A stretch of 64,000 nt of DNA from Acidaminococcus sp. GTDB taxonomy: Bacteria; Bacillota; Negativicutes; Acidaminococcales; Acidaminococcaceae. This document shows, piece after piece, positions 1 through 64,000 of this stretch. The notes beneath the pieces are model-generated. The model saw only the letters and a program-made list of their open reading frames with translations. It was not told where the DNA came from and made no database searches. A program made the translations under genes and the position numbers. Position 1 is the stretch's first letter; each line of letters opens with the position of its first letter. The stretch lies in NCBI GenBank assembly GCA_022482815.1, contig JAKVOM010000001.1:2252946-2316945 (forward strand), read 5' to 3'.

Positions 1-1130
1 TATAAGGCAAGAATCATCTTGCCGTAAAAATCGAGTTCAGGAGACCACCTAGCTTCTTCAGCCCATCTCACAAGTTCCTTATGCTGCGGATGTTCAGGAT
101 CGTTATATGCTTTCATAAACTCCCTGTAGCCGTCTACTCCACCCACGTCCTGGGGAGGCGCCTGCCCTTCCGCTTCAATACGTTCCGGTGAATATTTATC
201 ATACGATGGCATGGTCTTTACATGCTCAATCCGGAAAAACCAATCGTCCCCAAAGTCATAATTGTAATAAGCATGCGTATGGGGCTTAAAAAGGTCAGAC
301 ACCGTATGTTCCGCTTCGGGTGCCCACTTATCGTAGCGGCCACCCTTAAAAATCTGGGGATCTCCGTAATAAAACGCCGACCGTCTTTCTTCCCGGCCCC
401 CTTTAGCCACCTTGAAGAGCGCAAACTGATGCAAATGGCCGCCCATGATTGTCGGCGCATAAATCGCCCTCATCACGTGACTTAGCGCATCAAGCGGCAA
501 ATCTGCCGGTACAATCACGCGCCGAACAGCTTTATAAGATTCCAGGTCGAGGGTAATCAGAAGCTCGTATGCCTTATAATTCCGGACAGGCATGCCAAAA
601 TGCTCCTGCAGTTTCTTTTCCATCAATTCCTGCGGTGTAAACACGCTTCCCCTATTTATCATTTTTCCTTCATGGTAGAGTACTTGATTGACTCGCAGAT
701 CAAAATCCACCGGATAATCGAATCCGTTATCCGTATATGTGTAGTAAAGATATCTAGCATCCGTAGCCTGTTTGTTCAAACGCGACGTCATAAGTTTACT
801 GTGATTCGGATGGTAAGAAAAAGTGCCTCCCTCCTTTAAGTAGCCATCATAGACCTCAGGACGCAGCCTAAACTTTTTAAAAAGTTCCAGAATACGATCC
901 TGAAGCGTCAGTAATGTCTTCCGGATACTTGTTTTTCGCACCTTAGGAATTACAATCACAAGGCGCATTGCCTCGTTCACAAAGACCATCGTATCCCCTT
1001 TAGCCCTTGTCTGGTAGAAAGGAACCCAATCCGCATACCAGCTGAACAACGGATCCACAGGACCTTCAGGTTCCGTGATTGTAAGCTTCGGGCACGCGTC
1101 CCGCATCTTCTTCGTTAAGAAAATATCCAT
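1..1130 (-). CDS. Plasmid pRiA4b ORF-3 family protein (C-terminus cut by window edge)
   Basis: An open frame starts at an ATG at 1130 behind AAAAAGGATG and runs 376 codons off the left edge without a stop. The C-terminal half carries the block typical of the pRiA4b ORF-3-like family (PF07929): HAYYNYDFGDDWFFRIE, then APPQDVGGVDGYREF. The N-terminal part (about residues 1-170) begins MDIFLTKKMRDACPK and is an extra domain that I do not recognise. The family occurs on plasmids and in accessory DNA, and its biochemical role is unknown. The frame is conserved to the edge, so I see no sign of decay. Identity of the C-terminal domain is fairly sure; function is not. Confidence 0.75.
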   Translation of the reverse strand, partial: MDIFLTKKMRDACPKLTITEPEGPVDPLFSWYADWVPFYQTRAKGDTMVFVNEAMRLVIVIPKVRKTSIRKTLLTLQDRILELFKKFRLRPEVYDGYLKEGGTFSYHPNHSKLMTSRLNKQATDARYLYYTYTDNGFDYPVDFDLRVNQVLYHEGKMINRGSVFTPQELMEKKLQEHFGMPVRNYKAYELLITLDLESYKAVRRVIVPADLPLDALSHVMRAIYAPTIMGGHLHQFALFKVAKGGREERRSAFYYGDPQIFKGGRYDKWAPEAEHTVSDLFKPHTHAYYNYDFGDDWFFRIEHVKTMPSYDKYSPERIEAEGQAPPQDVGGVDGYREFMKAYNDPEHPQHKELVRWAEEARWSPELDFYGKMILAL

Positions 1131-1399
1131 AGCTTCACATCCTTTTTGAGAGAGCAGGAAAGAAAAGTCTAAACAATTTACTAAAAATCCCAACATCATT
1201 TTAAAGCATTTTCATTATATTACAAAATAAATACACATATAAACTAAAAAAGTCCCACAGTGGTCCGCAGTGCGTTTCCGCCTGATGCGTTGTGGGCTCT
1301 CTCGAATTAAATTATACAGGAAATGGTAATATAGTCAAATTGAGATGGAAACATAAAAAGCATCACAGATGCGCTGCAAGGTCTGTGATGCTCGTGGTT
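1131..1399. other. Intergenic, AT-rich, one long-range dyad
   Basis: No gene seen. A CCCACA...TGTGGG pairing (about 1255-1290) encloses a roughly 30-base GC-richer loop and could be a weak terminator or leader. The rest is AT-rich and carries no convincing reading frame. Confidence 0.3.
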
Positions 1400-1714
1400 C
1401 TATTTATTGATTTTCTTTTTAATCGCAATAAAGATTCTGCCAGAGATATAGCTGGATAGCAGCAAGCCAAAAAGCAGTAAAAAGTAGTTCGGAACACTAT
1501 CGACTTCAAATTGGAATATGGCATCGATGAGGAAAAAGAGCCATCCCCAGCATACAAAATAGAAAACGCTGGAGATAAAGTAAGAAAATACTTTATCGCA
1601 GGCAGCATCATTGGCCGGCGGAAAAGCTCTTCTCATCATATAACTGACAATGCAGCCTGGCAGCAGAATCATACAAACGAGACTTAAATCAAAAAACTCC
1701 CCTAAGATACCCAT
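1400..1714 (-). CDS. Small integral membrane protein, function unknown
   Basis: 104 residues, ATG at 1714 preceded by GGAGGTCAC, a good ribosome binding site. Three hydrophobic stretches (about residues 7-26, 45-63 and 75-93) predict three membrane helices, and the protein ends in a basic tail (AIKKKINK). The first helix with PGCIVSYMMRR resembles the start of DUF6338-type membrane proteins, but this protein is much shorter and I do not assign it. It is divergent from the ydcF-like gene, with the promoter region between them. Confidence 0.5.
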   Translation of the reverse strand: MGILGEFFDLSLVCMILLPGCIVSYMMRRAFPPANDAACDKVFSYFISSVFYFVCWGWLFFLIDAIFQFEVDSVPNYFLLLFGLLLSSYISGRIFIAIKKKINK

Positions 1715-1858
1715 GTGACCTCCTGCTGTTTATCCTTTACCGGTTATTTCACATCGTTACGAACAGTCTACACTAGTTATGGCCCTTTTTCAATTTACCG
1801 ACAGAAGGATGCTTGCTCTGTGCTATAATCATACTATCTCACACATCGGAGGTCTTCC

Positions 1859-2614
1859 ATGTACATTATAAAATTCATCTACCAGTGGCTCCTGCCGCCT
1901 GGTATTTTCATTTTACTTGCCCTGTTCGGCACGATCTACGCGTACCGTCACCACAGTAAATTTCGCCATGTCCTGCTTGCTGCGACACTGCTGGCGTATT
2001 TTCTCTCCATCCGCATAGGATCCACGCTCCTGGTACGCCCGCTTGAAACATGGTACCAGCCGCCTAAAGATATTAGCGGCGATGTATTGCTCATGCTGGG
2101 CAATGGTTCCGTTGACAATGTACCGGACATCGATGGCACGGGCCAGCCGTCCGGTACGATGGCAAAGAGCATGCTGACCACCTTCCGCCTGCAGAAAGAA
2201 ACAGGTCTTCCCGTCCTGGTGTCCGGAGGTACCGTCTTTCAGGATACCGGCACAGAAGCAGATATCGCGCTGCGCATCTTTCGCCAGATGGGCATCCCGG
2301 ATGATAAACTCACAGGGGAAAACAAAAGCCGCAACACCGTCGAAAACGCCCGCTTCTCGCACGTAATCTGTGATGAAAAACACTGGAAAAAGCCTATTCT
2401 CCTCGTCGTCGCTATCCAGGCACCCAGCTCTGCCATGATCTTTCAGCGTGAGGGCCTTAACGTCACCGTCTACCCCACCCATTATCGCAAGCCTGGCAGC
2501 ATCACCTTCGATCCCGTGTATGACCTCGTTCCTCACGCAGATAACCTGGAAGACAGTTCGATGGCGATTAAAGAGTATTTGGGGATATTAGCATTAAAGG
2601 TTCATGCACAGTAA
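1859..2614 (+). CDS. YdcF/SanA-like DUF218 envelope protein
   Basis: 251 residues, ATG at 1859 with GGAGG six bases upstream and a TATAAT-type -10 near 1828-1833. Two N-terminal membrane helices (about residues 8-26 and 38-56) are followed by a DUF218 domain: VLLMLGNGS, LVSGG, a TEADIALRIFRQMGIPDDKL block, ENKSRNTVENARFS and ILLVV. These are the signature elements of the YdcF/ElyC/SanA family, which is implicated in envelope or undecaprenyl-carrier homeostasis. It is the only plus-strand gene in the first 40 kb and is followed by a hairpin terminator. Family confident, exact role inferred. Confidence 0.8.
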   Translation: MYIIKFIYQWLLPPGIFILLALFGTIYAYRHHSKFRHVLLAATLLAYFLSIRIGSTLLVRPLETWYQPPKDISGDVLLMLGNGSVDNVPDIDGTGQPSGTMAKSMLTTFRLQKETGLPVLVSGGTVFQDTGTEADIALRIFRQMGIPDDKLTGENKSRNTVENARFSHVICDEKHWKKPILLVVAIQAPSSAMIFQREGLNVTVYPTHYRKPGSITFDPVYDLVPHADNLEDSSMAIKEYLGILALKVHAQ

Positions 2615-2623
2615 AGAGTAAAA

Positions 2624-2671
2624 AAGCTATCTATCATCATAGACAGTTCTGTCCGAGGTGAAAGATAGCTT
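2624..2671 (+). terminator. Hairpin terminator after ydcF-like gene
   Basis: AAGCTATCT pairs with AGATAGCTT, followed by CTTTTTTATTTTTTT. The right arm plus T-run (GATAGCTTCTTTTTT) is also the terminal motif of the dispersed repeat family found later in the window, so this may equally be a repeat end used as a terminator. Confidence 0.65.
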
Positions 2672-2689
2672 CTTTTTTATTTTTTTGCC

Positions 2690-3266
2690 AAAGCGGAGCT
2701 TTGGCGACAACATTCGCGCCTTCTTCGAGCGCAGCGAGGAAGAAGGGGTACCACAGTGGGCGTCGATTGACTTGGCAATCGCGCACACGGCCGTGGTGGA
2801 TATTCAGTTGGATAACAAGTGGGAATAAATAAGAGACTTAGAAAACAGCAGCACTCCTGGAGGTAGCCAAATCAAGATTTGGCTCAATTGAACCAGGACG
2901 ACCCGTGATCGTACCCATTCCTGCGTTCCGACTGAATACCCACCACGGACGGAAAGCGACTACGTCGCATTCCTGTGGTCCCTCCCTCTTAGTCGCCAAA
3001 ACCAGGCGACCAAGAGGGCCTGCTACGGCTATTTTTGTGTTATTATTGAAAACCGAAAGTTTATGCCCACAGAGACCTTCTTCGACGTCGCGGAGCGACA
3101 TTGAAGAAGGGGGCCCGCTTGCGGGGGATGATGTCCCTCTTATTTTTTTATTTTTTCTTTTGGCAAACCGACGAAGGAGGTTTGGCTACGAAGGACCTCC
3201 TTTCACGCCACTTCGTGGCGTCGAAAGGAGGAGAATCGCTTGCGATGGAGGATAGCTTCTTTTTCT
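2690..3266. repeat. Palindrome cluster, solo member of the DUF559-associated repeat family
   Basis: No real gene. Successive hairpins are visible: GCCAAAGC..GCTTTGGC, CTTCTTCGAG..GAAGAAG, then near 3079-3115 the family hairpin CTTCTTCGACGTCGC GGA GCGACATTGAAGAAG followed by CCCGC TT GCGGG. Later come CCTCCTTTC..GAAAGGAGG enclosing CGCCACTTCGTGGCG, and the family end GATAGCTTCTTTTT at 3252-3265. It lacks the DUF559 reading frame. Frames of about 100 codons here are by-products of the GC-rich palindromes. Confidence 0.6.
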
Positions 3267-3273
3267 CCCCCAC

Positions 3274-4218
3274 TCACGTCAAATGCTTCGGCGCATTCGA
3301 CACCGCACTCTCCAGCTTCGCCCTCTCCTCCTCACAAATCCTATTCGCAATCTCCAGCACTTTCCCGGTGATCCACATATACGCCGTGGTGCCTTCTCTG
3401 TAATCGGCTTCGGCGAACATGTTGATGCGGCCGTCTTCTCTGAGTTTTTCGACTTGATGGAAGGCTTCCTGGCTGCCATGGGGATAGATGGCAAAGGTGG
3501 CGCCGCCGTATTTATTAATGAGTGAAAAGGCGGGCACGTCGCTGGGGCCGTCAGCAATGTAGATCATGTTTTGGAATTTCACTCTGCGCATTTCTTCCGG
3601 GACTTTGGCGTTCACGTCGAGTTCTGGCTGCTGCGGGATGCCTTTGTTGATTTCAAAGAGGGCCCGCGTTTTGGTGGTGTTATCAATGGTGTAGCCGACG
3701 TCGGCAATCATGCTGTGCTCAGCGTTCTCATCAATCATATCACTGTCGATGAGTTCGCAGCCCCAGTAGTGTTCCAGCAAAGGCGCAAGCTCCGATCCTT
3801 CAATGATCTTCTTGATGCCCGTACTGACGACATAGTTTTCGACTTTGATGCCGTATTCTCCATATTGCTTCGGATGTTCTTTATCCAGGTTGGCATGCTC
3901 TTTTAAAATATCTTCATTAAGATAACGGATGAGTTCAATGGCACCCGGGTAGAATTTCAACTTCTTCCCGTAGCCTTTCAGCTTCTCGTTATTCAAGTCG
4001 TACAGTTTATGCTTCCTGGCATAGTGGATCAGATAGTTCAGGTAGACCGTATCTTTATTGACTTCCACGCCTTTTGCCTTATACTTAGCGGGCAACGCAC
4101 CTACCTCTTTCCAGAATTCTTTACTGTTGATTCCATATTCTTCAAAAAACGGATCCTGCATATATCCGTCAATGAGTGTCTTGTCAAAATCCCAAATGAC
4201 TGCAATGACGTTATTCAT
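3274..4218 (-). CDS. HAD-superfamily phosphatase-like protein
   Basis: 314 residues if started at the ATG at 4218, which follows AGAGGCGAG and makes the protein begin MNNVIAVIWDFDKTLIDGY; an in-frame start 27 codons upstream lacks a binding site. Haloacid-dehalogenase signatures are DFDKTL near residue 10 (nucleophile and acid/base Asp pair), NYVVSTG (motif II-like Thr) and IYIADGPSDVPAF (motif IV acidic pair). It is longer than small sugar phosphatases and seems to carry an all-helical cap. Substrate unknown. It converges with nothing and is separated from galU by a strong terminator. Confidence 0.75.
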   Translation of the reverse strand: MNNVIAVIWDFDKTLIDGYMQDPFFEEYGINSKEFWKEVGALPAKYKAKGVEVNKDTVYLNYLIHYARKHKLYDLNNEKLKGYGKKLKFYPGAIELIRYLNEDILKEHANLDKEHPKQYGEYGIKVENYVVSTGIKKIIEGSELAPLLEHYWGCELIDSDMIDENAEHSMIADVGYTIDNTTKTRALFEINKGIPQQPELDVNAKVPEEMRRVKFQNMIYIADGPSDVPAFSLINKYGGATFAIYPHGSQEAFHQVEKLREDGRINMFAEADYREGTTAYMWITGKVLEIANRICEEERAKLESAVSNAPKHLT

Positions 4219-4363
4219 AACTCGCCTCTCACCTCGTTTAATATCGTATGCGTTACAATTCTTCCAAGCCATAAAATATTTCTGTATCCATTCTAGCACA
4301 CTTGCCCCTATATTGCAGGATAAACCAACTTTCAGTACAAAATTTTACTCCTGATAACGCAAA

Positions 4364-4409
4364 AAGAGCTGTAAAGAAGATTCCCTCACGAACCCTCTTC
4401 ACAGCTCTT
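4364..4409. terminator. Strong hairpin terminator between galU and HAD gene
   Basis: AAGAGCTGTaaAGAAGA pairs with TCTTC-ACAGCTCTT; A-rich on the left and T-rich on the right, so it can work in both directions. It lies just past the end of galU (minus strand) and upstream of the HAD gene. Confidence 0.7.
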
Positions 4410-4497
4410 GTACTTTTCTTATGATCCAGACAAAGCCAAACTCGAAGCCAGCAGAATTCTTTCTCAAGAATCCGCCAATGTAGCGGCCATCGCGGTT

Positions 4498-4530
4498 GTA
4501 CTAACCACTCTCCACTAGCCACTAACCACT
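4498..4530. repeat. Solo TTAGTGG-type repeat
   Basis: GTACTAACCACTCTCCACTA followed by GCCACTAACCACT. It is nearly identical to the right inverted repeat bounding the four-helix-bundle cassette at 57808-57841. No gene accompanies this copy, which sits between galU and its terminator. Confidence 0.6.
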
Positions 4531-4537
4531 TTCCGTC

Positions 4538-5416
4538 TTACAGCTTCGCCACTAAATCCTTCAGGTAGGCTTTGAATTCCTCCCCAATATCCTCTCTCCG
4601 CAGTGCAAATTCCACCACGGTCTTCAGATATCCCATCTTATTGCCGGCATCATAGCGCTTGCCTTCGAAGTTATAGGCATAGACGCCGCCATGATGGGCC
4701 TGAACGCGCAGGGCATCGGTCAGCTGGATTTCTCCGCCTTTACCGGGCTGCGTTTCTTCAAGGATTGCAAAAATATCCGGCGTAATGACGTAGCGGCCCA
4801 AGGCAGCAAAGCGACTCGGTGCTTCTTTGATGGACGGCTTTTCAATCATATCCTTGACCTTCAAGAGGTTCTTATCCTTCGTCTCCACGCCATCGATAAT
4901 CCCGTAGGAAGATACCTGTTCCGGAGCAACCACCTGGCAGCCGATAATGGTGGTACCAGTCTTATAATACTGATCCATCAGCTGACGCAGAGCCGGTTCC
5001 CTGGTCCCGGTATAGACGATATCATCGCCCAGGATAACACCAAAAGGCTCGCCGTCAATAAAATCCTTGGCACAGAGGATAGCGTCGCCCAGTCCTCTCA
5101 TATGCTTCTGACGAACGTAAAAAATCTGGATATCGGAAATCTTGCGAATTTCCTTCAAAAGATCCATCTTACCCTGCTCGTAAAGGTGCTGTTCCAGCTC
5201 CGGAGCAGAATCAAAATGGTTTTCGATAGAACGTTTAGCATGACCGGAAATAATCAAAATCTGCTGAATTCCGCTTGCCATGATTTCTTCGACAATATAC
5301 TGAATCGTCGGTTTGTCTACGATGGGCAGCATTTCCTTCGGCATGGCCTTCGTGGCCGGAAGGAAGCGGGTACCAAATCCTGCTGCCGGAATCACTGCTT
5401 TGCGAATTTTGTCCAT
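4538..5416 (-). CDS. galU: UTP-glucose-1-phosphate uridylyltransferase
   Basis: 292 residues from the ATG at 5416, which has AAAGG about 10 bases upstream; the in-frame start seven codons earlier lacks a site. The enzyme makes UDP-glucose from UTP and glucose-1-phosphate. The nucleotide-binding loop AAGFGTRFLPATKAMPKEML, the ILGDDIV metal/sugar region and EKPSIKEAPS fit GalU-type bacterial pyrophosphorylases, and length is normal. Cytosolic. UDP-glucose would supply envelope glycans, including sugars for the glycan operon 13 kb away. It appears monocistronic. Confidence 0.93.
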   Translation of the reverse strand: MDKIRKAVIPAAGFGTRFLPATKAMPKEMLPIVDKPTIQYIVEEIMASGIQQILIISGHAKRSIENHFDSAPELEQHLYEQGKMDLLKEIRKISDIQIFYVRQKHMRGLGDAILCAKDFIDGEPFGVILGDDIVYTGTREPALRQLMDQYYKTGTTIIGCQVVAPEQVSSYGIIDGVETKDKNLLKVKDMIEKPSIKEAPSRFAALGRYVITPDIFAILEETQPGKGGEIQLTDALRVQAHHGGVYAYNFEGKRYDAGNKMGYLKTVVEFALRREDIGEEFKAYLKDLVAKL

Positions 5417-5599
5417 ACTCTTCTTACCTTTCTTCATTTGATGATTGGTCCCCCAGAAATTAAGAAATTATTTTTCCCCCATTACCTGCACCCATGGGAA
5501 TCACAAGTGCAGAACCTGTCATACACCTCGTTTATAATAACACATTAAATTTTTTCGTTCAATTATAAACAAGGCTTCTGTTTAACTGCATTAGTATGA

Positions 5600-6034
5600 C
5601 TACGATTGTCTTATATACTCAGAATACTCCCATTTTCCCGTGAGGACCCAGTATTCGTAGGTATTAAGCCACGTACAAATCCATGGAATAAAGGTTCTTG
5701 AGAGGAACATATCCCGTTGCCACTCACCTAATCCAGGAGCGTATACACATAGCTGGAAGCCGTCCTCTTCACTCTTTGGATAAAGATGATGGGGATACCG
5801 TCCATCATATTTTTGCAACTCAGGACTTAATAACCATACTTTTGGAAATTCAGAGAGTGAGTATGTAATTTTGAGTAAGTACTTATCAGAATACTGAGAT
5901 GGCTGCAGTGTCATGTAACAATACAACTTGGATCGATTAATATAAATCTTTCTTATTAACTTGCCGAACTTTTTTTCTAAATCTGCCTTCTGCATTGCTA
6001 CACTTACTGGTTTCAAACGTACTTTGGACATCAT
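5600..6034 (-). CDS. CBASS stand-alone E2-like conjugating protein (Cap2 E2-type)
   Basis: 144 residues. The block YPHHLYP...FQLCVYAPGLGEWQ..IPWICTWLNTYEYWVLTGKW matches prokaryotic E2-like (ubiquitin-conjugating fold) proteins of 'short' type II CBASS. Cys96 (in LCVY) is the expected catalytic cysteine, with His82/His83 nearby. No E1 or JAB deconjugase gene is present. It follows the CD-NTase by 6 bases, so it is translationally linked. In known systems such E2s modify the C-terminus of the cyclase and control its activity. Family assignment is good; catalytic competence is inferred from the cysteine. Confidence 0.8.
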   Translation of the reverse strand: MMSKVRLKPVSVAMQKADLEKKFGKLIRKIYINRSKLYCYMTLQPSQYSDKYLLKITYSLSEFPKVWLLSPELQKYDGRYPHHLYPKSEEDGFQLCVYAPGLGEWQRDMFLSRTFIPWICTWLNTYEYWVLTGKWEYSEYIRQS

Positions 6035-6040
6035 TATGAC

Positions 6041-7213
6041 TTAATAACCGTAATGGTGAGAAGCAGGTATAGAAACCGTCCCCAGCGCCGATAAATTGCC
6101 TGTTTTTGAGTCTATTTTAAGCTTCTGACTTTCGATGTTTTTCCGATCTTCCCTTGCCTTTTCTTCATATACCTGCCGCATAGTTGGTTCACCAAAAACA
6201 TTCCCTATATGTCGGCCCATCTCAATAGAAGTTAAATCAAACAAGCTTGCATCAGTCAAATCCTCTTTTGCCTTCTCAATCCATTCAAAAAAGGCATGCG
6301 CACGATTTGGATGAACATTCCACTTATCTGCAAAATTTTCCCCACTATAGCTGGGATTTTCAATGAAAAACTTTCCATTATGAAAATGTGCCATAACCCA
6401 TGGTCTTGCTTTATTTAAAATACTACTCAAGGCTTCATATACAGTGTCTTCTTGGTTATACAAAGATGTAGCAATTGTTGTAATGATGATAGAAATCGGC
6501 TTATCATCTTTTCGATCTTTTAGAGAATCAAACATAACATCCCTATGCCTTTTTAGCAGTTGGATTGCTTTCTGCAATGGCGTTTTAATTTTTTGCCGCT
6601 TGATTTTTTCCAGAGTAGCTTCATCCATCACATGGTTTCTGCCCAAACCAAAGTCTCTATATTCTGCAAACGCACTATCGGTAGTAAATACCCGTTCTCT
6701 ATAGGCTGCTGACCTATTATAAAACCACTCTCTGTATCCCTTAGGATTGCTTCCAAGATACCTGTAAGTGTCTAGGGACTCATTGTGGTCGGTAATCATT
6801 ATAAATGCCCCAGAAGAAGCTGCGGGAATCACGTCCATATGGAAATTGGGAACATGCTGATATTCAACATGCCAACAACGCCTTTTTTCTTCAATATCGC
6901 TTCGAGTTGGTTTATATCTAGTCAAATATCCTTTCATCGAATATTTCAACTCTTTCGCACTACAGATACATGGATTCTGCAACTCACAAACCATATCTAA
7001 ATCATAGTCATCAGCATTTGATATGGGTCTAACTACAGTTCCTAAGGCAAAGGAACCTTGAGGATAAACCGAATAACTTTCACCCGCGGCATTTTCGTTC
7101 AACCAACTGCCAAAATTTTCATATTCTTTTTTTGCCCGATTAAACATATCATCTCCGATGTCAATATGTTTAAGTACTCTGCCGTAAATTTGATTCATAC
7201 GATTATTTGTCAT
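6041..7213 (-). CDS. CD-NTase cyclic-oligonucleotide synthase (SMODS domain, CBASS)
   Basis: 390 residues from the ATG at 7213, which has GGAGG six to eight bases upstream; an earlier in-frame start 11 codons up lacks a site. The polymerase-beta-like active site is complete: PQGSFALGT at 51-59, DYDLD with Asp71 and Asp73, and Asp127 in FHMDVIP. It should make a cyclic di- or trinucleotide when phage infection is sensed and activate the neighbouring membrane effector. The C-terminus SIPASHHYGY resembles the flexible Gly-containing tails to which CBASS E2 proteins couple. Upstream is the effector gene, downstream the E2 gene. Confidence 0.88.
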   Translation of the reverse strand: MTNNRMNQIYGRVLKHIDIGDDMFNRAKKEYENFGSWLNENAAGESYSVYPQGSFALGTVVRPISNADDYDLDMVCELQNPCICSAKELKYSMKGYLTRYKPTRSDIEEKRRCWHVEYQHVPNFHMDVIPAASSGAFIMITDHNESLDTYRYLGSNPKGYREWFYNRSAAYRERVFTTDSAFAEYRDFGLGRNHVMDEATLEKIKRQKIKTPLQKAIQLLKRHRDVMFDSLKDRKDDKPISIIITTIATSLYNQEDTVYEALSSILNKARPWVMAHFHNGKFFIENPSYSGENFADKWNVHPNRAHAFFEWIEKAKEDLTDASLFDLTSIEMGRHIGNVFGEPTMRQVYEEKAREDRKNIESQKLKIDSKTGNLSALGTVSIPASHHYGY

Positions 7214-7255
7214 CACTATTCCTCCATATAGCTCAAAATAGTTCAAATAAAATTG

Positions 7256-8089
7256 TTAGAAAATTTCATGTCCTTCCGATTCAAAATTTCTAGATTGATT
7301 GCTTGATTGTTGATAAACAAAGAGCTTCGCTAAATTGCTCCTTCCACGCATAGCAGATGCGGATTGAGCAATACACAAGTTCGTCTTTGGATTAGTAGTT
7401 GCAAACACATTTAACCGAGAACCAACAGGCAATTGCTGAACTGCTTCAAGAACATCATCTACCAATTTACTGTGGTAGCGTCGACCAATAACCCGTCCTG
7501 AAAACACACTAAGCCAAATTGTAGGAACATCCCTTTTATTCTCGGGTAATTGATTGACTCGTATCCCGTAAGTCTCTTCAAGCACAAGATTAAATTCTCT
7601 ACAATTACTGCTCAGGGCAAGCTCCTTTGGCTTAGTAAATTTAGGTAAAGTTTCATCCAATGGGAATAATTCATCATTAATGTAATAATGCTCGAAAACA
7701 TGGTTGAGCACCAGTTTATACTGTAAATAAATGGGAACATTTCTCAAATCACAAGATTTAATTCCAAAAAGCCATCGACAAACTCTATACCACCATAATG
7801 GATAGTCATGATAAAAATTTTTTGTATTTAAAACATAATTTGAGTTCCATCTGTATAAAAGAAATAAATATAAAAATAACCTCACAATGAACTTAACTGA
7901 CCAGCAGAAAAAGTTTTCTGAAGGCATTAACGCAAAAATTACAACTTTTGCCTCATCTGAAAAACCTGAACTTTCAACAATACCAAGCAGGCCAGTGAAT
8001 TCCACTAAAAGTGGCCCAAACCCAACAAGTACAACACCTAAAATAACTTGTGAGATTTGCCTGAAATTATCTTTAAATTTATCTGCCAC
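7256..8089 (-). CDS. Putative CBASS membrane effector (two N-terminal helices plus cytosolic domain)
   Basis: 277 residues starting at a GTG at 8089 behind GAGGGGAT. Hydrophobic segments at about residues 13-37 and 62-80 predict a two-helix hairpin (a third weak stretch lies around 45-55). The remaining 190 residues are soluble and unfamiliar (ENKRDVPTIWLSVFSGRVIGR, PVGSRLNVFATTNPKTN). Its place directly upstream of the cyclase and E2 genes, the usual effector position, and its membrane anchor suggest a pore-forming or membrane-disrupting CBASS effector. I cannot place it in Cap13, Cap14 or Cap15 by eye. Confidence 0.6.
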   Translation of the reverse strand: MADKFKDNFRQISQVILGVVLVGFGPLLVEFTGLLGIVESSGFSDEAKVVIFALMPSENFFCWSVKFIVRLFLYLFLLYRWNSNYVLNTKNFYHDYPLWWYRVCRWLFGIKSCDLRNVPIYLQYKLVLNHVFEHYYINDELFPLDETLPKFTKPKELALSSNCREFNLVLEETYGIRVNQLPENKRDVPTIWLSVFSGRVIGRRYHSKLVDDVLEAVQQLPVGSRLNVFATTNPKTNLCIAQSASAMRGRSNLAKLFVYQQSSNQSRNFESEGHEIF

Positions 8090-8148
8090 CTATACTACAT
8101 CCCCTCATATAATTTTTATAATAGTATATCCGTATATGTAAGCTTTTA

Positions 8149-10404
8149 TTACTCGAACTGAATCTCCGCTTGTGATTTCACATGTAAACGAGTACGTACC
8201 TCAATATCCACATCTTGAACAATCCAGCCGCGTGCTGTGCAGCTTTGAATGAATTCCTGAATCCGGTTTTTCCCATCCAATGCTTTTAAGGTGACCACAA
8301 GACCAAAATTCAGCCACTCTCCATGCTGCCGGGGCTGTCGAGCTTTAGTCTTTACACTGATTCCCCAAAGGCCACGTTCTCCTTTTAACCGAGGGCGGCG
8401 CGAGCGACCTTTTTGCGTTTCTAAAGTTTCAGAAATAATTTTTAAATTATCCCATTTCCTATAAAACTTTCGCACGGTTTCCTCTGGTAAATTAAGAAAT
8501 CCCGGTGCTGCCTGGCAGTTATTTTGGATATCGTGAATTCCAGGTACGCTGCCTTGACGAGCAACAGGCTTCATAGGGCCAATATGAAGATCCAGTTCTG
8601 TATCTGTATAATCTACACCCTGGTTGCGATTACATTGTGTAAAGTAGCACAGCGATACCCGTGCAATATAGGGATGCTTGTCATTTTCAACAGGGACAGG
8701 CAAGCCATAATTGTAAGTGTCATATTGGAAAGCAGTTTCAAGAATAAAAAACTTAATCTCATCATCCTTTGACTGCAATACATCCGTTATGCGAACCGGA
8801 ACAACGCCATATCCGGTAAGAACTGAAGGCTGCGTGCTTCGATTCCAAGAAACGGCAGAATCAACAAGTAATGCCTTGGCAACTTCCCGAGGAAGATTCA
8901 TAACATCCATCAAATACGCCATCTTACGTGCAATCCAGGGAGCTGCATAAGAAGTACCAATACCAGGTCCTGCGCCTTCAGAAGAAAAGACACGTAAGGG
9001 TTGCCTTTGAGTACCTCCGTAATAACTCACGTCTGGTTTATTGAAAAAGGATAATACCGGACCGCAACGTGTGTATTCAGCAGGGGTACCGTCCAATTCT
9101 ACAGAATTCACGACTATAGAATTGATGGAATCAGCTGGAGCTCCGATTTTAACCGGCTTAGGAGTGTCATTTGTCTTATTAGTGCCCGCAACGACAAATA
9201 CTACATTATATTTGGATTGCAGGTCATCCAAAACAGCTGCTTCTGGGGATATAAAATTTGGATTAATTTCCATCCCCGATCCCAATGACAGATTCCAAAC
9301 GTGAATATCTTGATTTTGTTCTACAATTTCCTTAATTTTCTTCATCACAAGGAAAGAACTGAACCTCTTAGTTGCCACCCCGAAGTGGCGAACTCTAAAG
9401 CGACCGCAGCCATCATCAAGGCCAGGATTCAGAGATGGTCCATCGACAATTAAAGAGCAGATGGATGTACCATGCTTCTTATCTTCAGAATTCGGGCGTA
9501 TATTCTGCTCTAACATTAAATGAGAGTCAACCCACTCATGAAAATAGACTCTATCATCGAAAGCCGTATCAATGACTCCAATTGTAGGTTCATTTCCAGG
9601 ATGTGGAATTCTCCACTCTTCTGGCACAGAGTTAAACAAGGGTTCTACTGGCAATGTTCTTAGGTCCGTAACACCCATAGCAACCAAAAAAGGTGCTCTT
9701 CTCAAAATCATTGCATATTCAGCCTCAGTCAAAAAATAGGTATGATTCCCTAATTTTTTGCTTATGTCCACATCTATGCCCAAATAGGTAAAGAGATCAT
9801 GCTCATCAGCCTCATTATTGTACAAGCTGACAAGAACACTACCGTGCAATGACGGGGCCGATTCTTCTACTCCGAATCGTTCGATGTAGAAACTGTCGAT
9901 AACAATGTTCTTAAAGCGGGTGTAGGACAAGACACTACCATCCTTATGTTTTGCAATGACCTTTGAAAAGTTTTCTTTTATCAAACTTAGCTGTTCCTCA
10001 GATATGGAAGTCAGTTTATTTTGCTCCAAGCAATAAATACTCACATCCAAAGCCTTCAAAGCATCCTTTACTTGATCCGTGGAAAGGCAATGGGTAATAA
10101 TATGCTTTTTCAAATCCGGAGTATATTTAGCCCCAACGACACTTTTATTGTTTTGTTCAGGCGCTTTAAAGAATATTCCCTGGATACGATTGCTCTTAGC
10201 AATAATCCGGTCATAATAAACGCTAATTAGTGGATGACCAGGCATGTTGTATTGCTGCCACGCTGTCAAAGTCGACTGCAAAGAATTATACAAATTACGT
10301 AAATGCTGCGCAGAAGCCGTTTTTCCTTTAGGAAGGGAGCGACCACCGCCAGGCTTCCGGCTGCGATGCTGAAATTGCCCTTTGAGCTGCAACAAATGGT
10401 TCAC
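8149..10404 (-). CDS. S8 (subtilisin-like) serine protease, partner of AAA+ ATPase
   Basis: 751 residues; GTG start at 10404 behind GGAGGAAATTTGA. The subtilisin catalytic set is intact: Asp279 (IGVIDTAFD), His311 (KKHGTSI), oxyanion Asn409 (VVAGTN) and Ser485 (GIGTSYAAP). An N-terminal region of about 270 residues (rich in basic residues at the start, no signal peptide) and a C-terminal region of about 240 residues flank the protease, so it is probably cytosolic. It lies 73 bases after the AAA+ gene and 59 before the CBASS effector gene, all in one direction. Paired S8-AAA+ genes recur in accessory and defence regions; substrate unknown. Confidence 0.82.
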   Translation of the reverse strand: MNHLLQLKGQFQHRSRKPGGGRSLPKGKTASAQHLRNLYNSLQSTLTAWQQYNMPGHPLISVYYDRIIAKSNRIQGIFFKAPEQNNKSVVGAKYTPDLKKHIITHCLSTDQVKDALKALDVSIYCLEQNKLTSISEEQLSLIKENFSKVIAKHKDGSVLSYTRFKNIVIDSFYIERFGVEESAPSLHGSVLVSLYNNEADEHDLFTYLGIDVDISKKLGNHTYFLTEAEYAMILRRAPFLVAMGVTDLRTLPVEPLFNSVPEEWRIPHPGNEPTIGVIDTAFDDRVYFHEWVDSHLMLEQNIRPNSEDKKHGTSICSLIVDGPSLNPGLDDGCGRFRVRHFGVATKRFSSFLVMKKIKEIVEQNQDIHVWNLSLGSGMEINPNFISPEAAVLDDLQSKYNVVFVVAGTNKTNDTPKPVKIGAPADSINSIVVNSVELDGTPAEYTRCGPVLSFFNKPDVSYYGGTQRQPLRVFSSEGAGPGIGTSYAAPWIARKMAYLMDVMNLPREVAKALLVDSAVSWNRSTQPSVLTGYGVVPVRITDVLQSKDDEIKFFILETAFQYDTYNYGLPVPVENDKHPYIARVSLCYFTQCNRNQGVDYTDTELDLHIGPMKPVARQGSVPGIHDIQNNCQAAPGFLNLPEETVRKFYRKWDNLKIISETLETQKGRSRRPRLKGERGLWGISVKTKARQPRQHGEWLNFGLVVTLKALDGKNRIQEFIQSCTARGWIVQDVDIEVRTRLHVKSQAEIQFE

Positions 10405-10477
10405 TCAAATTTCCTCCTTCTGACATATACTAGTAAATCTAATACGTTGCCTCACTGACGGAATATAACTCTAATCC

Positions 10478-11515
10478 TTACTCAACCTTAGCAACTTTAC
10501 TTTTGGAGATACCTGTCAGATCCTCAATTTCACGTACAGAAAATCCTTGATTCTTAAGGGTTCCTACATCCATCTTGCGTGAGACAAAGTTTCGATATAA
10601 CTGGCGCAAATAGTCCACTTCCTCGGAAGGGTTGCTGAACGCTACAGAACTGCGAATAATATTTTTTAACTCACCAGGATAAGGAAGCTGTGTAGGTATA
10701 CTAAGAATCTTGCGTACTGTCCTGATATGATGCTTTTTTATTCCAACCTTTAGCAAGGAATCCTGAATCATCTTTTCGGCAATATCCTGCAAATCTTTTT
10801 GAGTATAGCGGTCAAAATTACAAGCAAAGTCAAAGCGCCGGAGAAAAGCCTTATCAAGTTTTTCATAAAGATTCGTCGTCGCAATCAACACAACTTGGTC
10901 GTTCAACTCATCAAGCCCTTTAAGAATGGCTGAGGTTGCCCGCCCCATCTCCCGTACATCCTGGCTATCAATCCGATTTAAGGCAATTGCGTCAATTTCA
11001 TCAAGCAGTACCATTACCTTCTGTGGATTAATTAATTGATTGAGCGCTTCAAAGAGCTGTGCAATATGCTTTGCAGTCTCCCCTAATTTGCTATCAATTA
11101 GCATGTTAAAATCCACGACGTATAAATCCTTTTGTAAAATGCGGCCAATTTGTTTCGCCGTTTCAGTTTTACCCGTACCAGGGGCACCGTAAAATAAAAA
11201 TCGATGCATTCCTAATTTGCTTCCAATGGCATTCAAAATACCATGAACATCATCCATAACAGCATCAGGCAGAGCCACCATATCATTGGCATACAAAACC
11301 CGACGGGAAAAAGGAATTGTTATTTCCTGACCATACGAAACATTTTGAGCCTCAAATACAGTAGTATCTGAAAGTAAGCCCGATATATATAAAGCTAATT
11401 CAGTATCTCCCAAGCGATCAAATTCGCGCGCTATCGAGGCTGCTGTTGTACGAAAACCAGCCTCATCGTGTTCTACATGATATCGAATCAAATCAACAAT
11501 ATCTGCCTTTTTCAT
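10478..11515 (-). CDS. AAA+ ATPase with C-terminal helix-turn-helix-like tail
   Basis: 345 residues; ATG at 11515 behind AAGGAGGCAGCGAA, an optimal site. Walker A GAPGTGKT (110-117), Walker B MVLLDEID (168-175), sensor-1 IATTN (211-215) and a double-Arg finger in FLRRFDF (about 226-227) make a complete classical AAA module of the 26S-protease-regulator type. The last 25 residues (GFSVREIEDLTGISKSKVAK) look like a helix-turn-helix. It probably unfolds, recruits or activates through the S8 protease encoded next. It is first in the five-gene run, with a near-consensus promoter just upstream. Confidence 0.85.
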   Translation of the reverse strand: MKKADIVDLIRYHVEHDEAGFRTTAASIAREFDRLGDTELALYISGLLSDTTVFEAQNVSYGQEITIPFSRRVLYANDMVALPDAVMDDVHGILNAIGSKLGMHRFLFYGAPGTGKTETAKQIGRILQKDLYVVDFNMLIDSKLGETAKHIAQLFEALNQLINPQKVMVLLDEIDAIALNRIDSQDVREMGRATSAILKGLDELNDQVVLIATTNLYEKLDKAFLRRFDFACNFDRYTQKDLQDIAEKMIQDSLLKVGIKKHHIRTVRKILSIPTQLPYPGELKNIIRSSVAFSNPSEEVDYLRQLYRNFVSRKMDVGTLKNQGFSVREIEDLTGISKSKVAKVE

Positions 11516-11538
11516 TTCGCTGCCTCCTTTTTATTTAC

Positions 11539-11581
11539 ATCCTAGCACCATGAGGACATTTTGTCAAATAAATGGACAAAC
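11539..11581 (-). promoter_or_regulatory. Sigma-A-type promoter with overlapping inverted repeat for the AAA+/S8/CBASS run
   Basis: On the minus strand TTGACA (11562-11567) and TAGGAT (11539-11544) are separated by exactly 17 bases, followed by the AAA+ gene's binding site. The -35 overlaps TTTGTC-N9-GACAAA, a dyad (about 11560-11581) that could be an operator. No other comparably good promoter is seen before the CBASS genes. Confidence 0.7.
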
Positions 11582-11601
11582 TTTATTTTTAATTTTTAGT
11601 T

Positions 11602-11631
11602 GGCCTTAGTATATATATATATATAAAGGCC
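11602..11631. repeat. Perfect AT-core palindrome
   Basis: GGCCTT, then a TA-dinucleotide tract of about 17 bases, then AAGGCC: a cruciform-prone palindrome upstream of the defence-locus promoter. The rest of 11632-11800 shows nothing recognisable. Confidence 0.5.
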
Positions 11632-11804
11632 ATTGCTTTTCTCTCCAACTGTGAAGCCGGATACACTAATCATATCTCCATCTATAGGCACGAACCAGGG
11701 CACTATTGTTTAACAGAAGTGTGAACATAAGGATAATCAAAGGGACCGCGGGTCGCTCATAGAAGAAAAATTGCCAGGGCATTTTTCTACGAACATATAA
11801 AAAT

Positions 11805-11844
11805 AAACCCTAAAATTTAGGTTATCTTCTAAATTTTAGGGTTT
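11805..11844. terminator. Perfect 16-bp stem terminator
   Basis: AAACCCTAAAATTTAG and CTAAATTTTAGGGTTT pair perfectly around an 8-base loop and are followed by ATTATTTTAT. It lies between the small secreted protein gene and the defence locus and would shield the latter from read-through on the minus strand. Confidence 0.65.
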
Positions 11845-11999
11845 TATTATTTTATATGAATCAAAAGCCTTACCACAATACTGCAGACGAGGCTAAATGC
11901 CATATGCCAAAAGCCAAAAGCGCTTTTTAATTTTTTACAGCCCCTTTGATCTCAATTATCTCTTCAAGTGTCATTTACCATTAATAGATTGTGCTAGCA

Positions 12000-12374
12000 T
12001 TACGCTTCTCCATCACGCACTTTAAGGGCATACATAAAAAACGGGTCATCAGCTTCTTCCACCACCCAAGCTTTATTCCAAGTACGGTCTTTGTCCAGGC
12101 AATACCAGTTGCCATTGTCATAAAAATAATGATAATGCCAAACACGTTTATCTCCGAATTTTGTATTCACGCTTTTAGCCGTCAAATCCACATGATAAGA
12201 ATCTGACCAATATATGTCGCCTACATAATAGGCCCATGAACCGGAACCACCGACCCACACATCGGCAGCTTCTGCAATGCTCGTAACAGGCAGTCCGCTT
12301 ACCATGGCGCTCCCTTGTACTACGGTAAGTCCCAGTACGACTGCAGCTGCAAATTTCCGGAATTCGTTTTTCAC
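12000..12374 (-). CDS. Small secreted protein, function unknown
   Basis: 124 residues with an N-terminal signal peptide (MKNEFRKFAAAVVLGLTVVQ, likely cut after SIAEA-A near residue 37). The mature part is rich in Trp and Tyr (VWVGGSGSWAYYVGDIYW, VWHYHYFYDNGNWYCLD) and resembles small exported proteins found in Negativicutes. ATG at 12374; AAAGGGGG lies upstream. No catalytic motif recognised. It sits alone between the terminator and IS debris. Confidence 0.6.
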   Translation of the reverse strand: MKNEFRKFAAAVVLGLTVVQGSAMVSGLPVTSIAEAADVWVGGSGSWAYYVGDIYWSDSYHVDLTAKSVNTKFGDKRVWHYHYFYDNGNWYCLDKDRTWNKAWVVEEADDPFFMYALKVRDGEA

Positions 12375-12543
12375 ATAAAAGACCCCCTTTCGATGGTTTT
12401 TGCAATACTCTTACTACATGCGGTGCACTTTTAGTATGGCATAAATCTCTGCATCATAAGTCGCCTAATTATGCCTGTTAAAAGAATTATTCTGCCTCAT
12501 CTGGCCTTAGATCAAGTCCGCACTCTTCTTCCATTTCTTTTAA
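12375..12543. other. Intergenic upstream of secreted protein gene
   Basis: Nothing beyond a possible promoter for the secreted protein gene; contains a short degenerate sequence rich in CTT/TTT and no credible frame. Confidence 0.3.
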
Positions 12544-12753
12544 GGCTTGTGATACAATGGTATCCAAGCCATTACACAATGTTTTTTACAGTTCCTCCTT
12601 TACTTCAGGTTGTTGGTCACAACTTACGTTGTAAAGGAAGCTGAAAAAAAATGTAATGGCTATTTTAGTTGAGCTAAATTTGGCGATTTCAGATGGCCTC
12701 TAATTGGTCATTTCAGTTGGGCTGTTTTTGGCGATTTCACCTGGTCCCTAACA
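12544..12753. repeat. 209-bp direct repeat, copy 1 (terminal-repeat array of a lost IS21-like element)
   Basis: Matches 17566-17774 in the same orientation, from GGCTTGTG..ACAATGG to CTGGTCCCTAACA. Read on the minus strand it begins TGTTAGGGACCAGGTGAAAT and carries iterated TGAAATCGCCAAA / TGAAATGACCAA / TAAAATAGCCAT motifs, the style of multiple terminal repeats in IS21-family ends. No transposase belongs to it here. Confidence 0.6.
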
Positions 12754-12953
12754 CCCTTAATAACTTCTCCCATTGTACCATGCATAAATCGGTGTAAGTT
12801 TACCGTCTGCACGGACTTTTTTTACCACCTTCTCGGAATTCTTTTACCACCCCACCGCACTAGTAGGCCATTAAGAGATTCAGCCAAAAGCTCTGCCGGA
12901 TGGTTGAGCCGGCAGAGCTGGTTATTTAGTTTTCTTTAAAGTATAGATAAGCT

Positions 12954-13718
12954 TTAGCTTTGAGTTGCTTTCAGGCCATACCGTTCTCTCATTGAGATAC
13001 GGCCTTCAACCATAATTACGTATGAGTTATGGATAATGCGGTCCATAATAGCATCAGACACAGGGCTTGCAGATTCGGGGTTCGAATCAATCCTGGTATA
13101 CCAGCCATCTGTGCTGTACTGGGTGCAGAAAATCATAGAACGTTGGCAACGAGTTTCTACAATTTCTAATAGATCATAACTTTCCTGCGGTGTTAGGGGG
13201 CGTATAAGCCATTCATCCAAAATGAGCAAATCAACCTTTTTGTAATTGGACAGGCATTTCTTTAATTCACCGCCGCTTCGGGCAATATTCAACTCATCCA
13301 GCAATTCTGGCATACGAATATATCGTACTTTCTTGAATCGTCGGCAGGCAGCGTTACCAAGAGCACAGGCAATGTAGGTTTTACCATTGCCAGAAGCTCC
13401 TTCCAGAATAATATGGTGTCCCTCGTCTACAAATTTGCAGCTGGATAGGCGTAAAATCTGTGCTTTATCCAACTTTCTATCTTCGTAGTACTCAATTTCT
13501 TCTACTGCGGCAGCTGGGGCAGAAAAATTTGCATTCTTAATGAGTCGCTGTACTGTATTCGTTTGGCGTCGGTTCCATTCGGCAGTCACCATCAGTCCTA
13601 TTCGTTCCTCAAAGCCAAGCTCATTAAAGGTTGAGTCTTGTAATTGGTGGGATAATTCATCCGCCATAGCGGTCATTCTCATCTTCCTAAGCATCTCTAC
13701 GGTTTCCTGGTCTATCAT
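12954..13718 (-). CDS. istB: IS21-family transposition helper ATPase IstB
   Basis: 254 residues; starts at 13718 overlapping the istA stop by 4 bases (ATGA), the usual istAB coupling. Walker A GASGNGKT, Walker B DLLILDEW and the N-terminal MLRKMRMTAMADEL helix are typical IstB. It assists the IstA transposase in target selection. It looks intact although its istA partner is broken here. Confidence 0.88.
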   Translation of the reverse strand: MIDQETVEMLRKMRMTAMADELSHQLQDSTFNELGFEERIGLMVTAEWNRRQTNTVQRLIKNANFSAPAAAVEEIEYYEDRKLDKAQILRLSSCKFVDEGHHIILEGASGNGKTYIACALGNAACRRFKKVRYIRMPELLDELNIARSGGELKKCLSNYKKVDLLILDEWLIRPLTPQESYDLLEIVETRCQRSMIFCTQYSTDGWYTRIDSNPESASPVSDAIMDRIIHNSYVIMVEGRISMRERYGLKATQS

Positions 13719-14197
13719 TGGCGGCCACCTCTATCCTTACTGAAATACGAGGCACCGCGTGTAATTCCGTAGTTGTTTGCTGCGGCTGGCTTTTTCTGCG
13801 GAGCGTTTTTAACAGGTTTATCTTGGTCATTTTTTAAAATGCTGCTGACGTTACGGACGGACGGAGTGGCCTTGTAGGCGAAAATACGTCCACAAGCGTT
13901 TTCAAGCCGTACTTTCCCGTAACGTTCTTCCAATTTCCTAAGGCTGGAGCAGGCTTTGTAGCCCTGTTCTGGGGCCTTTCCGCTGGTAAGGAAATACTGC
14001 ACAGTCTTTTCTGTCATGGGACCAACAGTCGTTGCCCAACGAGTGAAATCATCCGTATTGTAGGTCAGGTACCTTTGGTGTGCAAGGGGCATGTGCTCTA
14101 GGTTTACCAGCGGATCTCTCTGTGGTGTGCTCCCCGTCAAGCGGAGACTAAAACATTTCAAAATCCTGCTTAAAAATGTATCATTTCTTACATATTC

Positions 14198-15118
14198 TTA
14201 AACAGCACTGGCATAGAAATTGTGGAACGCCATCGGGGACATTCTCATCAGTTTACGTTGAGTTCTCTTTGTATTGTAATATAGAATGTAATCCCGGATA
14301 TCCCACTCCAGTTCTTCGATACTGTAGTATGTATGCATATAGATTCTTTCCCGCTTTAACATTCCCCAGAACCCTTCTATTGGGGCATTATCAAGGCATC
14401 TGCCGGTTCTGGACATACTTCTTGTTAAGTTGTACTGTTCTGCCATTTCCAGATATTCATTGCTTGTATATTGAAAACCCTGGTCTGTATGGACCAATGG
14501 ATGTGCATTGGGATTCTGTTTGAAGGCTTTCCTGAAAGTCTCCATAACAAGAGGTGTATCATTACGGTCACTCATCGCATAGGATACAATTCTATGGTCA
14601 TATAGATCTAAAATCGCGCTTAAATAGAGATGTTTAACAATATAAGTTCCACTGACAGGGCCTGGAATGTTAAGCCGGAATTCGGATACATCTGTCACCC
14701 ACTTCTGGTCAGGCATGTCTGCATGGAATTTCCTGTTCAGTACGTTCTCTGCTTTGCGTGGACTGTTCTTGCCTACACGGCTATGGGTGCAGCCTTTTGG
14801 TCTCCATTTAATCTGGGAATGAATATGCAGCTTACGAAAAAGACGGTAACACCGTTTATCAGAGATATCGATGTTGCATTCTTCCCTTAATTTATCAGCC
14901 ATCATGCGGTATCCCGCTTCAGGATATTTAATATGAAGCCTGAGAATATGGCAGCAGATTCCCTTGTTTATGAGCTCATTCAGGCTAAGGGGCGTCTTGC
15001 GCCAGCTATAGTAGGCAGAGGGGGAAACGTGCAGGATAGTACAACACTTTTGCACGGAAGCCCCATTTTCCTCGCAAACCTCTTGAATCGCTTCATACTG
15101 CTTACGATTACGAGTCAA
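14198..15118 (-). CDS. IS3-family transposase OrfB (DDE catalytic domain)
   Basis: 306 residues read from a TTG at 15118 that overlaps the orfA stop. The rve integrase core has Asp in KWVTDVSEF, Asp in LVHTDQGFQY and Glu in DNAPIEGFWGMLKRE. It is normally produced as an OrfAB fusion by -1 frameshifting: a GAAAAGG slip site lies at the end of orfA, and a -1 slip there reads straight into this frame. Confidence 0.9.
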   Translation of the reverse strand: MTRNRKQYEAIQEVCEENGASVQKCCTILHVSPSAYYSWRKTPLSLNELINKGICCHILRLHIKYPEAGYRMMADKLREECNIDISDKRCYRLFRKLHIHSQIKWRPKGCTHSRVGKNSPRKAENVLNRKFHADMPDQKWVTDVSEFRLNIPGPVSGTYIVKHLYLSAILDLYDHRIVSYAMSDRNDTPLVMETFRKAFKQNPNAHPLVHTDQGFQYTSNEYLEMAEQYNLTRSMSRTGRCLDNAPIEGFWGMLKRERIYMHTYYSIEELEWDIRDYILYYNTKRTQRKLMRMSPMAFHNFYASAV

Positions 15119-15816
15119 CGAAAGCGATTCCTTTTCGTCAACTCGTCCAGTTTTTTTAGAAGCAAAATCTCCAATTCGAGATCCTTGACTTTTTGTCTCA
15201 GGCGCACCAGTTCCTCATCTTTTGTTTCCTTGTGGGAAGGATCCATCGGCTTCTTCTTGGGTCTGCCCTGATGGTTGGCCAGTCCTGAATTCCCGTCCTT
15301 TTCGTAGCGTTTAACCCAGTTGTAGACCTGACGATAGGAATAACCGTATTTTTCGGCTACAGAACGGTAATCACGGTTGGATTCCAGACATTCCTTGACG
15401 ATTTTGCAGCGTTCTTCAAGGGTACTTGCCTTACCTTTCATGGATTTATCACATCTCTCTTGATAAGCGTAAGAATCTAATTCTCCATGAATATTATAAT
15501 GCTTAACCCAGTCTGCAAGAACCCTGGGGGAACGGATCTTGTATTTCTTGCAGATTTGAATGTAGCTGCCTTTACCATTCAGATAATCCTTAACGGCATT
15601 TTCCATAAGGGAAAGAGGATAGGTTTTCTTTCCCTTTTTCGGGGAAAAGGCTTCTGCACCCTCGTTCTTGTAATTCATTACCCAAACAGAAACGTTCTGC
15701 CGCCGGATACCAAGCTTTTTAGCCACTTGGTAGGTGTTGGATCTGTGTTCAAGGATATCTTTGACAGCGTTGAGTTTAATCTCAGGAGAGATGAATTTAT
15801 TATTGCTCTTTACCAT
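15115..15816 (-). CDS. IS3-family transposase OrfA (DNA-binding)
   Basis: 233 residues, ATG at 15816 with AAGGAGG upstream. Three helix-turn-helix-like units (NTYQVAKKLGIRRQNVSVWV, SYIQICKKYKIRSPRVLADW, DYRSVAEKYGYSYRQVYNWV) and a C-terminal leucine-zipper-like coil (VRLRQKVKDLELEILLLKKL) are the standard layout for IS150-type OrfA, which binds the element ends. Confidence 0.9.
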   Translation of the reverse strand: MVKSNNKFISPEIKLNAVKDILEHRSNTYQVAKKLGIRRQNVSVWVMNYKNEGAEAFSPKKGKKTYPLSLMENAVKDYLNGKGSYIQICKKYKIRSPRVLADWVKHYNIHGELDSYAYQERCDKSMKGKASTLEERCKIVKECLESNRDYRSVAEKYGYSYRQVYNWVKRYEKDGNSGLANHQGRPKKKPMDPSHKETKDEELVRLRQKVKDLELEILLLKKLDELTKRNRFR

Positions 15817-17189
15817 GACATGCCTCCTTAAAACATTGACATAATTTTTTTCTCCGTCTTAAGGGGAGCATATCACTGGACGGTCCGCAAACGACGGTGG
15901 CTGGCAACACGGCTGCCGTGGAAGAATACTTCTACAGTAGTCTTTGTCACCCGAATGTCTACCTTTTCGCCAATCAAGTTGTAAGGGACTGAATATTTGT
16001 TCTTGCCATCTGAAATAAGATAATCATTGGGAACTTTGGCTACCGACCAAACAGCAGCCTCAAAATCTGTAGGTGGCAGAGGAAGCATATATTGCTTTTC
16101 TTCTTCCATATAGGCACTGTAGCGGGAGCCTGCCATCTGCTTAAAGGGGCGGTCGTTCATTTCTTTAAGTTTTTCCGCAATAGCCTCATTCATTTCATGA
16201 AGGGAAAAGAATTTCCTTGAACGTAAGGCAGCAAGAATCCAGGTTTCAGCAAAACGCACAGAAGCTTCTGCGGAGCTTTTATCCTTAGGCCTGCGCACAC
16301 GGGCTGGTACAATTGCCGTACCATAATGTTCAGCCAATTCCTGGTAACTGTGGTTTAGGATTGTTTCATACTTAGTATTAGACGTGGTTGCAGTTTTGCA
16401 ATTGTCAGGAATTAGAAGCCGAGGAACACCACCATAAAACTTGAAGGCGTGGATATGGCAGTTCAGCCAGTTCTCAGTTTTCATATCGTCGCAGGCTTCT
16501 GCATAGGTATAATAACTGCACGGCAAGGTGGCAATAAAGAGATACGCTGGGCTTGTACTGCCGGTTACCGGGTCATATACGGGAAGAGTATCCCCAGCCC
16601 AGTCTACCTGCATGGCATCGCCAGGTTTATGCTGAATACGCATGGTAGCTTTGGTTACCCGAGCCCATTTTCGGTATTTCTCTGCAAATTGTGTACTCAT
16701 ATAAGGCGTTTTGCCAGTCTCGTAGCACTGTCTGCAATATTCTTCCCATAGAAGCGTCATCGTTACACCAGATTTTGCTAGTTCCCGATGGATGTAGGGA
16801 TAGTCTGGTTCAACATAAAAAACTTTGGTCATGCTCTTTCTTGGGAATAATATTGTTTCCAATTCAGCATTAGTGATGCTGGAATCCAGCGGCCAGCTAA
16901 TGCCTTGTTGGTCTGCAGCCTTGTAGACTGCACTGATGGTTGGGCGAGAAGCAACTTTGGTTAAAGCTATCCCGCGTTGAGTGCACCCCTTGCTTCGCAG
17001 CATAAGAATCTTTCGGTAATCCGTCATATGAGGACCCCCTTATACTAAAGTCACACGAGAACCGTGTGCTATCTTCAGTATGAGAGTTATTGAGCAGGGT
17101 GGCAAATACTTCCGGAAGGATGGTCAAATAACTGCGGCAGAGTGGTAAAAAAAGTCCGTGCACATGGCAAAATCGTATCGGTATATTCA

Positions 17190-17565
17190 GCCAATTTCAG
17201 ATCAAGTGGAATGACCAACAACCTAGAATGCGATTTTTCCGCTTTAAATTCTAGAAACCTTTGCTGAGTTTATTTCTTTTATTCGACTTGTTTGTAGTGT
17301 ATAAGTCTCTAACAGTTATCCACGTTAGCTGTTACCCTTTATTGTGTAGACCACAGCATCATCTAATATGCGGTCTGAATCTTCATCAAACCGCCCACGT
17401 CATTCAGTTGCTCATGAAGACCATATTGTATTAGCCACATTTTATCTACAATCTACTAGGTTAAAATCCGGGTGTATTCCCTTATCAAATATACTGTGGC
17501 CTACTTCATCAAAAATCAAACATGAGGGCTTCAACACCATAGCAAAACGATCTTTTAATTCCGTC
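17190..17565. other. Intergenic, degenerate mobile-element debris
   Basis: No gene supported. Near 17190-17215 a TTTCAGATCAAGTGGAATGACCA tract (shorter parts of it) resembles the TGAAAT/GACCAA motifs of the flanking direct repeats. The rest is AT-rich, and a 118-codon plus-strand frame here has no coding look. Confidence 0.35.
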
Positions 17566-17774
17566 GGCTTGTGCTACAATGATACCCAAGTCATTACACA
17601 ATATTTTTCACAGTTTCTCCCTTACTCTAGATTGTTGGTCACAATTTATCTTGCAATGGAATCTGAAAAAAGTGTAATGGCTATTTTAGTTGAGCTAAAT
17701 TTGGCGATTTCAGATGGTCTCTAATTGTTCATTTCAGTTGGGCTGTTTTTGGCGATTTCACCTGGCCCCTAACA
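17566..17774. repeat. 209-bp direct repeat, copy 2
   Basis: Same orientation and content as 12544-12753, including the TGAAATCGCCAAA-type iterations and the CCCCTAACA end. The two copies bracket the IS21/IS3 composite. Confidence 0.6.
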
Positions 17775-17973
17775 GTGTGGGTAAAGCTATTAGCCATCAT
17801 TGCCAAAAAAATCATCCTTTCTATAGGACAATACTGTTTGAGCAACTGTATCATACTTTGAAGGGGTGATTTTTTTGTATAACAATCGACGCGCACCCGC
17901 ATAGCGGGTGATTGTTTGTCTCGTTTGGCTCCTTATTCAGTTGCGGAACTCGACCGGCTAAAGCCAATAACAA
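17775..17973. other. Intergenic with two hairpins
   Basis: AAAAAATCATCCTTT (about 17808) can pair with AAGGGGTGATTTTTT (about 17862), and CACCCGC..GCGGGTG forms a hairpin near 17895-17911. Probably terminators; no gene. Confidence 0.4.
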
Positions 17974-18021
17974 CACGAAAATCCCCTCCGATTTGAAAAA
18001 ATCAGAGGGGATTTTTCGTGT
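17974..18021. terminator. Strong terminator at the end of the glycan operon
   Basis: CACGAAAATCCCCTC-GATTT pairs with AAATCAGAGGGGATTTTTCG-TG around a very short loop; a long A/T-flanked stem usable in both directions. It lies 60 bases past the last glycan gene. Confidence 0.8.
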
Positions 18022-18080
18022 TTCTTAAAGGGGCATTATTTCACAGCCCCTTTATTATTGAGTGTGTATCAATGATAAAA

Positions 18081-19358
18081 CTATTCAGTAAAACAGTGGA
18101 TATCCTTCAATTTATTAACATATACGTACTTACATAACTCTATAGCTATCCCTATAAGAGAAATGTCTAGAAGCAAAAATGTTCTCAAACTAGAGGCGTA
18201 CAATGTTGGGGAAAAAATCAATACCATTCTAGCACTCAGTCCAGCAAAATACCACATATTTAAATAAAGTGATTTTTTGCTGACTCCAAATTGTGACAAT
18301 ATCAATACTGCAATAGATATAAGTATCAGTGCACTACAGGCAAAACAAACATAATTCATTATATTAGTCGAGTTCATTATAGTAATTCTTTCTCCGGCAT
18401 GAAAAAGACTCCAGATATTATTTTGATTTCTTACATTCATGCCCAAAAATTTCAAGAGCAAAATAAAGGAAAAATATAATTTAAGAAGATATTGCTTACG
18501 CATTGAGAGCACAATAAAAGAAGATATGACAACAATAAATCCAAATATAAGGTTTGATCTATTCAACATATAAGAGGCTGTAGTCACAGACCCCAAATAA
18601 ATTTTATCAAAAATAGATAAGGTATAAAAATCAGGAAACCAACTACCCACCTCGCTTAAGAACCGTAGATGATTACCTGGGCACATAATTATCTTTATAA
18701 AAGAAATTAACAAGATAGAAAATTTTGCAACATAGTACCACCTTAGTCGCTCTTTTTTATAGTTTAACATATAGGCAACGACTGTCATAAACACAGAAAA
18801 TACCCACGCAACCTCAGCATCTGTACCAATTAATAGCGTAACTACCGAAAAAACTTGCAATTTTTTATTTGGATAATTTTCATTTAAAATCCTTTTATCT
18901 ATTACAAAAGATAAAATACAAAGAGTTATGGGCCAAAAATAATTAACAAATGTCGCCGCCCACCCTGCACTGCTCATTTCTTGAATTGGATACAACATAC
19001 AGAGTAATACAATTACAAGATTATTTATCAGTGTATTTCCGTCTTTCCAAAATAAATACTTCAAACCCATTGCACAACAACAAATCATTACAATGTTTAA
19101 AATTTTCCAAAGCAGAAAAGGATAAGGTGGGTAATGCAACAATCCAATTAGGAAACTGTCTATAATTATACGGGACGACCATTTAAAGTAGCGTTGCTTC
19201 ATATTCTCTATAGATAAAAGCTTCTTAGAAAAATTTATATCATCCCCAAACATACTCATACCCAAGTGCATGAAAAGTAGATAAATCAAGAAAAATAAGA
19301 ATGGGAGATTTTCCTTGCAAAATATCTTTTTATATAACAATTTTACTTTGCAGTTCAT
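18081..19358 (-). CDS. Polytopic membrane protein, DUF6056-like (glycan tail modification)
   Basis: 425 residues from the ATG at 19358, which overlaps the preceding stop as ATGA; an earlier in-frame start lacks support. About ten hydrophobic segments. The N-terminal loop FGDDINFS...MKQRYFKWSSRIIID after the first helix is the signature of DUF6056 and GtrC-like glucosyltransferases that use undecaprenyl-linked sugars. With the GtrB-like gene two positions upstream it may form a serotype-converting (gtr-type) side-chain unit. Low GC. Specific sugar unknown. Confidence 0.6.
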   Translation of the reverse strand: MNCKVKLLYKKIFCKENLPFLFFLIYLLFMHLGMSMFGDDINFSKKLLSIENMKQRYFKWSSRIIIDSFLIGLLHYPPYPFLLWKILNIVMICCCAMGLKYLFWKDGNTLINNLVIVLLCMLYPIQEMSSAGWAATFVNYFWPITLCILSFVIDKRILNENYPNKKLQVFSVVTLLIGTDAEVAWVFSVFMTVVAYMLNYKKERLRWYYVAKFSILLISFIKIIMCPGNHLRFLSEVGSWFPDFYTLSIFDKIYLGSVTTASYMLNRSNLIFGFIVVISSFIVLSMRKQYLLKLYFSFILLLKFLGMNVRNQNNIWSLFHAGERITIMNSTNIMNYVCFACSALILISIAVLILSQFGVSKKSLYLNMWYFAGLSARMVLIFSPTLYASSLRTFLLLDISLIGIAIELCKYVYVNKLKDIHCFTE

Positions 19359-19876
19359 GAGCCAATACACTTCTCCATATCTATTAATGTACACTCACCA
19401 TTATTCCTATAAAGGAGATATACTCTAAACTTTTTGTTATAACCTAATTTATTCTTAGATATTCGTGTTTCATATCCGGAAGCGTCATACATTGCGAAAT
19501 TGCCTTTTCTCTTAGTTTTCCCCTCCTTATTTGAAATATCTCTTCTAACTACTAAATGTGTGGGAATAATAATAAATTCTTTCTGATCAACTTCTCTCAA
19601 AACAACAGAAACATCAAAGTATTTTATTGGTTCATTCAATTTATAGCAAAATCCAGAAATTATAAAATATTTTTTATTATTTTTAATATTGATCTCAGAT
19701 TTATATAAACTACTGTGAATATCAGTATGTACTGAAAATAAGCCGTCGTCATTGATAATTTTCCAATTCCCTGCGTGATAAAATATACCCCCACATACGA
19801 GAATCACAAATAATATAACGAAAAAAACACAAAAATACTCTAAACAATACCTTGACAATGGTGCCCGTAAACTCAT
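19355..19876 (-). CDS. Membrane-anchored protein of unknown function in the gtr-like unit
   Basis: 173 residues, one N-terminal membrane helix (about residues 13-33) and a soluble outward domain rich in beta-type sequence (YFDVSVVLREVDQKEFIII, KFRVYLLYRNNGE). Coupled to the next gene by a 4-base overlap. I do not recognise it; position suggests a role in glycan modification together with its neighbours. Confidence 0.5.
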   Translation of the reverse strand: MSLRAPLSRYCLEYFCVFFVILFVILVCGGIFYHAGNWKIINDDGLFSVHTDIHSSLYKSEINIKNNKKYFIISGFCYKLNEPIKYFDVSVVLREVDQKEFIIIPTHLVVRRDISNKEGKTKRKGNFAMYDASGYETRISKNKLGYNKKFRVYLLYRNNGECTLIDMEKCIGS

Positions 19877-19982
19877 TTATTTTATCTCCTGACAACCTTG
19901 AATCTCGCTAACCTATATTGACATTCCATTAAAGATGCTCTCTTCAAAAAAGCTAACCAGTATATCGACCTAAATAGCCTGA

Positions 19983-20918
19983 TTAATTTTTCTTACTTTC
20001 CCTACTATGAAACTTCAGTATATATCTTGGTCTTCGTTTTGTTTCTAAATAGATTCTTCCAATATACTCCCCCATCAGTCCCATCCCTATAAGTTGAATC
20101 CCACCAATGAACAAGATAGAGACAATGAGAGATGGATAGCCAGGAACAGGATTACCAAAAAGCAATTTAGAAATGAGCATATATGCACCATAAAGGATGG
20201 ATGTAGAAGCAATCACCATCCCAATATAAAACCAAACATGAAGCAAAACAGTCGAAAAATTAGTAATACCCTCAAGTGCTAAATTCCACAATTTCCAGCC
20301 GTTAAACTTGGTTTTTCCTGCAGCTCGTTCGGCACGTTTATAAGGGACAATTGCGACAGTCCCGCCTACCCAGGACAATATCCCCTTCATAAAAAGATTC
20401 CGTTCTGGCAATTTTTTGATTTCATCAACAATAGAACGATCGAGCAGTCTGAAATCACCCACATTCTCCTCGATTTTTAAATCACTAATGCGATTATTAA
20501 AACGATAAAACCATTCTGCCGTTTTGCGTTTCAGAAATGAATCAGTACTGCGATCTACCCGTTTTGCTAGCACTACGTCAGCACCATTCTGCCATTCTGC
20601 CACGAGTTTTGGGATAACTTCAATAGGATCCTGCAAATCGACATCAATAGGGATCACAGCCTCCCCTGTAGCATAAGTCAAACCTGCCATTAAGGCCGCT
20701 TCCTTGCCAAAATTTCTCATAAAAGATAACGGAATAATGCGATGGTCTTTTTCTGCCAATTCATAAATAAGCGATTCTGTATGATCACTGCTCCCATCAT
20801 TCACGAACACAATTTCTAAGTCATACACCTTAAACGATTCAAAAGTAGAAACAGCTTTATAAAATAGAGGAATCGCATCCTCTTCATTATATACGGGAAC
20901 CACTAAAGATATTTTCAT
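19983..20918 (-). CDS. GtrB/CsbB-like undecaprenyl-phosphate glycosyltransferase (GT2)
   Basis: 311 residues. N-terminal GT2 domain: [33 protein letters not shown] (DxD-like) and VGDFRLLDR. Two C-terminal membrane helices (about 228-253 and 268-290) end in [17 protein letters not shown]. This is the classic GtrB/DPM-type layout that loads a sugar from UDP-sugar onto undecaprenyl phosphate at the inner face of the membrane. It likely feeds the DUF6056-like transferase downstream. Start ATG at 20918. Confidence 0.85.
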
Positions 20919-21081
20919 AATAACACACTAAACCTCAAAAAAATTTTTCTCTGTAATATAAAAGACAAACTAAATATATCATACGTCTTTTTATCACATA
21001 CAAACTCATTTTGTCCTTCAACAGAGATATATTATATTATACCTAATGTTCATAAAATTTTCCTTAAAGACAAAATATGAA
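20919..21081. other. AT-rich gap before GtrB-like gene
   Basis: Very AT-rich, without a conserved frame. It could hold an internal promoter for the three-gene gtr-like unit (several TATAAT-like words), none decisive. Confidence 0.3.
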
Positions 21082-21381
21082 TTAATTGATTTGTGTTTTG
21101 TACATATATCTCAAACCCACTACAATCAATCTATAAACCGTTATCGAAAAACAAAAACAGCTTTGTGATAGATTTTTTACGTGTGCAAAAATTGGCAATT
21201 CATCTGTCCGTTTACACTCACCAATCAAAGAGACGTTTTGTATCGCCGATATGCTTTCTTGACCCCAGCGCATAAAGTAAAAGTAAAACAAAAATCTAAC
21301 TACACCCTTACTTTTTATACCTCTAAGAAAAAATAAGCTGCAACGCTTAAAACTATACCCTACCAAAAACCATTTACTCAA
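21082..21381 (-). CDS. Doubtful 99-residue reading frame
   Basis: Begins at a TTG two bases after the stop of the Fe-S protein gene, with no clear binding site. Composition is hydrophobic and basic (VVRFLFYFYFMRW) without a recognised domain. It may be chance coding in AT-rich DNA or the remnant of a glycan gene. Confidence 0.2.
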   Translation of the reverse strand: MSKWFLVGYSFKRCSLFFLRGIKSKGVVRFLFYFYFMRWGQESISAIQNVSLIGECKRTDELPIFAHVKNLSQSCFCFSITVYRLIVVGLRYMYKTQIN

Positions 21382-21383
21382 AA

Positions 21384-22601
21384 TTACTTTCTTTTCAACA
21401 AATGATACAGTGACTTTAGCCCCAGAATCTTCCCAACCTTATCTTTTATGCGAATCTTTAATGGTGGTCTTAGGTAAATTTCTAAAAGATTAACTACATT
21501 TTTATCATTTTTTAACTCATTAAAAAATGCTGTCCGTTTCGGGTTACAAGGGCTAGGTCGATAAAATGATGGATTATGTTTAACTGCTGCATTAAAATCC
21601 GTTTTTAGTTTTTTGCCATTTAGATTACTAAAAAACGTTGATCCTTTTTTAGTGTTCAAAAAAACTAAAGAAGTTCCCTTTCCGTCATACATTGTAGGTT
21701 CTAGTACTCCAACGCCCCAATAATCTGCCATTGTAATGTCAGATGCTCGATCGTATCTACAAAACTTACATTGATAGCAGGATGGCCGGAGATAAAGGTT
21801 AGCCAAAAAACCTCTCAAGTATAAATTTTGACTGACATCTTCATATTCCTTAAACAGAGATGAAGGATTATCACCCTTCTCTATGGTCAAACAATATCGT
21901 TCCCACGAAAAATGTTTATCTCGAAACGAAATATTTTTTATTTTATTTATGTCATTCTGTGATACCTCAGAAAGATACTTTCGCCATACTAAAGGTGAAG
22001 GAACACCATGACAAATAAAATCAACCAAAAGCAAATTATGAGAGTTTTCAGGTAGAACCCTTTTTAGCCCTTCGCACTGACATGGTGTCCCAACGAACAT
22101 CACCAAACGACCCTTTTTTAAATCTCTCAGTACATTTTGATATGTATTTCCTATTTTACTTTGCACATATTTCGACATACGTAAATTGTCTAGTTCAAAA
22201 ACAGATTCAGCCGATTGATGAACAACTTCCCAACGATCGTTAAAACAAGCTCCATAGATGATGCCATTTTGTTTCAATACCTCTTGTGCTAAATCTGTAA
22301 AACAGCCTCCGGAAGAACTTTGTATTCTGAATCTTTCGTTCAGACTTATATAAGCATATGTACTAGGAAGTTTTTTATCTTGATATTTTCTTAAATTTAT
22401 AGCGGGGCACTTTTTAATGCAAACACCGCATTGTGTACATAGTCCTAGCTCAACAGATGGGTATAAAAAACCCTCATCATCTTCTTTCATTGTAATCGCA
22501 TTAAATGGACAAGTATTAGCACAAGCAGCACAGCCCGTGCAAAAACTAGAATTATCTAGTAAATAATTTCCTACACTTAATTTTTTATCCATTTTCTTCA
22601 C
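21384..22601 (-). CDS. F420-hydrogenase/dehydrogenase beta-subunit-like Fe-S protein of the glycan cluster
   Basis: 405 residues. Two [4Fe-4S] ferredoxin motifs at the N-terminus (CTGCAACANTCP, CTQCGVCIKKCP) precede FrhB/FdhB-type N and C domains (GTPCQCEGLKRVLPEN, DFICHGVPSPLVWRKYL, PSCYQCKFCRYDRASDITMADYWG). Such proteins are regularly found beside polysaccharide pyruvyl transferases in capsule/EPS loci, where the role is unproven; a redox step on a sugar, or on the lipid-linked intermediate, is a guess. It starts at a GTG overlapping the end of wzx. Confidence 0.82.
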   Translation of the reverse strand: MKKMDKKLSVGNYLLDNSSFCTGCAACANTCPFNAITMKEDDEGFLYPSVELGLCTQCGVCIKKCPAINLRKYQDKKLPSTYAYISLNERFRIQSSSGGCFTDLAQEVLKQNGIIYGACFNDRWEVVHQSAESVFELDNLRMSKYVQSKIGNTYQNVLRDLKKGRLVMFVGTPCQCEGLKRVLPENSHNLLLVDFICHGVPSPLVWRKYLSEVSQNDINKIKNISFRDKHFSWERYCLTIEKGDNPSSLFKEYEDVSQNLYLRGFLANLYLRPSCYQCKFCRYDRASDITMADYWGVGVLEPTMYDGKGTSLVFLNTKKGSTFFSNLNGKKLKTDFNAAVKHNPSFYRPSPCNPKRTAFFNELKNDKNVVNLLEIYLRPPLKIRIKDKVGKILGLKSLYHLLKRK

Positions 22602-24109
22602 CTTAAGAATTTATGATAAACCGAATGTACAAGCCCTTTTTCATATTCATTCAAACTTGTAAAGTAAAGAATAACACCATAGATACACGAATACATTATG
22701 GCCTTAGTAGCAAAAATCCCCCATGTATTGCTCGATCTTACAAAGGAATTAATAACCATGCTGCAAAGAAGTACGGCTATGGGGCCCTTAGCCATCATTA
22801 GAATATTTTTCCAAAATTCAGGGATATTTAAACCAATTCTCTTTTCATAGTACCGATTCATAATTATTCCTGTACTCAAAAATAAAGCTGTTGAAGTTCC
22901 TATCGCACAGCCAAAGCCGCCCCATAATTTAGCCAAAGGAAAACTACATGCTAAATTGATAAACGCAATAATACTATATACAGTCATACGATATCGGTTT
23001 AAATTCATTGCCTGAAGTATAGCAATGCCTGCATTCTGTAACAGCGGAATAAACATAGACGCCATTAAAAGTACAATCATTGGATATGCTGTTAGATAAC
23101 CAGAACCAGCCCACAATTTAATAAATTCTCGTCCTAGCAAAATAAAAGACGTCAAAATAAATCCAACAATTATAAACTGAAGTCTTCCTATTTTAATGAA
23201 TAATTCAGTTAAAGAGCCTTCATTAGCCCCTTCAGCAACTAGCATTGTTACTTTGGGCAGTAGCACTCCACTGATTGCCGTAGAAAACTGCATGTACATC
23301 GTCAAAAATTGCACTGCAATTGCATATACTGCAACATCAAGTGTACCACGTGTCATTCCTAAAACAAATTGACCGGTTCCCCAATAAATTTTATCCATTA
23401 CAACATTAAGAAAAATAAAAAAAGAATACCCAGCGACTTCTTTCAGAAAAGATTTTTCGAAATGACCTCTACAAATTTTAATCGATAAATACTTAAAGCA
23501 ATACCATACATTAGCTAATAAACAAGATATATTCAAAACGGTCGTAATAACAACCATCATGACTGATCCATATCCCATAATTAAAAAGGGTAAAGTAATA
23601 CAGGGATTTAAAAGTGTCCGAAAAATATTCATTACTCTCAAAAAAACAAACCGCTCATAGGCTTGGATGATTGAACCAAAAACACTAAGAGGGAAAGTAA
23701 ATGCTAAATTTACAATAAGCAGGATCGTCATTATTTGGGCTTTTTTCATCTCCAATGGAGATAATGTGTTGCCAAACATATTATCAAGATTAAGATAAAG
23801 AACGATTCCAATTATTACAGCAATACAACTAATAATGGAATACAGAAAAAGAAAAAGCCCATTTAATTCAGCTTCTTTACGCGCATTGCCAACAGCTCTG
23901 TTACGGGCAGTGTATCGTACTATCGTATTTCCAAGTCCCAAATCCAGTACACTTAGGTATCCTACTAATGCGCCAATTAACGAGTATAGTCCGTACTCAG
24001 CTTGCCCAAGTAATCGTAGCATAACTGGAGTGTAGAATAATCCTACTATGACATTTGCGATAATATTTACATATGAAAGCAAAGCTCCTGCCCTTAATTG
24101 ATTAATCAT
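22598..24109 (-). CDS. wzx: Wzx-type polysaccharide flippase
   Basis: About 503 residues from the ATG at 24109, which follows GGGGTG at good spacing; an ATG seven codons upstream overlaps the previous gene. Twelve or more hydrophobic segments, an N-terminal SYVNIIANVIVGLFYTPVML and the LGQAEYGLYSLIGALVGYLSVLDLGLG block are typical of MATE/MOP-superfamily O-antigen flippases. It moves undecaprenyl-linked repeat units across the membrane for Wzy. Confidence 0.88.
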   Translation of the reverse strand: MINQLRAGALLSYVNIIANVIVGLFYTPVMLRLLGQAEYGLYSLIGALVGYLSVLDLGLGNTIVRYTARNRAVGNARKEAELNGLFLFLYSIISCIAVIIGIVLYLNLDNMFGNTLSPLEMKKAQIMTILLIVNLAFTFPLSVFGSIIQAYERFVFLRVMNIFRTLLNPCITLPFLIMGYGSVMMVVITTVLNISCLLANVWYCFKYLSIKICRGHFEKSFLKEVAGYSFFIFLNVVMDKIYWGTGQFVLGMTRGTLDVAVYAIAVQFLTMYMQFSTAISGVLLPKVTMLVAEGANEGSLTELFIKIGRLQFIIVGFILTSFILLGREFIKLWAGSGYLTAYPMIVLLMASMFIPLLQNAGIAILQAMNLNRYRMTVYSIIAFINLACSFPLAKLWGGFGCAIGTSTALFLSTGIIMNRYYEKRIGLNIPEFWKNILMMAKGPIAVLLCSMVINSFVRSSNTWGIFATKAIMYSCIYGVILYFTSLNEYEKGLVHSVYHKFLR

Positions 24110-24113
24110 TAGA

Positions 24114-25250
24114 TTAACACCCCAAAGCATTTGATAAAAATTGATTGCTGCGCTGGTGTTGCTGCTGCAAAATAGAATCTATGTCTGGATATTCTAAAGA
24201 TAATGGGTGCACAATACTATAATTATTAGTCTGAGTGCCACGACGATTTTCTAAGCCAAACAAATGAAGAAGTGTATCTATACGCGAGTTCATTTTTCCA
24301 CCAACATTATCCCTCGAATTTAGAGGAATACGATCGCAAACTACGAAAGGTCGCCTATATAAAATAGAGAACACTGTACCATGGAAGGAATCTGTATACA
24401 CAAGTGAAGCGTTTTTAATTGCACTTATAAACTCATCAACACCAGTAACATAATAATCATAACAACTCGTATCGAGTAAATTGACTACCTCTAATCCCAA
24501 ATCTTTATGTAACTTTTCAAGAACATTTGTTGGTCGTGCACCAAGAAAATATGTCAGAATATACTTCTGGCCACGATACCACGATGGTAATCGACTAACA
24601 TTATCCCATTTTTCTGATGACAATAACAGCGTAGGATCCACTAAAGTCGGAACACTTTTACCAGTTAATCTTTGTACTAAATCAGCTCCAGCCTGTTCTC
24701 TCATCGAAATACAATCCATACCCTTTAGACCGTTCAAAAAAGTATTGTATTTAGAAGCTGGAATCTCTGGAACGGAAATGCTCGCTGCATAAGCGATTCT
24801 TTTTCCTTTGGGAGCAAAATTTAAAAAGTATGATTGAAGTTCTTCATCGCTTTGGAAAAAATATGGATTCCAAACCTGATCACTTCCTACAACAAAATAA
24901 TCATATTCATTCCCTATTGAAGGCAATGCCTCAAAAGATATATGTCTAGAGTAAATATTCCTATCGCACCAATCTTTAATTTTCCCTTGGCGTACCATCT
25001 CCATTCCCCAATATCCACTAAGAATTCTACTCCTACTATTATGCCAATTAATTATAAATTTGATATAATTTTTCCACTTACCATAACCAAACTTCTCTTT
25101 CCACCAGTATAGAGGACAAAGATTTTCTGCGGTATGCCAAATAGTATCAACAGACTCTGCATAACGGAGCAGAATTTGTTGAAGCGCATAATTTTGCAAT
25201 ACATTCCCATAATTTGAATACCCATTCAAAGTAAATTTTGCAATTTTCAT
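24114..25250 (-). CDS. Polysaccharide pyruvyl transferase family protein
   Basis: 378 residues, starting MKIAKFTLNGYSNYGNVLQN, with YFVVGSDQVWNPYF in the middle and YTDSFHGTVFSILYRRPFVV near the C-terminus: the standard signature (PF04230) of enzymes adding pyruvate ketals from phosphoenolpyruvate, or of relatives lacking that activity. Downstream partner is the FrhB-like Fe-S protein, a common pairing. Substrate sugar unknown. Confidence 0.87.
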   Translation of the reverse strand: MKIAKFTLNGYSNYGNVLQNYALQQILLRYAESVDTIWHTAENLCPLYWWKEKFGYGKWKNYIKFIINWHNSRSRILSGYWGMEMVRQGKIKDWCDRNIYSRHISFEALPSIGNEYDYFVVGSDQVWNPYFFQSDEELQSYFLNFAPKGKRIAYAASISVPEIPASKYNTFLNGLKGMDCISMREQAGADLVQRLTGKSVPTLVDPTLLLSSEKWDNVSRLPSWYRGQKYILTYFLGARPTNVLEKLHKDLGLEVVNLLDTSCYDYYVTGVDEFISAIKNASLVYTDSFHGTVFSILYRRPFVVCDRIPLNSRDNVGGKMNSRIDTLLHLFGLENRRGTQTNNYSIVHPLSLEYPDIDSILQQQHQRSNQFLSNALGC

Positions 25251-25253
25251 AAT

Positions 25254-26855
25254 TTACCTTTCTGAATTTTCAATGCTTACATTTTTATTATTTGATTTCA
25301 CGGCATATGCAAAGGCTAATATAATCCAAGCTGTATACATAATATTAATACTACCATTACAAGCAGCAACTATAGAACCAATTAACGACAAAAGTACTCC
25401 TAAAATCTGAATTCTTCTTTGTCCACCAGAAGATCTTAAATTGATGATTAAAATCCAAATACCGTAAAGAAAAGGCACAAAAAAAATACTCAATCCAATA
25501 AGCCCATTCTCTGCGAATCTACTAACATATTCATTTTGTGCACCAAATCCACCACTTAAAGGACCCTTTCGCAAATATAGTCTGTAATGCACAATGATTT
25601 CCGGAATTTTGAAATCGGAATTTTGTAAATTATGCAATGCATACACATTATTAAATATATTCCCGACACCAAAAAATGGATGATCGCAACCGGTTTTAAA
25701 ATTAGCCTTGATATATGCAAACCTCGGTCCATTACTCCTTTTATTAGGTGTCCCCAAAGATGCAAAATTTTCCTCAAAATAGCTTGAAGCAGTTATTTCT
25801 TCATTATTAACTACATTATTAATTACATTTTTTCCTTTTACTATTAGTGCATTAGAATAAAATAACATTAAGCCAAAAGATATAAATAGGAGTAAACCAA
25901 TCAAAAGACCTTTCTTTATTAGCTCCTTTTCTCGTACATAAATTAAAAATAGCCAAAGAAGTAAAAATAAACCCATTGTTAAAGCGACTGCCGTCCTTGA
26001 TTGCGACATAAAAATTATAAATTGAAAAAGGCTTATCAAAGTAATTTTCCAAAAGCTGCACTGAGTTTTATCTAAAATTTGACTCCATGCTAAAGGGAGT
26101 GCAAAAGCTGCATAATTACCAATTCTAGAAGGCTCAGGAAAAAGTGACTTCATCCGTATTCCCTTCCAAAAAATAGGAGGCCATGCATTATTAAAAGTTT
26201 GTACTTCTTCAATCAATGGAATAATTTTAGCAAGAACTGCTTTGGCAGTTAAATTACCACACAAATAGAACACTTCTAGAGTCGAAAATACAATTATTAA
26301 AAGAATGGACGACCAAACCGCTCTGTATAATAATTTTAAATGAAAATCATAATTTTTATAAATACATTTATAAACTATATAAGAAAAGAAAAACGTATAT
26401 ATGGGATAGAAAACAGCAACTTTAACCGATTTCAGAAAAAGATACCCTTTTAAAAGTTTTATAGTAGGTATAGAAATGCCCTTAGAATTCAATATGTCAA
26501 TTATCCTAGGTACTTTTCCAAGTTGCGATATTGGTGCTTCTACAACTTCCGTCCAAAAAGGAAAGTTAAAAAATCCCAATACGTTACTAAAAATTAGAGT
26601 GAAAGAAAAGATACAATAGTAAAAAAGAAAATTTTTATCTTCTCTAAATGTATCAAATAATGTATTTCTTTTTGCAGAGAAAACCAAGTATAAAACTGTT
26701 AAAAAAAATAAAAAGTACCATGATAGATTCATTGATAGACCATTACTTAAAAACGTAACTCTGAACTTTTCAGGAATATAAGAAAAAATTAGCGATAAAT
26801 ATGAAAGAAATAATAGAATAGAAAAAAATTTAGAAGAACAATCTATTTGATTCAT
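25254..26855 (-). CDS. wzy: Wzy-type O-antigen/capsule polymerase
   Basis: 533 residues with about 12 hydrophobic segments and a large extracytoplasmic loop (roughly residues 340-450). FPEPSRIGNYAAFALPLAW in one loop and the GCDHPFFGVG motif in the large loop are typical of O-antigen ligase/polymerase proteins. It links repeat units on the outer face. Very AT-rich, with low sequence conservation as usual for Wzy; identified mainly by topology and context. Confidence 0.75.
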   Translation of the reverse strand: MNQIDCSSKFFSILLFLSYLSLIFSYIPEKFRVTFLSNGLSMNLSWYFLFFLTVLYLVFSAKRNTLFDTFREDKNFLFYYCIFSFTLIFSNVLGFFNFPFWTEVVEAPISQLGKVPRIIDILNSKGISIPTIKLLKGYLFLKSVKVAVFYPIYTFFFSYIVYKCIYKNYDFHLKLLYRAVWSSILLIIVFSTLEVFYLCGNLTAKAVLAKIIPLIEEVQTFNNAWPPIFWKGIRMKSLFPEPSRIGNYAAFALPLAWSQILDKTQCSFWKITLISLFQFIIFMSQSRTAVALTMGLFLLLWLFLIYVREKELIKKGLLIGLLLFISFGLMLFYSNALIVKGKNVINNVVNNEEITASSYFEENFASLGTPNKRSNGPRFAYIKANFKTGCDHPFFGVGNIFNNVYALHNLQNSDFKIPEIIVHYRLYLRKGPLSGGFGAQNEYVSRFAENGLIGLSIFFVPFLYGIWILIINLRSSGGQRRIQILGVLLSLIGSIVAACNGSINIMYTAWIILAFAYAVKSNNKNVSIENSER

Positions 26856-26922
26856 AAAAAGGCTCCTAATTTAAAAAGTAACAACAGCAGACGCTCAACC
26901 AGCATAATGTCTATCATTAAGT

Positions 26923-27765
26923 TTATTTCAACTTAAAAAAAGATTTTATTAGCTTTTTTAGCCATGGTACTTTAGATATTTTATTTTTGATTCCAAATAT
27001 CCCCAATATCGAATTAATTTTATTTTCTTGTTTGATTAATTCAGATCTAATCTCAAAGTAAAAGTCGTCCAAATTATCAAGGTAAAGTTGCTTATGACGA
27101 GCATAAATTTTATTACAAGTCCATAGCTTAATCTTTGGGTCTTGATCAAATTTTTTATTTCTAGATTCCTTTTTTATACGATAATAAAAAAGAAACTCAG
27201 GCAACTGAACTACTCGTCTACCAAGTCCTAGGATAGATAGCCAAAAATCATAGTCTTCAATACCATATTTTAAGTCTAAACAATATCCTCCGACAGTGCT
27301 CCAATCACTTTTTCGAAATAGTCCTGAGACGAAAATTACATTATTAACAAGCATTTTACCCATTGAATATTTAGGCAGATCCCATTTTCCTTTATTTTCT
27401 CCAAACAAAAATGCTTGACAATATACAATACCAACATGCGGATCCTCATCCAATATCTTAACTGCTTTTGCAACATAAGACGAATCTATTTTATCATCTG
27501 CATCCAATGGTAAAATGTACTCACCCTTTGATGCTTTAATAGCAACATTTCTTGCAGCAGAAGGGCCTTCATTTTTTTTATAAATGACGGTAATGCCCTT
27601 CTTTTCATATTCTTCAAGTTTTTGTAACGTTAACTTATCAAATGAGCCATCATCACAAATTACAACTTCTATATTAGGATAAGTCTGCTTTAAAGCTGAA
27701 TTTACTGCATCATCTATGTAAAGTCCATCATTAAAACATGGAATAATCACGCTAACTTTTTTCAT
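26923..27765 (-). CDS. Family 2 glycosyltransferase
   Basis: 280 residues, GT-A fold: VSVIIPCFNDGLYIDDAVNS, VVICDDGSFDKLT, GPSAARNVAIKASKGEYILP, LDADDKID (DxD) and YGIEDYDFWLSILGLG (catalytic ED). Cytosolic face enzyme adding one sugar to the lipid-linked repeat unit. Donor and acceptor cannot be told. Confidence 0.85.
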   Translation of the reverse strand: MKKVSVIIPCFNDGLYIDDAVNSALKQTYPNIEVVICDDGSFDKLTLQKLEEYEKKGITVIYKKNEGPSAARNVAIKASKGEYILPLDADDKIDSSYVAKAVKILDEDPHVGIVYCQAFLFGENKGKWDLPKYSMGKMLVNNVIFVSGLFRKSDWSTVGGYCLDLKYGIEDYDFWLSILGLGRRVVQLPEFLFYYRIKKESRNKKFDQDPKIKLWTCNKIYARHKQLYLDNLDDFYFEIRSELIKQENKINSILGIFGIKNKISKVPWLKKLIKSFFKLK

Positions 27766-27791
27766 TTACACACCTATCGGAATTTATAAAA

Positions 27792-28400
27792 TTAAAATTT
27801 AAAGGTCTCTTTCATACCATTCCAGCACTGATCTTTAACGCTTAAATTAAGCGGAGTCCCATCTTTTAATCTATATCCATCTTTAGAAGCAGAACCCATA
27901 TAATGTCCTTCGAGTTCCGGCCATTCTATCCCAATTTCCGGATCATTCCATGCAAGGCCCCCTTCATCATTAGGGTGCCAGAAATCGTTTACTTTATAAC
28001 AAAATTCCGCTACATCGGAAAGAACTAAAAATCCGTGAGCAAAGCCTTCGGGAATCAAAAATTGTTTCTTATTTTCTTCCGTTAATTCAACGCCATACCA
28101 TTTGCCATATGTCTTGGAATGAGCTCGTAAATCGACTGCAACATCAAAGACTCTACCGTGAATGGCACGCACGAGTTTACACTGAGGATAATGTTTCTGA
28201 AAGTGAAGGCCACGCAGTACTCCCTTGGTAGACATGGATTGGTTGTCTTGGACGAAGTTTACACGGATACCGGCTTCTTCCATATCCTTCTGATTATAGG
28301 TTTCCATAAAGTATCCTCGATTATCCCCATGAACAGTTGGAGTGATAATGCAAAGGCCTTCGATACCACCCACATTTTTTTCAACTTGAATCTGACCCAT
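27792..28400 (-). CDS. rfbC: dTDP-4-dehydrorhamnose 3,5-epimerase
   Basis: 202 residues with the RmlC cupin signatures GYFMETYNQKD, FVQDNQSMSTKGVLRGLHFQ (catalytic His), GRVFDVAVDLR, IPEGFAHGFLVLSDVAEFCYK (Tyr) and ENDVF-like DFWHPNDEGGLAWNDP. Third step of dTDP-L-rhamnose synthesis. Immediately downstream of rfbD. Confidence 0.95.
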   Translation of the reverse strand: MGQIQVEKNVGGIEGLCIITPTVHGDNRGYFMETYNQKDMEEAGIRVNFVQDNQSMSTKGVLRGLHFQKHYPQCKLVRAIHGRVFDVAVDLRAHSKTYGKWYGVELTEENKKQFLIPEGFAHGFLVLSDVAEFCYKVNDFWHPNDEGGLAWNDPEIGIEWPELEGHYMGSASKDGYRLKDGTPLNLSVKDQCWNGMKETFKF

Positions 28401-28419
28401 TTTATATACTTCCTCTCTT

Positions 28420-29331
28420 TTAACTCAAATCTTGCATATACCGCCGCAACGCATCTTTCCAATCCGGTAATAACCAAAATCCTTGCGCTACAAGTTTTGA
28501 TTTATCAAGCCGGCTATTATATGGTCGTTTGGCCTTAGAAAGGCCATACTCTTCTGTAGTCACAGGAGTTACTTTCGTAGTATACCCGGCAATTTTAAAG
28601 ATTTCACAAGCAAAGTCGTACCAACTGATATACCCGCCTTCATTGGTGACATGATAATAGCCATACTTATCAGTTTTAATCATATCAACTAGAAGCATCG
28701 AAAGATCAGCGGTATATGTCGGGGTTCCAATCTGATCATTTACGACACGGAGTGTGTCGTGGGTCTTTCCAACATTGAGCATAGTCTTTACAAAATTATT
28801 CCCATTGAGGCCAAAGACCCAGGCAATGCGAACGATAAAGTACTTATCAAGAATAGAGGAAACGGCAAGTTCACCGTCAAGTTTACTTTGACCATATACA
28901 TTGAGCGGTGCATAGTCTTTGCAATCCGGTTCCCATGGAATCGTACCTTCGCCATTGAAGACATAATCAGTACTGATATAGAGCATCTTAGCTCCGATAG
29001 TCTTGCAGGCTTCAGCCAAATATCGCGTACCGTCTACATTAACAGCTCGGACTTTGGGGATGTTTTCCGGTTCTTCTGCTGCATCTACTGCCGTCCAAGC
29101 CGCACAATGAATGACTGCATCAGGGCGATAATCTTTTACCACGTCAAAGACTTGTTTCCTATCCGTTATATCCAATTGACAATAAGGCATGAATTCAACA
29201 GGAGACCCGTTACGGATTCCCTTATATGCGGGAGATGTCCCACATCCCAAGGCCTCTATATTCCGTTTTGCCAGCTCGTCCATGACATCATGCCCGAGCT
29301 GACCATTTACACCGGTAACAAGTACTTTCAT
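28420..29331 (-). CDS. rfbD: dTDP-4-dehydrorhamnose reductase
   Basis: 303 residues: Rossmann start VLVTGVNGQLGHDVMDEL, catalytic YGQSKLDGE (Tyr-x3-Lys) and PTYTADLS. Last step to dTDP-L-rhamnose using NAD(P)H. 18 bases separate it from rfbB and 19 from rfbC. Confidence 0.95.
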   Translation of the reverse strand: MKVLVTGVNGQLGHDVMDELAKRNIEALGCGTSPAYKGIRNGSPVEFMPYCQLDITDRKQVFDVVKDYRPDAVIHCAAWTAVDAAEEPENIPKVRAVNVDGTRYLAEACKTIGAKMLYISTDYVFNGEGTIPWEPDCKDYAPLNVYGQSKLDGELAVSSILDKYFIVRIAWVFGLNGNNFVKTMLNVGKTHDTLRVVNDQIGTPTYTADLSMLLVDMIKTDKYGYYHVTNEGGYISWYDFACEIFKIAGYTTKVTPVTTEEYGLSKAKRPYNSRLDKSKLVAQGFWLLPDWKDALRRYMQDLS

Positions 29332-29349
29332 GCTAAATTCGCTCCCATT

Positions 29350-30369
29350 TTACCGATTCTTATACATTTTGTCGTAATAGTGTTGGTATTCACCGGAAAT
29401 AATCGGCTGCCACCAGTCCTCATGCTCCAAATACCATTTAATAGTATTTTGAATACCGTCTGCAAATTTTGTTTCCGGCAACCACCCTAGTTCACGGTAA
29501 ATCTTAGTTGGATCAATCGCATAACGGCGGTCATGACCTTTACGGTCTTTCACGAAATGAATCAGACTTTCCGGTTTACCTAAGGCCTTGCAAATGAGCT
29601 TTACGATATCGATGTTCTTCATTTCATTATGACCACCGACATTATATACTTCACCGACTCTACCCTTTTGCAGGATCAGGTCAATAGCTCGGCAGTGATC
29701 CTCGACATAGAGCCAATCACGCACGTTCAACCCATCTCCGTAGACCGGCAACGGTTTATCGTGCAAGGCATTAATAATCATGAGAGGAATGAGCTTTTCT
29801 GGGAAGTGATACGGTCCATAGTTATTACTGCAGCGACTGATAGTCACAGGGAGACCGTAGGTTCTGTAATAGGCCAGTACCAAAAGGTCAGCTCCTGCTT
29901 TGGAACTGCTATAAGGGCTCGACGTGTGAATCGGTGTTGTTTCCGTAAAGAACAAATCCGGCCTGTCAAGAGGTAAGTCCCCATAAACTTCATCCGTTGA
30001 AACCTGATGATACCGTTTGATGCCATATTTCCGGCAGGCATCCATGAGCACGGATGTACCGATAATGTTCGTTTCTAGGAAAATCTGAGGATTTTCAATG
30101 GAGCGGTCTACATGAGATTCTGCTGCAAAGTTCACGACAATATCGGGATGTTCTTCTTCAAAGAGATTATAGACAGCCTTCCTGTCACAGATATCTTCTT
30201 TTACAAAGCGAAAATTTGGTTTATCCATGATAGGAGCCAGTGTCGACAAGTTACCTGCATAGGTTAGTTTATCAAGGCAAATAATTCGATCTTCAGGATG
30301 AGCCTTCAGCATATGAAAAATAAAATTACTTCCGATAAATCCGGCGCCGCCGGTCACAATGATGTTCAA
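29350..30369 (-). CDS. rfbB: dTDP-glucose 4,6-dehydratase
   Basis: 339 residues: GGAGFIGSNFIFHML nucleotide-binding loop, AAESHVDRSIENP, STDEVYGDL, YSSSKAGADLLV (Tyr-x3-Lys) and RCSNNYGPYHFPEKLIPL. Standard RmlB of extended short-chain dehydrogenase type with bound NAD; second rhamnose step. Confidence 0.96.
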   Translation of the reverse strand: MNIIVTGGAGFIGSNFIFHMLKAHPEDRIICLDKLTYAGNLSTLAPIMDKPNFRFVKEDICDRKAVYNLFEEEHPDIVVNFAAESHVDRSIENPQIFLETNIIGTSVLMDACRKYGIKRYHQVSTDEVYGDLPLDRPDLFFTETTPIHTSSPYSSSKAGADLLVLAYYRTYGLPVTISRCSNNYGPYHFPEKLIPLMIINALHDKPLPVYGDGLNVRDWLYVEDHCRAIDLILQKGRVGEVYNVGGHNEMKNIDIVKLICKALGKPESLIHFVKDRKGHDRRYAIDPTKIYRELGWLPETKFADGIQNTIKWYLEHEDWWQPIISGEYQHYYDKMYKNR

Positions 30370-30383
30370 ATCGTATCTTCCTT

Positions 30384-31268
30384 TCAGTTATCATGGAAAA
30401 AACGACCCTCAGCAACTTTCAAGAGGTATTGGCCATAAGGGCTCTTTCCATATTTATGAGCACTCTCAAGCAGTACTTCCTTTGTAATCCAGCCGTTGCC
30501 ATAAGCAATATCTTCGAGAGCAGCAATCTGGATGCCGGCACGCGTTTCAACCGCTTTAACAAAGTTTGACGCGTCACTGAGACTGGCCACTGTTCCTGTA
30601 TCAAGCCAGGCATAACCCCGCCCTAAAGTCACTACATTGAGCTGTCCTTTTTCCAGATAAATCTTATTCAGGTCTGTAATTTCAAGTTCTCCACGAGCGG
30701 AAGGCTTGACCTGCTTAGCATATTCACATACCCTGCTCCCGTAGAAATACAGCCCTGTTACTGCATAGTTAGATTTCGGATGCTGCGGCTTTTCTTCAAT
30801 AGAGATTGCCTTACCATTTTCATCGAATTCAATGACACCAAAACGCTCCGGATCATCCACATAATAACCAAAAACGGTCGCACCAGTATTGTGGGATGCT
30901 GCCTCTTGAAGGTGTTTAGTCAGGCCGGCTCCATAAAAGATATTATCTCCCAAAATCATGGCGCAAGAATCACCGTTGATAAACTCTTCACCCAAGATAA
31001 AGGCCTGAGCCAGCCCATCGGGAGAAGGCTGAACCTTATAGGAAAGATGGATACCATAACGAGAACCATCACCGAGAAGCCGTTCAAAATTAGGAAGGTC
31101 ATGAGGCGTCGAGATAATGAGAATGTCCCTAATGCCTGCCAACATGAGGGTAGACAACGGATAATAAATCATTGGTTTGTCATAAACCGGTAATAATTGC
31201 TTTGATGTAACCATTGTAAGTGGATAAAGACGTGTACCACTTCCACCCGCTAAGATGATACCTTTCAT
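30384..31268 (-). CDS. rfbA: Glucose-1-phosphate thymidylyltransferase
   Basis: 294 residues from the ATG at 31268 ([18 protein letters not shown]), with GGAGGG upstream; an upstream in-frame start would add 12 unlikely residues. Motifs [45 protein letters not shown] and the LDTGTVASL region are RmlA. First step of dTDP-rhamnose synthesis; gene order rfbA-B-D-C. Confidence 0.95.
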
Positions 31269-31319
31269 TCTAATTCTTTTCCCTCCTAAAAGAACGTACA
31301 ACATGTTATTATCAAGCCT

Positions 31320-32213
31320 TTAATGAGCAGAAACATATTCAGAATTAGGATTAAACATAATTTTTAAAATCATAAAAGCTCTGGAACTTTGTCCACGAAA
31401 AATTCGGTGTAGCATACTATAGATAATGCCAAGGTAAACAGTGAGTAAACACAAGGGATGATACTTTCGAGTAAAAATTATTCGATTCCTAATCATGTAG
31501 AAATCAGACAGTTCTGATCTATAGCTTTTATTTCCTCCTGTGGTTGCACCTTCTTTATGGTAAACAATACTATCAACTGCGCAGGCAAAAGTAAATTTAC
31601 CTTTAGATCGTTCGACTAAATCTAACTCCTCATAATACAAAAAATAATCTTCTGAAAATAGTCCTACCTGCTCAAGAAATTCTCTGCTTAGGCATAAAGA
31701 AGCACCAATTATATAATTGATTTTCGAAAGTTCCTCTTGCTTTGTGATGTTTTTTACTGTACTTAAGTACTTATTATATTTTGCTCCATAACCTTGAACT
31801 GAAACCCGATCCCAATATGATACAATTTTCGATCCACACATCCCAATCGATTTATCTTCCTTAAACTTGCTAATTATAGCATCGAGAGCTTGTTCATCTA
31901 CGATTGTATCATTATTTAAGATCCAAATATAATCCATATCTCCCTTTTCTTGAGCATATTTAATACCAACATTATTGCCACCAGCATACCCATTATTTCT
32001 ACCAGCTTGAACAAATGTAAAACGTGAATCCAAAGATTTCATTATCCAACTATTAATAATACTTTCTGAGTTGTCATTTGAGGCATTATCGACGACTACC
32101 ACATGATAGTTGGGATAATTTAATTTTTGTAAACTGGTCAAACATTCATTAGTATCCTCAGCATTTTTATAGTTTAAAACAATTATGTATACTCTAGGAA
32201 AAGGACTTTTCAT
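31320..32213 (-). CDS. Family 2 glycosyltransferase, rhamnosyltransferase-like
   Basis: 297 residues: VYIIVLNYKNAEDTNECLTS, VVVDNASNDNS, NNGYAGGNNVGIKYA, ILNNDTIV (DxD-type) and EDYFLYYEELDLVERS. This WbbL-like subgroup commonly transfers rhamnose. Position right before rfbA supports use of dTDP-L-rhamnose, but that is inference. Confidence 0.82.
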   Translation of the reverse strand: MKSPFPRVYIIVLNYKNAEDTNECLTSLQKLNYPNYHVVVVDNASNDNSESIINSWIMKSLDSRFTFVQAGRNNGYAGGNNVGIKYAQEKGDMDYIWILNNDTIVDEQALDAIISKFKEDKSIGMCGSKIVSYWDRVSVQGYGAKYNKYLSTVKNITKQEELSKINYIIGASLCLSREFLEQVGLFSEDYFLYYEELDLVERSKGKFTFACAVDSIVYHKEGATTGGNKSYRSELSDFYMIRNRIIFTRKYHPLCLLTVYLGIIYSMLHRIFRGQSSRAFMILKIMFNPNSEYVSAH

Positions 32214-32282
32214 CTTACTTGTTTACTCTCCCTGATGAATCATAAAGTAATTAATCCGCATGTAAAAAACTTTAGGATTTCA

Positions 32283-34307
32283 TTAAAAATCAATGTCATT
32301 TTTTAATATATTACTAGCAGCTTCTATGGTAAAGTTTTCCTTTGTATATTGAAGTTCTTTTTCAGATTGCTGCTGCCAATATTGAGGATCTTGTAATAGC
32401 TGGACAACTCTTCCTGCATAATCAGTAGCATCACCAACCTCGGTAACTTCAATACACTGTTCTACTTTCTTTAAGCCTTCAGCACCAATAGTTGTTGTGA
32501 CCGTTGGAACGCCCCACCTTATAGCTTCAACAACTTTACCTTTTATACCCGCTCCGTATCTCAATGGAACTACAACTACCCTGCACCTCATGTACAATTT
32601 TTTAAGTTCCATATCATCAATAAATCCAGTAACTATTACTTTATTACTTGCAAATGACTTTATATCTGCAGTAGGATGAGATCCTACAATATACAACTTA
32701 ATGTTAGGTATTTCTTTTAATATCAAAGGAAATACGGAATTCATAAACCACAGTATCGCATCCTCATTCGGCTTATGACCAAATCCACCAACAAACAACA
32801 ATCCATCTCTTTCATCAAACTTTGGTATTATAGTACTATTCAGGATTTTATTGTCATAAAGATAAATAGGAATAGCAGAAATTCGTTTTTGAGGATACAT
32901 CGATTTCAAAATGTCCTCCTCATAACTGCCAGGAGTATAAATAACGTCCGCATTTTCGAATAGGTAGCCTTCTATTTTTTTCCATCTCTCTATAGACTTT
33001 AGCAAATCTGGATTTTTTTCTATTTCATATTGTCTACTTTCACGAATAAAATGTAAGTCATGCCCATAATAAATGATTTTGGCGCGAGTCAACTTTTTAA
33101 ACAAATCCATATACTTTATGGAAACATTCGGCCTATTCAAGCATGCATAATCTACAAATTGACCATGCTCCTTAAGCCATTCGAAAAATTTTTCTCTATT
33201 CCAACTATCCCCACCAAGAACTTCTATACCCATTTGCTCCAAGTTAGTGGTATAAGGTTCATGCAAAAAGTAATCATCACCTACAAATATGACATGAAGT
33301 CCCATCTTCACAAACAATTTAAGATAATGATAGGTTGTCCTACTTCCAGCATCTTGATCAAAACGAGGTACATACCGATCTATTACTAAAATTATCTTCT
33401 TTCCAAAGCTACAATCTCGAGCGAAAAATTTACTATCTTTTTCCTGTCTTTCGCAATTATCTCTACAGATGGATTTATATCCATAATCTTTCAATCCGCT
33501 CACAATCATCGAAAAAGGCTGATAAATAATTTTTAATTTATAGCTTTGAGCTAATTCACAGACATCATGCATTTCGTCTGCATCTTTAGGAAAAGGATGA
33601 GACATTTTTTCAAAGAATTCGTACGTTGCAATAAAAAACGGATAACTTAAAGCAGATACGGTTTTAACATAACTATTCTCAACTGATGTTAACGGGAATC
33701 CAAACCCCATTCTTTCATATTGACCATTCTCCCATCGAATCGAACCTGCATCCAAAATCTTACCATCATAGGACAAGATTTTAGCCCCAGCTAATCCTAT
33801 ATCATTGTTCGCATCAAAGACTTTCACTAAGTTTGAAAGCCAATTCTTCTGAACACTATCGGGAGCTTTCAGTACGCAGGCATATTCTGACTTAGAATGC
33901 AAATCCTGTTTTTCTTTAGTATTTATGACTGAAATTCCATGCGCCAATTTCGTAAGTTTTTCTATTTGCTCTTTGTCCTTTGTAAAAACCTTAACTTCAT
34001 ATTCTACATCATTTGTATTTGCTAAAATCTTTTCCAAGGAAAAATACGTCTCAGCAAAATTATTACCTGCAATTACATAAATAGTAACAGTTGGTTTACT
34101 AAATTTATTAAATACAAGCTGTTTGTAATTTTGCAATGTAGATGGCCTACTTAAATCTAGATTCACATCATCTGGTGAGGCATCATATGTCTTAACATAA
34201 TTTTTTATTTTCTCGAGAATTTTTGAAGGAGGTTCATTTTTACAAAATTTAATAAAACTTTCCACTTTGTATTTATCTATACCCTTCAAAATGGATGAAA
34301 CTTTCAT
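32283..34307 (-). CDS. Large two-domain glycosyltransferase (GT2-like N-terminus, GT4 C-terminus)
   Basis: 674 residues. Residues about 70-260 resemble a degenerate GT2 domain (TIYVIAGNNFAETYFSLEKI, IGLAGAKILSYDGKILDAGS) with no obvious DxD. Residues 300-674 are a GT4 fold with FVGGFGHKPNEDAILWFMNS, LYIVGSHPT, VTGFIDD and the EX7E region PLRYGAGIKGKVVEAIRWGV. It probably adds one glycan residue; the N-terminal domain may bind acceptor. Starts ATG at 34307 behind AGGAGAG. Confidence 0.75.
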   Translation of the reverse strand: MKVSSILKGIDKYKVESFIKFCKNEPPSKILEKIKNYVKTYDASPDDVNLDLSRPSTLQNYKQLVFNKFSKPTVTIYVIAGNNFAETYFSLEKILANTNDVEYEVKVFTKDKEQIEKLTKLAHGISVINTKEKQDLHSKSEYACVLKAPDSVQKNWLSNLVKVFDANNDIGLAGAKILSYDGKILDAGSIRWENGQYERMGFGFPLTSVENSYVKTVSALSYPFFIATYEFFEKMSHPFPKDADEMHDVCELAQSYKLKIIYQPFSMIVSGLKDYGYKSICRDNCERQEKDSKFFARDCSFGKKIILVIDRYVPRFDQDAGSRTTYHYLKLFVKMGLHVIFVGDDYFLHEPYTTNLEQMGIEVLGGDSWNREKFFEWLKEHGQFVDYACLNRPNVSIKYMDLFKKLTRAKIIYYGHDLHFIRESRQYEIEKNPDLLKSIERWKKIEGYLFENADVIYTPGSYEEDILKSMYPQKRISAIPIYLYDNKILNSTIIPKFDERDGLLFVGGFGHKPNEDAILWFMNSVFPLILKEIPNIKLYIVGSHPTADIKSFASNKVIVTGFIDDMELKKLYMRCRVVVVPLRYGAGIKGKVVEAIRWGVPTVTTTIGAEGLKKVEQCIEVTEVGDATDYAGRVVQLLQDPQYWQQQSEKELQYTKENFTIEAASNILKNDIDF

Positions 34308-34341
34308 TTTAACTCTCCTGATTACACAAAATTTCTTTACG

Positions 34342-35040
34342 CTATATTAAGGCTTTAAAATCTAAAATTGCTTTTCTATAATCCTCAGGCACTCCAATAT
34401 CAATAAAATATCCCTTGCTAAGGAATGCAGTAATCTTTTTTTCTATCACTTTTCTCTCTAAAAAGTCTTTCTCAAGCATAAATACACTTAGTGGAAAATC
34501 CCGAAAAATGTTGCGTTGAATTAAATATACTCCACCATTTATATATCCACATTTACATGGTTTTTTCTCTTCAAATCCTGTAATACGAAATTGCTCATCA
34601 AATTTAATTGTTCCATATCTGTTAAACTCTTTCATTTCTTTTATCGAAATGACTATATCAGCTTTATTTTGTTTTTGAAAATCTTGTAAAGCTTTCAAGT
34701 CAACATCAAAAAAAGTATCACCATTTAGCACCAAAACGCTATCTTCTCGACATAAAGTTAAAGCTTTCTTTAAAGCTCCACCAGTTTTAAGAGGAGTAGA
34801 TTCCACTGAGTACACTAAATCTATATCGTAATATCTATTTCCAAAATAATCTTTAATCACTTTACTCTTATATCCGACTGCAAGCACTACTCTAGTTACA
34901 GAAAATTTACGTAAATAATCAAGTTGAAACTTCAAAAATGGCTGTCCATTTATCGGTGCCATAGGCTTAGGTAAATCCTTAACAACTGATCTTAATCTTG
35001 TTCCAAATCCACCCGCTAAAATAACAGCTTCCATCGTCAC
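34342..35040 (-). CDS. hddC: D-glycero-alpha-D-manno-heptose-1-phosphate guanylyltransferase
   Basis: 232 residues; GTG at 35040 overlaps the gmhA stop by 4 bases, an ATG two codons on is equally possible. Nucleotidyltransferase loop LAGGFGTRLRSVVKDLPKPM, VLNGDTFFDVD (metal Asp) and GGVYLIQRNIF. Last step giving GDP-D-glycero-alpha-D-manno-heptose. The hddA-gmhA-hddC order supports this over a mannose-1-phosphate enzyme. Confidence 0.85.
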   Translation of the reverse strand: MTMEAVILAGGFGTRLRSVVKDLPKPMAPINGQPFLKFQLDYLRKFSVTRVVLAVGYKSKVIKDYFGNRYYDIDLVYSVESTPLKTGGALKKALTLCREDSVLVLNGDTFFDVDLKALQDFQKQNKADIVISIKEMKEFNRYGTIKFDEQFRITGFEEKKPCKCGYINGGVYLIQRNIFRDFPLSVFMLEKDFLERKVIEKKITAFLSKGYFIDIGVPEDYRKAILDFKALI

Positions 35041-35684
35041 TTAGCATCTCCAAAAAACTCATTTTCAACAGCCAGACAAATTGCATGGTAAACAGGAAGA
35101 TGTAGTTCCTGAACCTTATAGGTTTCAACTTCATCAACGTTAATGCATAAATCGGCTAATTCCTTTAAAGCTCCACCCGTTTTACCAGTAAGTCCTATCA
35201 CTTGTAATCCCAATGCTTTTGCAACCTCGCTAGCAAAAATAACATTCTGTGAGTTACCCGAAGTGCTTATTGCCAGCAAAACATCCCCAGCATTTCCATA
35301 ACCCAAAATTTGTTGTGAATAAACCAAAGCCGGATCAACATCGTTGATAAAAGCTGTACTAAGACTCGTTTCTTCAACCAAAGCAATAGCTGGTAATGGC
35401 ATTTCTAATTTTTCAATAAACAACGATCCGTGCTTAGAGTCAACTAACTTCTCACGTATACATTTCGATAAAAATCTTTTATGGGTAAAGGACTTCATTA
35501 GTTCCCCTACGATATGTAGGGCATCTGCAGCGCTACCACCATTTCCACAAACTAAAAGTTTATGGTTCGAAGAAAAACATCCAGTCAAAAGTTCAACTGT
35601 TTTAGAGATTTGGCTTTCATTAGAGACCAATTTAGGATATCTCTTGATTAAGTCATGGATATATCTCTTACTTGTAGCTTTCAT
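35037..35684 (-). CDS. gmhA: Sedoheptulose-7-phosphate isomerase
   Basis: 215 residues, SIS fold: LLVCGNGGSAADALHIVGEL, ISTSGNSQNVIFA, GLTGKTGG and HLPVYHAICLAVENEFFG (catalytic His/Glu). Converts sedoheptulose-7-phosphate to D-glycero-D-manno-heptose-7-phosphate, feeding HddA. Overlaps hddA by 4 bases. Confidence 0.92.
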   Translation of the reverse strand: MKATSKRYIHDLIKRYPKLVSNESQISKTVELLTGCFSSNHKLLVCGNGGSAADALHIVGELMKSFTHKRFLSKCIREKLVDSKHGSLFIEKLEMPLPAIALVEETSLSTAFINDVDPALVYSQQILGYGNAGDVLLAISTSGNSQNVIFASEVAKALGLQVIGLTGKTGGALKELADLCINVDEVETYKVQELHLPVYHAICLAVENEFFGDAK

Positions 35685-36679
35685 ATTTTATCCTCATTGC
35701 TTTCTTCAGAATAGTAAATGATTCTCGATCCACCAGATTCAAATTCAAAAGGAATATAGAGCAAATCACTTAAAGCTTTTTTTAAATAATTTCTTCTATC
35801 AGGATTAACATAAAACAACAAAAAGCCTCCTCCTCCAGAACCTAAAAGTTTTCCACCTAAAGCTCCATTGGATAACGCCCTTTCATACATTTCATCGATT
35901 GCATCTGTAGACACGTTTTGGGAAAGACTCCTTTTAATTTTCCAAGATTCATGAAGAAGACGCCCAAATTCATCCAAATCTGATTTGCTTGTAAGAATAT
36001 CTTCTGCTTCCTTTACCATGTCTTTCATCTTTAACAAACGTCGAATTTTATTCTGAAAGTTCTCTTTTATTTTTTCATGCACCTGGAATGACATATGCGA
36101 GAATCCGGTAAAAAACAGCATGAGAGAATCATTTAAAAGTTTCTTGCGACTGCGGGATAAAATAATAGGCTTCACATTATATCCATCAGCTTTAATTTCA
36201 ATGTGATTTAATCCACCGAATGAAGCTGCGATTTGATCTTGAATCCCACCTGCCTCTGCGCATAAGACTCTTTCTGCGAAAATAGCTTCATCAGCAAGTT
36301 TGCGCTTATCTATCGCCTCACCACGTAAGGTATGAAACGCATTTAACATACCTGCTGCAAAAGACGAACTAGTCCCCAAACCCGTACGAGCAGGTAAATC
36401 AGCATCATATGTCAAACGAATATTGTGGATGCCTAAGAATTTCATACAATTTCTTATTAAGGGATGTTCAATATCTTCAATTGAGTTAACTCGTTCTATT
36501 TTAGAATAAACCAGTTCGTTTTTATAAGTAAAAAACTCAGGCAGCTTTCTAACTGTTACATAACAATATTTATTGAAAGTAGTGGATAATACAGCCCCGC
36601 CATATTCCGAATAAAATTCTTCTAAATCAGTTCCACCGCCAAAAAAAGACATCCTAAAAGGAGTTTTGGTAATAACCAT
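35681..36679 (-). CDS. hddA: D-glycero-alpha-D-manno-heptose-7-phosphate kinase
   Basis: 332 residues, GHMP kinase: MSFFGGGTDLEEFYSEYGG, ATP loop LPARTGLGTSSSFAAGMLNA, AGGIQDQIAASFGGLNHIEI and GGKLLGSGGGGFLLFYV. Makes the alpha-1,7-bisphosphate, which GmhB must dephosphorylate; that neighbour is broken here. Starts inside the 3' end of the gmhB remnant. Confidence 0.92.
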   Translation of the reverse strand: MVITKTPFRMSFFGGGTDLEEFYSEYGGAVLSTTFNKYCYVTVRKLPEFFTYKNELVYSKIERVNSIEDIEHPLIRNCMKFLGIHNIRLTYDADLPARTGLGTSSSFAAGMLNAFHTLRGEAIDKRKLADEAIFAERVLCAEAGGIQDQIAASFGGLNHIEIKADGYNVKPIILSRSRKKLLNDSLMLFFTGFSHMSFQVHEKIKENFQNKIRRLLKMKDMVKEAEDILTSKSDLDEFGRLLHESWKIKRSLSQNVSTDAIDEMYERALSNGALGGKLLGSGGGGFLLFYVNPDRRNYLKKALSDLLYIPFEFESGGSRIIYYSEESNEDKI

Positions 36680-37216
36680 TTTTATTCATTTCTCCATCTA
36701 ATAAAATAATATGCCTTGCCGCTTGGTATAAATTACGACATACAAAATTCGCATCTGTATCAATATTTCCAATGGCAATTGTTTTTATTCCGTATCTTTT
36801 TCCTGCCAAAATATCAGATTCACTATCTCCTATCATCCAACTGGCAGATCGATCAATATTAAAATCCTTTTCTGCTTTAAAAAAAGTCCTATTTTTGGCT
36901 TTCTGCAGTTACAAGTACCCTTTTGATGAGGACATACATATACAGCATCTATATCTGCTCCATACTCACGTACTGCAAAAATCATTTATCGGTGAATATT
37001 ATCAACGTCATCCATTGACATTTTATGGAGAGCTACCCCACGCTGGTTAGTCACTACGATGACTTTGTAACCTGCATTCTTTAAAATTTTTATTGCGTTA
37101 AAAACATGGGGCAAAAATTCAAACGAGCTCCATTTAGTTATATATTCGCCTTCAAGTGCCTTTTTATTAATGACACCATCACGGTCGAGGAAAACTGTCT
37201 TTGCTGCACCTGCCAT
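36654..37216 (-). pseudogene. gmhB: D-glycero-D-manno-heptose-1,7-bisphosphate phosphatase, inactivated
   Basis: The HAD-type GmhB sequence is recognisable throughout: MAGAAKTVFLDRDGVINKK, VVTNQRGVA, AVYVCPHQKGTCNCRKPK and MIGDSESDILAGKRYGIKT. Two lesions break it: an in-frame TAA after DNIHR (at 36986-36988) and a one-base loss in a T-run (A-run at about 36879-36885 on the plus strand), where GLFFKAEKDFNID would otherwise continue. The chemical step would need another phosphatase. Sequencing error could explain the homopolymer lesion but not easily the stop. Confidence 0.85.
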
Positions 37217-37304
37217 AATTTCTCCTAAAATCTTATATTTTTATGTACCAAAATGATCTTACGGTCTTAAAGGTTAAATTTTAGCACAATAGAAATGACT
37301 ATAA

Positions 37305-38219
37305 TCATTTCCAATAATTTTTAGACATACTAAACTTTCTATTAATAAAATTTGGCAGAAAAGCATGGATTTTTCCAACCCTGTAGCCAATAAACTTACA
37401 TGCATCACGTAAAAGCATAGATGGTATTATTAATGGATTGTTTAAGAGGAAGAATTTTAATTCAGAAATGACAAATTTTACTCCTTCTCCCTCCGCCTTG
37501 CCAAAAGTCTTTTGAATCCATGGTTCGTCAGCATGAAATACTCCGGTATCAAAATAGCGTCTAAACTCTTGTTCCACTGAATAATTATGAGAATGATATA
37601 CTACTGCGTCTGCACAATAAGAATTACTCCAGCCAGCCAATATCATCTTAGATGCCACATAAGTGTCTTCTCCAAGTATTACATCTGAAGGAAACCCTCC
37701 GACCGCATCCAAGGCTTCTCGCCTATACGCAGCAAACGTATCTGAGATAAAAGATACCTTAATACCAAGTTCATCTATATCTTTACGGGTTTTAATCCTA
37801 CTCTTAGCAGGGTAATTGAAAATCCTCGCTCGCGAGGCTAAAACCGAGGCATCCTTATGAGGAATTTGTCTACCATAGGCACATCCAACACTAGGGTCTT
37901 TAAAGGCGTTTAGCAAATTACAAATTGATTTATTATTATAGGGAATTGCGTCTTGCGTCATAAACACCAAGAAATGATAATTTCCACATAGTTCTGCCGC
38001 TTTCTGCCTGCTTCCCCCGTGATTAAACTCTTGGTGGGTAATTTTAAAGATCTTGTAATCAAGACCATCTAAGTCATTTTTATAAGTATCAAATTCAGAT
38101 CCTGAATCCACTATAAGAAGATCAAAGTTTACTTCTTCCTGAACTTTTAAAGCTTGAAGAAGTATATTAAATTTCCTATCAGGATTATAAATAGGTATAA
38201 TGATTACTACATTTTTCAT
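37305..38219 (-). CDS. Family 2 glycosyltransferase, first gene of the glycan operon
   Basis: 304 residues: VVIIIPIYNPDRKFNILLQA, LLIVDSGSEFDTY, EFNHGGSRQKAAELCGNYHF, MTQDAIPY (DxD-like) and ILGEDTYVASKMILAG. Rhamnosyltransferase-like subgroup. It starts at 38219 after a leader of about 220 bases. Confidence 0.82.
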   Translation of the reverse strand: MKNVVIIIPIYNPDRKFNILLQALKVQEEVNFDLLIVDSGSEFDTYKNDLDGLDYKIFKITHQEFNHGGSRQKAAELCGNYHFLVFMTQDAIPYNNKSICNLLNAFKDPSVGCAYGRQIPHKDASVLASRARIFNYPAKSRIKTRKDIDELGIKVSFISDTFAAYRREALDAVGGFPSDVILGEDTYVASKMILAGWSNSYCADAVVYHSHNYSVEQEFRRYFDTGVFHADEPWIQKTFGKAEGEGVKFVISELKFFLLNNPLIIPSMLLRDACKFIGYRVGKIHAFLPNFINRKFSMSKNYWK

Positions 38220-38324
38220 ATCAATAGACTAAATTATTCCTTTCATCAAAATGGCAAACAACATTTAGGGGAAGAGATAATTTATTTCACTCTTCGCGTA
38301 ATCGCCATATCAAATTAAAATTGC

Positions 38325-38376
38325 ACAAAAGACTATAGTTAAGCGAACCATATTTTAGTAGTCTTTTTTAGAAATT
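38325..38376 (-). promoter_or_regulatory. Leader hairpin in the glycan-operon 5' region
   Basis: On the minus strand AAAAAGACTA and TAGTCTTTTG pair around about 22 bases, and the right arm ends in TTTT. It lies between the promoter and the first gene and could be an attenuator or a processing site. Confidence 0.4.
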
Positions 38377-38444
38377 ATTATTCGTTTAAACTCTTTCCAA
38401 AGGCTTGCAGTCTGGGTTTTCGAGCTTTAAACATAATCTTCCTC

Positions 38445-38473
38445 ATTATATCATAGTTAGATGAACGTGTCTT
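38445..38473 (-). promoter_or_regulatory. Promoter of the glycan operon
   Basis: AAGACA (38468-38473), 17 bases, TATAAT (38445-38450) on the minus strand: consensus -10 with optimal spacing. The transcript would carry a leader of about 220 bases before the first glycosyltransferase. Confidence 0.65.
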
Positions 38474-38599
38474 ATAAATTTAAGGGAAAAGAGGTAAATT
38501 TATTTAATAACGGGATAATTTGACTGGGGAGTGATGAATGGAACGCTGAATTTACTATAGGTATAAGATGATGAATAGTACGGAAAATTAGGCGGAAAG

Positions 38600-38720
38600 T
38601 GTTAGTAAAGAAGGCTTTGGGCGACTTCGTCGCCCGGCTAGTGTTGCCTTCGGCAACAGGCTTATGCCGATTTCATCGGCAGGCGGTGAGGCTTCGGCCG
38701 ATAAATCGGCCGGGCGAAAA
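38600..38720. repeat. Four tandem hairpins
   Basis: GGGCGACTTCGTCGCCC, GTTGCCTTCGGCAAC, TGCCGATTTCATCGGCA and CGGCCGATAAATCGGCCG follow one another within about 100 bases. No reading frame spans them. The rest of the interval (38474-38886) is otherwise featureless apart from the terminator. Confidence 0.6.
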
Positions 38721-38821
38721 GATGGCTGGGAGGCTCTGGTGACTATTTTCACTGCACTGTATGCCTAATACTGCGTAAATTTATACTAAAATTTTCGAAA
38801 ATGCGTTTAATACATAAAGAA

Positions 38822-38848
38822 AGGGCCGACGCGCGGTGCGCTGGCCCT
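38822..38848. terminator. Terminator of the secreted-protein gene
   Basis: AGGGCC..GGCCCT with internal GCGC pairing, A/T tracts on both sides (CTATTTTTATTT on the right, AAAGAAAGGG on the left). It lies 39 bases past the stop of the gene at 38887. Confidence 0.65.
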
Positions 38849-38886
38849 ATTTTTATTTATGCTTTGTTTTAAGGAAAGGAGTTGCG

Positions 38887-39660
38887 TTAGTTGTTGTACG
38901 TTGTTAACATGACGTAGCTCATGTGGTTGCCGAAGCTGAGGTATTCGCCGTGGCCGATACTGTAGCAGCCGCCGGTAGAATAATCATTGGGATAATCCAC
39001 GATGGGTACACGCCCCAGATGGTACGCTCTGGCAAATTCTGTCGGTGTGTTATCGCAGTTTAAACCGGTTGTAGCAAGGGCGTTTGTACTGCCCTTGAGC
39101 AATAATATGCGATCGACACTGTCCGCGTCAAAGGTAATGATCATTTTTTGGTCGGCGTAATACCAGCCGGGAAGGTGCGATATGGGTCTCAGGTTCCCTG
39201 TCCGCGTCGGCCGGCCCAATGTGGCCTGCACTTCACTCGGTGTCATGCCAAGGTGCACGCCCGCGATGGATTCGTAATAAGATACGATGGCGACCCGGTG
39301 AAGCATCTGGCTGTCGTTAAGCTTGATGGTATCTCTTTCCGGTGCGTTTGGGCTGATGTCCCAGGCCAGGTATAAATTTCTGGTGCCGGTGCTTTCGAGG
39401 ATCCGGAACTGTCCCTGGGCGTGAGATGTGCCGCCGGCAAAATCGTAGCCTGCCAGTACCTGGCAGCCGTTGATGTAGCCATTATGAATCTGAAGGACCA
39501 GATTACCTGCATGGTCGTACCAGTTGCCTTCCATGAGCTGCAGGACTTTGGTGACGTATTGTGCTTCCATTTGATGAGCCGCCTGAGCGGGAGTCACAGC
39601 CGATGCCCCGAAGAGCAGGGAAAGCGATAAAGCAGCCGTGAGAATAAGATGTGATTTCAT
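38887..39660 (-). CDS. Secreted protein with SmpA/OmlA-like motif, function unknown
   Basis: 257 residues with a clear signal peptide (LILTAALSLSLLFGASAVTP, cut near AQA-A at about residue 28). A central GVHLGMTPSEVQATLGRPTR segment resembles the BamE/SmpA-type turn; two Cys in the C-terminal half may pair. Likely an exported envelope protein. No enzymatic motif seen. Start ATG at 39660 with AAGGGG upstream. Confidence 0.6.
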   Translation of the reverse strand: MKSHLILTAALSLSLLFGASAVTPAQAAHQMEAQYVTKVLQLMEGNWYDHAGNLVLQIHNGYINGCQVLAGYDFAGGTSHAQGQFRILESTGTRNLYLAWDISPNAPERDTIKLNDSQMLHRVAIVSYYESIAGVHLGMTPSEVQATLGRPTRTGNLRPISHLPGWYYADQKMIITFDADSVDRILLLKGSTNALATTGLNCDNTPTEFARAYHLGRVPIVDYPNDYSTGGCYSIGHGEYLSFGNHMSYVMLTTYNN

Positions 39661-39698
39661 GATATAATCCCCTTTTTATTTGATTCTGAATGAACTGG

Positions 39699-40199
39699 TT
39701 AAACTCTGGAATAGAAGCTATCCGGGAACAGGCCGGGATAGTCCGATCCGTAGAATCTCATGTTGTAAGCAATGTAAAAGGACATTTCCCCGGCAGGAAG
39801 GACGATGCCGTTCATGGCATAGACGTAGCGCGGTTCAATGTAATTCCAGGAGTCGGAAGAAGGCTGGGACCAATACATCTGCCAGTCGTTACGATCAGAA
39901 ATATCATACCCGAATTGAATCGTACGGACGGCGGATACGGTTGTGCTCCCCTGCGCTGCGTTTGGCACGACGTATACATTGGCACTCAAACGGTAGGTCG
40001 GCGGATTGTACTCGTCAACGGCCACAGAGCTTCTATCCAGATAATAGGCCGTGTCGTAATGCGAGTCAATGCGCACATAATTAGCGTCGCCGTTCAGATA
40101 AATCGGTGCGGCTGCCTGCGCCGGCGTGAAAGCAGGTGAAAGCGTGCCGACAAGGAGTAATAAAAAAGATACGAAAAGTTTATTCAACATATGCAACAT
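39699..40199 (-). CDS. Secreted protein, function unknown
   Basis: 166 residues; signal peptide LNKLFVSFLLLLVGTLSPAF, cut near AQA-A at about residue 30. Mature part is Tyr/Ser-rich with beta-type repeats (YLNGDANYVRIDSHYDTAYY) and resembles small exported Negativicute proteins. ATG at 40199 or the in-frame ATG three codons later, behind GGGGAG. It precedes the gene at 38887 by 38 bases, so the pair may be co-transcribed. Confidence 0.55.
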   Translation of the reverse strand: MLHMLNKLFVSFLLLLVGTLSPAFTPAQAAAPIYLNGDANYVRIDSHYDTAYYLDRSSVAVDEYNPPTYRLSANVYVVPNAAQGSTTVSAVRTIQFGYDISDRNDWQMYWSQPSSDSWNYIEPRYVYAMNGIVLPAGEMSFYIAYNMRFYGSDYPGLFPDSFYSRV

Positions 40200-40620
40200 C
40201 TCCCCTTTTTGAATTTGGTTATATTATAGGATGGATAAAAGGGAGAGAGGTCAGTTGGGAAGTGACAATAGGGGGAGATGGCAGATATTGGGTAATTAAT
40301 TGTACAGTAGTGCGGGAAGGTTGTTAGGCGAAGCATAAGGCAGATAGCAGTTAGCAGTTGGCAGTTAGCTGCCGTTAGCTGAAAGGCGCTTTTGGCTCTT
40401 CAAAAAGTGGTTAGTGGAAAAGTGGTTAGTACCGTAGTGCGGGCAGTGAGCTTGGCTGATTCTTAAGGCAGTTTAGTCAAAAAAGGCGCTTTTAGCGTTT
40501 GGCCAGGCCTTCGGCAGAATGGTACGGCCTGTGGCCGGAAAGAATAAAAAGCGCATTTGGCTTTTGGCATTTAGCCAGGTGTGCAAGAGGAAGATAAGGT
40601 GTGGGAATGGGGATTTAAAG
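40200..40620. repeat. Mixed short repeats, duplicated upstream of the 45.9-kb cassette
   Basis: Contains iterated AGATAGCAGTTAGCAGTTGG / CAGTTAGCTG words (about 40330-40385) and GTGGTTAGTGGAAAAGTGGT (about 40412). A closely similar order of words recurs at 45640-45940, so both cassettes sit in a longer duplicated segment. No gene. Confidence 0.5.
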
Positions 40621-41275
40621 ATTATATCATCCATTACAGAGACCTTCCTCGACGTCGCTGCGCGACATTGAGGAAGGGGGCCCGCTTTGCGGGGGATGAT
40701 GACCCTTATTACCTTCTTTCACTTCACGCAGTGAAGTAGAAAGAAGGAGGGCCATTTATGGCGGAAGATTTCTTTTTATTCCCCTTCCCTTCCACTTTTG
40801 GTTCATTCACACTTTCAATTGCACACTTTTACTTTGTTTTCCTGTATAGTAGCCGTATCTGCAATATCGTTGATTTTTAATGTGCTAAAGCTAAATTGAT
40901 TGTAGAGGTTGATGGGATCCAGCACAATGAGGAAGAAATTAAGGAATACGATACTAAAAGAACTGTGTTTCTCAAGAACAGAGGGTATGAAGTAATCAGG
41001 TTTTCTAATTCTTAGATTGCGCATGATCTATATGGGGTTGAAGAAAGAATAAAGAAAGTATTGGAGGAAAGATTAGGGAAAGAAGTTTAAAAGAGGTGTG
41101 AGAATTAACCGGTGGATTACTAGATTTTTGTTACTACTAACCGATAGAGAAGAAAAAATTTTTAAGGGACATCACCCACCGCAAGCGGTCCCCCCTCTTC
41201 AATGTCGCGCTGCGACGTCGAAGAGGGTCCCTAAAGAAGATTGATTTCTCTGCTGCCTTCTTTCGTAGCCAAGGC
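40621..41275. mobile_element. DUF559 cassette, copy A (decayed)
   Basis: Left end TATCATCCATTACAGAGACC; left palindromes CTTCCTCGACGTCGC..GAGGAAG, CCCGC TTT GCGGG and CTTCTTTC-ACTTCAC..GTGAAGT-GAAAGAAG; nuclease remnant; right palindromes CACCGCAAGCGGT and CCCTCTTC..GTCGC GCT GCGAC..GAAGAGGG at 41183-41227. The right terminal motif is not clear in this copy. Confidence 0.6.
40758..41090 (+). pseudogene. DUF559 nuclease remnant (copy A)
   Basis: Compared with intact copies it lacks 192 bases spanning the promoter, start and first half of the nuclease gene. It also has a TAA right after IVDF and a TAG at the Glu codon following FSNS. Non-functional. Confidence 0.75.
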
Positions 41276-41649
41276 TGCGCCTTGCCTGAATGAAATTGAA
41301 AAATAGTACTAAATTTGATATACTGTGATCACAATTGGGGTATACGTTTGCGGATGTGTACTTAAGAAGGTCATTGTTGGAGATTGAGTTCTCCAGCGAT
41401 GGCCTTCTTGTGATTTTAGGGGAATGAAATTAAAAAAGGCGTCAAAATTTGACTTTGGGTAAAGTTGAAATTAAAAAAATGGCGAATTTTTGACTCTGGC
41501 AAAAGTTGAAATTAAAAAATTTGCGTTTTTTTGAATTTCAAATTATAAATTCAAAAGTTAAAATACTAAAATCCTTGATTTTTTGTATTTCATGATATAT
41601 GATTTATAAAAAATCACGTTTTTTATAATCTTAGAAAAAGGAGGCAGCT
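41276..41649. other. Intergenic: terminator-like hairpin and three imperfect 42-base repeats before fic
   Basis: AAGAAGGTCATTGTTGGAGA (41364-41383) pairs with the arm at 41389-41409. Then from about 41420 to 41530 the unit TTGAAATTAAAAAA-GGCG-TTTGACT-TGGCAAAA appears three times. A promoter for fic must lie in or after these repeats. Confidence 0.5.
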
Positions 41650-42855
41650 ATGGATTATATTACATTGTACGATACATTCTATAAAATTCCCGATTCCTAT
41701 GAAAAGGCGTATGAAAGCAGGTTTAACAGTCCTTTTACCAAACATTTCAATTTCAACATTCATCAATATAATCATTCCAGATCTTACCCTGCCTTCTATT
41801 GCTATACCGAGGAAATTGCACTGCTGCAAGATCAAATTAACCGGGAATATCTTACGGGCAGACAAACATATTCTTCTATCCCCTATTCCGCCATTCTACA
41901 ATTTATCAAATTTAATCTGATTAATGAAGTTAAATCCAGTAACGACATTGAGGGAGTTCGGAGCACCCGTAAAGAAATCAAGTCTGCATTGGAAAACACT
42001 GCAGAAAAAAATAGACAGAGCGGCATTGTAAATAAATATATAATGCTAGTTTTAAATAAATCAGTACCCTTAAAAACATGCGAAGAAATTAAAAAACTCT
42101 ACGATGAAATGTTGCTCTTTGAAATTAATGAGGATGATCCGGGCAATTTGCCTGATGGGAAATATTTCAGGAAAAATAGTGTAGATGTGATTACCGGAAC
42201 AGGAAAAGTAATTCACCGGGGCTTGTATCCGGAAGAAAAAATCATTGATGGAATGAATAAAGCATTGGATATATTAAATAACCCCCAGCTTCCCTATTTA
42301 ATCCGGATAGCTTTGTTTCACTACCTTTTTGGTTATATTCATCCATTTTATGATGGTAATGGCCGCCTGGATAGATTTATTACAGCTTATTTAATTGCCA
42401 AAGAATATGGTCCCCTGGTCGGATTACAAGTTTCTATTCTCATCAAACAAGATAGAAAAAAATACTATTCTCTTTTTGAAAATACTGAGTCCGAAATCAA
42501 TAAAGGAGACTTAACGCCTTTTATTATTCAAACGCTTTATTTCATTCGGGACGCGATTCACAATATCAATGACGTGCTTACAAAAAAGAATACAGCGTAT
42601 CAAACGTTGTTAAAACAAATGCATGTAAAATTAAAAGACTGCGATCAAGTTACAATTAGATTATATGAACTGCTCCTGCAGGCCTCTTTATTTTCTGACG
42701 GCGGTATAACAATCAATGAAATTTCAAAGGCTCTGAAAAAAACAAAGCAAACTATATACTCCAGGTTACACCAGATTCCCGAAGATAGACTCTTTATTTC
42801 AAAAAATTCCAGGCCATTTCATTACAGGTTAAGAAAAGCTTGGGTGAAGGAGTAA
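41650..42855 (+). CDS. Fic-domain protein (AMP transferase, class II) with C-terminal helix-turn-helix
   Basis: 401 residues; ATG at 41650 behind AAGGAGGCAGCT. Fic motif HPFYDGNGRLDR is canonical (catalytic His, Gly-Asn-Gly-Arg). An inhibitory motif SSNDIEG about 120 residues before it places the autoinhibition helix on the N-terminal side (class II). Residues 340-395 hold a winged-helix-like end (INEISKALKKTKQTIYSRLH). Fic proteins attach AMP to hydroxyl side chains of targets. No antitoxin gene is adjacent. It is one of few plus-strand genes and is boxed in by repeat elements on both sides. Confidence 0.88.
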   Translation: MDYITLYDTFYKIPDSYEKAYESRFNSPFTKHFNFNIHQYNHSRSYPAFYCYTEEIALLQDQINREYLTGRQTYSSIPYSAILQFIKFNLINEVKSSNDIEGVRSTRKEIKSALENTAEKNRQSGIVNKYIMLVLNKSVPLKTCEEIKKLYDEMLLFEINEDDPGNLPDGKYFRKNSVDVITGTGKVIHRGLYPEEKIIDGMNKALDILNNPQLPYLIRIALFHYLFGYIHPFYDGNGRLDRFITAYLIAKEYGPLVGLQVSILIKQDRKKYYSLFENTESEINKGDLTPFIIQTLYFIRDAIHNINDVLTKKNTAYQTLLKQMHVKLKDCDQVTIRLYELLLQASLFSDGGITINEISKALKKTKQTIYSRLHQIPEDRLFISKNSRPFHYRLRKAWVKE

Positions 42856-42923
42856 GAAAGATAAAAGCAGCATAAATAATTAATGGTTTTTTATTATTAA
42901 ACAAGGCATAAGTTTTAATGAAT

Positions 42924-43168
42924 AAAAAGATTCTATCCATCCACCACAGGGACCTTCCTCGACGTAGCGCAGTGACGTCGAAGAGGGTCCCTAAAAATTT
43001 ACCGCAGCTGTTTTTAATATTTTCTTCTGGCAATCCGACGTCAGGAGGGTTGCCCTCCTCAAAACCTCCTTCCAAACCACTATGTGGTTTCGGAAGGAGG
43101 GGGCCCGCAGGAAGCACTGACGATTAGTCAAGGCTGACGAGAGCGGGGAAAGATAGCTTCTTTTTTTA
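42924..43168. repeat. Solo DUF559-family repeat without nuclease gene
   Basis: About 245 bp: left end AAAAAGATTCTATCCATCC, palindromes CTTCCTCGACGTAGC..and GAAGAGGG, CCTCCTTCC-AAACCAC TAT GTGGTTT-C-GGAAGGAGG, right end GAAAGATAGCTTCTTTTTTT. The two ends are inverted relative to each other. This is a minimal, non-autonomous version of the cassettes. Confidence 0.65.
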
Positions 43169-43190
43169 TTTTCCCTCCTTCCCCACACCA

Positions 43191-43222
43191 AAAAAAGCCA
43201 CCCGGCGCCGGGTGGCTTTTTT
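43191..43222. terminator. Terminator of panC
   Basis: A nearly perfect palindrome: AAAAAAGCCACCCGG CG CCGGGTGGCTTTTTT. It lies 32 bases past the panC stop and can work both ways. Confidence 0.9.
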
Positions 43223-43254
43223 ATCTTCACACTTTTCCTTTGACTTTAATTCCT

Positions 43255-44103
43255 TTAATCCAGGATTACGTTATCGATCAGTCTTGTCTTACCTACGTAG
43301 CAAGCGATGGCCATGAGGCATTCGCCTTTGACGGTTTTGATTTCGTCAAGGTACGGGAAGGTCAGGATTTCGACGTAATCGATTTGTTTTACGAAGGGTT
43401 CGGCTTCGAGGTGATCACGGACGATTTTCTTCAGGGTTTCGACGTCGCGTTCGCCTTTGTCATACGCTGCCTTGCCGAGCTTCAGGCTTTCGTACAGGAC
43501 GACGGCCTTGGCGCGTTCTTCGGGGCTCATGTATTCGTTGCGGGAACTGCGGGCGAGTCCGCTGGGTTCACGTACGATAGGAACCATGTTGATGTGGCAG
43601 TTGATGTTCAGGTCTTCGACAAAACGACGAACGACGCAAACCTGCTGGGCATCTTTCTGGCCGAAGAAGGCTTCATCGGCGCGAGCCAGGTTGATGAGCT
43701 TTGTGACGACGGTAGCGACGCCGCGGAAGTGAATGGGTCTCGTAGCTCCGCACAGTTTGTGGGTGAATTCGCCTTCGACGTTCACGTACGTGCAGAAGTG
43801 TTCGGGATACATTTCCTTGGGTTCCGGATGGAACACGGCATCTACACCGACGCTTTCGAGTTTCTTTTCATCTTCACCAAAGCGGCGCGGATATTTTTCA
43901 TAGTCTTCGTTCGGGCCGAACTGGGTCGGGTTGACGAATACGGAAGCGATGACAACATCACATTTAGCACGAGCCGTGCGCATCAGGGTCAGATGGCCTT
44001 CATGCAGGGCTCCCATGGTCGGAACAAGGCCGATGGTCTTGCCGGCTTTTTTAGCGTTCAGTGCAAATTCCTGGATTTCTTTAACAGTACGTAATACCTT
44101 CAT
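43255..44103 (-). CDS. panC: Pantoate-beta-alanine ligase
   Basis: 282 residues. Adenylate-forming ligase of the cytidylyltransferase type: VPTMGALHEGHLTLM (HxGH-like), SVFVNPTQFGPNEDYEKYPR, FFGQKDAQQVCVVRRFVEDL and SSRNEYMSPEER. It joins pantoate and beta-alanine with ATP to make pantothenate. Length normal. 34 bases follow the panS-like transporter gene, so the two are one unit. Confidence 0.95.
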   Translation of the reverse strand: MKVLRTVKEIQEFALNAKKAGKTIGLVPTMGALHEGHLTLMRTARAKCDVVIASVFVNPTQFGPNEDYEKYPRRFGEDEKKLESVGVDAVFHPEPKEMYPEHFCTYVNVEGEFTHKLCGATRPIHFRGVATVVTKLINLARADEAFFGQKDAQQVCVVRRFVEDLNINCHINMVPIVREPSGLARSSRNEYMSPEERAKAVVLYESLKLGKAAYDKGERDVETLKKIVRDHLEAEPFVKQIDYVEILTFPYLDEIKTVKGECLMAIACYVGKTRLIDNVILD

Positions 44104-44137
44104 GGTTATATGCCTCTTTTCAAGCTAGTTGGAAAAA

Positions 44138-45103
44138 TCAATTGTGAGCTGATCCGGTGTTTTCAGCAGCAGCGACCGCTTTGGCTTCATCATGACGGGT
44201 GAAGTAATTGGCCAGCAGGGAACCGGAAATGTTATGCCATACACTGAAGATGGCACCTGCAATGGCACCGGCCGGCGTGAAATACATCACTGCGAGAGAT
44301 GCAGCCAGACCGGAGTTCTGCATGCCGACTTCGATAGCCACAGCGCGGGTCTTGGCCGGAGAAAGCCGGAAAAGACGAGCCATGCCATAACCGAGCAGCA
44401 GACCGAACAGGTTGTGCAGTACAACGACTCCGGCAATGAGAGCGCCGCTTTCAAACAGGCGGGAAGCACTCAGGGAAACAACACCACCGACGAGAAGGAC
44501 GATGCAGACGACGGAGACGAACGGCATGTATTCGCGAATAGGAGCGACTTTGGATTCAAAGTGCGTATTCACGAAGAGGCCGCCCAGTACCGGGAGCAGC
44601 ACCATCTTGGCGATAGAAACCATCATGGCCGTCAGGGAAATTTCAATCCAGGATCCGGCCAGATAATACGTAAGTACCGGCGTCACAATCGGCGCCAATA
44701 AGGTTGTGCAGCAGGTCATGGCCACAGACAGGGCCACATCACCTTTTGCCAGGTAGGTAATGACGTTCGACGCGGTACCACCGGGGCAGGTGCCTACAAG
44801 AATAACACCGATAGCCAGTTCCGGCGGCAGGTTGAAGAGCTTTACCAGCGCCCAAGCCACAAATGGCATGATGGTAAACTGAGCAAAGGCACCAATTGCA
44901 ACTTCCCATGGCCGATGCAGAATAAAACGAAAGTCGTCGACTTTCAAAGTCATCCCCATACCAAACATGACGATACCCAGCATCCAGGGAATTACTGGAC
45001 CAACCCAGGACAGGGTCCATGGCCAATTTGCTCCAATAACGCCGATAAGGACGACAAACAGCGCCATGTTTTTCACAGCAAATCGCAAGATTTTCTTGAT
45101 CAA
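44138..45103 (-). CDS. panS: BASS-family transporter, PanS-like (probable ketopantoate/pantoate uptake)
   Basis: About 321 residues from a TTG at 45103 that has GGGGGGAT five bases upstream; a GTG 13 codons earlier is the alternative. About nine to ten hydrophobic segments; bile-acid:Na+ symporter family signatures NLPPELAIGVILVGTCPGGT-ASNVITYLAKGDVALSV and AIEVGMQNSGLAASLA. Members next to pan genes (PanS) import pantothenate precursors, and the adjacency to panC supports that here. Symbol is by inference. Confidence 0.75.
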   Translation of the reverse strand: MIKKILRFAVKNMALFVVLIGVIGANWPWTLSWVGPVIPWMLGIVMFGMGMTLKVDDFRFILHRPWEVAIGAFAQFTIMPFVAWALVKLFNLPPELAIGVILVGTCPGGTASNVITYLAKGDVALSVAMTCCTTLLAPIVTPVLTYYLAGSWIEISLTAMMVSIAKMVLLPVLGGLFVNTHFESKVAPIREYMPFVSVVCIVLLVGGVVSLSASRLFESGALIAGVVVLHNLFGLLLGYGMARLFRLSPAKTRAVAIEVGMQNSGLAASLAVMYFTPAGAIAGAIFSVWHNISGSLLANYFTRHDEAKAVAAAENTGSAHN

Positions 45104-45600
45104 AACGATCCCCCCAATAATTTTTGGGCGCAAAAAATCCACATCCTGCGAATGGATGTTGCGCCATAATCTATGAGAGCAATAATCAAACAGGCAGTCC
45201 TAAATCCTTGTTTGAAAATTTTTCATCGTGCTTCAGCCGTTTCCTGACACTTCTACGATTTTGTCGATTAGGCTGAATTACGTTCAGATGAACCATCGTG
45301 ACCGGCAACGCCAACGTAGTAACGCAGACCGTCGCCTCCCCTGCTCTTTTCTGCGGGCCTCATCACGCAGAAAATGCTGCTAAGTAAAGAAGTATCCAAA
45401 CCGCAGCCTGAGACAAACACGAAAGCACTGGAACGTACAAACCACACTATGAAATTTTCTCAATACAAAAGATCAGGATCACCTTGTTTAATTAGTGTCT
45501 CCTAATTCGGCAGCTGCACCTGCAGCCTATTCATTTGTACCGATCCTCTTTATCACACGAGGGACATTATAAACCGCTAACTGGGGAAAGTCAAGGTCTG
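45104..45600 (-). ncRNA. Long structured leader upstream of panS-panC (candidate RNA)
   Basis: No gene fits. On the minus strand several stems are visible: GGCTGCAGGTGCAGCTGCC near 45510-45530, TTTTCTGCG..CGCAGAAAA near 45349-45378, and GGCTGAA..TTCAGCC pairings near 45235-45290. Sequence is GC-richer than the repeats around it. I could not match it to a known riboswitch or T-box. Confidence 0.35.
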
Positions 45601-45940
45601 CGTGACATTTTGGGGGTGAGGTTAACAATAAGTGTAAAGACAGGAAGTGGTTAGTGGGTAGGAATTAGGGGTTAGTACGCTAGTGCGGGCAGTTTTTTTA
45701 GGCGAAGCCTTAGGCAGATAGCAGTTGGCAGTTAGCAGTTGGCTGCTGTTAGCGGAGCCTTCGGCAGAGTGGAATGCCTACGGCTTTTAATTAAACTTTT
45801 CTCCCCCACTTCGTGGTCCGTCCTCCTTCCTAAAGGACGGAGGTGGCAGCGGAACTCCAAACCTTACGGTTTGGCTTAATGGAGGGCGCTTTTGGCGTTT
45901 GGCCAGGTGTGCAAAAGGAAGATAAGGTGTGAGAATGAGA
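45601..45940. repeat. Short-repeat tract duplicated from 40.2-40.6 kb
   Basis: GTGGTTAGTGGG, TAGTGCGGGCAG, then AGATAGCAGTTGGCAGTTAG-type iterations, and GGTGTGCAAAAGGAAGATAA occur in the same order as before copy A. A GTCCTCC..GGAC palindrome lies around 45820. No gene. Confidence 0.5.
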
Positions 45941-46728
45941 TGAAAAATTCTATCATCCATCACAGGGACCTTCCTCGACGTCGCTGCGCGACATTGAGGA
46001 AGGGGGCCCGCTTTGCGGGGGATGATGACCCTTATTACCTTCTTTCACTTCACGTAGTGAAGTAGAAAGAAGGAGGGCCATTTATGGCGGAAGATTTCTT
46101 TTTATTCCCCTGCGCTTCCAATTTTGGTTCATTCACACCTTCAACTGCACACTTTTATTTTGTTTTCCTGTATAGTAGCCGAATCTGCAATATCGTTGAT
46201 TTTTGCTGTGCTAAAGCTAAATTGATTGTAGAGGTCGATGGAATCCAACACATTGAGGAAGAAATTGAAGAATATGATGCTAAAAGAACTGTGTTTCTCA
46301 AGAACAGAGGGTATGAAGTAATCAGGTTTTCTAATTCTTAGATTGCGCATGATCTATATGGGGTTGAAGAAAGAATAAAGAAAGTATTGGAGGAGAGATT
46401 GAGGAAAAAAATATAAAAGAGATGTGAAAATTAACCGATGAATTACTAGATTTTTGTTACTGCTGACCGATAGTGAAGAAAAAAATTTTAAGGGACGTCA
46501 CCCACCGCAAGCGGTTCCCCCTCTTCAATGTCGCGCTGCGACGTCGAAGAGGGTCCCTAAAAATTTATCACAGCCGTTTTTAATATTTTCTTCCGGCAAT
46601 CCGACGTCAGGAGCCTTGCCTTCCTCACAACCTCCTTCCAAACCACTACGTGGTTTCGGAAGGAGGGGGCCCACAGGAAGCACTGACGGCAGTCAGGGCT
46701 GACGAATGTGGGGGAAGATAGCGGTTTT
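45941..46728. mobile_element. DUF559 cassette, copy B (nuclease gene deleted)
   Basis: Left end TTCTATCATCCATCACAGGG; left hairpin as in copy A (CTTCCTC/GAGGAAG); right part with CACCGCAAGCGG, CCCTCTTC..GAAGAGGG, CCTCCTTCC-AAACCAC TAC GTGGTTT-GGAAGGAGG; right end GAAGATAGCGGTTTT. Full palindrome set, dead nuclease gene. Confidence 0.65.
46084..46416 (+). pseudogene. DUF559 nuclease remnant (copy B)
   Basis: An open stretch of 85 codons remains (..SSRICNIVDFCCAKAKLIV.. to FSNS-stop), but the same 192-base deletion as in copy A removed the promoter, start and first half, and the same Glu-to-TAG change ends it early. The join ('CTGC-AATATCG') falls at a CTATAT word that occurs at both deletion ends in intact copies. 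Confidence 0.75.
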
Positions 46729-46782
46729 ATTCTTAATTATTTTTTCTTTTTTCTCCTCTTCTCTCTTTTTTCCCATAAAAAA

Positions 46783-46820
46783 GTGCTGTGAAGAAACGAA
46801 CTAACATTTCTTCACAGCAC
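46783..46820. terminator. Terminator after pncB
   Basis: GTGCTGTGAAGAAA pairs with TTTCTTCACAGCAC around about 10 bases, A-run on the left. A nearly identical hairpin follows the DUF1275 gene. Confidence 0.75.
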
Positions 46821-46909
46821 GCGTAACATCATTATCTTTTCGCGCCTCTGGCGCCACATGCCGCCGGAGGCGGCCAAGGCTTTTTCTGCGCGGAGCGCCA
46901 CAGCGTCTC

Positions 46910-48361
46910 TTACTTATTTCTGCTCTTAGACAGGAGGTTCATTTTTTCTTCGTAGTAGGCCGGGGTCATATCCACGAAGTGGACGTGCGGGTTCTCGAAG
47001 CGCTGTTCTTCCTGCCAGATTTCGTTCTTCAGCTGATACTGCACGAAGGCGCGGATATCTTTCAAGGCCGGCTGCTTGTAGACGAGTTTGCCGCCGCGGA
47101 AAATCGGAACAAGCAGTTTCTTGGCCGTGCAGCCTTCGAAATGGCGCAGTCTCCACGGTTCGTTCGGATCGACGTAACGGAATTTATGTTCTACATCGAC
47201 AGGTTCGCCTTCTTTGGCAATGAGGTCAGAGACGGCTTTGCCCTGCGGGTTATAAATACGATAGAGCTCTTTGCGGCCCGGGTTCGTAATCTTTTCCAAG
47301 GTTTCGGATACTTTGATACGCGGTTCCCAGCCTTTATCGCCTTCGACGGCCACGAGTTTGTACACGCCGCCAAAGACAGGGTCGCTCTTTGCGGTGATCA
47401 GGCGCTCGCCGACACCGAAGGAGTCGATGCAGCCGCCCTGGTCCAGGATAGAACGGATGGTATATTCGTCGAGGCTGTTAGAAGCGACTATCTTGCAGTC
47501 CTGCAGGCCCTCGCTGTCGAGGATGGCACGGACACGCTTAGACAGGTATGCCAAGTCACCGGAGTCAATACGCACGCCTTTGAGTCTCTTGCCCATTGGT
47601 TCGAGGACTTCACGAGCAATGCGGATGGCATTGGGCAGGCCGGAATGAATAACGTCATACGTATCAATCAGGAGCACGACGTTATCGGGATAAACTTCGG
47701 CATATCTCTTAAAGGCCGTATATTCATCGGGATAGTACATGACAAAGCTGTGGGCCATGGTACCGCCGACAGGAATACCGAATTCCTGGCCGGCAAGGAC
47801 AGTAGCCGTACCATCTGCTCCGCCGATATAGGCGGCACGTGCACCGTAGACGGCAGCATCCATGTTATGGGCACGGCGGGCACCAAAATCGGAAACGCCG
47901 CGGCCTTCCGCTGCACGGACGATGCGGGCGGTCTTCGTAGCGATCAGAGATTGATGGTTAACTTCTGCCAGGAGCGCCGTTTCCAGGAGCTGAGCCTCCA
48001 GAATCGGGGCGGTGACAGAAAGGACGGATTCTCTCGGGTACATAATGGTACCTTCCGGGAGGGCATCAACGTCACCGGAAAAGTGGAAATTGCGCAGGTA
48101 TTCCAGAAAGTCCTCATCAAACATATGCATGTCTCTGAAATACTGTACGTCTTCATCTGAAAAATGGAAGTCTTCGATGTACTGGATGCATTGTTCCAAA
48201 CCGGCAAAAATGGCAAAACCGCCGTTATCCGGGTTATGACGATAGAAAATATCGAAAGTGGCACGTTTCATATTGTCCAGGCCATCTTTAAAATAGCCAT
48301 AGGCCATTGTCATTTCGTAAAAGTCCATCATCATGGACAGGTTGCGTTCACTGCTCTGCAT
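46910..48361 (-). CDS. pncB: Nicotinate phosphoribosyltransferase
   Basis: 483 residues from the ATG at 48361, which has GGAGG ten bases upstream; an upstream start would add 37 unconserved residues. MMMDFYEMTMAYGYF, TKTARIVRAAEGR, SDFGARRAHN, HSFVMYYP, RIDSGDLAYLSKRVR and GVGERLITAKSDPVFGGVYK are standard signatures. It makes nicotinate mononucleotide from nicotinate and PRPP with ATP in the NAD salvage pathway. Monocistronic between repeats. Confidence 0.94.
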   Translation of the reverse strand: MQSSERNLSMMMDFYEMTMAYGYFKDGLDNMKRATFDIFYRHNPDNGGFAIFAGLEQCIQYIEDFHFSDEDVQYFRDMHMFDEDFLEYLRNFHFSGDVDALPEGTIMYPRESVLSVTAPILEAQLLETALLAEVNHQSLIATKTARIVRAAEGRGVSDFGARRAHNMDAAVYGARAAYIGGADGTATVLAGQEFGIPVGGTMAHSFVMYYPDEYTAFKRYAEVYPDNVVLLIDTYDVIHSGLPNAIRIAREVLEPMGKRLKGVRIDSGDLAYLSKRVRAILDSEGLQDCKIVASNSLDEYTIRSILDQGGCIDSFGVGERLITAKSDPVFGGVYKLVAVEGDKGWEPRIKVSETLEKITNPGRKELYRIYNPQGKAVSDLIAKEGEPVDVEHKFRYVDPNEPWRLRHFEGCTAKKLLVPIFRGGKLVYKQPALKDIRAFVQYQLKNEIWQEEQRFENPHVHFVDMTPAYYEEKMNLLSKSRNK

Positions 48362-48557
48362 TGTGGTAAAACCTCCTCCAGGTTTTAATGGGGATATATT
48401 GAGAACATTGTAACACTTTTTGGGGGTTCTGTCATATGGGGTTTGTAAGGTGACAAGACAGGTGAAGGGCACCTGCGCCGAAGGCGCAAGTGCGGGTGGC
48501 GCTTACGCGCGGAAGGAAAGCCGGGAAGCTGTGGTCGCCTGCGGCGACGGGAAAGAT
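48362..48557. other. Upstream of pncB
   Basis: Holds the pncB leader; GCACCTGCGCCGAAGGCGCA (about 48470-48490) and CGCCTGCGGCG (about 48537) are small hairpins. No gene. Confidence 0.35.
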
Positions 48558-49537
48558 AAAACATTCTATCCGTCAACCGTAAGGACCTTCTTCGACGCCG
48601 CTCTGCGGCATTGAAGAAGGGGGCCCGCTTTGCGGGGGATGATGACCCTTATTACCTTCTTTCACTTCACGTAGTGAAGTAGAAAGAAGGAGGGCCATTT
48701 ATGGCGGAAGATTTCTTTTTATTCCCCTTCGCTTCCACTTTTGGTTCATTCGCACCTTCAACTGCACACTTTTACTTTGTTTTCCTGTATAGTAGCCGTA
48801 TCTACTATATAAAAATTCTACAATTGGAGGTACTCATGGACAGAGGAAGAAAAGCAGTTACACTCGCAGAATATGATGAACTACGAAAAAATGCAAGAAT
48901 GATGCGTAAAAACATGACCGTAGTCGAAAAAATTTTATGGTATCAAGTTCTTAAGAAACTTTCTGTGCGGTTCTTAAGGCAAAAAATTATTTATTATTAT
49001 ATCGTTGATTTTTACTGTGCAAAAGCAAAATTAATTGTAGAGGTCGATGGAATCCAACACACTGAAAAAGATGTTGAGGAATATGATGCTAAAAGAACTG
49101 CATTTCTCAGGAGCAGAGGGTATGAATTAATCAGATTTTCTAATTCTGAAATTGCACATGATCTGTATGGGGTTGAAGATAGAATAAAGAAAGTCTTGGA
49201 GGAGAGATTAGGGAGGGAAGTATAAAGAGGTATGAGCATTAACCGGTAGATTGCTAGATTTTGTTACTGCTAACCGATAGTGAAGAAAAAATTTTTAAGG
49301 GACATCACCCACCGCAAGCGGTTCCCCCTCTTCAATGTCGCGCGGCGACGTCGAAGAGGGTCACTAAAAATTTACCGCAGATGTTTTTAATTTTTCCTTT
49401 AGGCAATCCGACGTCAGGAGGGTTGCCTTCCTCACAACCTCCTTCCAAACCACTACGTGGTTTCGGAAGGAGGGGGCCCGCAGGAAGCACTGACGACTGT
49501 CAGGGCTGACGAGTGCGGGGGAAGATAGCGTATTTTT
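48558..49537. mobile_element. DUF559 cassette, copy C (intact)
   Basis: Left end AAAACATTCTATCCGTCA; left hairpin in the CTTCTTC-GACGCCGC TCT GCGGC-ATT-GAAGAAG version; CCCGC TTT GCGGG; CTTCTTTC-ACTTCAC GTA GTGAAGT-GAAAGAAG; intact gene; then CACCGCAAGCGG, CCCTCTTC..GTCGC GCG GCGAC..GAAGAGGG, CCTCCTTCC..GGAAGGAGG and right end GAAGATAGCGTATTTTT. Confidence 0.7.
48836..49225 (+). CDS. DUF559 (VSR-like PD-(D/E)XK) nuclease, copy C
   Basis: 129 residues from the ATG at 48836 behind GGAGGTACTC. DUF559 core: VEKILWYQVLKKL, then YIVDFYCAKAKLIVEVDGIQ with the metal-binding Asp and E-x-D expected of the very-short-patch-repair-like nuclease fold, then a YDAKRTAFLRSRGYELIRFS block. The open frame extends 45 codons upstream to another ATG with a perfect AAGGAGG, but copy E is frameshifted there, so the short form is preferred. 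A TTGTAT-17-TATAA-like promoter lies just upstream. Confidence 0.8.
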   Translation: MDRGRKAVTLAEYDELRKNARMMRKNMTVVEKILWYQVLKKLSVRFLRQKIIYYYIVDFYCAKAKLIVEVDGIQHTEKDVEEYDAKRTAFLRSRGYELIRFSNSEIAHDLYGVEDRIKKVLEERLGREV

Positions 49538-49576
49538 CTTTATTCTCCCCTTCTCTCTCCTTCTCCACAACAAAAA

Positions 49577-49613
49577 GCGCTGTGAAGAAACAAATTTCAT
49601 TTCTTCACAGCAC
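49577..49613. terminator. Terminator after the DUF1275 gene
   Basis: GCGCTGTGAAGAAA pairs with TTTCTTCACAGCAC, the same sequence as the terminator after pncB with a different loop. Confidence 0.75.
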
Positions 49614-49654
49614 TTGTAATATCGTTGTTTTTTGCGCGTAAGCGCCACAGCTTC

Positions 49655-50377
49655 TCACTTCGGCATTCTTTCTTCTGCCTCCACTTCAGCGATGCGGTCC
49701 ATTTTCTGGACGGCTTGTTTGCCGCCGTAGCGGTCGGACATACAGACAAGGATGAAGGCGATGGCGAGAATGGTATATCCGATATAAGCGCCGCCGGCAC
49801 CGTAAGCGAAGACGGCGTGTCCTGCGACGTAGCAGCCGGTCAGGAAGAAGATGATGGTAAAAGTATAGAGTATGGCTTTATGACAAAATTTCCAGTCCTT
49901 TGTGAGGACAAACTGCGTCCAGGCGAGAGCCGACTGTTTGGTATTGTTAGACAGGAAGATGGTCGAACTGGCGTACCCCTGGGCTTCCGAGAATGTCCCC
50001 CACTGAAAGGAGGCGGCAAAGATCATGGGATAGATGGTCATGATAGGATCCCAGTCGAGCGGCATCAGGGCGACGGCGGTCAGGGTCACAGCATTGACGA
50101 CGATGACAATTTTACGCATGTCTTTGCTGGTCTTTTTGGAGAGCAGAAAGGATGTAATGACGCCGGTCACAAACATAAGGAGTGCCCCCACTCTCGTCAT
50201 GACGGCAAACATATTCCCGCCCAGCAGGTCTTCTATCAGTGACATCAGGTTTCCGGTCTGCGCGTTGGCAAAGTTGCGTCCGTGCAGAATGACAGAATAT
50301 AACCCCTCAAATCCTGCATAGCCGGCCATGAGCCAGTGCAAGATTTCATCGTAATGTGTACGAAAATAATCGTTCAT
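49655..50377 (-). CDS. DUF1275 (YoaK-type) membrane protein
   Basis: 240 residues with about six hydrophobic segments. The N-terminal half has AGYAGFEGLYSVILHGRNFANAQTGNLMSL, a DUF1275 hallmark (GF.D......F...QTGN), and LLSKKTSKDMRK between helices. Function of the family is unknown. ATG at 50377 with AGGGGAAG upstream; about 140 bases from the M20 gene. Confidence 0.82.
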   Translation of the reverse strand: MNDYFRTHYDEILHWLMAGYAGFEGLYSVILHGRNFANAQTGNLMSLIEDLLGGNMFAVMTRVGALLMFVTGVITSFLLSKKTSKDMRKIVIVVNAVTLTAVALMPLDWDPIMTIYPMIFAASFQWGTFSEAQGYASSTIFLSNNTKQSALAWTQFVLTKDWKFCHKAILYTFTIIFFLTGCYVAGHAVFAYGAGGAYIGYTILAIAFILVCMSDRYGGKQAVQKMDRIAEVEAEERMPK

Positions 50378-50520
50378 TTCTTCCCCTCAAAATATATCTT
50401 AATCCGTTCAAAAGGCGGCTTCGGATAACGACGCAGGTCGCTGGCCGCGGGCCGCCGGTCGCTCTGTAGGAAGCAAACTGTAAACGGTTTGCAAAAAATA
50501 TCATATGGATCTCTTCAGCG

Positions 50521-51702
50521 TTATTTTCTCTTTCCGCTGATGCGATCCTGGAATTCTTGTTTTACTTCGGCCAGGAGTTCCGGATTGATAATCAGGTCGG
50601 CTGCTGTGCCGGCAAGGATCTTGGCACCGTACAGAATGGCAGCGTGACCGCTTTCGCTCTTGCCGTTATCGAGGTATACCTGAGAATGGGCAGAGGATCC
50701 GGCCGGTACGAATTTGATGCGGGCGCAGGCACCGGGCATACGGTGCAGGACGTTGCCAAAATCGGTCGATCCGGTCTTTTCTCTCGGGCCTTCGATACCG
50801 GGAGCGCCGCAGGCTTTGGCGTTTGCCATGATGCAGTCATTCAGGGCCAGGGCAGGAATTTTATCGTCAAAGGATGGTTTGTTCTTGATTTCAACGGTCA
50901 CACCGGCAATGAGCGCGGCACCCATCATGATATCGCGGACGCGTTCCACGACGCCGTCCAGTTCTTCACGGGAATAGGAACGCAGGCAGAAGGAACCCAC
51001 GGCCTTATCCGGTACGACGTTATTCGGGCCGGGCAGTTCTTCCACGGTATAATGCATGCGCACGTCGTCTTTCACGTGTTCACGCAGGAATTCAATGCCG
51101 TTAAAGGCAATGAGCAGGGCATCAAAGGCACTGCGCCCCTGATCCGGGGCAATGGCTGCATGAGCGGCTTTGCCATGGAAGGTCACGAGGAGTTCGCTGA
51201 GGGCCAGGCTCTTGATATCCGTCTGGGTTGCCGGACCGCCGTGCATCATGAGGGCCACGTCGATATCCTTGAAACAGCCGGCTTTGATCATGTTGATTTT
51301 GCCGCCGAAGGTTTCTTCTGCAGGCGTACCGTAAATCACGATTTTGAAGTTCTTATCTTTCAGGACTTCCCGAAGGGCAAGCGCCGCCCCGATGCAGGCC
51401 GGGCCCTGCAAATGATGGCCGCAGCCGTGACCGAAATTTTTCAGGGCATCATATTCACAAAGCATGCCGATACTGGACCCGCCTTCCCCGTTCTGCCAAG
51501 TCGCGCGGAAGCTCGTCGGCAGGTCTGCCAGACCGCGTTCCACCGTAAAACCTGCTTTTTCAAGCATGTTCGTCAGCAGGTCAGAAGCAAATACTTCATG
51601 CCCTTCCCACTCGGGATGGTCATAAATAGCGTCTGCGGCGGTGACGAGGCAATCGCGGTAAGAATCAATAAGAGTGAATAAGTTTTCCTTCAGCTTGTCC
51701 AT
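50521..51702 (-). CDS. M20 family amidohydrolase/peptidase (AbgB/M20D-like)
   Basis: 393 residues. Metal and catalytic residues: GMLCEYDALKNFGHGCGHHL (Asp and His ligands), YGTPAEETFGGKINMI (Glu pair), MMHGG, GKAAHAA in the lid domain and GSTDFGNVLHRMPG (last His region). This pattern with 'PAEE' fits the M20D group acting on N-acyl amino acids or p-aminobenzoyl-glutamate-like amides. Cytosolic, no signal. Exact substrate unknown. Confidence 0.85.
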   Translation of the reverse strand: MDKLKENLFTLIDSYRDCLVTAADAIYDHPEWEGHEVFASDLLTNMLEKAGFTVERGLADLPTSFRATWQNGEGGSSIGMLCEYDALKNFGHGCGHHLQGPACIGAALALREVLKDKNFKIVIYGTPAEETFGGKINMIKAGCFKDIDVALMMHGGPATQTDIKSLALSELLVTFHGKAAHAAIAPDQGRSAFDALLIAFNGIEFLREHVKDDVRMHYTVEELPGPNNVVPDKAVGSFCLRSYSREELDGVVERVRDIMMGAALIAGVTVEIKNKPSFDDKIPALALNDCIMANAKACGAPGIEGPREKTGSTDFGNVLHRMPGACARIKFVPAGSSAHSQVYLDNGKSESGHAAILYGAKILAGTAADLIINPELLAEVKQEFQDRISGKRK

Positions 51703-51755
51703 GGGGATTCTTCCTTTCTTACGAGTGCCCGGTAGCGAGCACTACGATTCACAAA

Positions 51756-51789
51756 AAAAGCATCCAACCACCACTGGTCGGATGCTTTT
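51756..51789. terminator. Terminator after glmM
   Basis: AAAAGCATCC-AACC pairs with GGTC-GGATGCTTTT; A- and T-runs outside. It lies three bases beyond the glmM stop. Confidence 0.85.
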
Positions 51790-51791
51790 AC

Positions 51792-53132
51792 TTACGCCAG
51801 TTCTTTTCTTACAACTTCGGCGATGGCATCGGTAATGAAGTCGGTCTCGCTCTGGGTCGGGCCCTGAGCCATGACGCGGATCAGCGGTTCCGTACCGGAA
51901 GCACGGACGAGAACTTGCCCGTCATCACCGAGTTTATCCGTAAATTTCTGGGTCACTTCTTTAATTGCTTCGTTCTTTTCCCAGCCGTTCTTGTCCTTGA
52001 CGCGGACGTTGACGAGGGTCTGCGGATATTTCACCATCAGGCAGCCGAGCTGGGACAGGGTGCGATTATGACGCACGACGGAGCTCAGGAGCTTCACGCA
52101 GGTCATCATACCGTCACCGGTGCGCACCAGGTCACCAAAGATGATATGACCGGACTGTTCACCGCCGAGCTTGTAGTCATGCTTCAGCATTTCTTCAAGG
52201 ACGTAGCGGTCACCGACAGCGGTCTTCACCGTGCGGCCGCCGTGTTCCTTCATGGCCTTGGCCAGGCCGACGTTGCTCATGACAGTGGTCACGAGGACGT
52301 TGTCTTTAAGTTTACCGGCAGCCATCAGGTCGAGGGCGCAGATCAGCATGATCTGGTCGCCGTCAAGGGGCGTGCCCTTTTCATCGACAGCGAGGCAGCG
52401 GTCTGCATCACCGTCGTTGGCTATACCAAGATCGGCACCGACTTCGACAACTTTCTTCTGCAGGGCTTCCAGATGGGTGGAGCCGCAGCCGTTATTGATG
52501 TTAATGCCATTGGGTTCATGGAAAATAGGAATGACATGAGCCCCGAGCATGCGCAGGATGGCCGGCGCAATGTCGCTGTTGGCACCGTTGGCGCAGTCCA
52601 TAACGACTTTGAGGCCGTTTAATTTGATATCGGAGCTGTCCACGATGTGCTGGATGTACTTTGCACCCATATCAGGTTCGGGAATGACGCGGCCCACGGA
52701 AGAGCCGGTCAGGGTATGGTCATAGTCAATCGGAGCCTTGACGATGGCTTCGATTTCGTCTTCAACAGCATCGGGCAGCTTGAAACCGCTCTTTGCGAAA
52801 AACTTGATGCCGTTATCTTCAAAAGGATTATGAGAAGCGGAAATGACGACACCGGCATTGGCACCGAGATTTTCCGTCAGATAAGATACGGCGGGCGTCG
52901 GGATGACACCCAGGATATGGGCATTGCCGCCGGCACTGCAGATGCCTGCAGCAAGGGCCGATTCGAGCATCGTCCCGGAAAGGCGCGTATCGCGTCCGAT
53001 CAGAATATTCGGGGTTTTTACTTCACGTCCGAAATACATTGCCGCAGCGCGGCCCAATTTATAGGCAAGTTCCGCATTGAGATAGCCGTTGGCAATCCCG
53101 CGGACGCCGTCCGTTCCAAACAATCTAGCCAA
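51792..53132 (-). CDS. glmM: Phosphoglucosamine mutase
   Basis: 446 residues: ARLFGTDGVRGIAN start, phosphoserine loop VVISASHNPFEDNGIK, metal loop DGDADRCLAVDEKG, GGEQSGHIIFGD and RASGTEPLIRVM. Interconverts glucosamine-6- and -1-phosphate for UDP-GlcNAc and peptidoglycan. 20 bases follow hisIE, so the two may be co-transcribed. Confidence 0.97.
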   Translation of the reverse strand: MARLFGTDGVRGIANGYLNAELAYKLGRAAAMYFGREVKTPNILIGRDTRLSGTMLESALAAGICSAGGNAHILGVIPTPAVSYLTENLGANAGVVISASHNPFEDNGIKFFAKSGFKLPDAVEDEIEAIVKAPIDYDHTLTGSSVGRVIPEPDMGAKYIQHIVDSSDIKLNGLKVVMDCANGANSDIAPAILRMLGAHVIPIFHEPNGININNGCGSTHLEALQKKVVEVGADLGIANDGDADRCLAVDEKGTPLDGDQIMLICALDLMAAGKLKDNVLVTTVMSNVGLAKAMKEHGGRTVKTAVGDRYVLEEMLKHDYKLGGEQSGHIIFGDLVRTGDGMMTCVKLLSSVVRHNRTLSQLGCLMVKYPQTLVNVRVKDKNGWEKNEAIKEVTQKFTDKLGDDGQVLVRASGTEPLIRVMAQGPTQSETDFITDAIAEVVRKELA

Positions 53133-53152
53133 GAAATTCAGCCTCCAGCTTA

Positions 53153-53815
53153 TTATTTACTGTTCTTTTTATCTTCGTTGATGCTTCCAAGGACAGCCAG
53201 CATCTGACCCGGCGTAATTCCATGGAAAGCTAACAGCACTAAGCAATGATACCATAAATCGCTCATCTCGTAAACCACGTCATTCTGGTCGCTGTTCTTG
53301 GAGGCGAGCATGGTAGAAGCGCATTTCTCGGCGAGTTTCTTCAGGATTTTGTCCTGCCCGGATTCGAAGAGAAGGTGCGTGTAGGACTGGGATTTGGTGA
53401 GTCCGCGCATGGTCATGATGGATTTATAGAGGTTAGAAATGACCATAGGCAGAGTGTTTTCTGCCGTCGGCAGACTTTCGCCGGAGCCGCTGTTCCACAG
53501 CGGATAGCTGAAGCAGGAATAGGTGCCCTTGTGGCAGGCTACGCCCTTTTGTTCGACACGGACAAGGAGGGCATCTCCATCGCAGTCATAGATGATACTC
53601 TTGACCTTCTGCGTGTTGCCGCTCGTAGCGCCCTTGTTCCAGAGCTCCTGGCGGCTGCGGGACCAGAACCAGGTGTAGCCCGTTTCCACAGTGCGGGCGA
53701 GAGATTCACCGTTCATGTAGGCCAGCATCAGCACACGTTCCGTGCGGCAGTCCTGGACAATAGCAGGAATCAAGCCGCGGTCATCAAATTTTAAGTTCGT
53801 TAAATCAATTTTCAT
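53153..53815 (-). CDS. hisIE: Bifunctional phosphoribosyl-AMP cyclohydrolase / phosphoribosyl-ATP pyrophosphatase
   Basis: 220 residues from the ATG at 53815 ([20 protein letters not shown]) behind GAGGTG; an upstream start would add 33 unconserved residues. HisI part: [42 protein letters not shown] metal site, [11 protein letters not shown]. HisE part from about residue 120: [20 protein letters not shown] and [20 protein letters not shown]. Steps 2 and 3 of histidine synthesis. It is separated from hisF by DUF559 cassette D. Confidence 0.95.
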
Positions 53816-54016
53816 GTTAGAACACCTCAGGATTTGGATTGAGTTAGAAAAGTAAGGTTTCTCTGTGCGTCGCTTGGTAAGTTTTGGATAGATGTGGTAC
53901 GAAGAATAGTGCATTGAGAGAAAGATTCATCTTTATATTATACACCAGATAGAGGGAAAAGATACAAACAGTGGGAAAGAAGGAGGAAGAATGTAAAGGA
54001 TGAGGGAGATAATAGG
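53816..54016. other. Upstream of hisIE
   Basis: Must hold a separate hisIE promoter: on the minus strand TATAATATAAAGATG-like words occur near 53930-53942. No gene. Confidence 0.35.
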
Positions 54017-54873
54017 AAAAGATTCTATCCGTCAATCTCAGGGACTTTCTTCGACGCCGCTTTGCGGCATTGAAGAAGGGGGCCCGCTTTGCGGGGGATG
54101 ATGACCCTTATTACCTTCTTTCACTTCACGCAGTGAAGTAGAAAGAAGGAGGGCCATTTATGGCGGAAGATTTCTTTTTATTCCCCTTCGCTTCCACTTT
54201 TAGTCCATTCGCACCTTCAACTGCACACTTTTACTTTGTTTTCTTGTATAGTAGCCGTATCTGCTATATAAAATTTCTACAATTGGAGGTACTCATGGAC
54301 AGAGGAAGAAATGCAGTTTCGTTCGCAGAATATGATGAACTACGAAAAAATGCAAGAATGATGCGTAAAAACATGACTGTAGTCGAAAAAATTTTATGGT
54401 ATCAAGTTCTTAAGAAACTTCCTGTACGATTCTTAAGGCAAAAAATTATTTATTACTATATCGTTGATTTTTACTGTGCAAAAGCAAAATTAATTGTAGA
54501 GGTCGATGGAATCCAACACACGGAAAAAGAAATTGAGGAATATGATGCTAAAAGGACAGCGTTTCTTAAGAACAGAGGGTATGAAGTAATCAGGTTTTCT
54601 AATTCTGAGATTGCGCATGATTTGTATGGGGTTGAAGAAAGAATAAAGAAAGTCTTGGAGGAGAGATTAGGGAGGGAAGTATAAAGAGGTATGAGCATTA
54701 ACCGGTAGATTGCTAGATTTTTGTTACTACTAACCGATAGAGAAGAAAAAATTTTTAAGGGACATCACCCACCGCAAGCGGTCCCCCCTCTTCAATGTCG
54801 CGTTGCGACGTCGAAGAGGGTCCCTAAAGATGTTTGATTTCCTGCGGATGCGGGGAATGATAGCTTCTTTTTT
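54017..54873. mobile_element. DUF559 cassette, copy D (intact, inside the his cluster)
   Basis: Left end AAAAGATTCTATCCGTC, left hairpins in the GAAGAAG/GCCGC version, intact nuclease gene, right hairpins CACCGCAAGCGG and CCCTCTTC..GTCGC GTT GCGAC..GAAGAGGG, right end ATGATAGCTTCTTTTTT. The CCTCCTTCC palindrome seen in copies B and C is absent. Confidence 0.7.
54295..54684 (+). CDS. DUF559 (VSR-like PD-(D/E)XK) nuclease, copy D
   Basis: 129 residues, ATG at 54295 behind GGAGGTACTC. It differs from copy C at a handful of residues (e.g. NAVSFAEY for KAVTLAEY, KLPVRFL for KLSVRFL, KNRGYEVIRF for RSRGYELIRF), while the putative catalytic YIVDF and IVEVDG are kept. Plus strand, opposite to the his genes around it. 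Confidence 0.8.
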   Translation: MDRGRNAVSFAEYDELRKNARMMRKNMTVVEKILWYQVLKKLPVRFLRQKIIYYYIVDFYCAKAKLIVEVDGIQHTEKEIEEYDAKRTAFLKNRGYEVIRFSNSEIAHDLYGVEERIKKVLEERLGREV

Positions 54874-54946
54874 CTTTTCTTTTATTTTTATAGCTTTCCC
54901 TCTCCCCCTTTCGCCTTCCTCTCCTCTCACTTCCCCCACTCACACT

Positions 54947-54972
54947 AAGGACCTCGCCGATGGCGAGGTCCT
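54947..54972. terminator. Terminator after hisF
   Basis: AAGGACCTCGCC GAT GGCGAGGTCCT: a compact GC-rich hairpin 15 bases beyond the hisF stop. Confidence 0.8.
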
Positions 54973-54987
54973 ATCCTTATTCTTTCG

Positions 54988-55746
54988 TTACAATCTTACT
55001 TCTACGCCTTTGTCTCTCAAGTATTCTTTGACTTGGCGGATGCTAAATTTGCCGTAGTGAAAGACGGAGGCAGCGAGGGCTGCGTCGGCTTTGCCTTTGG
55101 TAAGGACTTCATAGAAGTCTTCGAGGCTGCCTGCACCGCCGGAAGCGATGACGGGCACGTTTACGGCTTCGGCGACGGTTCTTGTAAGCGGAATGTCATA
55201 GCCGTCTTTGGTACCGTCGGCGTCCATACTGGTCAGCAGGATTTCGCCTGCACCCAGGGACACGGCTTTTTTGATCCATTCGACGGCGTCAAGGCCTGTC
55301 GGTGTTCTGCCGCCGTTAATATAGACTTCCCAATGGTTAGGTGCTACTTTCTTGGCATCGACAGCGAGTACCATGCACTGGGCGCCATAGGCCAGGGATC
55401 CCTGATGAATGAGGTCAGGATTCTTTACGGCTGCCGTGTTGAGGGATGTTTTATCCGCGCCGGCCAGAAGGACGTTATGGATATCATCCATAGTGGAGAT
55501 ACCGCCGCCCACAGTCAGCGGCATAAAGACTTCACAGGCCGTGCGCTGAATGACGTCGAGCATGGATTTACGGCCTTCCCAGGAGGCAGTGATATCGAGG
55601 AATACGAGTTCATCAGCTTGTTCTTTTTCATACAGGGAAGCCAGTTCTACCGGATCTCCGGCGTCTTTTAATTGTACAAAGTTAGTTCCCTTTACTACCC
55701 GGCCATTTTTGACATCCAGGCAGGGAATGATTCTCTTAATCTGCAT
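54988..55746 (-). CDS. hisF: Imidazole glycerol phosphate synthase, cyclase subunit
   Basis: 252 residues, (beta/alpha)8 barrel: [19 protein letters not shown] (catalytic Asp11), [26 protein letters not shown] (second Asp), [20 protein letters not shown] and [11 protein letters not shown]. With HisH it makes IGP and AICAR. It starts 3 bases after hisA. Confidence 0.97.
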
Positions 55747-55749
55747 GTG

Positions 55750-56478
55750 TCAATCCTCCTTTGCAATCCGGACGGCGTCCGGCAGGGAAATGGCACCGGT
55801 ATAGAGTGCTTTTCCGATAATGCAGCCTTCGATTCCGTCGGCACTTTCTTTTTTGAGACGACGGACATCGTCCAGTGTCGAAACACCGCCCGAAGCGGTG
55901 ACTGGAATGCCGCAGGCTTTGGCAACTTCCACGGTTTCTTTGATATTATTGCCGATCATCATGCCATCCCGGGCAATGTCGGTATAAATAATGCGCGTTA
56001 CGCCGCAGTCTGCCATTTTCTTTTCCAGTTCCACAGCTTTGATGTTGCCGCTCTGGGACCAGCCTTCAACGGCTACCATGCCTTCTTTGGCATCAATACC
56101 GACGACGATATGTCCGGGAAAGGCTTTGCAGGCTTCTGCGACAAGTTCCGGATGATACACGGCCGCCGATCCGAGAATGGCCTGATGGACACCCAGATTC
56201 AGCAGCTTTTCAATCTGCTCCATGGTACGGATACCGCCGCCCACTTCAATAGGAATGCCGCCTTCTTTGATAATACTCTTGATGGAAGGCAGGTTGCGGC
56301 TTTCACCGGCGAGGGCGCCGTCAAGGTCCACGACGTGAATGGAAGCAGCTCCTTCAGAGGCCCATTTCTTTGCCATGGCGCCGGGATCTTTACCGTATAC
56401 GGTTTCCTTGGAAAAGTCGCCTTTCAGGAGACGGACACACTGCCCACCGCGCAGGTCGATTGCGGGATATATGTTCAT
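55750..56478 (-). CDS. hisA: Phosphoribosylformimino-AICAR ribotide isomerase
   Basis: 242 residues from the ATG at 56478 ([17 protein letters not shown]), which overlaps the hisH stop as ATGA and has GGAG eight bases upstream; a start three codons earlier is less likely. Barrel with Asp8 in the AIDL motif, [39 protein letters not shown] and [11 protein letters not shown]. Confidence 0.96.
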
Positions 56479-57086
56479 GGTTCCCACTCCTTAAAGGCCT
56501 TCAGCATGGCAAGACCTGCAGCGGAAGATTTTTCCGGGTGGAACTGGAAGCCCTGTACATTGTCTTTACCGACGGATGCAACGATGGTCGTACCGTAGTC
56601 ACAAACGGAGGTAATAACAGAAGGATCTTCCGGTTTGGCAGCAAAGCTATGTACGAAATAAACCATCTTACCGTCAGCGTCTTTCATAAGCGGAGACGGA
56701 TTGACGACTTTCAGTTTATTCCAGCCCATGTGCGGCACTTTAAACGGGGTCTTGATAAGCTCTACCTGCCCTTTTAAGAGGCCGAGACCCTTTACCCCAG
56801 GTGATTCTTCACTGCCTTCAAAAAGCAGCTGCTCGCCTAAGCAAATGCCCAGGAAGGGCACACCTTTATTTACGACTTCATAAATGACGTCAATTAAGTT
56901 AGCGGCTTTCAAATGTTCCATGCAGTCGCCGAATACACCTACTCCGGGAAGAATGACTTTTGGGGCAGCGGCGATGACTTTCGGGTCAGAAGAAATCTCG
57001 GGATCGGCACCGATCTTCTTTAAGCCATTAAATACACTGTGGAGGTTTCCACGACCAGAGTCGATGATGACGATTTTATTACTCAT
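56475..57086 (-). CDS. hisH: Imidazole glycerol phosphate synthase, glutaminase subunit
   Basis: 203 residues from the ATG at 57086 (MSNKIVIIDSGRGNLHSV) behind GAGAGGTGAG; a GTG four codons earlier overlaps that site. Class I amidotransferase triad: Cys in FLGICLGEQLLF, His and Glu in GFQFHPEKSS. Delivers ammonia from glutamine to HisF. Confidence 0.95.
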   Translation of the reverse strand: MSNKIVIIDSGRGNLHSVFNGLKKIGADPEISSDPKVIAAAPKVILPGVGVFGDCMEHLKAANLIDVIYEVVNKGVPFLGICLGEQLLFEGSEESPGVKGLGLLKGQVELIKTPFKVPHMGWNKLKVVNPSPLMKDADGKMVYFVHSFAAKPEDPSVITSVCDYGTTIVASVGKDNVQGFQFHPEKSSAAGLAMLKAFKEWEP

Positions 57087-57112
57087 AAGAACACTCACCT
57101 CTCAAATTTACT

Positions 57113-57841
57113 GAGTGGCTAGTGGTTAGTGAGTAGTGGTTAGTACACCCGCAATTAAGAATTATGTCGCTGATTCCTGAGAAAGTGAATCAGCTTCCTT
57201 AACTTATAAGCGAGTGCATTACTAGTGTCCTCTTCTTCACTCAACACCTTCTTAGAAGTTTCCGAATGAGGGCACTGGTCATTTTGATAATTTCTGTGGC
57301 TTCACCATTAATACTATTAAAAGTTGCTGCATCTACGAACTTTCTCATCCTGCAAATCAGTATTTGAGTTTTTACTTCAGAAAGTGATCCTCTTGCTATA
57401 TACAGGAAATGCACAAATTCTTTTGTTGAGTGTCTTCCATAACCCTCAGCAATATTGAGGGATATCGAAGTTACAGCCCGACGCATTTGCTTATCAAGAG
57501 CATATCTCTCATCAGAAGGTAATTGCTCAAGCACATCATAAATGACGTCCGCTAACGCAACAGATCTCTGCCAAATTTCTAAATCTTCATAACTACGAAT
57601 CATATTCTTCCTCCAATGTTACGAATTTTGCAGGCACTCAATATGCCTACTAGCTGCAAAAAGTCCCAAAATTTTTACTGGTATAGATGCAAAGATATAT
57701 CTATTGTACAAAATTTTGTACTTAAAAGCAACGAAACACAGAGAAAAAATCACAATTCTAAGAAAAACTAGCTATTAAAAATTGCGATACAAACTGCTGC
57801 GCCGATTGTACTAACCACTTTCCACTAGCCACTAACCACTC
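57113..57841. mobile_element. Four-helix-bundle gene cassette bounded by 34-bp inverted repeats
   Basis: Left end 57113-57146 (GAGTGGCTAGTGGTTAGTGA..GTGGTTAGTAC) and right end 57808-57841 are inverted repeats matching at 29 of 34 positions by my count. Between them lies a single gene. The cassette splits hisB from hisH. The same repeat occurs alone at 4498-4530 and in related form at about 40412 and 45648. Confidence 0.6.
57241..57603 (-). CDS. Four-helix-bundle protein (23S rRNA intervening-sequence type)
   Basis: 120 residues with the family (PF05635) pattern: YEDLEIWQRSVALADVIYDV, LPSDERYALDKQMRRAVTSI, SLNIAEGYGRHSTKEFVHFL and ARGSLSEVKTQILICR. ATG at 57603 behind GGAGGAAG. Relatives are often encoded inside 23S rRNA intervening sequences or scattered through genomes; function unknown, probably nucleic-acid binding. 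No rRNA is nearby. Confidence 0.88.
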   Translation of the reverse strand: MIRSYEDLEIWQRSVALADVIYDVLEQLPSDERYALDKQMRRAVTSISLNIAEGYGRHSTKEFVHFLYIARGSLSEVKTQILICRMRKFVDAATFNSINGEATEIIKMTSALIRKLLRRC

Positions 57842-57847
57842 TATTTT

Positions 57848-58432
57848 TTACAAACTCCCCTTACTACTCATAATTCCGTGCACCCGGGGATCGATGGCTA
57901 CGGCTTCCGACAGCGCCCGTCCGAAGCCTTTGAAGATGGCTTCGAGCATATGGTGGGTGTTCTTGCCGTACGGAAGGTTGACGTGGAGGGTCATGCCGCT
58001 GTGGACGGCGATGGCACGGAAGAAGTCTTCGCCCATTTCGGTATCAAAGGTACCGAGCATATTTCTTGGGATATCAGCGTTCCATACGAGGTAAGGACGG
58101 CCGGACAGATCCAGTACGATTTCAGCCAGGGCTTCGTCCATAGGCAGAAGGAAGCTGCCGTAACGGTGGATGCCGACTTTGTCTCCCAGGGCCTGGGTCA
58201 GGGCATCGCCGAAGGTAATGCCGACGTCTTCCACGGTATGGTGGCAATCGACATCAAGGTCGCCTTTGGCCTTAACGGTGAGGTCGAACTGTCCGTGGAC
58301 AGCGACCAGGGTCAGCATATGGTTCAGGAATCCGACGCCCGTATCGATATCGTTCTTACCGGTACCGTCGAGATTCAATTTTACATAGATTGAAGTTTCC
58401 TTTGTTTCTCTTTTGACTTCCGCTTCCCGCAT
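57848..58432 (-). CDS. hisB: Imidazoleglycerol-phosphate dehydratase
   Basis: 194 residues from the ATG at 58432, with GGGAAGGA upstream inside the end of hisC. Monofunctional form: GVGFLNHMLTLVAVHGQFDL, CHHTVEDVGITFG, YGSFLLPMDEALAEIVLDLS and KNTHHMLEAIFKGFGRAL carry the manganese-binding His/Glu residues. No fused phosphatase domain; histidinol-phosphatase must be elsewhere. Confidence 0.96.
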   Translation of the reverse strand: MREAEVKRETKETSIYVKLNLDGTGKNDIDTGVGFLNHMLTLVAVHGQFDLTVKAKGDLDVDCHHTVEDVGITFGDALTQALGDKVGIHRYGSFLLPMDEALAEIVLDLSGRPYLVWNADIPRNMLGTFDTEMGEDFFRAIAVHSGMTLHVNLPYGKNTHHMLEAIFKGFGRALSEAVAIDPRVHGIMSSKGSL

Positions 58433-58434
58433 AA

Positions 58435-59598
58435 TCAATCCTTCCCTTCTTTAAGAATATCCCCTATGGTTTCCAAAATCTTTGCATTTTCTTCCGGCAG
58501 ACCGACGGAAATACGCAGGCAACCCGGAAGTTTCGGATTATGAGAGTAATTTCTCACAAGAATCTTACGGCTCAGCAGGGTATTGAAAAGATAGGAACCT
58601 GCCGCCATAGCTTTGGCATCTTCCGTATCGGCTTTCTCGCCAGACTGCTTATAGAGGTTTGTGAGGACATCCCCTACCGGCTTGAGGCAAAGGAAGTTAG
58701 ATCCGGAAGGATACACGTAAAAACCAAGGTCTTCAAGGCCTTTTTTCAGCACGGTACGCTGCGCCACGAGGTGAGCGACGCGCTGATTCAAATAGTCTTT
58801 TTCTTTATAAAGCAGCTCGCCGATAGCCAGGGTAAAACCGTTGACGTGATACGGGAGCATGGCTTTCTGCATAATCTTCATGACGGGCATGCTGCCGGCG
58901 CCGTAACCAATACGCAGACCGGCAAGGCCATACGCTTTGGAGAAGGTACGCAGGACAAGGAGGTTGTCATATTTGGAAACGAGGTCCAGCGTGGAATTCT
59001 TGGAGGCGTCTTTACCGTCGTTACTGAATTCGATATACGCTTCATCCATGACGACGAGGCAGTCCACGTTTTTGATGACTTTTTCCATTGCTTCGTGCGT
59101 GTTGAAGCTGCCTGTCGGGTTATTCGGATTGCAGATGATAACGACGTTGGGCTGCTCTTTCTTGCAGAATTCGATAAGGGCATCAGGGTCGACCTGACAT
59201 TCCTTGGTCAGCGGGAACGGGGCCGGAGTGCTGTCTGCCAATACTGCATACGTCTCATACATGGAGAAGGACGGAGACGGATAGGAAATCTTTCTGCCTT
59301 TGCCGCCGAAGGCGTAGCAGAGTTTTTCAAGCAGTTCGCTCGAGCCGTTGCCGAGGGTAATCTGGAAGGGATCCAGGTTCAGGTTCTTGGCGATGAGACG
59401 GCAAAGATTTTCGCCGTGCATGGCGGGGTAACGGTTGATTGGGTATTTGGAGATGGTTTGGAGGATTTTCTGCTCCATTTCATCTCCGCAGTATTCGTTG
59501 GTTTCGTTGGCGTTTACAATAATATCCGCATCGGGTACGGTCTCCACAACGTAGTCTTCTACCTGGGAAAGGCTGTCCCGGCCTTTGTAAGTTGACAT
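58435..59598 (-). CDS. hisC: Histidinol-phosphate aminotransferase
   Basis: 387 residues, fold-type I PLP enzyme: DIIVNANETNEYCGDEM, LGNGSSELLEKLCYAFG, ICNPNNPTGS, VVMDEAYIEFS and the PLP lysine in RTFSKAYGLAGLRIGYG. ATG at 59598 behind GGAGG. Directly coupled to hisB. Its own promoter is needed because a terminator and repeats separate it from hisG. Confidence 0.95.
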   Translation of the reverse strand: MSTYKGRDSLSQVEDYVVETVPDADIIVNANETNEYCGDEMEQKILQTISKYPINRYPAMHGENLCRLIAKNLNLDPFQITLGNGSSELLEKLCYAFGGKGRKISYPSPSFSMYETYAVLADSTPAPFPLTKECQVDPDALIEFCKKEQPNVVIICNPNNPTGSFNTHEAMEKVIKNVDCLVVMDEAYIEFSNDGKDASKNSTLDLVSKYDNLLVLRTFSKAYGLAGLRIGYGAGSMPVMKIMQKAMLPYHVNGFTLAIGELLYKEKDYLNQRVAHLVAQRTVLKKGLEDLGFYVYPSGSNFLCLKPVGDVLTNLYKQSGEKADTEDAKAMAAGSYLFNTLLSRKILVRNYSHNPKLPGCLRISVGLPEENAKILETIGDILKEGKD

Positions 59599-60041
59599 GA
59601 GTGTTTACCTCCTAGGAAATGTTTAAGATATACGAAAATTTACTAACACATTGCTATACTTTTGTAACTACTAACCTATACAGAAGGTTAGAAGAAGTTT
59701 AAGGGTCATCACCCACCGCTTACCGGAAGTCCCGATACCATCGGGCCTTCCTGCGGTCCCCCCTCTTCAATGTCGCACAGCGACGTCGAAGAGGGTCTCT
59801 AGTGCCTCGATTGGGGTTTAGTTTGGATTTTACAGGTGCTTAATCGTACCAATCCCTGTTATCCTACTGAATACCCACCGCAAGTGGTCCCCCCTCTTAT
59901 TTTTTTTACAAAAAAACAAGAGGGCTGCTGCTCTAATTGGAGATTTGGTTTGAATTTTACAGGTGTTCTATCGTACCAATTCCTGTTAGCCTACTGAATC
60001 CCCACCGCTGGCGGCTGAAATTGAAATTTTGATTTCTAAAT
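59599..60041. repeat. Repeat tract replacing hisD position
   Basis: 59690-59805 is a DUF559-family right half (CATCACCCACCGC, then CCCTCTTCAATGTCGCACAG and GACGTCGAAGAGGG). Then a unit with TTTACAGGTG..TCGTACCAAT..CCTGTTA..CTACTGAAT..CCCACCGC occurs twice, about 130 bases apart; a more diverged third copy is near 2890-2945. No part can be read as histidinol dehydrogenase. Confidence 0.55.
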
Positions 60042-60045
60042 GACA

Positions 60046-60084
60046 AAGCCCGCTTTTCCTTGTAATGTCGAGGACTGCGGGCTT
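60046..60084. terminator. Terminator after hisG
   Basis: AAGCCCGC..GCGGGCTT around a 23-base loop, followed on the minus strand by TGTCATTT. It directly follows hisG. Confidence 0.65.
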
Positions 60085-60094
60085 CATTTCAGGC

Positions 60095-60745
60095 TTAGGT
60101 TACAGGTTCTTCTTTCAATACTTTTTTCAAATCACGAACGAGCTTCTTGATGCGCTGGTGCTGCAGGCGGAAGCTGACTTTGTTGGCGATGAGCCGTGCC
60201 GAGCTCGGGTACACCATGGCGACTTCTTTCAGGTTGTTTTCCCGAAGGGTCGTGCCGGTTTCCACAATATCGACGATGAGTTCACTCAGGCCTACAATCG
60301 GTGCCAGCTCGATGGAACCGTTCAGTTTGATGATTTCCATCTGCATGCCCATCTTATCGAAGAAGGCGGTGGCACTGTTGGGATACTTGGTCGCTACCCG
60401 CATATGGGTGTAATCCATGATATTCGGTAGCACCTTGGACGCGGGCAGTGCCATCATGAGGTGGCATTTTCCGTAGCCCATATCAAGGAGTTCGTAGACG
60501 TCCTTATTTTCTTCAATGAGAACGTCCTTGCCGATAATCCCGATATCTGCGGCGCCATATTCCACGTAGGTGGGCAAATCCATCGTTTTGACGATGATGA
60601 ACCGCACTTTGGTATCTTCGTTCGTGATGACGAGTTTGCGGGAATCTTCGACGACGTTATCCGCCGAGACCCCGACTTTCGCCAGTATCTGTACCGATTT
60701 ATCGAATAATTTGCCTTTTGGCAAAGCAATTGTCAGATAGTCCAT
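60095..60745 (-). CDS. hisG: ATP phosphoribosyltransferase, short form
   Basis: 216 residues: LTIALPKGKLFDKSVQILAK, YGAADIGIIGKDVLIE, MMALPASK, RVATKYPN and the PRPP loop VDIVETGTTLRENNL. It lacks the C-terminal regulatory domain, so it needs HisZ, which is encoded 16 bases upstream. First committed step of histidine synthesis. Confidence 0.96.
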   Translation of the reverse strand: MDYLTIALPKGKLFDKSVQILAKVGVSADNVVEDSRKLVITNEDTKVRFIIVKTMDLPTYVEYGAADIGIIGKDVLIEENKDVYELLDMGYGKCHLMMALPASKVLPNIMDYTHMRVATKYPNSATAFFDKMGMQMEIIKLNGSIELAPIVGLSELIVDIVETGTTLRENNLKEVAMVYPSSARLIANKVSFRLQHQRIKKLVRDLKKVLKEEPVT

Positions 60746-60761
60746 AATATCGTCCCCTCAC

Positions 60762-61934
60762 TTACCGTACATAGACGAGTGCTTCGCAGTGGTTGGCTTC
60801 GCACGCCTTGGCTGCCTGTTCCGGCGTCATCGGTGCGGTCGCCGTCTTCACTGTCTTACCGCCTTTACGCAGTTCCATCGCCTTGCGGATTGCTTCTTTT
60901 TCATTGCCTTTCTTCCAGGCAACGAACATATCCCATGTCGATTTGCTCTTAAATACACCTTCACGGCGCATGGAGAGGATGATACGGTCTATACCCATGG
61001 CAAAGCCGGTGGCAGGCATCGGTTTGCCAAATTTTGCCATCATGTTATCGTAACGGCCTCCGCCGCAGATATTAAATCCAATCTGCGGGCCATAGGCCTC
61101 AAAGACCATGCCGGTATAATAATCGAAGTTGCGGACGAGACTCAGGTCAAAGTTGATGTAGTCTGTCATGTCGTACGCTTCGCACAGGTCAAAGATGGCA
61201 AGCAGATTGTCCAGGGCCTCAATGCATTTGGGGTTGGTCATCCGCTTTTTCAGGTTGCGGAGCATATCGGGACCGCCCTGCATATAGAGCAGCTGCTGCA
61301 GGACTTTGCGCACCGGTTCGTAAGAGACAACTTCAGCCGCTTTCTCAAGGGCTACGGAATTGTGCGTCAGAATCATTTGTTTGACGCGTTCTTTCTGACT
61401 GGGAGAAAGTTCGGCATCGTCAATGAGCCCTGCCAGGAAACCGCTGTGACCGACACTCAGGATGAAGTGTTCAAGACCTGCCGCTTTGAGGCTGCTCACG
61501 GCCAGGGCGAGCACTTCGGCATCAGCTTCAGGACCGGCATCTCCGAAAAGTTCCACGCCGGCCTGTGAGAATTCGTTTTGACGTCCGGCCTGGTTTTCTT
61601 CATAACGAAAGACGTTAGCAATATAAAAAAGACGCTTACTACCTTCGTCCCCCCGCATCCGGGTCACGACCATACGTGCCAGCGGCGTTGTCATTTCGCT
61701 CCGCAGCATGAAGGTACGGTTATCGCGGCCAAGAAATTTCATGCTTTCATTGGACGCACCGGCACCGCTCAGTTCGAAGGTATCAGCGTATTCGAAGGTC
61801 GGAGTAATCGCCTCGTCATAGCCCCAGGCTACGAAGTTATTGGCGATGCGATCCTCCATTTCCCTCTTCATCCGGGCTTCGCCCGGCAGTATATCTTTTG
61901 TACCATTAGGAATTTGCAGCAAATTTGCAGTCAT
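60762..61934 (-). CDS. hisZ: ATP phosphoribosyltransferase regulatory subunit
   Basis: 390 residues, histidyl-tRNA-synthetase-like: IPNGTKDILPGEARMKREME, RSEMTTPLARMVVTRM (motif 2 region), RQNEFSQAGVELFG, FDYYTGMVFEAYG, GGGRYDNMMAKFG and TGFAMGIDRIILSM. A partner HisG_S directly downstream identifies it as HisZ rather than HisRS. A roughly 75-residue C-terminal domain is kept. One base follows the YerC-like gene. Confidence 0.93.
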   Translation of the reverse strand: MTANLLQIPNGTKDILPGEARMKREMEDRIANNFVAWGYDEAITPTFEYADTFELSGAGASNESMKFLGRDNRTFMLRSEMTTPLARMVVTRMRGDEGSKRLFYIANVFRYEENQAGRQNEFSQAGVELFGDAGPEADAEVLALAVSSLKAAGLEHFILSVGHSGFLAGLIDDAELSPSQKERVKQMILTHNSVALEKAAEVVSYEPVRKVLQQLLYMQGGPDMLRNLKKRMTNPKCIEALDNLLAIFDLCEAYDMTDYINFDLSLVRNFDYYTGMVFEAYGPQIGFNICGGGRYDNMMAKFGKPMPATGFAMGIDRIILSMRREGVFKSKSTWDMFVAWKKGNEKEAIRKAMELRKGGKTVKTATAPMTPEQAAKACEANHCEALVYVR

Positions 61935-61935
61935 A

Positions 61936-62238
61936 TTATTTAGAATCTCCCTCGCTGAGGAGCAGTGGGATAATCTTTCGATATCCTCCGGCTCCGTAAT
62001 TTAAACATCGATTGACACGCGAAACGGTCGTGCTGCTGGCCCCCGTATCATTAACGATCTTGGCATAATTTTCGCCACGATGAAGACGCACCGCCACTTC
62101 CAGACGCTGACTCAACGCCTTGAGTTCGTTAGGCGTGCAGATATCTTCCATAAAGTCGAGACATAATTTTTCATCCTTGGCAAGAAGAAAAGCTTTAGCC
62201 AATTGTTGGATTTCTTTTTTATTCAGTCCGGCCTGCAT
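61936..62238 (-). CDS. YerC/YecD TrpR-like regulator heading the his genes
   Basis: 100 residues: EDICTPNELKALSQRLEVAV, GENYAKIVNDTGASSTTVSR, VNRCLNYGAGGYRKII: the TrpR-family helix-turn-helix of YerC/YecD. Placement one base before hisZ fits the proposal that YerC-type proteins repress histidine genes in Firmicutes (HisR). ATG at 62238 behind AGGAAGGG. An intact corepressor-type regulator, likely autoregulated. Confidence 0.85.
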   Translation of the reverse strand: MQAGLNKKEIQQLAKAFLLAKDEKLCLDFMEDICTPNELKALSQRLEVAVRLHRGENYAKIVNDTGASSTTVSRVNRCLNYGAGGYRKIIPLLLSEGDSK

Positions 62239-62330
62239 CGCTATACCCTTCCTTTCAATTGAGGATTGCTTTGATAGTTTACTTCGCTAATACGATAACA
62301 CATTAATATAAGATATGCAACCCTTTTGGA
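62239..62330 (-). promoter_or_regulatory. Promoter region of the yerC-hisZG unit
   Basis: On the minus strand TTGCAT and TATCGT are 17 bases apart (about 62290-62318), followed by an imperfect dyad, GTTATCG-N6-CGAAGTAAAC, overlapping the -10. The dyad is a possible site for the YerC-like regulator, but imperfect. Confidence 0.4.
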
Positions 62331-62374
62331 GTAAAAAGAGTGTAAAAGCTGTGGGCGATGGAGGCGACGGGAAG

Positions 62375-63200
62375 AAAAAAAGAAGCTATCATCCACTGCA
62401 AGGACCTTCTTCGACGCCGCTTTGCGGCATTGAAGAAGGGGGCCCGCTTTGCGGGGGATGATGACCCTTATTACCTTCTTTCACTTCACGCAGTGAAGTA
62501 GAAAGAGGAGGGCCATTTATGGCGGAAGATTTCTTTTATATTCCCCTTTACTTCCATTTTTGGTCCATTCGCACCTTCAACTGCACACTTTTACTTTGTT
62601 TTCCTGTATAGTAGCCGTATATGCTAAATAAAATTTCTACAATTGGAGGTACTCATGGACAGAGGAAGAAATGCAGTTTCGTTCGCAGAATATGATGAAC
62701 TACGAAAAAATGCAAGAATGATGCGTAAAAACATGACCGTGGTTGAAAAAATTTTATGGTATCAAGTTCTTAAGAAACTTCCTGTACGATTCTTAAGGCA
62801 AAAAATTATTTATTATTATATCGTTGATTTTTACTGTGCAAAAGCAAAATTAATTGTAGAGGTCGATGGGATTCAACATACTGAAAAAGATGTTGAGGAA
62901 TATGATGCTAAAAGAACTGCATTTCTCAGGAGCAGAGGGTATGAATTAATCAGATTTTCTAATTCTGAGATTGCACATGATCTGTATGGGGTTGAAGATA
63001 GAATAAAGAAAGTCTTGGAGGAGAGATTAGGGAGGGAAGTATAAAGAGGTATGAGCATTAACCGGTAGATTGCTAGATTTTGTTACTGCTAACCGATAGT
63101 GAAGGAAAAATTTTTAAGGGACATCACCCACCGCAAGCGGTTCCCCCTCTTCAATGTCGCGCAGCGACGTCGAAGAGGGTCACTAAAGATGTTTGAGTTC
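62375..63200. mobile_element. DUF559 cassette, copy E (intact gene)
   Basis: Left end AAAAAAGAAGCTATCATCC is the clearest inverted counterpart of the GATGATAGCTTCTTTT ends of other copies. Left hairpins in the GAAGAAG/GCCGC TTT GCGGC version; intact gene; right CACCGCAAGCGG and CCCTCTTC..GTCGC GCA GCGAC..GAAGAGGG to 63181. It then runs into a second, partial repeat at 63260-63325. Confidence 0.7.
62655..63044 (+). CDS. DUF559 (VSR-like PD-(D/E)XK) nuclease, copy E
   Basis: 129 residues, ATG at 62655 behind GGAGGTACTC. N-terminal half is like copy D (NAVSFAEY, KLPVRFL), C-terminal half like copy C (TEKDVEEY, LRSRGYELIRF, GVEDRIKK), so it looks mosaic. Upstream of this ATG the frame open in copies C and D is broken by an indel (TTCTTTTATATTCCCC), which supports this start. 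Confidence 0.8.
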   Translation: MDRGRNAVSFAEYDELRKNARMMRKNMTVVEKILWYQVLKKLPVRFLRQKIIYYYIVDFYCAKAKLIVEVDGIQHTEKDVEEYDAKRTAFLRSRGYELIRFSNSEIAHDLYGVEDRIKKVLEERLGREV

Positions 63201-63325
63201 TTCTTAGATTTTTTCTATGCGGCTCCGCTCGTTGCGGCTTCGGAAGGTTCCTACAAAAAATTTACTTAGCTGTGTTAGATTTTTATTGCTGCTGACAGAT
63301 ACTGAAGAAAAAAATTTTAAGGGAC
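63201..63325. repeat. Partial right-half repeat carrying the intron
   Basis: GCGGCTCC..CGTTGCGGC words, then TGTTAGATTTTTATTGCTGC and AAAAAAATTTTAAGGGACGT, the start of another family right half; it is interrupted by the intron at 63326. Confidence 0.55.
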
Positions 63326-63991
63326 GTCGAGTAGACGGGTCGAGTTGCCTCGCCCGCCCCTCACAGAACCGTACGTGCGGTTTTCCCGCATACGGCTCTT
63401 AGAATAATCTTTCAGCACCATATCTGCACTCTTGCACTCGGTGCCTTAATTTCTGTGTCGCAATTTCCATTATGGTAACCTCTTTGTCTTACCTTCTGTT
63501 TTGAGACAGAAATCGATTATTCTTTGCCCCCTTCGCTCCGCCTACTTTCATAGGTTTCATCACTACTATGAGGCAATCCGACTACTGACTCAGCTTTTGC
63601 CAACCTCCGTACAGTTAAGTATTTAAGTCAGCATACCATTGTCCCTTGGACTGAGTCAGTTCTCCCAGGTACATGAATAGTGTTTGTGTACTCGCCGTGC
63701 ACTTGGACCCCGATGGAACTCTGTGCAGTTCTCGCCGCAGTTTCCTGCTAACGAACTGTACGCTTCTGCCTGCGACCGGTGATAAGGTATCGGCTTCCAT
63801 ATTACGGTTAACGAGGCTGATTCTGCTTTACGCCTTGCTCATCGCATTTGGCATTACGGCTCTCACACTCCCTGTCTACGCTTCATGCTCACCTCACGGC
63901 TCTGCATGCAAGACTCGGTACCAGCTGCTTGCTAGGCTTTACTGGATTCGGACTTTCACCGAACTATACTATTCACGCCGAACTGGCGCAC
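63326..63991 (-). ncRNA. Group II intron, about 666 nt, without intron-encoded protein
   Basis: On the minus strand it starts GTGCGCCAGTTCGGCGTG (63991) and contains GGTGAAAGTCCGAATCC-type domain I sequence. Domain V lies at 63365-63398: 34 nt, GAGCCGTATGCGG, GAAA loop, CCGCACGTACGGTTCT. Domain VI-like sequence follows to 63326. The exons GTGGGTGAC and GTCCCTTAAA join to the uninterrupted repeat found at about 46490-46505. No reverse transcriptase frame fits; only a 23-codon stub (MEIATQKLRHRV..) precedes domain V. Confidence 0.75.
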
Positions 63992-64000
63992 GTCACCCAC

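What the first reader, a model, noticed from the sequence alone, without database searches (positions are those of the whole stretch)
40758..46416. Copies A and B share a 192-bp deletion and a nonsense codon, and lie in longer duplicated segments
Both lost the segment between two CTATAT words, removing promoter and start, and both carry TAG for the Glu after FSNS. The upstream short-repeat tracts (40.2-40.6 and 45.6-45.9 kb) also match in order. A dead nuclease copy was therefore duplicated, either by recombination of a segment of about 1 kb or by mobilisation in trans. The wider match favours segmental duplication here.
Basis: partly seen in the sequence, partly recalled or inferred. Interest (0 to 1): 0.55.

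Follow-up and report, generated by a model that had tools for sequence, protein, structure and literature searches.

The report
Dead copies of a nuclease-carrying repeat
Two broken copies of a small nuclease gene, each sitting between a pair of DNA hairpin repeats, share the same deletion and stop codon; the surprise is that this kind of nuclease lies between such hairpin repeats in many bacteria, which suggests a little-noticed type of mobile DNA.

Summary
Observation confirmed: copies A (40638-41233) and B (45964-46559) share an identical 192-bp deletion and the TAG codon and group in a tree. Details change: the junction reads CAATAT, not CTATAT; the start and 54 codons are lost, but promoter loss is not shown. 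The upstream "wider match" is generic (28 other matches overlap it), and the 78-bp leader also occurs at two sites without this deletion, so segmental duplication is not favoured. A-B substitutions (3 nonsynonymous codons, about 7.8 expected; 115-bp identical tract over the TAG) suggest gene conversion.

What it is: a roughly 785-bp element, a DUF559 gene (Vsr / I-Bth0305I-like fold) between inverted two-hairpin palindromes; C, D, E are intact. D separates hisF and hisI, which abut in 5 of 8 relatives. Repeat-flanked DUF559 recurs: 41 of 53 loci of the same class; 47 of 76 mostly clostridial loci, against 5 of 113 neighbour genes. Ten or more palindrome signature sites occurred in 12 of 25 DUF559 genomes and 0 of 175 others; 6 of the 12 lack Y1 transposase. 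Mechanism is inferred.

The parts
40638..41233 (+). Copy A: DUF559 element with 192-bp internal deletion (junction 40862/40863), TAA at 40878-40880 and TAG at 41013-41015
45964..46559 (+). Copy B: same deletion (junction 46188/46189) and TAG at 46339-46341; still has an open 85-aa frame 46084-46341
40638..40706 (+). Left two-hairpin palindromic unit of A
41163..41233 (-). Right two-hairpin palindromic unit of A, inverted relative to the left one
40560..40637 (+). 78-bp leader shared with B (45888-45963), F (1.902 Mb) and a DUF559-less site at 2.341 Mb
40302..40382 (+). Upstream short-repeat island, matched at B 45675-45756 but also at 28 other places
48583..49366 (+). Copy C, full length, intact DUF559 gene (ATG 48836)
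54039..54826 (+). Copy D, full length (788 bp), intact DUF559 gene 54295-54684, lies between hisI and hisF (names recalled) on the opposite strand
62399..63185 (+). Copy E, full length, intact DUF559 gene (ATG 62655)
42949..42991 (+). Scar: only the outer arms of a left and a right unit remain, with B-like flanks; read as a further deletion derivative
   Evidence: reading is inference
3069..3138 (+). Solo palindromic unit
63273..63328 (+). Right-end fragment of another copy (element positions 673-728); a match to positions 719-788 lies 3.2 kb on, at genome 2319493-2319562, with group II intron matches in between
   Evidence: interruption is inference

Best explanation
A and B are two decayed copies of a small mobile element. 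Shown: the intact element is about 785 bp, with one DUF559 gene between two inverted copies of a roughly 70-bp unit that folds into two hairpins; at least 30 related units away from the six copies lie scattered in the genome; intact copies keep a constrained protein of the Vsr / I-Bth0305I nuclease fold; relatives lack copy D at the hisF-hisI site. Inferred: the nuclease recognises the hairpin unit (as folded single strand or cruciform) and nicks or cuts DNA there, so that the element, or any stretch bounded by such units, is copied into intergenic sites, as RAYT is thought to do for REP or by break-repair copying as in homing. Copies that lost their gene (A, B, the 42.95-kb scar, solo units) are non-autonomous remnants that can still be moved in trans or reshuffled. 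An ancestor lost 192 bp once. Its descendants became A and B as a module bounded by the palindromes (with a common leader), not as a chromosomal segment. Later gene conversion among copies homogenised stretches, perhaps including the TAG.
For: Shared derived deletion, TAG and AB clade; A/B match ends at the right palindrome edge and no flanking gene matches at DNA level. Inverted units on both sides of C, D, E, F. 41 units (29 distinct, 11 of the 41 belonging to copies A-F): 99.7% of cells paired, 4 of 20 pairs with compensatory change. Intact paralogues C/D/E dN/dS 0.09-0.16. Model pLDDT 93; best folds I-Bth0305I and a Neisseria endonuclease-like protein; profile hit to 3hrl E 5.6e-28. Own genome: hisF-hisI gap 1179 bp against 3 bp in 5 and 120, 143, 282 bp in 3 of 8 relatives. 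In G022 a 553-bp element of this build occurs twice at 99.6% identity with different flanks, ending at the outer hairpins; the two lie 2.4 kb apart. DUF559 flanked by repeats: 41/53 and 47/76 against 5/113 neighbour ORFs and 1/13 weak homologues. Palindrome signature >=10 sites: 12/25 DUF559 genomes, 0/175 others. 6 of those 12 have no Y1 transposase match.
Against: No movement or cleavage was observed and no target-site duplication was recognised. In the own genome the shared sequence of some pairs runs past the units (C/E 57 bp on the left, D/E about 15 bp on the right). Flanking units are not always inverted: innermost 100 bp, inverted-dominant 18 against direct 9 of 53 (class set) and 28 against 15 of 78 (contig set); over 300 bp direct exceeds inverted in the class set. 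12 of 53 and 29 of 76 DUF559 loci have no repeat flanks, and own paralogue L005 stays below 30. 13 of 25 DUF559 genomes have fewer than 10 signature sites, and G002 and G007 carry 7 sites each without DUF559 (control pattern 4 and 3). Empty sites show gene order only, not base-level target sites. Protein-level constraint between A and B does not fit simple decay in trans.
Confidence: 0.55

Rival explanations
1. Segmental duplication: an ordinary recombination event copied about 1 kb of chromosome, including the already dead A, to B.
For: A/B similarity runs 78 bp beyond the left palindrome, and a short-repeat island further upstream also matches.
Against: 28 other genome matches overlap that island. 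The leader also occurs at F and, without DUF559, at 2.341 Mb. The match ends at the right palindrome edge, and no flanking gene matches at DNA level.
Confidence: 0.2
2. Gene conversion: A and B were separate, once intact insertions, and the TAG (perhaps also the deletion) was copied from one to the other later.
For: 3 nonsynonymous codon differences against about 7.8 expected under neutrality (P 0.003); 115-bp identical tract spanning the TAG (P 0.006); mosaic site patterns such as ABDF|CE at 11 sites; B's right flank resembles C's while A's resembles F's.
Against: The identical tract around the deletion junction is short (22 bp, differences at 40856 and 40879), which suggests descent for the deletion. 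Ten AB-specific sites are spread over the element.
Confidence: 0.35
3. DUF559 is a passenger (for example a Vsr-like repair or restriction gene), and the palindromes are moved by something else, or palindrome-rich intergenic regions simply tolerate it.
For: Caulobacter VsrA, a DUF559 protein, is tied to cytosine methylation and DNA damage in a published study (PMC12907096, passages read). 12 of 53 and 29 of 76 DUF559 loci lack repeat flanks.
Against: Neighbour genes in the same loci are rarely repeat-flanked (5/113 against 47/76). High signature counts were confined to DUF559 genomes among the 200 searched. The gene is the only ORF in a sharply bounded 553-bp unit present twice in G022.
Confidence: 0.3
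4. The palindromes are ordinary REP sequences moved by a Y1 (RAYT / IS200-like) transposase elsewhere in the genome.
For: The own genome has 6 Y1_Tnp matches. The architecture (solo hairpin units, inverted pairs around the gene) resembles REP/RAYT.
Against: 6 of 12 palindrome-rich genomes have no Y1_Tnp match at E <= 0.001, among them those with 84 and 71 signature sites. No association of Y1 with high counts (Fisher P 0.56).
Confidence: 0.06

Closest known systems
REP / REPIN with RAYT (REP-associated tyrosine transposase), 'REPtron'
   Same: Short intergenic palindromes in tens of copies, many solo, with a small nuclease gene between inverted copies; non-coding derivatives; no other mobility gene in the element.
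   Different: The gene is a DUF559 (PD-(D/E)XK, Vsr-like) protein, not an HUH Y1 transposase. The unit is about 70 bp with two hairpins and no GTAG tag.
CGTC-tagged REPs (Di Nocera et al. 2013, PMC3733652; outline and passages read)
   Same: REP-like palindromes that the authors report as lacking a dedicated transposase.
   Different: Their units are single hairpins with 8-9 bp stems, 4-5 nt loops and an unpaired CGTC end; ours have two hairpins and no such tag. Whether DUF559 flanks CGTC REPs was not tested.
EDxHD homing endonuclease I-Bth0305I (3r3p)
   Same: Same fold (Foldseek E 2.1e-5; profile E 1.8e-5); a nuclease thought to drive its own spread.
   Different: The PDB entry names it a mobile intron protein; ours is not in an intron but in an intergenic palindrome-bounded unit.
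Vsr mismatch endonuclease / Caulobacter VsrA (DUF559)
   Same: Fold family; VsrA carries DUF559 (PMC12907096, passages).
   Different: Its published role is linked to cytosine methylation; no methyltransferase is in this element.
MITEs
   Same: A and B are short, inverted-repeat-bounded derivatives of a gene-bearing element, with the gene broken.
   Different: No target-site duplication recognised, and the parent is not a known transposase family.

Membership tests
REP/RAYT (REPtron) | Y1 HUH transposase gene between the palindromes | tested here: not met
   The element encodes only DUF559; 6 of 12 palindrome-rich genomes have no Y1_Tnp match
REP/RAYT (REPtron) | Unpaired GTAG tag at the foot of the hairpin | tested here: not met
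   Unit alignment of 41 copies shows no GTAG; feature taken from PMC3733652
REP/RAYT (REPtron) | Palindromic units conserved as structure, solo and paired | tested here: met
   4 of 20 pairs with compensatory change, 99.7% of cells paired (units were selected by a pattern that allowed either base at the variable stem columns); 30 of the 41 units lie away from copies A-F
CGTC REPs | 8-9 bp stem, 4-5 nt loop, unpaired CGTC end | tested here: not met
   15-pair first hairpin, 5-pair second, no CGTC end
EDxHD / Vsr-like endonucleases | Fold of the Vsr / I-Bth0305I group | tested here: met
   Foldseek 3r3p E 2.1e-5, 3hrl E 2.7e-5, 1vsr E 0.06; invariant E30, D57, D70, H74, R99 among others in 41 sequences
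Homing endonuclease genes | Located in an intron, intein or cleaved gene, with the empty site as substrate | tested here: not met
   Copies A-E lie between ORFs; cleavage not testable here
MITE / IS-like element | Precise ends in several contexts | tested here: inconclusive
   Sharp in one G022 pair (553 bp, 2.4 kb apart, different flanks); in the own genome pairwise matches run 0-57 bp past the units
MITE / IS-like element | Target-site duplication | tested here: inconclusive
   None obvious by eye; relatives too diverged for base-level empty sites
Vsr mismatch repair (VSP) | T:G mismatch nicking linked to a cytosine methyltransferase | not testable with these tools
   Needs biochemistry

The most novel reading that the evidence does not exclude
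DUF559 nucleases are the dedicated movers of a large, RAYT-independent class of REP-like palindromes: a mobile-element class in which a single Vsr/homing-type nuclease, not a transposase, spreads hairpin-bounded DNA in Negativicutes, Clostridia and other phyla, with internally deleted copies such as A and B as its MITE-like riders. This would answer what moves palindromic repeats that have no transposase partner.
Probability: 0.4. Interest if true: 0.85.

Novelty: new variant of a known kind. Interest (0 to 1): 0.6.

Why it matters
REP-like palindromes are widespread in bacterial genomes. Di Nocera et al. 2013 describe RAYT as the hypothesised mover of GTAG REPs and state that CGTC REPs lack a dedicated transposase (PMC3733652, outline and passages). 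If DUF559 moves such units, a widespread "unknown function" nuclease gains a role, the repeats gain an engine, and the question becomes testable with a 130-residue protein and 70-base oligonucleotides. I found no report of the association: DUF559 occurs in 14 papers of the library, none of whose titles or abstract openings concern repeats (three were opened at the DUF559 passages); DUF559 with "inverted repeat" 0; PF04480 1. Six further searches on REP, RAYT, Vsr and homing terms listed REP and homing papers, but no listing that I saw links them with DUF559; of those papers only PMC3733652 was opened. The library lacks most subscription journals.

Tried and rejected
RAYT/IS200 as mover: rejected as general cause. 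Segmental duplication from the upstream match: rejected as evidence because that match recurs through the genome. CTATAT microhomology: not supported by the junction bases. Rfam: no family matches the unit in 40000-64000; two group II intron matches beyond E pass their gathering score, two other matches fall below theirs. PADLOC: only weak matches, best a homing endonuclease model at 8.5e-6. NCBIfam PRK09767 (DUF559) matched below its cut-off. A pattern for the G004/G006 unit was mis-spaced and is uninformative. First genome-contig scan found no relative. Base-level target site in G001: intergenic regions too diverged. Extension to other phyla by hand: of 36 plasmid-collection records with DUF559 I fetched 12; 8 of 12 scored 30 or more for inverted flanks: Neisseria, S. 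meliloti, Novosphingobium, Sphingomonas, A. lipoferum, Sphingobium, Deinococcus and Pseudanabaena. Windows there were set by the match, not the ORF; the Pseudanabaena match lies inside a longer annotated CDS; no shuffles or neighbour controls were run, so they are a lead only.

Rows dropped: 54 class loci were chosen by hand (stand-alone matches of about 52 bits or more outside G000; the split frame in G065 left out, and L143 of G173 at 52.2 bits placed with the weak controls); L133 dropped for short flank, leaving 53 from 26 genomes, some syntenic orthologues. Weak controls 16, of which 13 testable. The 60-bit line for 'DUF559 genome' was drawn.
Full report
WHAT WAS CLAIMED AND WHAT IS THERE. 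The window is 2252946-2316945 of a single-contig 3.06-Mb genome. Gene names such as hisF, hisI, hisB, pncB are recalled from the sequences. Six copies of one element were aligned: A and B (the finding), C, D, E (intact, same window) and F at 1901409-1902186 (90%, minus strand, reading frame broken). A and B lack the same 192 bases relative to C, D, E, with identical junctions, and both have TAG for GAG after FSNS. Site patterns: AB|CDEF 10, ABF|CDE 11, ABDF|CE 11. A-B identity 94.2% over 600 sites, C-E 96.7%, A-F 90.8%. The tree gives A+B, and C+E with D.

CORRECTIONS. The junction reads CAATAT in both copies, so a plain exchange between two CTATAT words needs an extra change; F has CAAAAT at the left word. 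Start codon and codons 1-54 are gone. Promoter loss is not shown: the scan finds no + strand sigma-70-like site upstream of the gene even in D, and a TATAGT seen by eye lies upstream of the deletion. The deletion is in frame; B keeps 85 open codons, A has an extra TAA.

SEGMENT OR MODULE? Continuous A/B similarity is 676 bp (40560-41235 / 45888-46561, 93%), ending on the right at the outer edge of the palindrome and on the left 78 bp beyond it. That leader is also left of F and at 2.341 Mb, where a different palindrome follows and no DUF559 gene is present. The tract 40225-40636 has 57 listed matches in the genome, itself and B included (40 of 252 candidate places were scored, so this is a lower bound); 28 of them, beyond A and B, overlap the island 40302-40382. 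On the right, A continues for about 33 bp like F (by eye), whereas B continues like C (81% over 296 bp) and like a 42.95-kb scar (90% over 153 bp). So the wider match is the generic mosaic of this genome's intergenic regions, and the unit that A and B share is bounded by palindromes.

WAS IT DEAD WHEN COPIED? In the coding remnant A and B differ at 6 synonymous and 3 nonsynonymous codons (stop codons left out), where random substitution with the observed ts/tv gives 7.8 nonsynonymous (P 0.003). Differences are sparse in the palindromes (1.6% and 2.7%) and densest in the leader (15.4%, 12 of 78). The longest identical tract (115 bp, 40954-41068, P 0.006) contains the TAG; the tract at the deletion junction is only 22 bp. 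I read this as a deletion shared by descent plus later gene conversion that may have carried the TAG. This weakens the sentence "a dead nuclease copy was therefore duplicated".

THE ELEMENT. Each full copy is about 785 bp: a left unit, a second hairpin, the DUF559 gene (PF04480, E about 1e-33) and a right unit inverted to the left one. Some pairs share a little more: C/E 57 bp on the left, D/E about 15 bp on the right. The unit (about 70 bp) has a 15-pair and a 5-pair hairpin. In 41 units (29 distinct; 11 belong to copies A-F, 30 lie elsewhere) 99.7% of cells pair, against 94.6% in shuffles, and 34 cells in 4 pairs show changes on both sides, against 11.5 in shuffles (0 of 500 as high); sliding the partner by 1-3 columns drops pairing to 42-65%. 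The number of pairs with a double change (4) and of further pair types (5) is not above the shuffles (228 and 500 of 500 as high). The units were picked by a pattern that allowed either base at the variable stem columns, so invariant columns say nothing. A genome search with the right unit lists 40 matches here (capped) and none in the 8 other species of the genus.

THE PROTEIN. The AlphaFold2 model has mean pLDDT 93.1. Best solved folds are I-Bth0305I, a homing endonuclease catalytic domain (E 2.1e-5), and a Neisseria endonuclease-like protein, ngo0050 (E 2.7e-5), with Vsr at E 0.06. Intact paralogues C, D, E have dN/dS 0.09-0.16 and five other in-genome pairs 0.14-0.40, so the protein is kept under constraint while copies multiply. 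A and B have lost the N-terminal 54 residues and stop before the last helix.

INSERTION. D sits between hisI and hisF, both on the opposite strand. In the 8 other species of the genus the alignment ends of the two genes lie 3 bp apart in 5 and 120, 143 and 282 bp apart in 3; here they are 1179 bp apart. The closest relative, G001, keeps the gene order without the element; flanks are too diverged to read a target site.

NOT A LOCAL CURIOSITY. In 53 testable stand-alone DUF559 loci from 26 genomes of the class (chosen by hand, own genome excluded), 31 have an inverted flank match scoring 30 or more and 41 an inverted or direct one, against 0 and 1 of 13 weak PF04480 homologues; 24 of the 26 genomes have at least one, G008 and G003 none. 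In a second set of 80 loci from genome contigs (76 testable, mostly clostridial MAGs; best 80 of 570), 41 score for inverted and 47 for either, against 4 and 5 of 113 neighbour genes in the same loci. Both orientations occur: within 100 bp of the gene inverted-dominant exceeds direct (18 to 9 of 53; 28 to 15 of 78), while over 300 bp direct is commoner in the first set (24 to 13 of 52), apparently because of arrays. 12 of 53 and 29 of 76 have no repeat flank. In genome G022 a 553-bp element of this build is present twice at 99.6% identity, 2.4 kb apart on one contig, with breakpoints at the outer hairpins and different sequence outside.

CO-OCCURRENCE. The inner half of the unit has the signature GGGGACCG-N(2-24)-CGGTGG. 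Among 200 class genomes, 12 have 10 or more sites, and all 12 are among the 25 with a strong DUF559 match (60 bits or more, a line drawn); none of 175 others reaches 10 (highest 9) (Fisher P 8.5e-13, not corrected for kinship). The reversed control pattern reaches 17 and 11 in two genomes with 3 and 2 signature sites. Within one genus (g52) carriers have 26, 35 and 35 sites, non-carriers 0, 7, 4, 0, 2, 0, 0. Thirteen carriers stay below 10; several of these show other two-hairpin units (by eye). Y1 transposases do not explain it: 6 of the 12 rich genomes have no match at E <= 0.001.

HOW IT MOST LIKELY WORKS. Shown: structure-conserved units, a bounded element in several places, a constrained nuclease, lineage-specific presence and co-occurrence across one class. 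Inferred: that the DUF559 protein recognises the folded unit and cuts, and that repair or strand transfer copies the bounded DNA elsewhere. It works like REP/RAYT or like a homing gene, but it is a member of neither by the tests above. A and B are gene-broken derivatives of it; whether they moved in trans or were shaped by conversion is open.

LITERATURE. Nine searches of the held library showed no listing that links DUF559 with palindromic repeats. Passages were read in PMC12907096 (VsrA), PMC8836110 (DUF559 gene beside mam), PMC9403480 (DUF559 as EDxHD family, among inteins) and PMC3733652 (outline and passages).

Noticed in passing
63326-63956 (continuing past the window end, perhaps to about genome 2319493): A group II intron (Rfam RF00029 and RF02005, minus strand) appears to sit inside the right unit of a further, mostly lost element copy just downstream of E.
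   Followed up: partly
57087-57847: A gene of 120 aa (57241-57603, four-helix-bundle type by recall) lies between hisH and hisB with short repeats beside it (by eye); the relative G001 has only 89 bp there, so it is another lineage-specific insertion.
   Followed up: partly
59650-59801: Unit-derived palindrome with a different second hairpin, in a hisC-hisG gap of 528 bp that is 110 bp in G001.
   Followed up: partly
42953-43194, 46519-46858, 49326-49649: Another palindromic repeat family of about 200-300 bp (81-90% alike) adjoins the element's right unit or the scar at three places.
   Followed up: partly
12544-12753 and 17566-17774: 210-bp direct repeats (89.5%) bracket a block with IS21-like and IS3-like genes (names recalled).
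   Followed up: no
41650-42855: Fic/DOC family gene (PF02661, E 7.3e-13) between copies A and B.
   Followed up: no
L266, L268, L269, L270, L272-L275: DUF559 matches in Neisseria, Sinorhizobium meliloti, Novosphingobium, Sphingomonas, Azospirillum lipoferum, Sphingobium, Deinococcus and Pseudanabaena also lie between repeats, mostly G+C-rich palindromes (8 of 12 fetched loci), without controls.
   Followed up: partly
G002 and G006: Recurrent pairs of inverted signature sites 187-199 bp apart, possible REPIN-like elements shared between two species, one of which (G002) had no DUF559 match.
   Followed up: no
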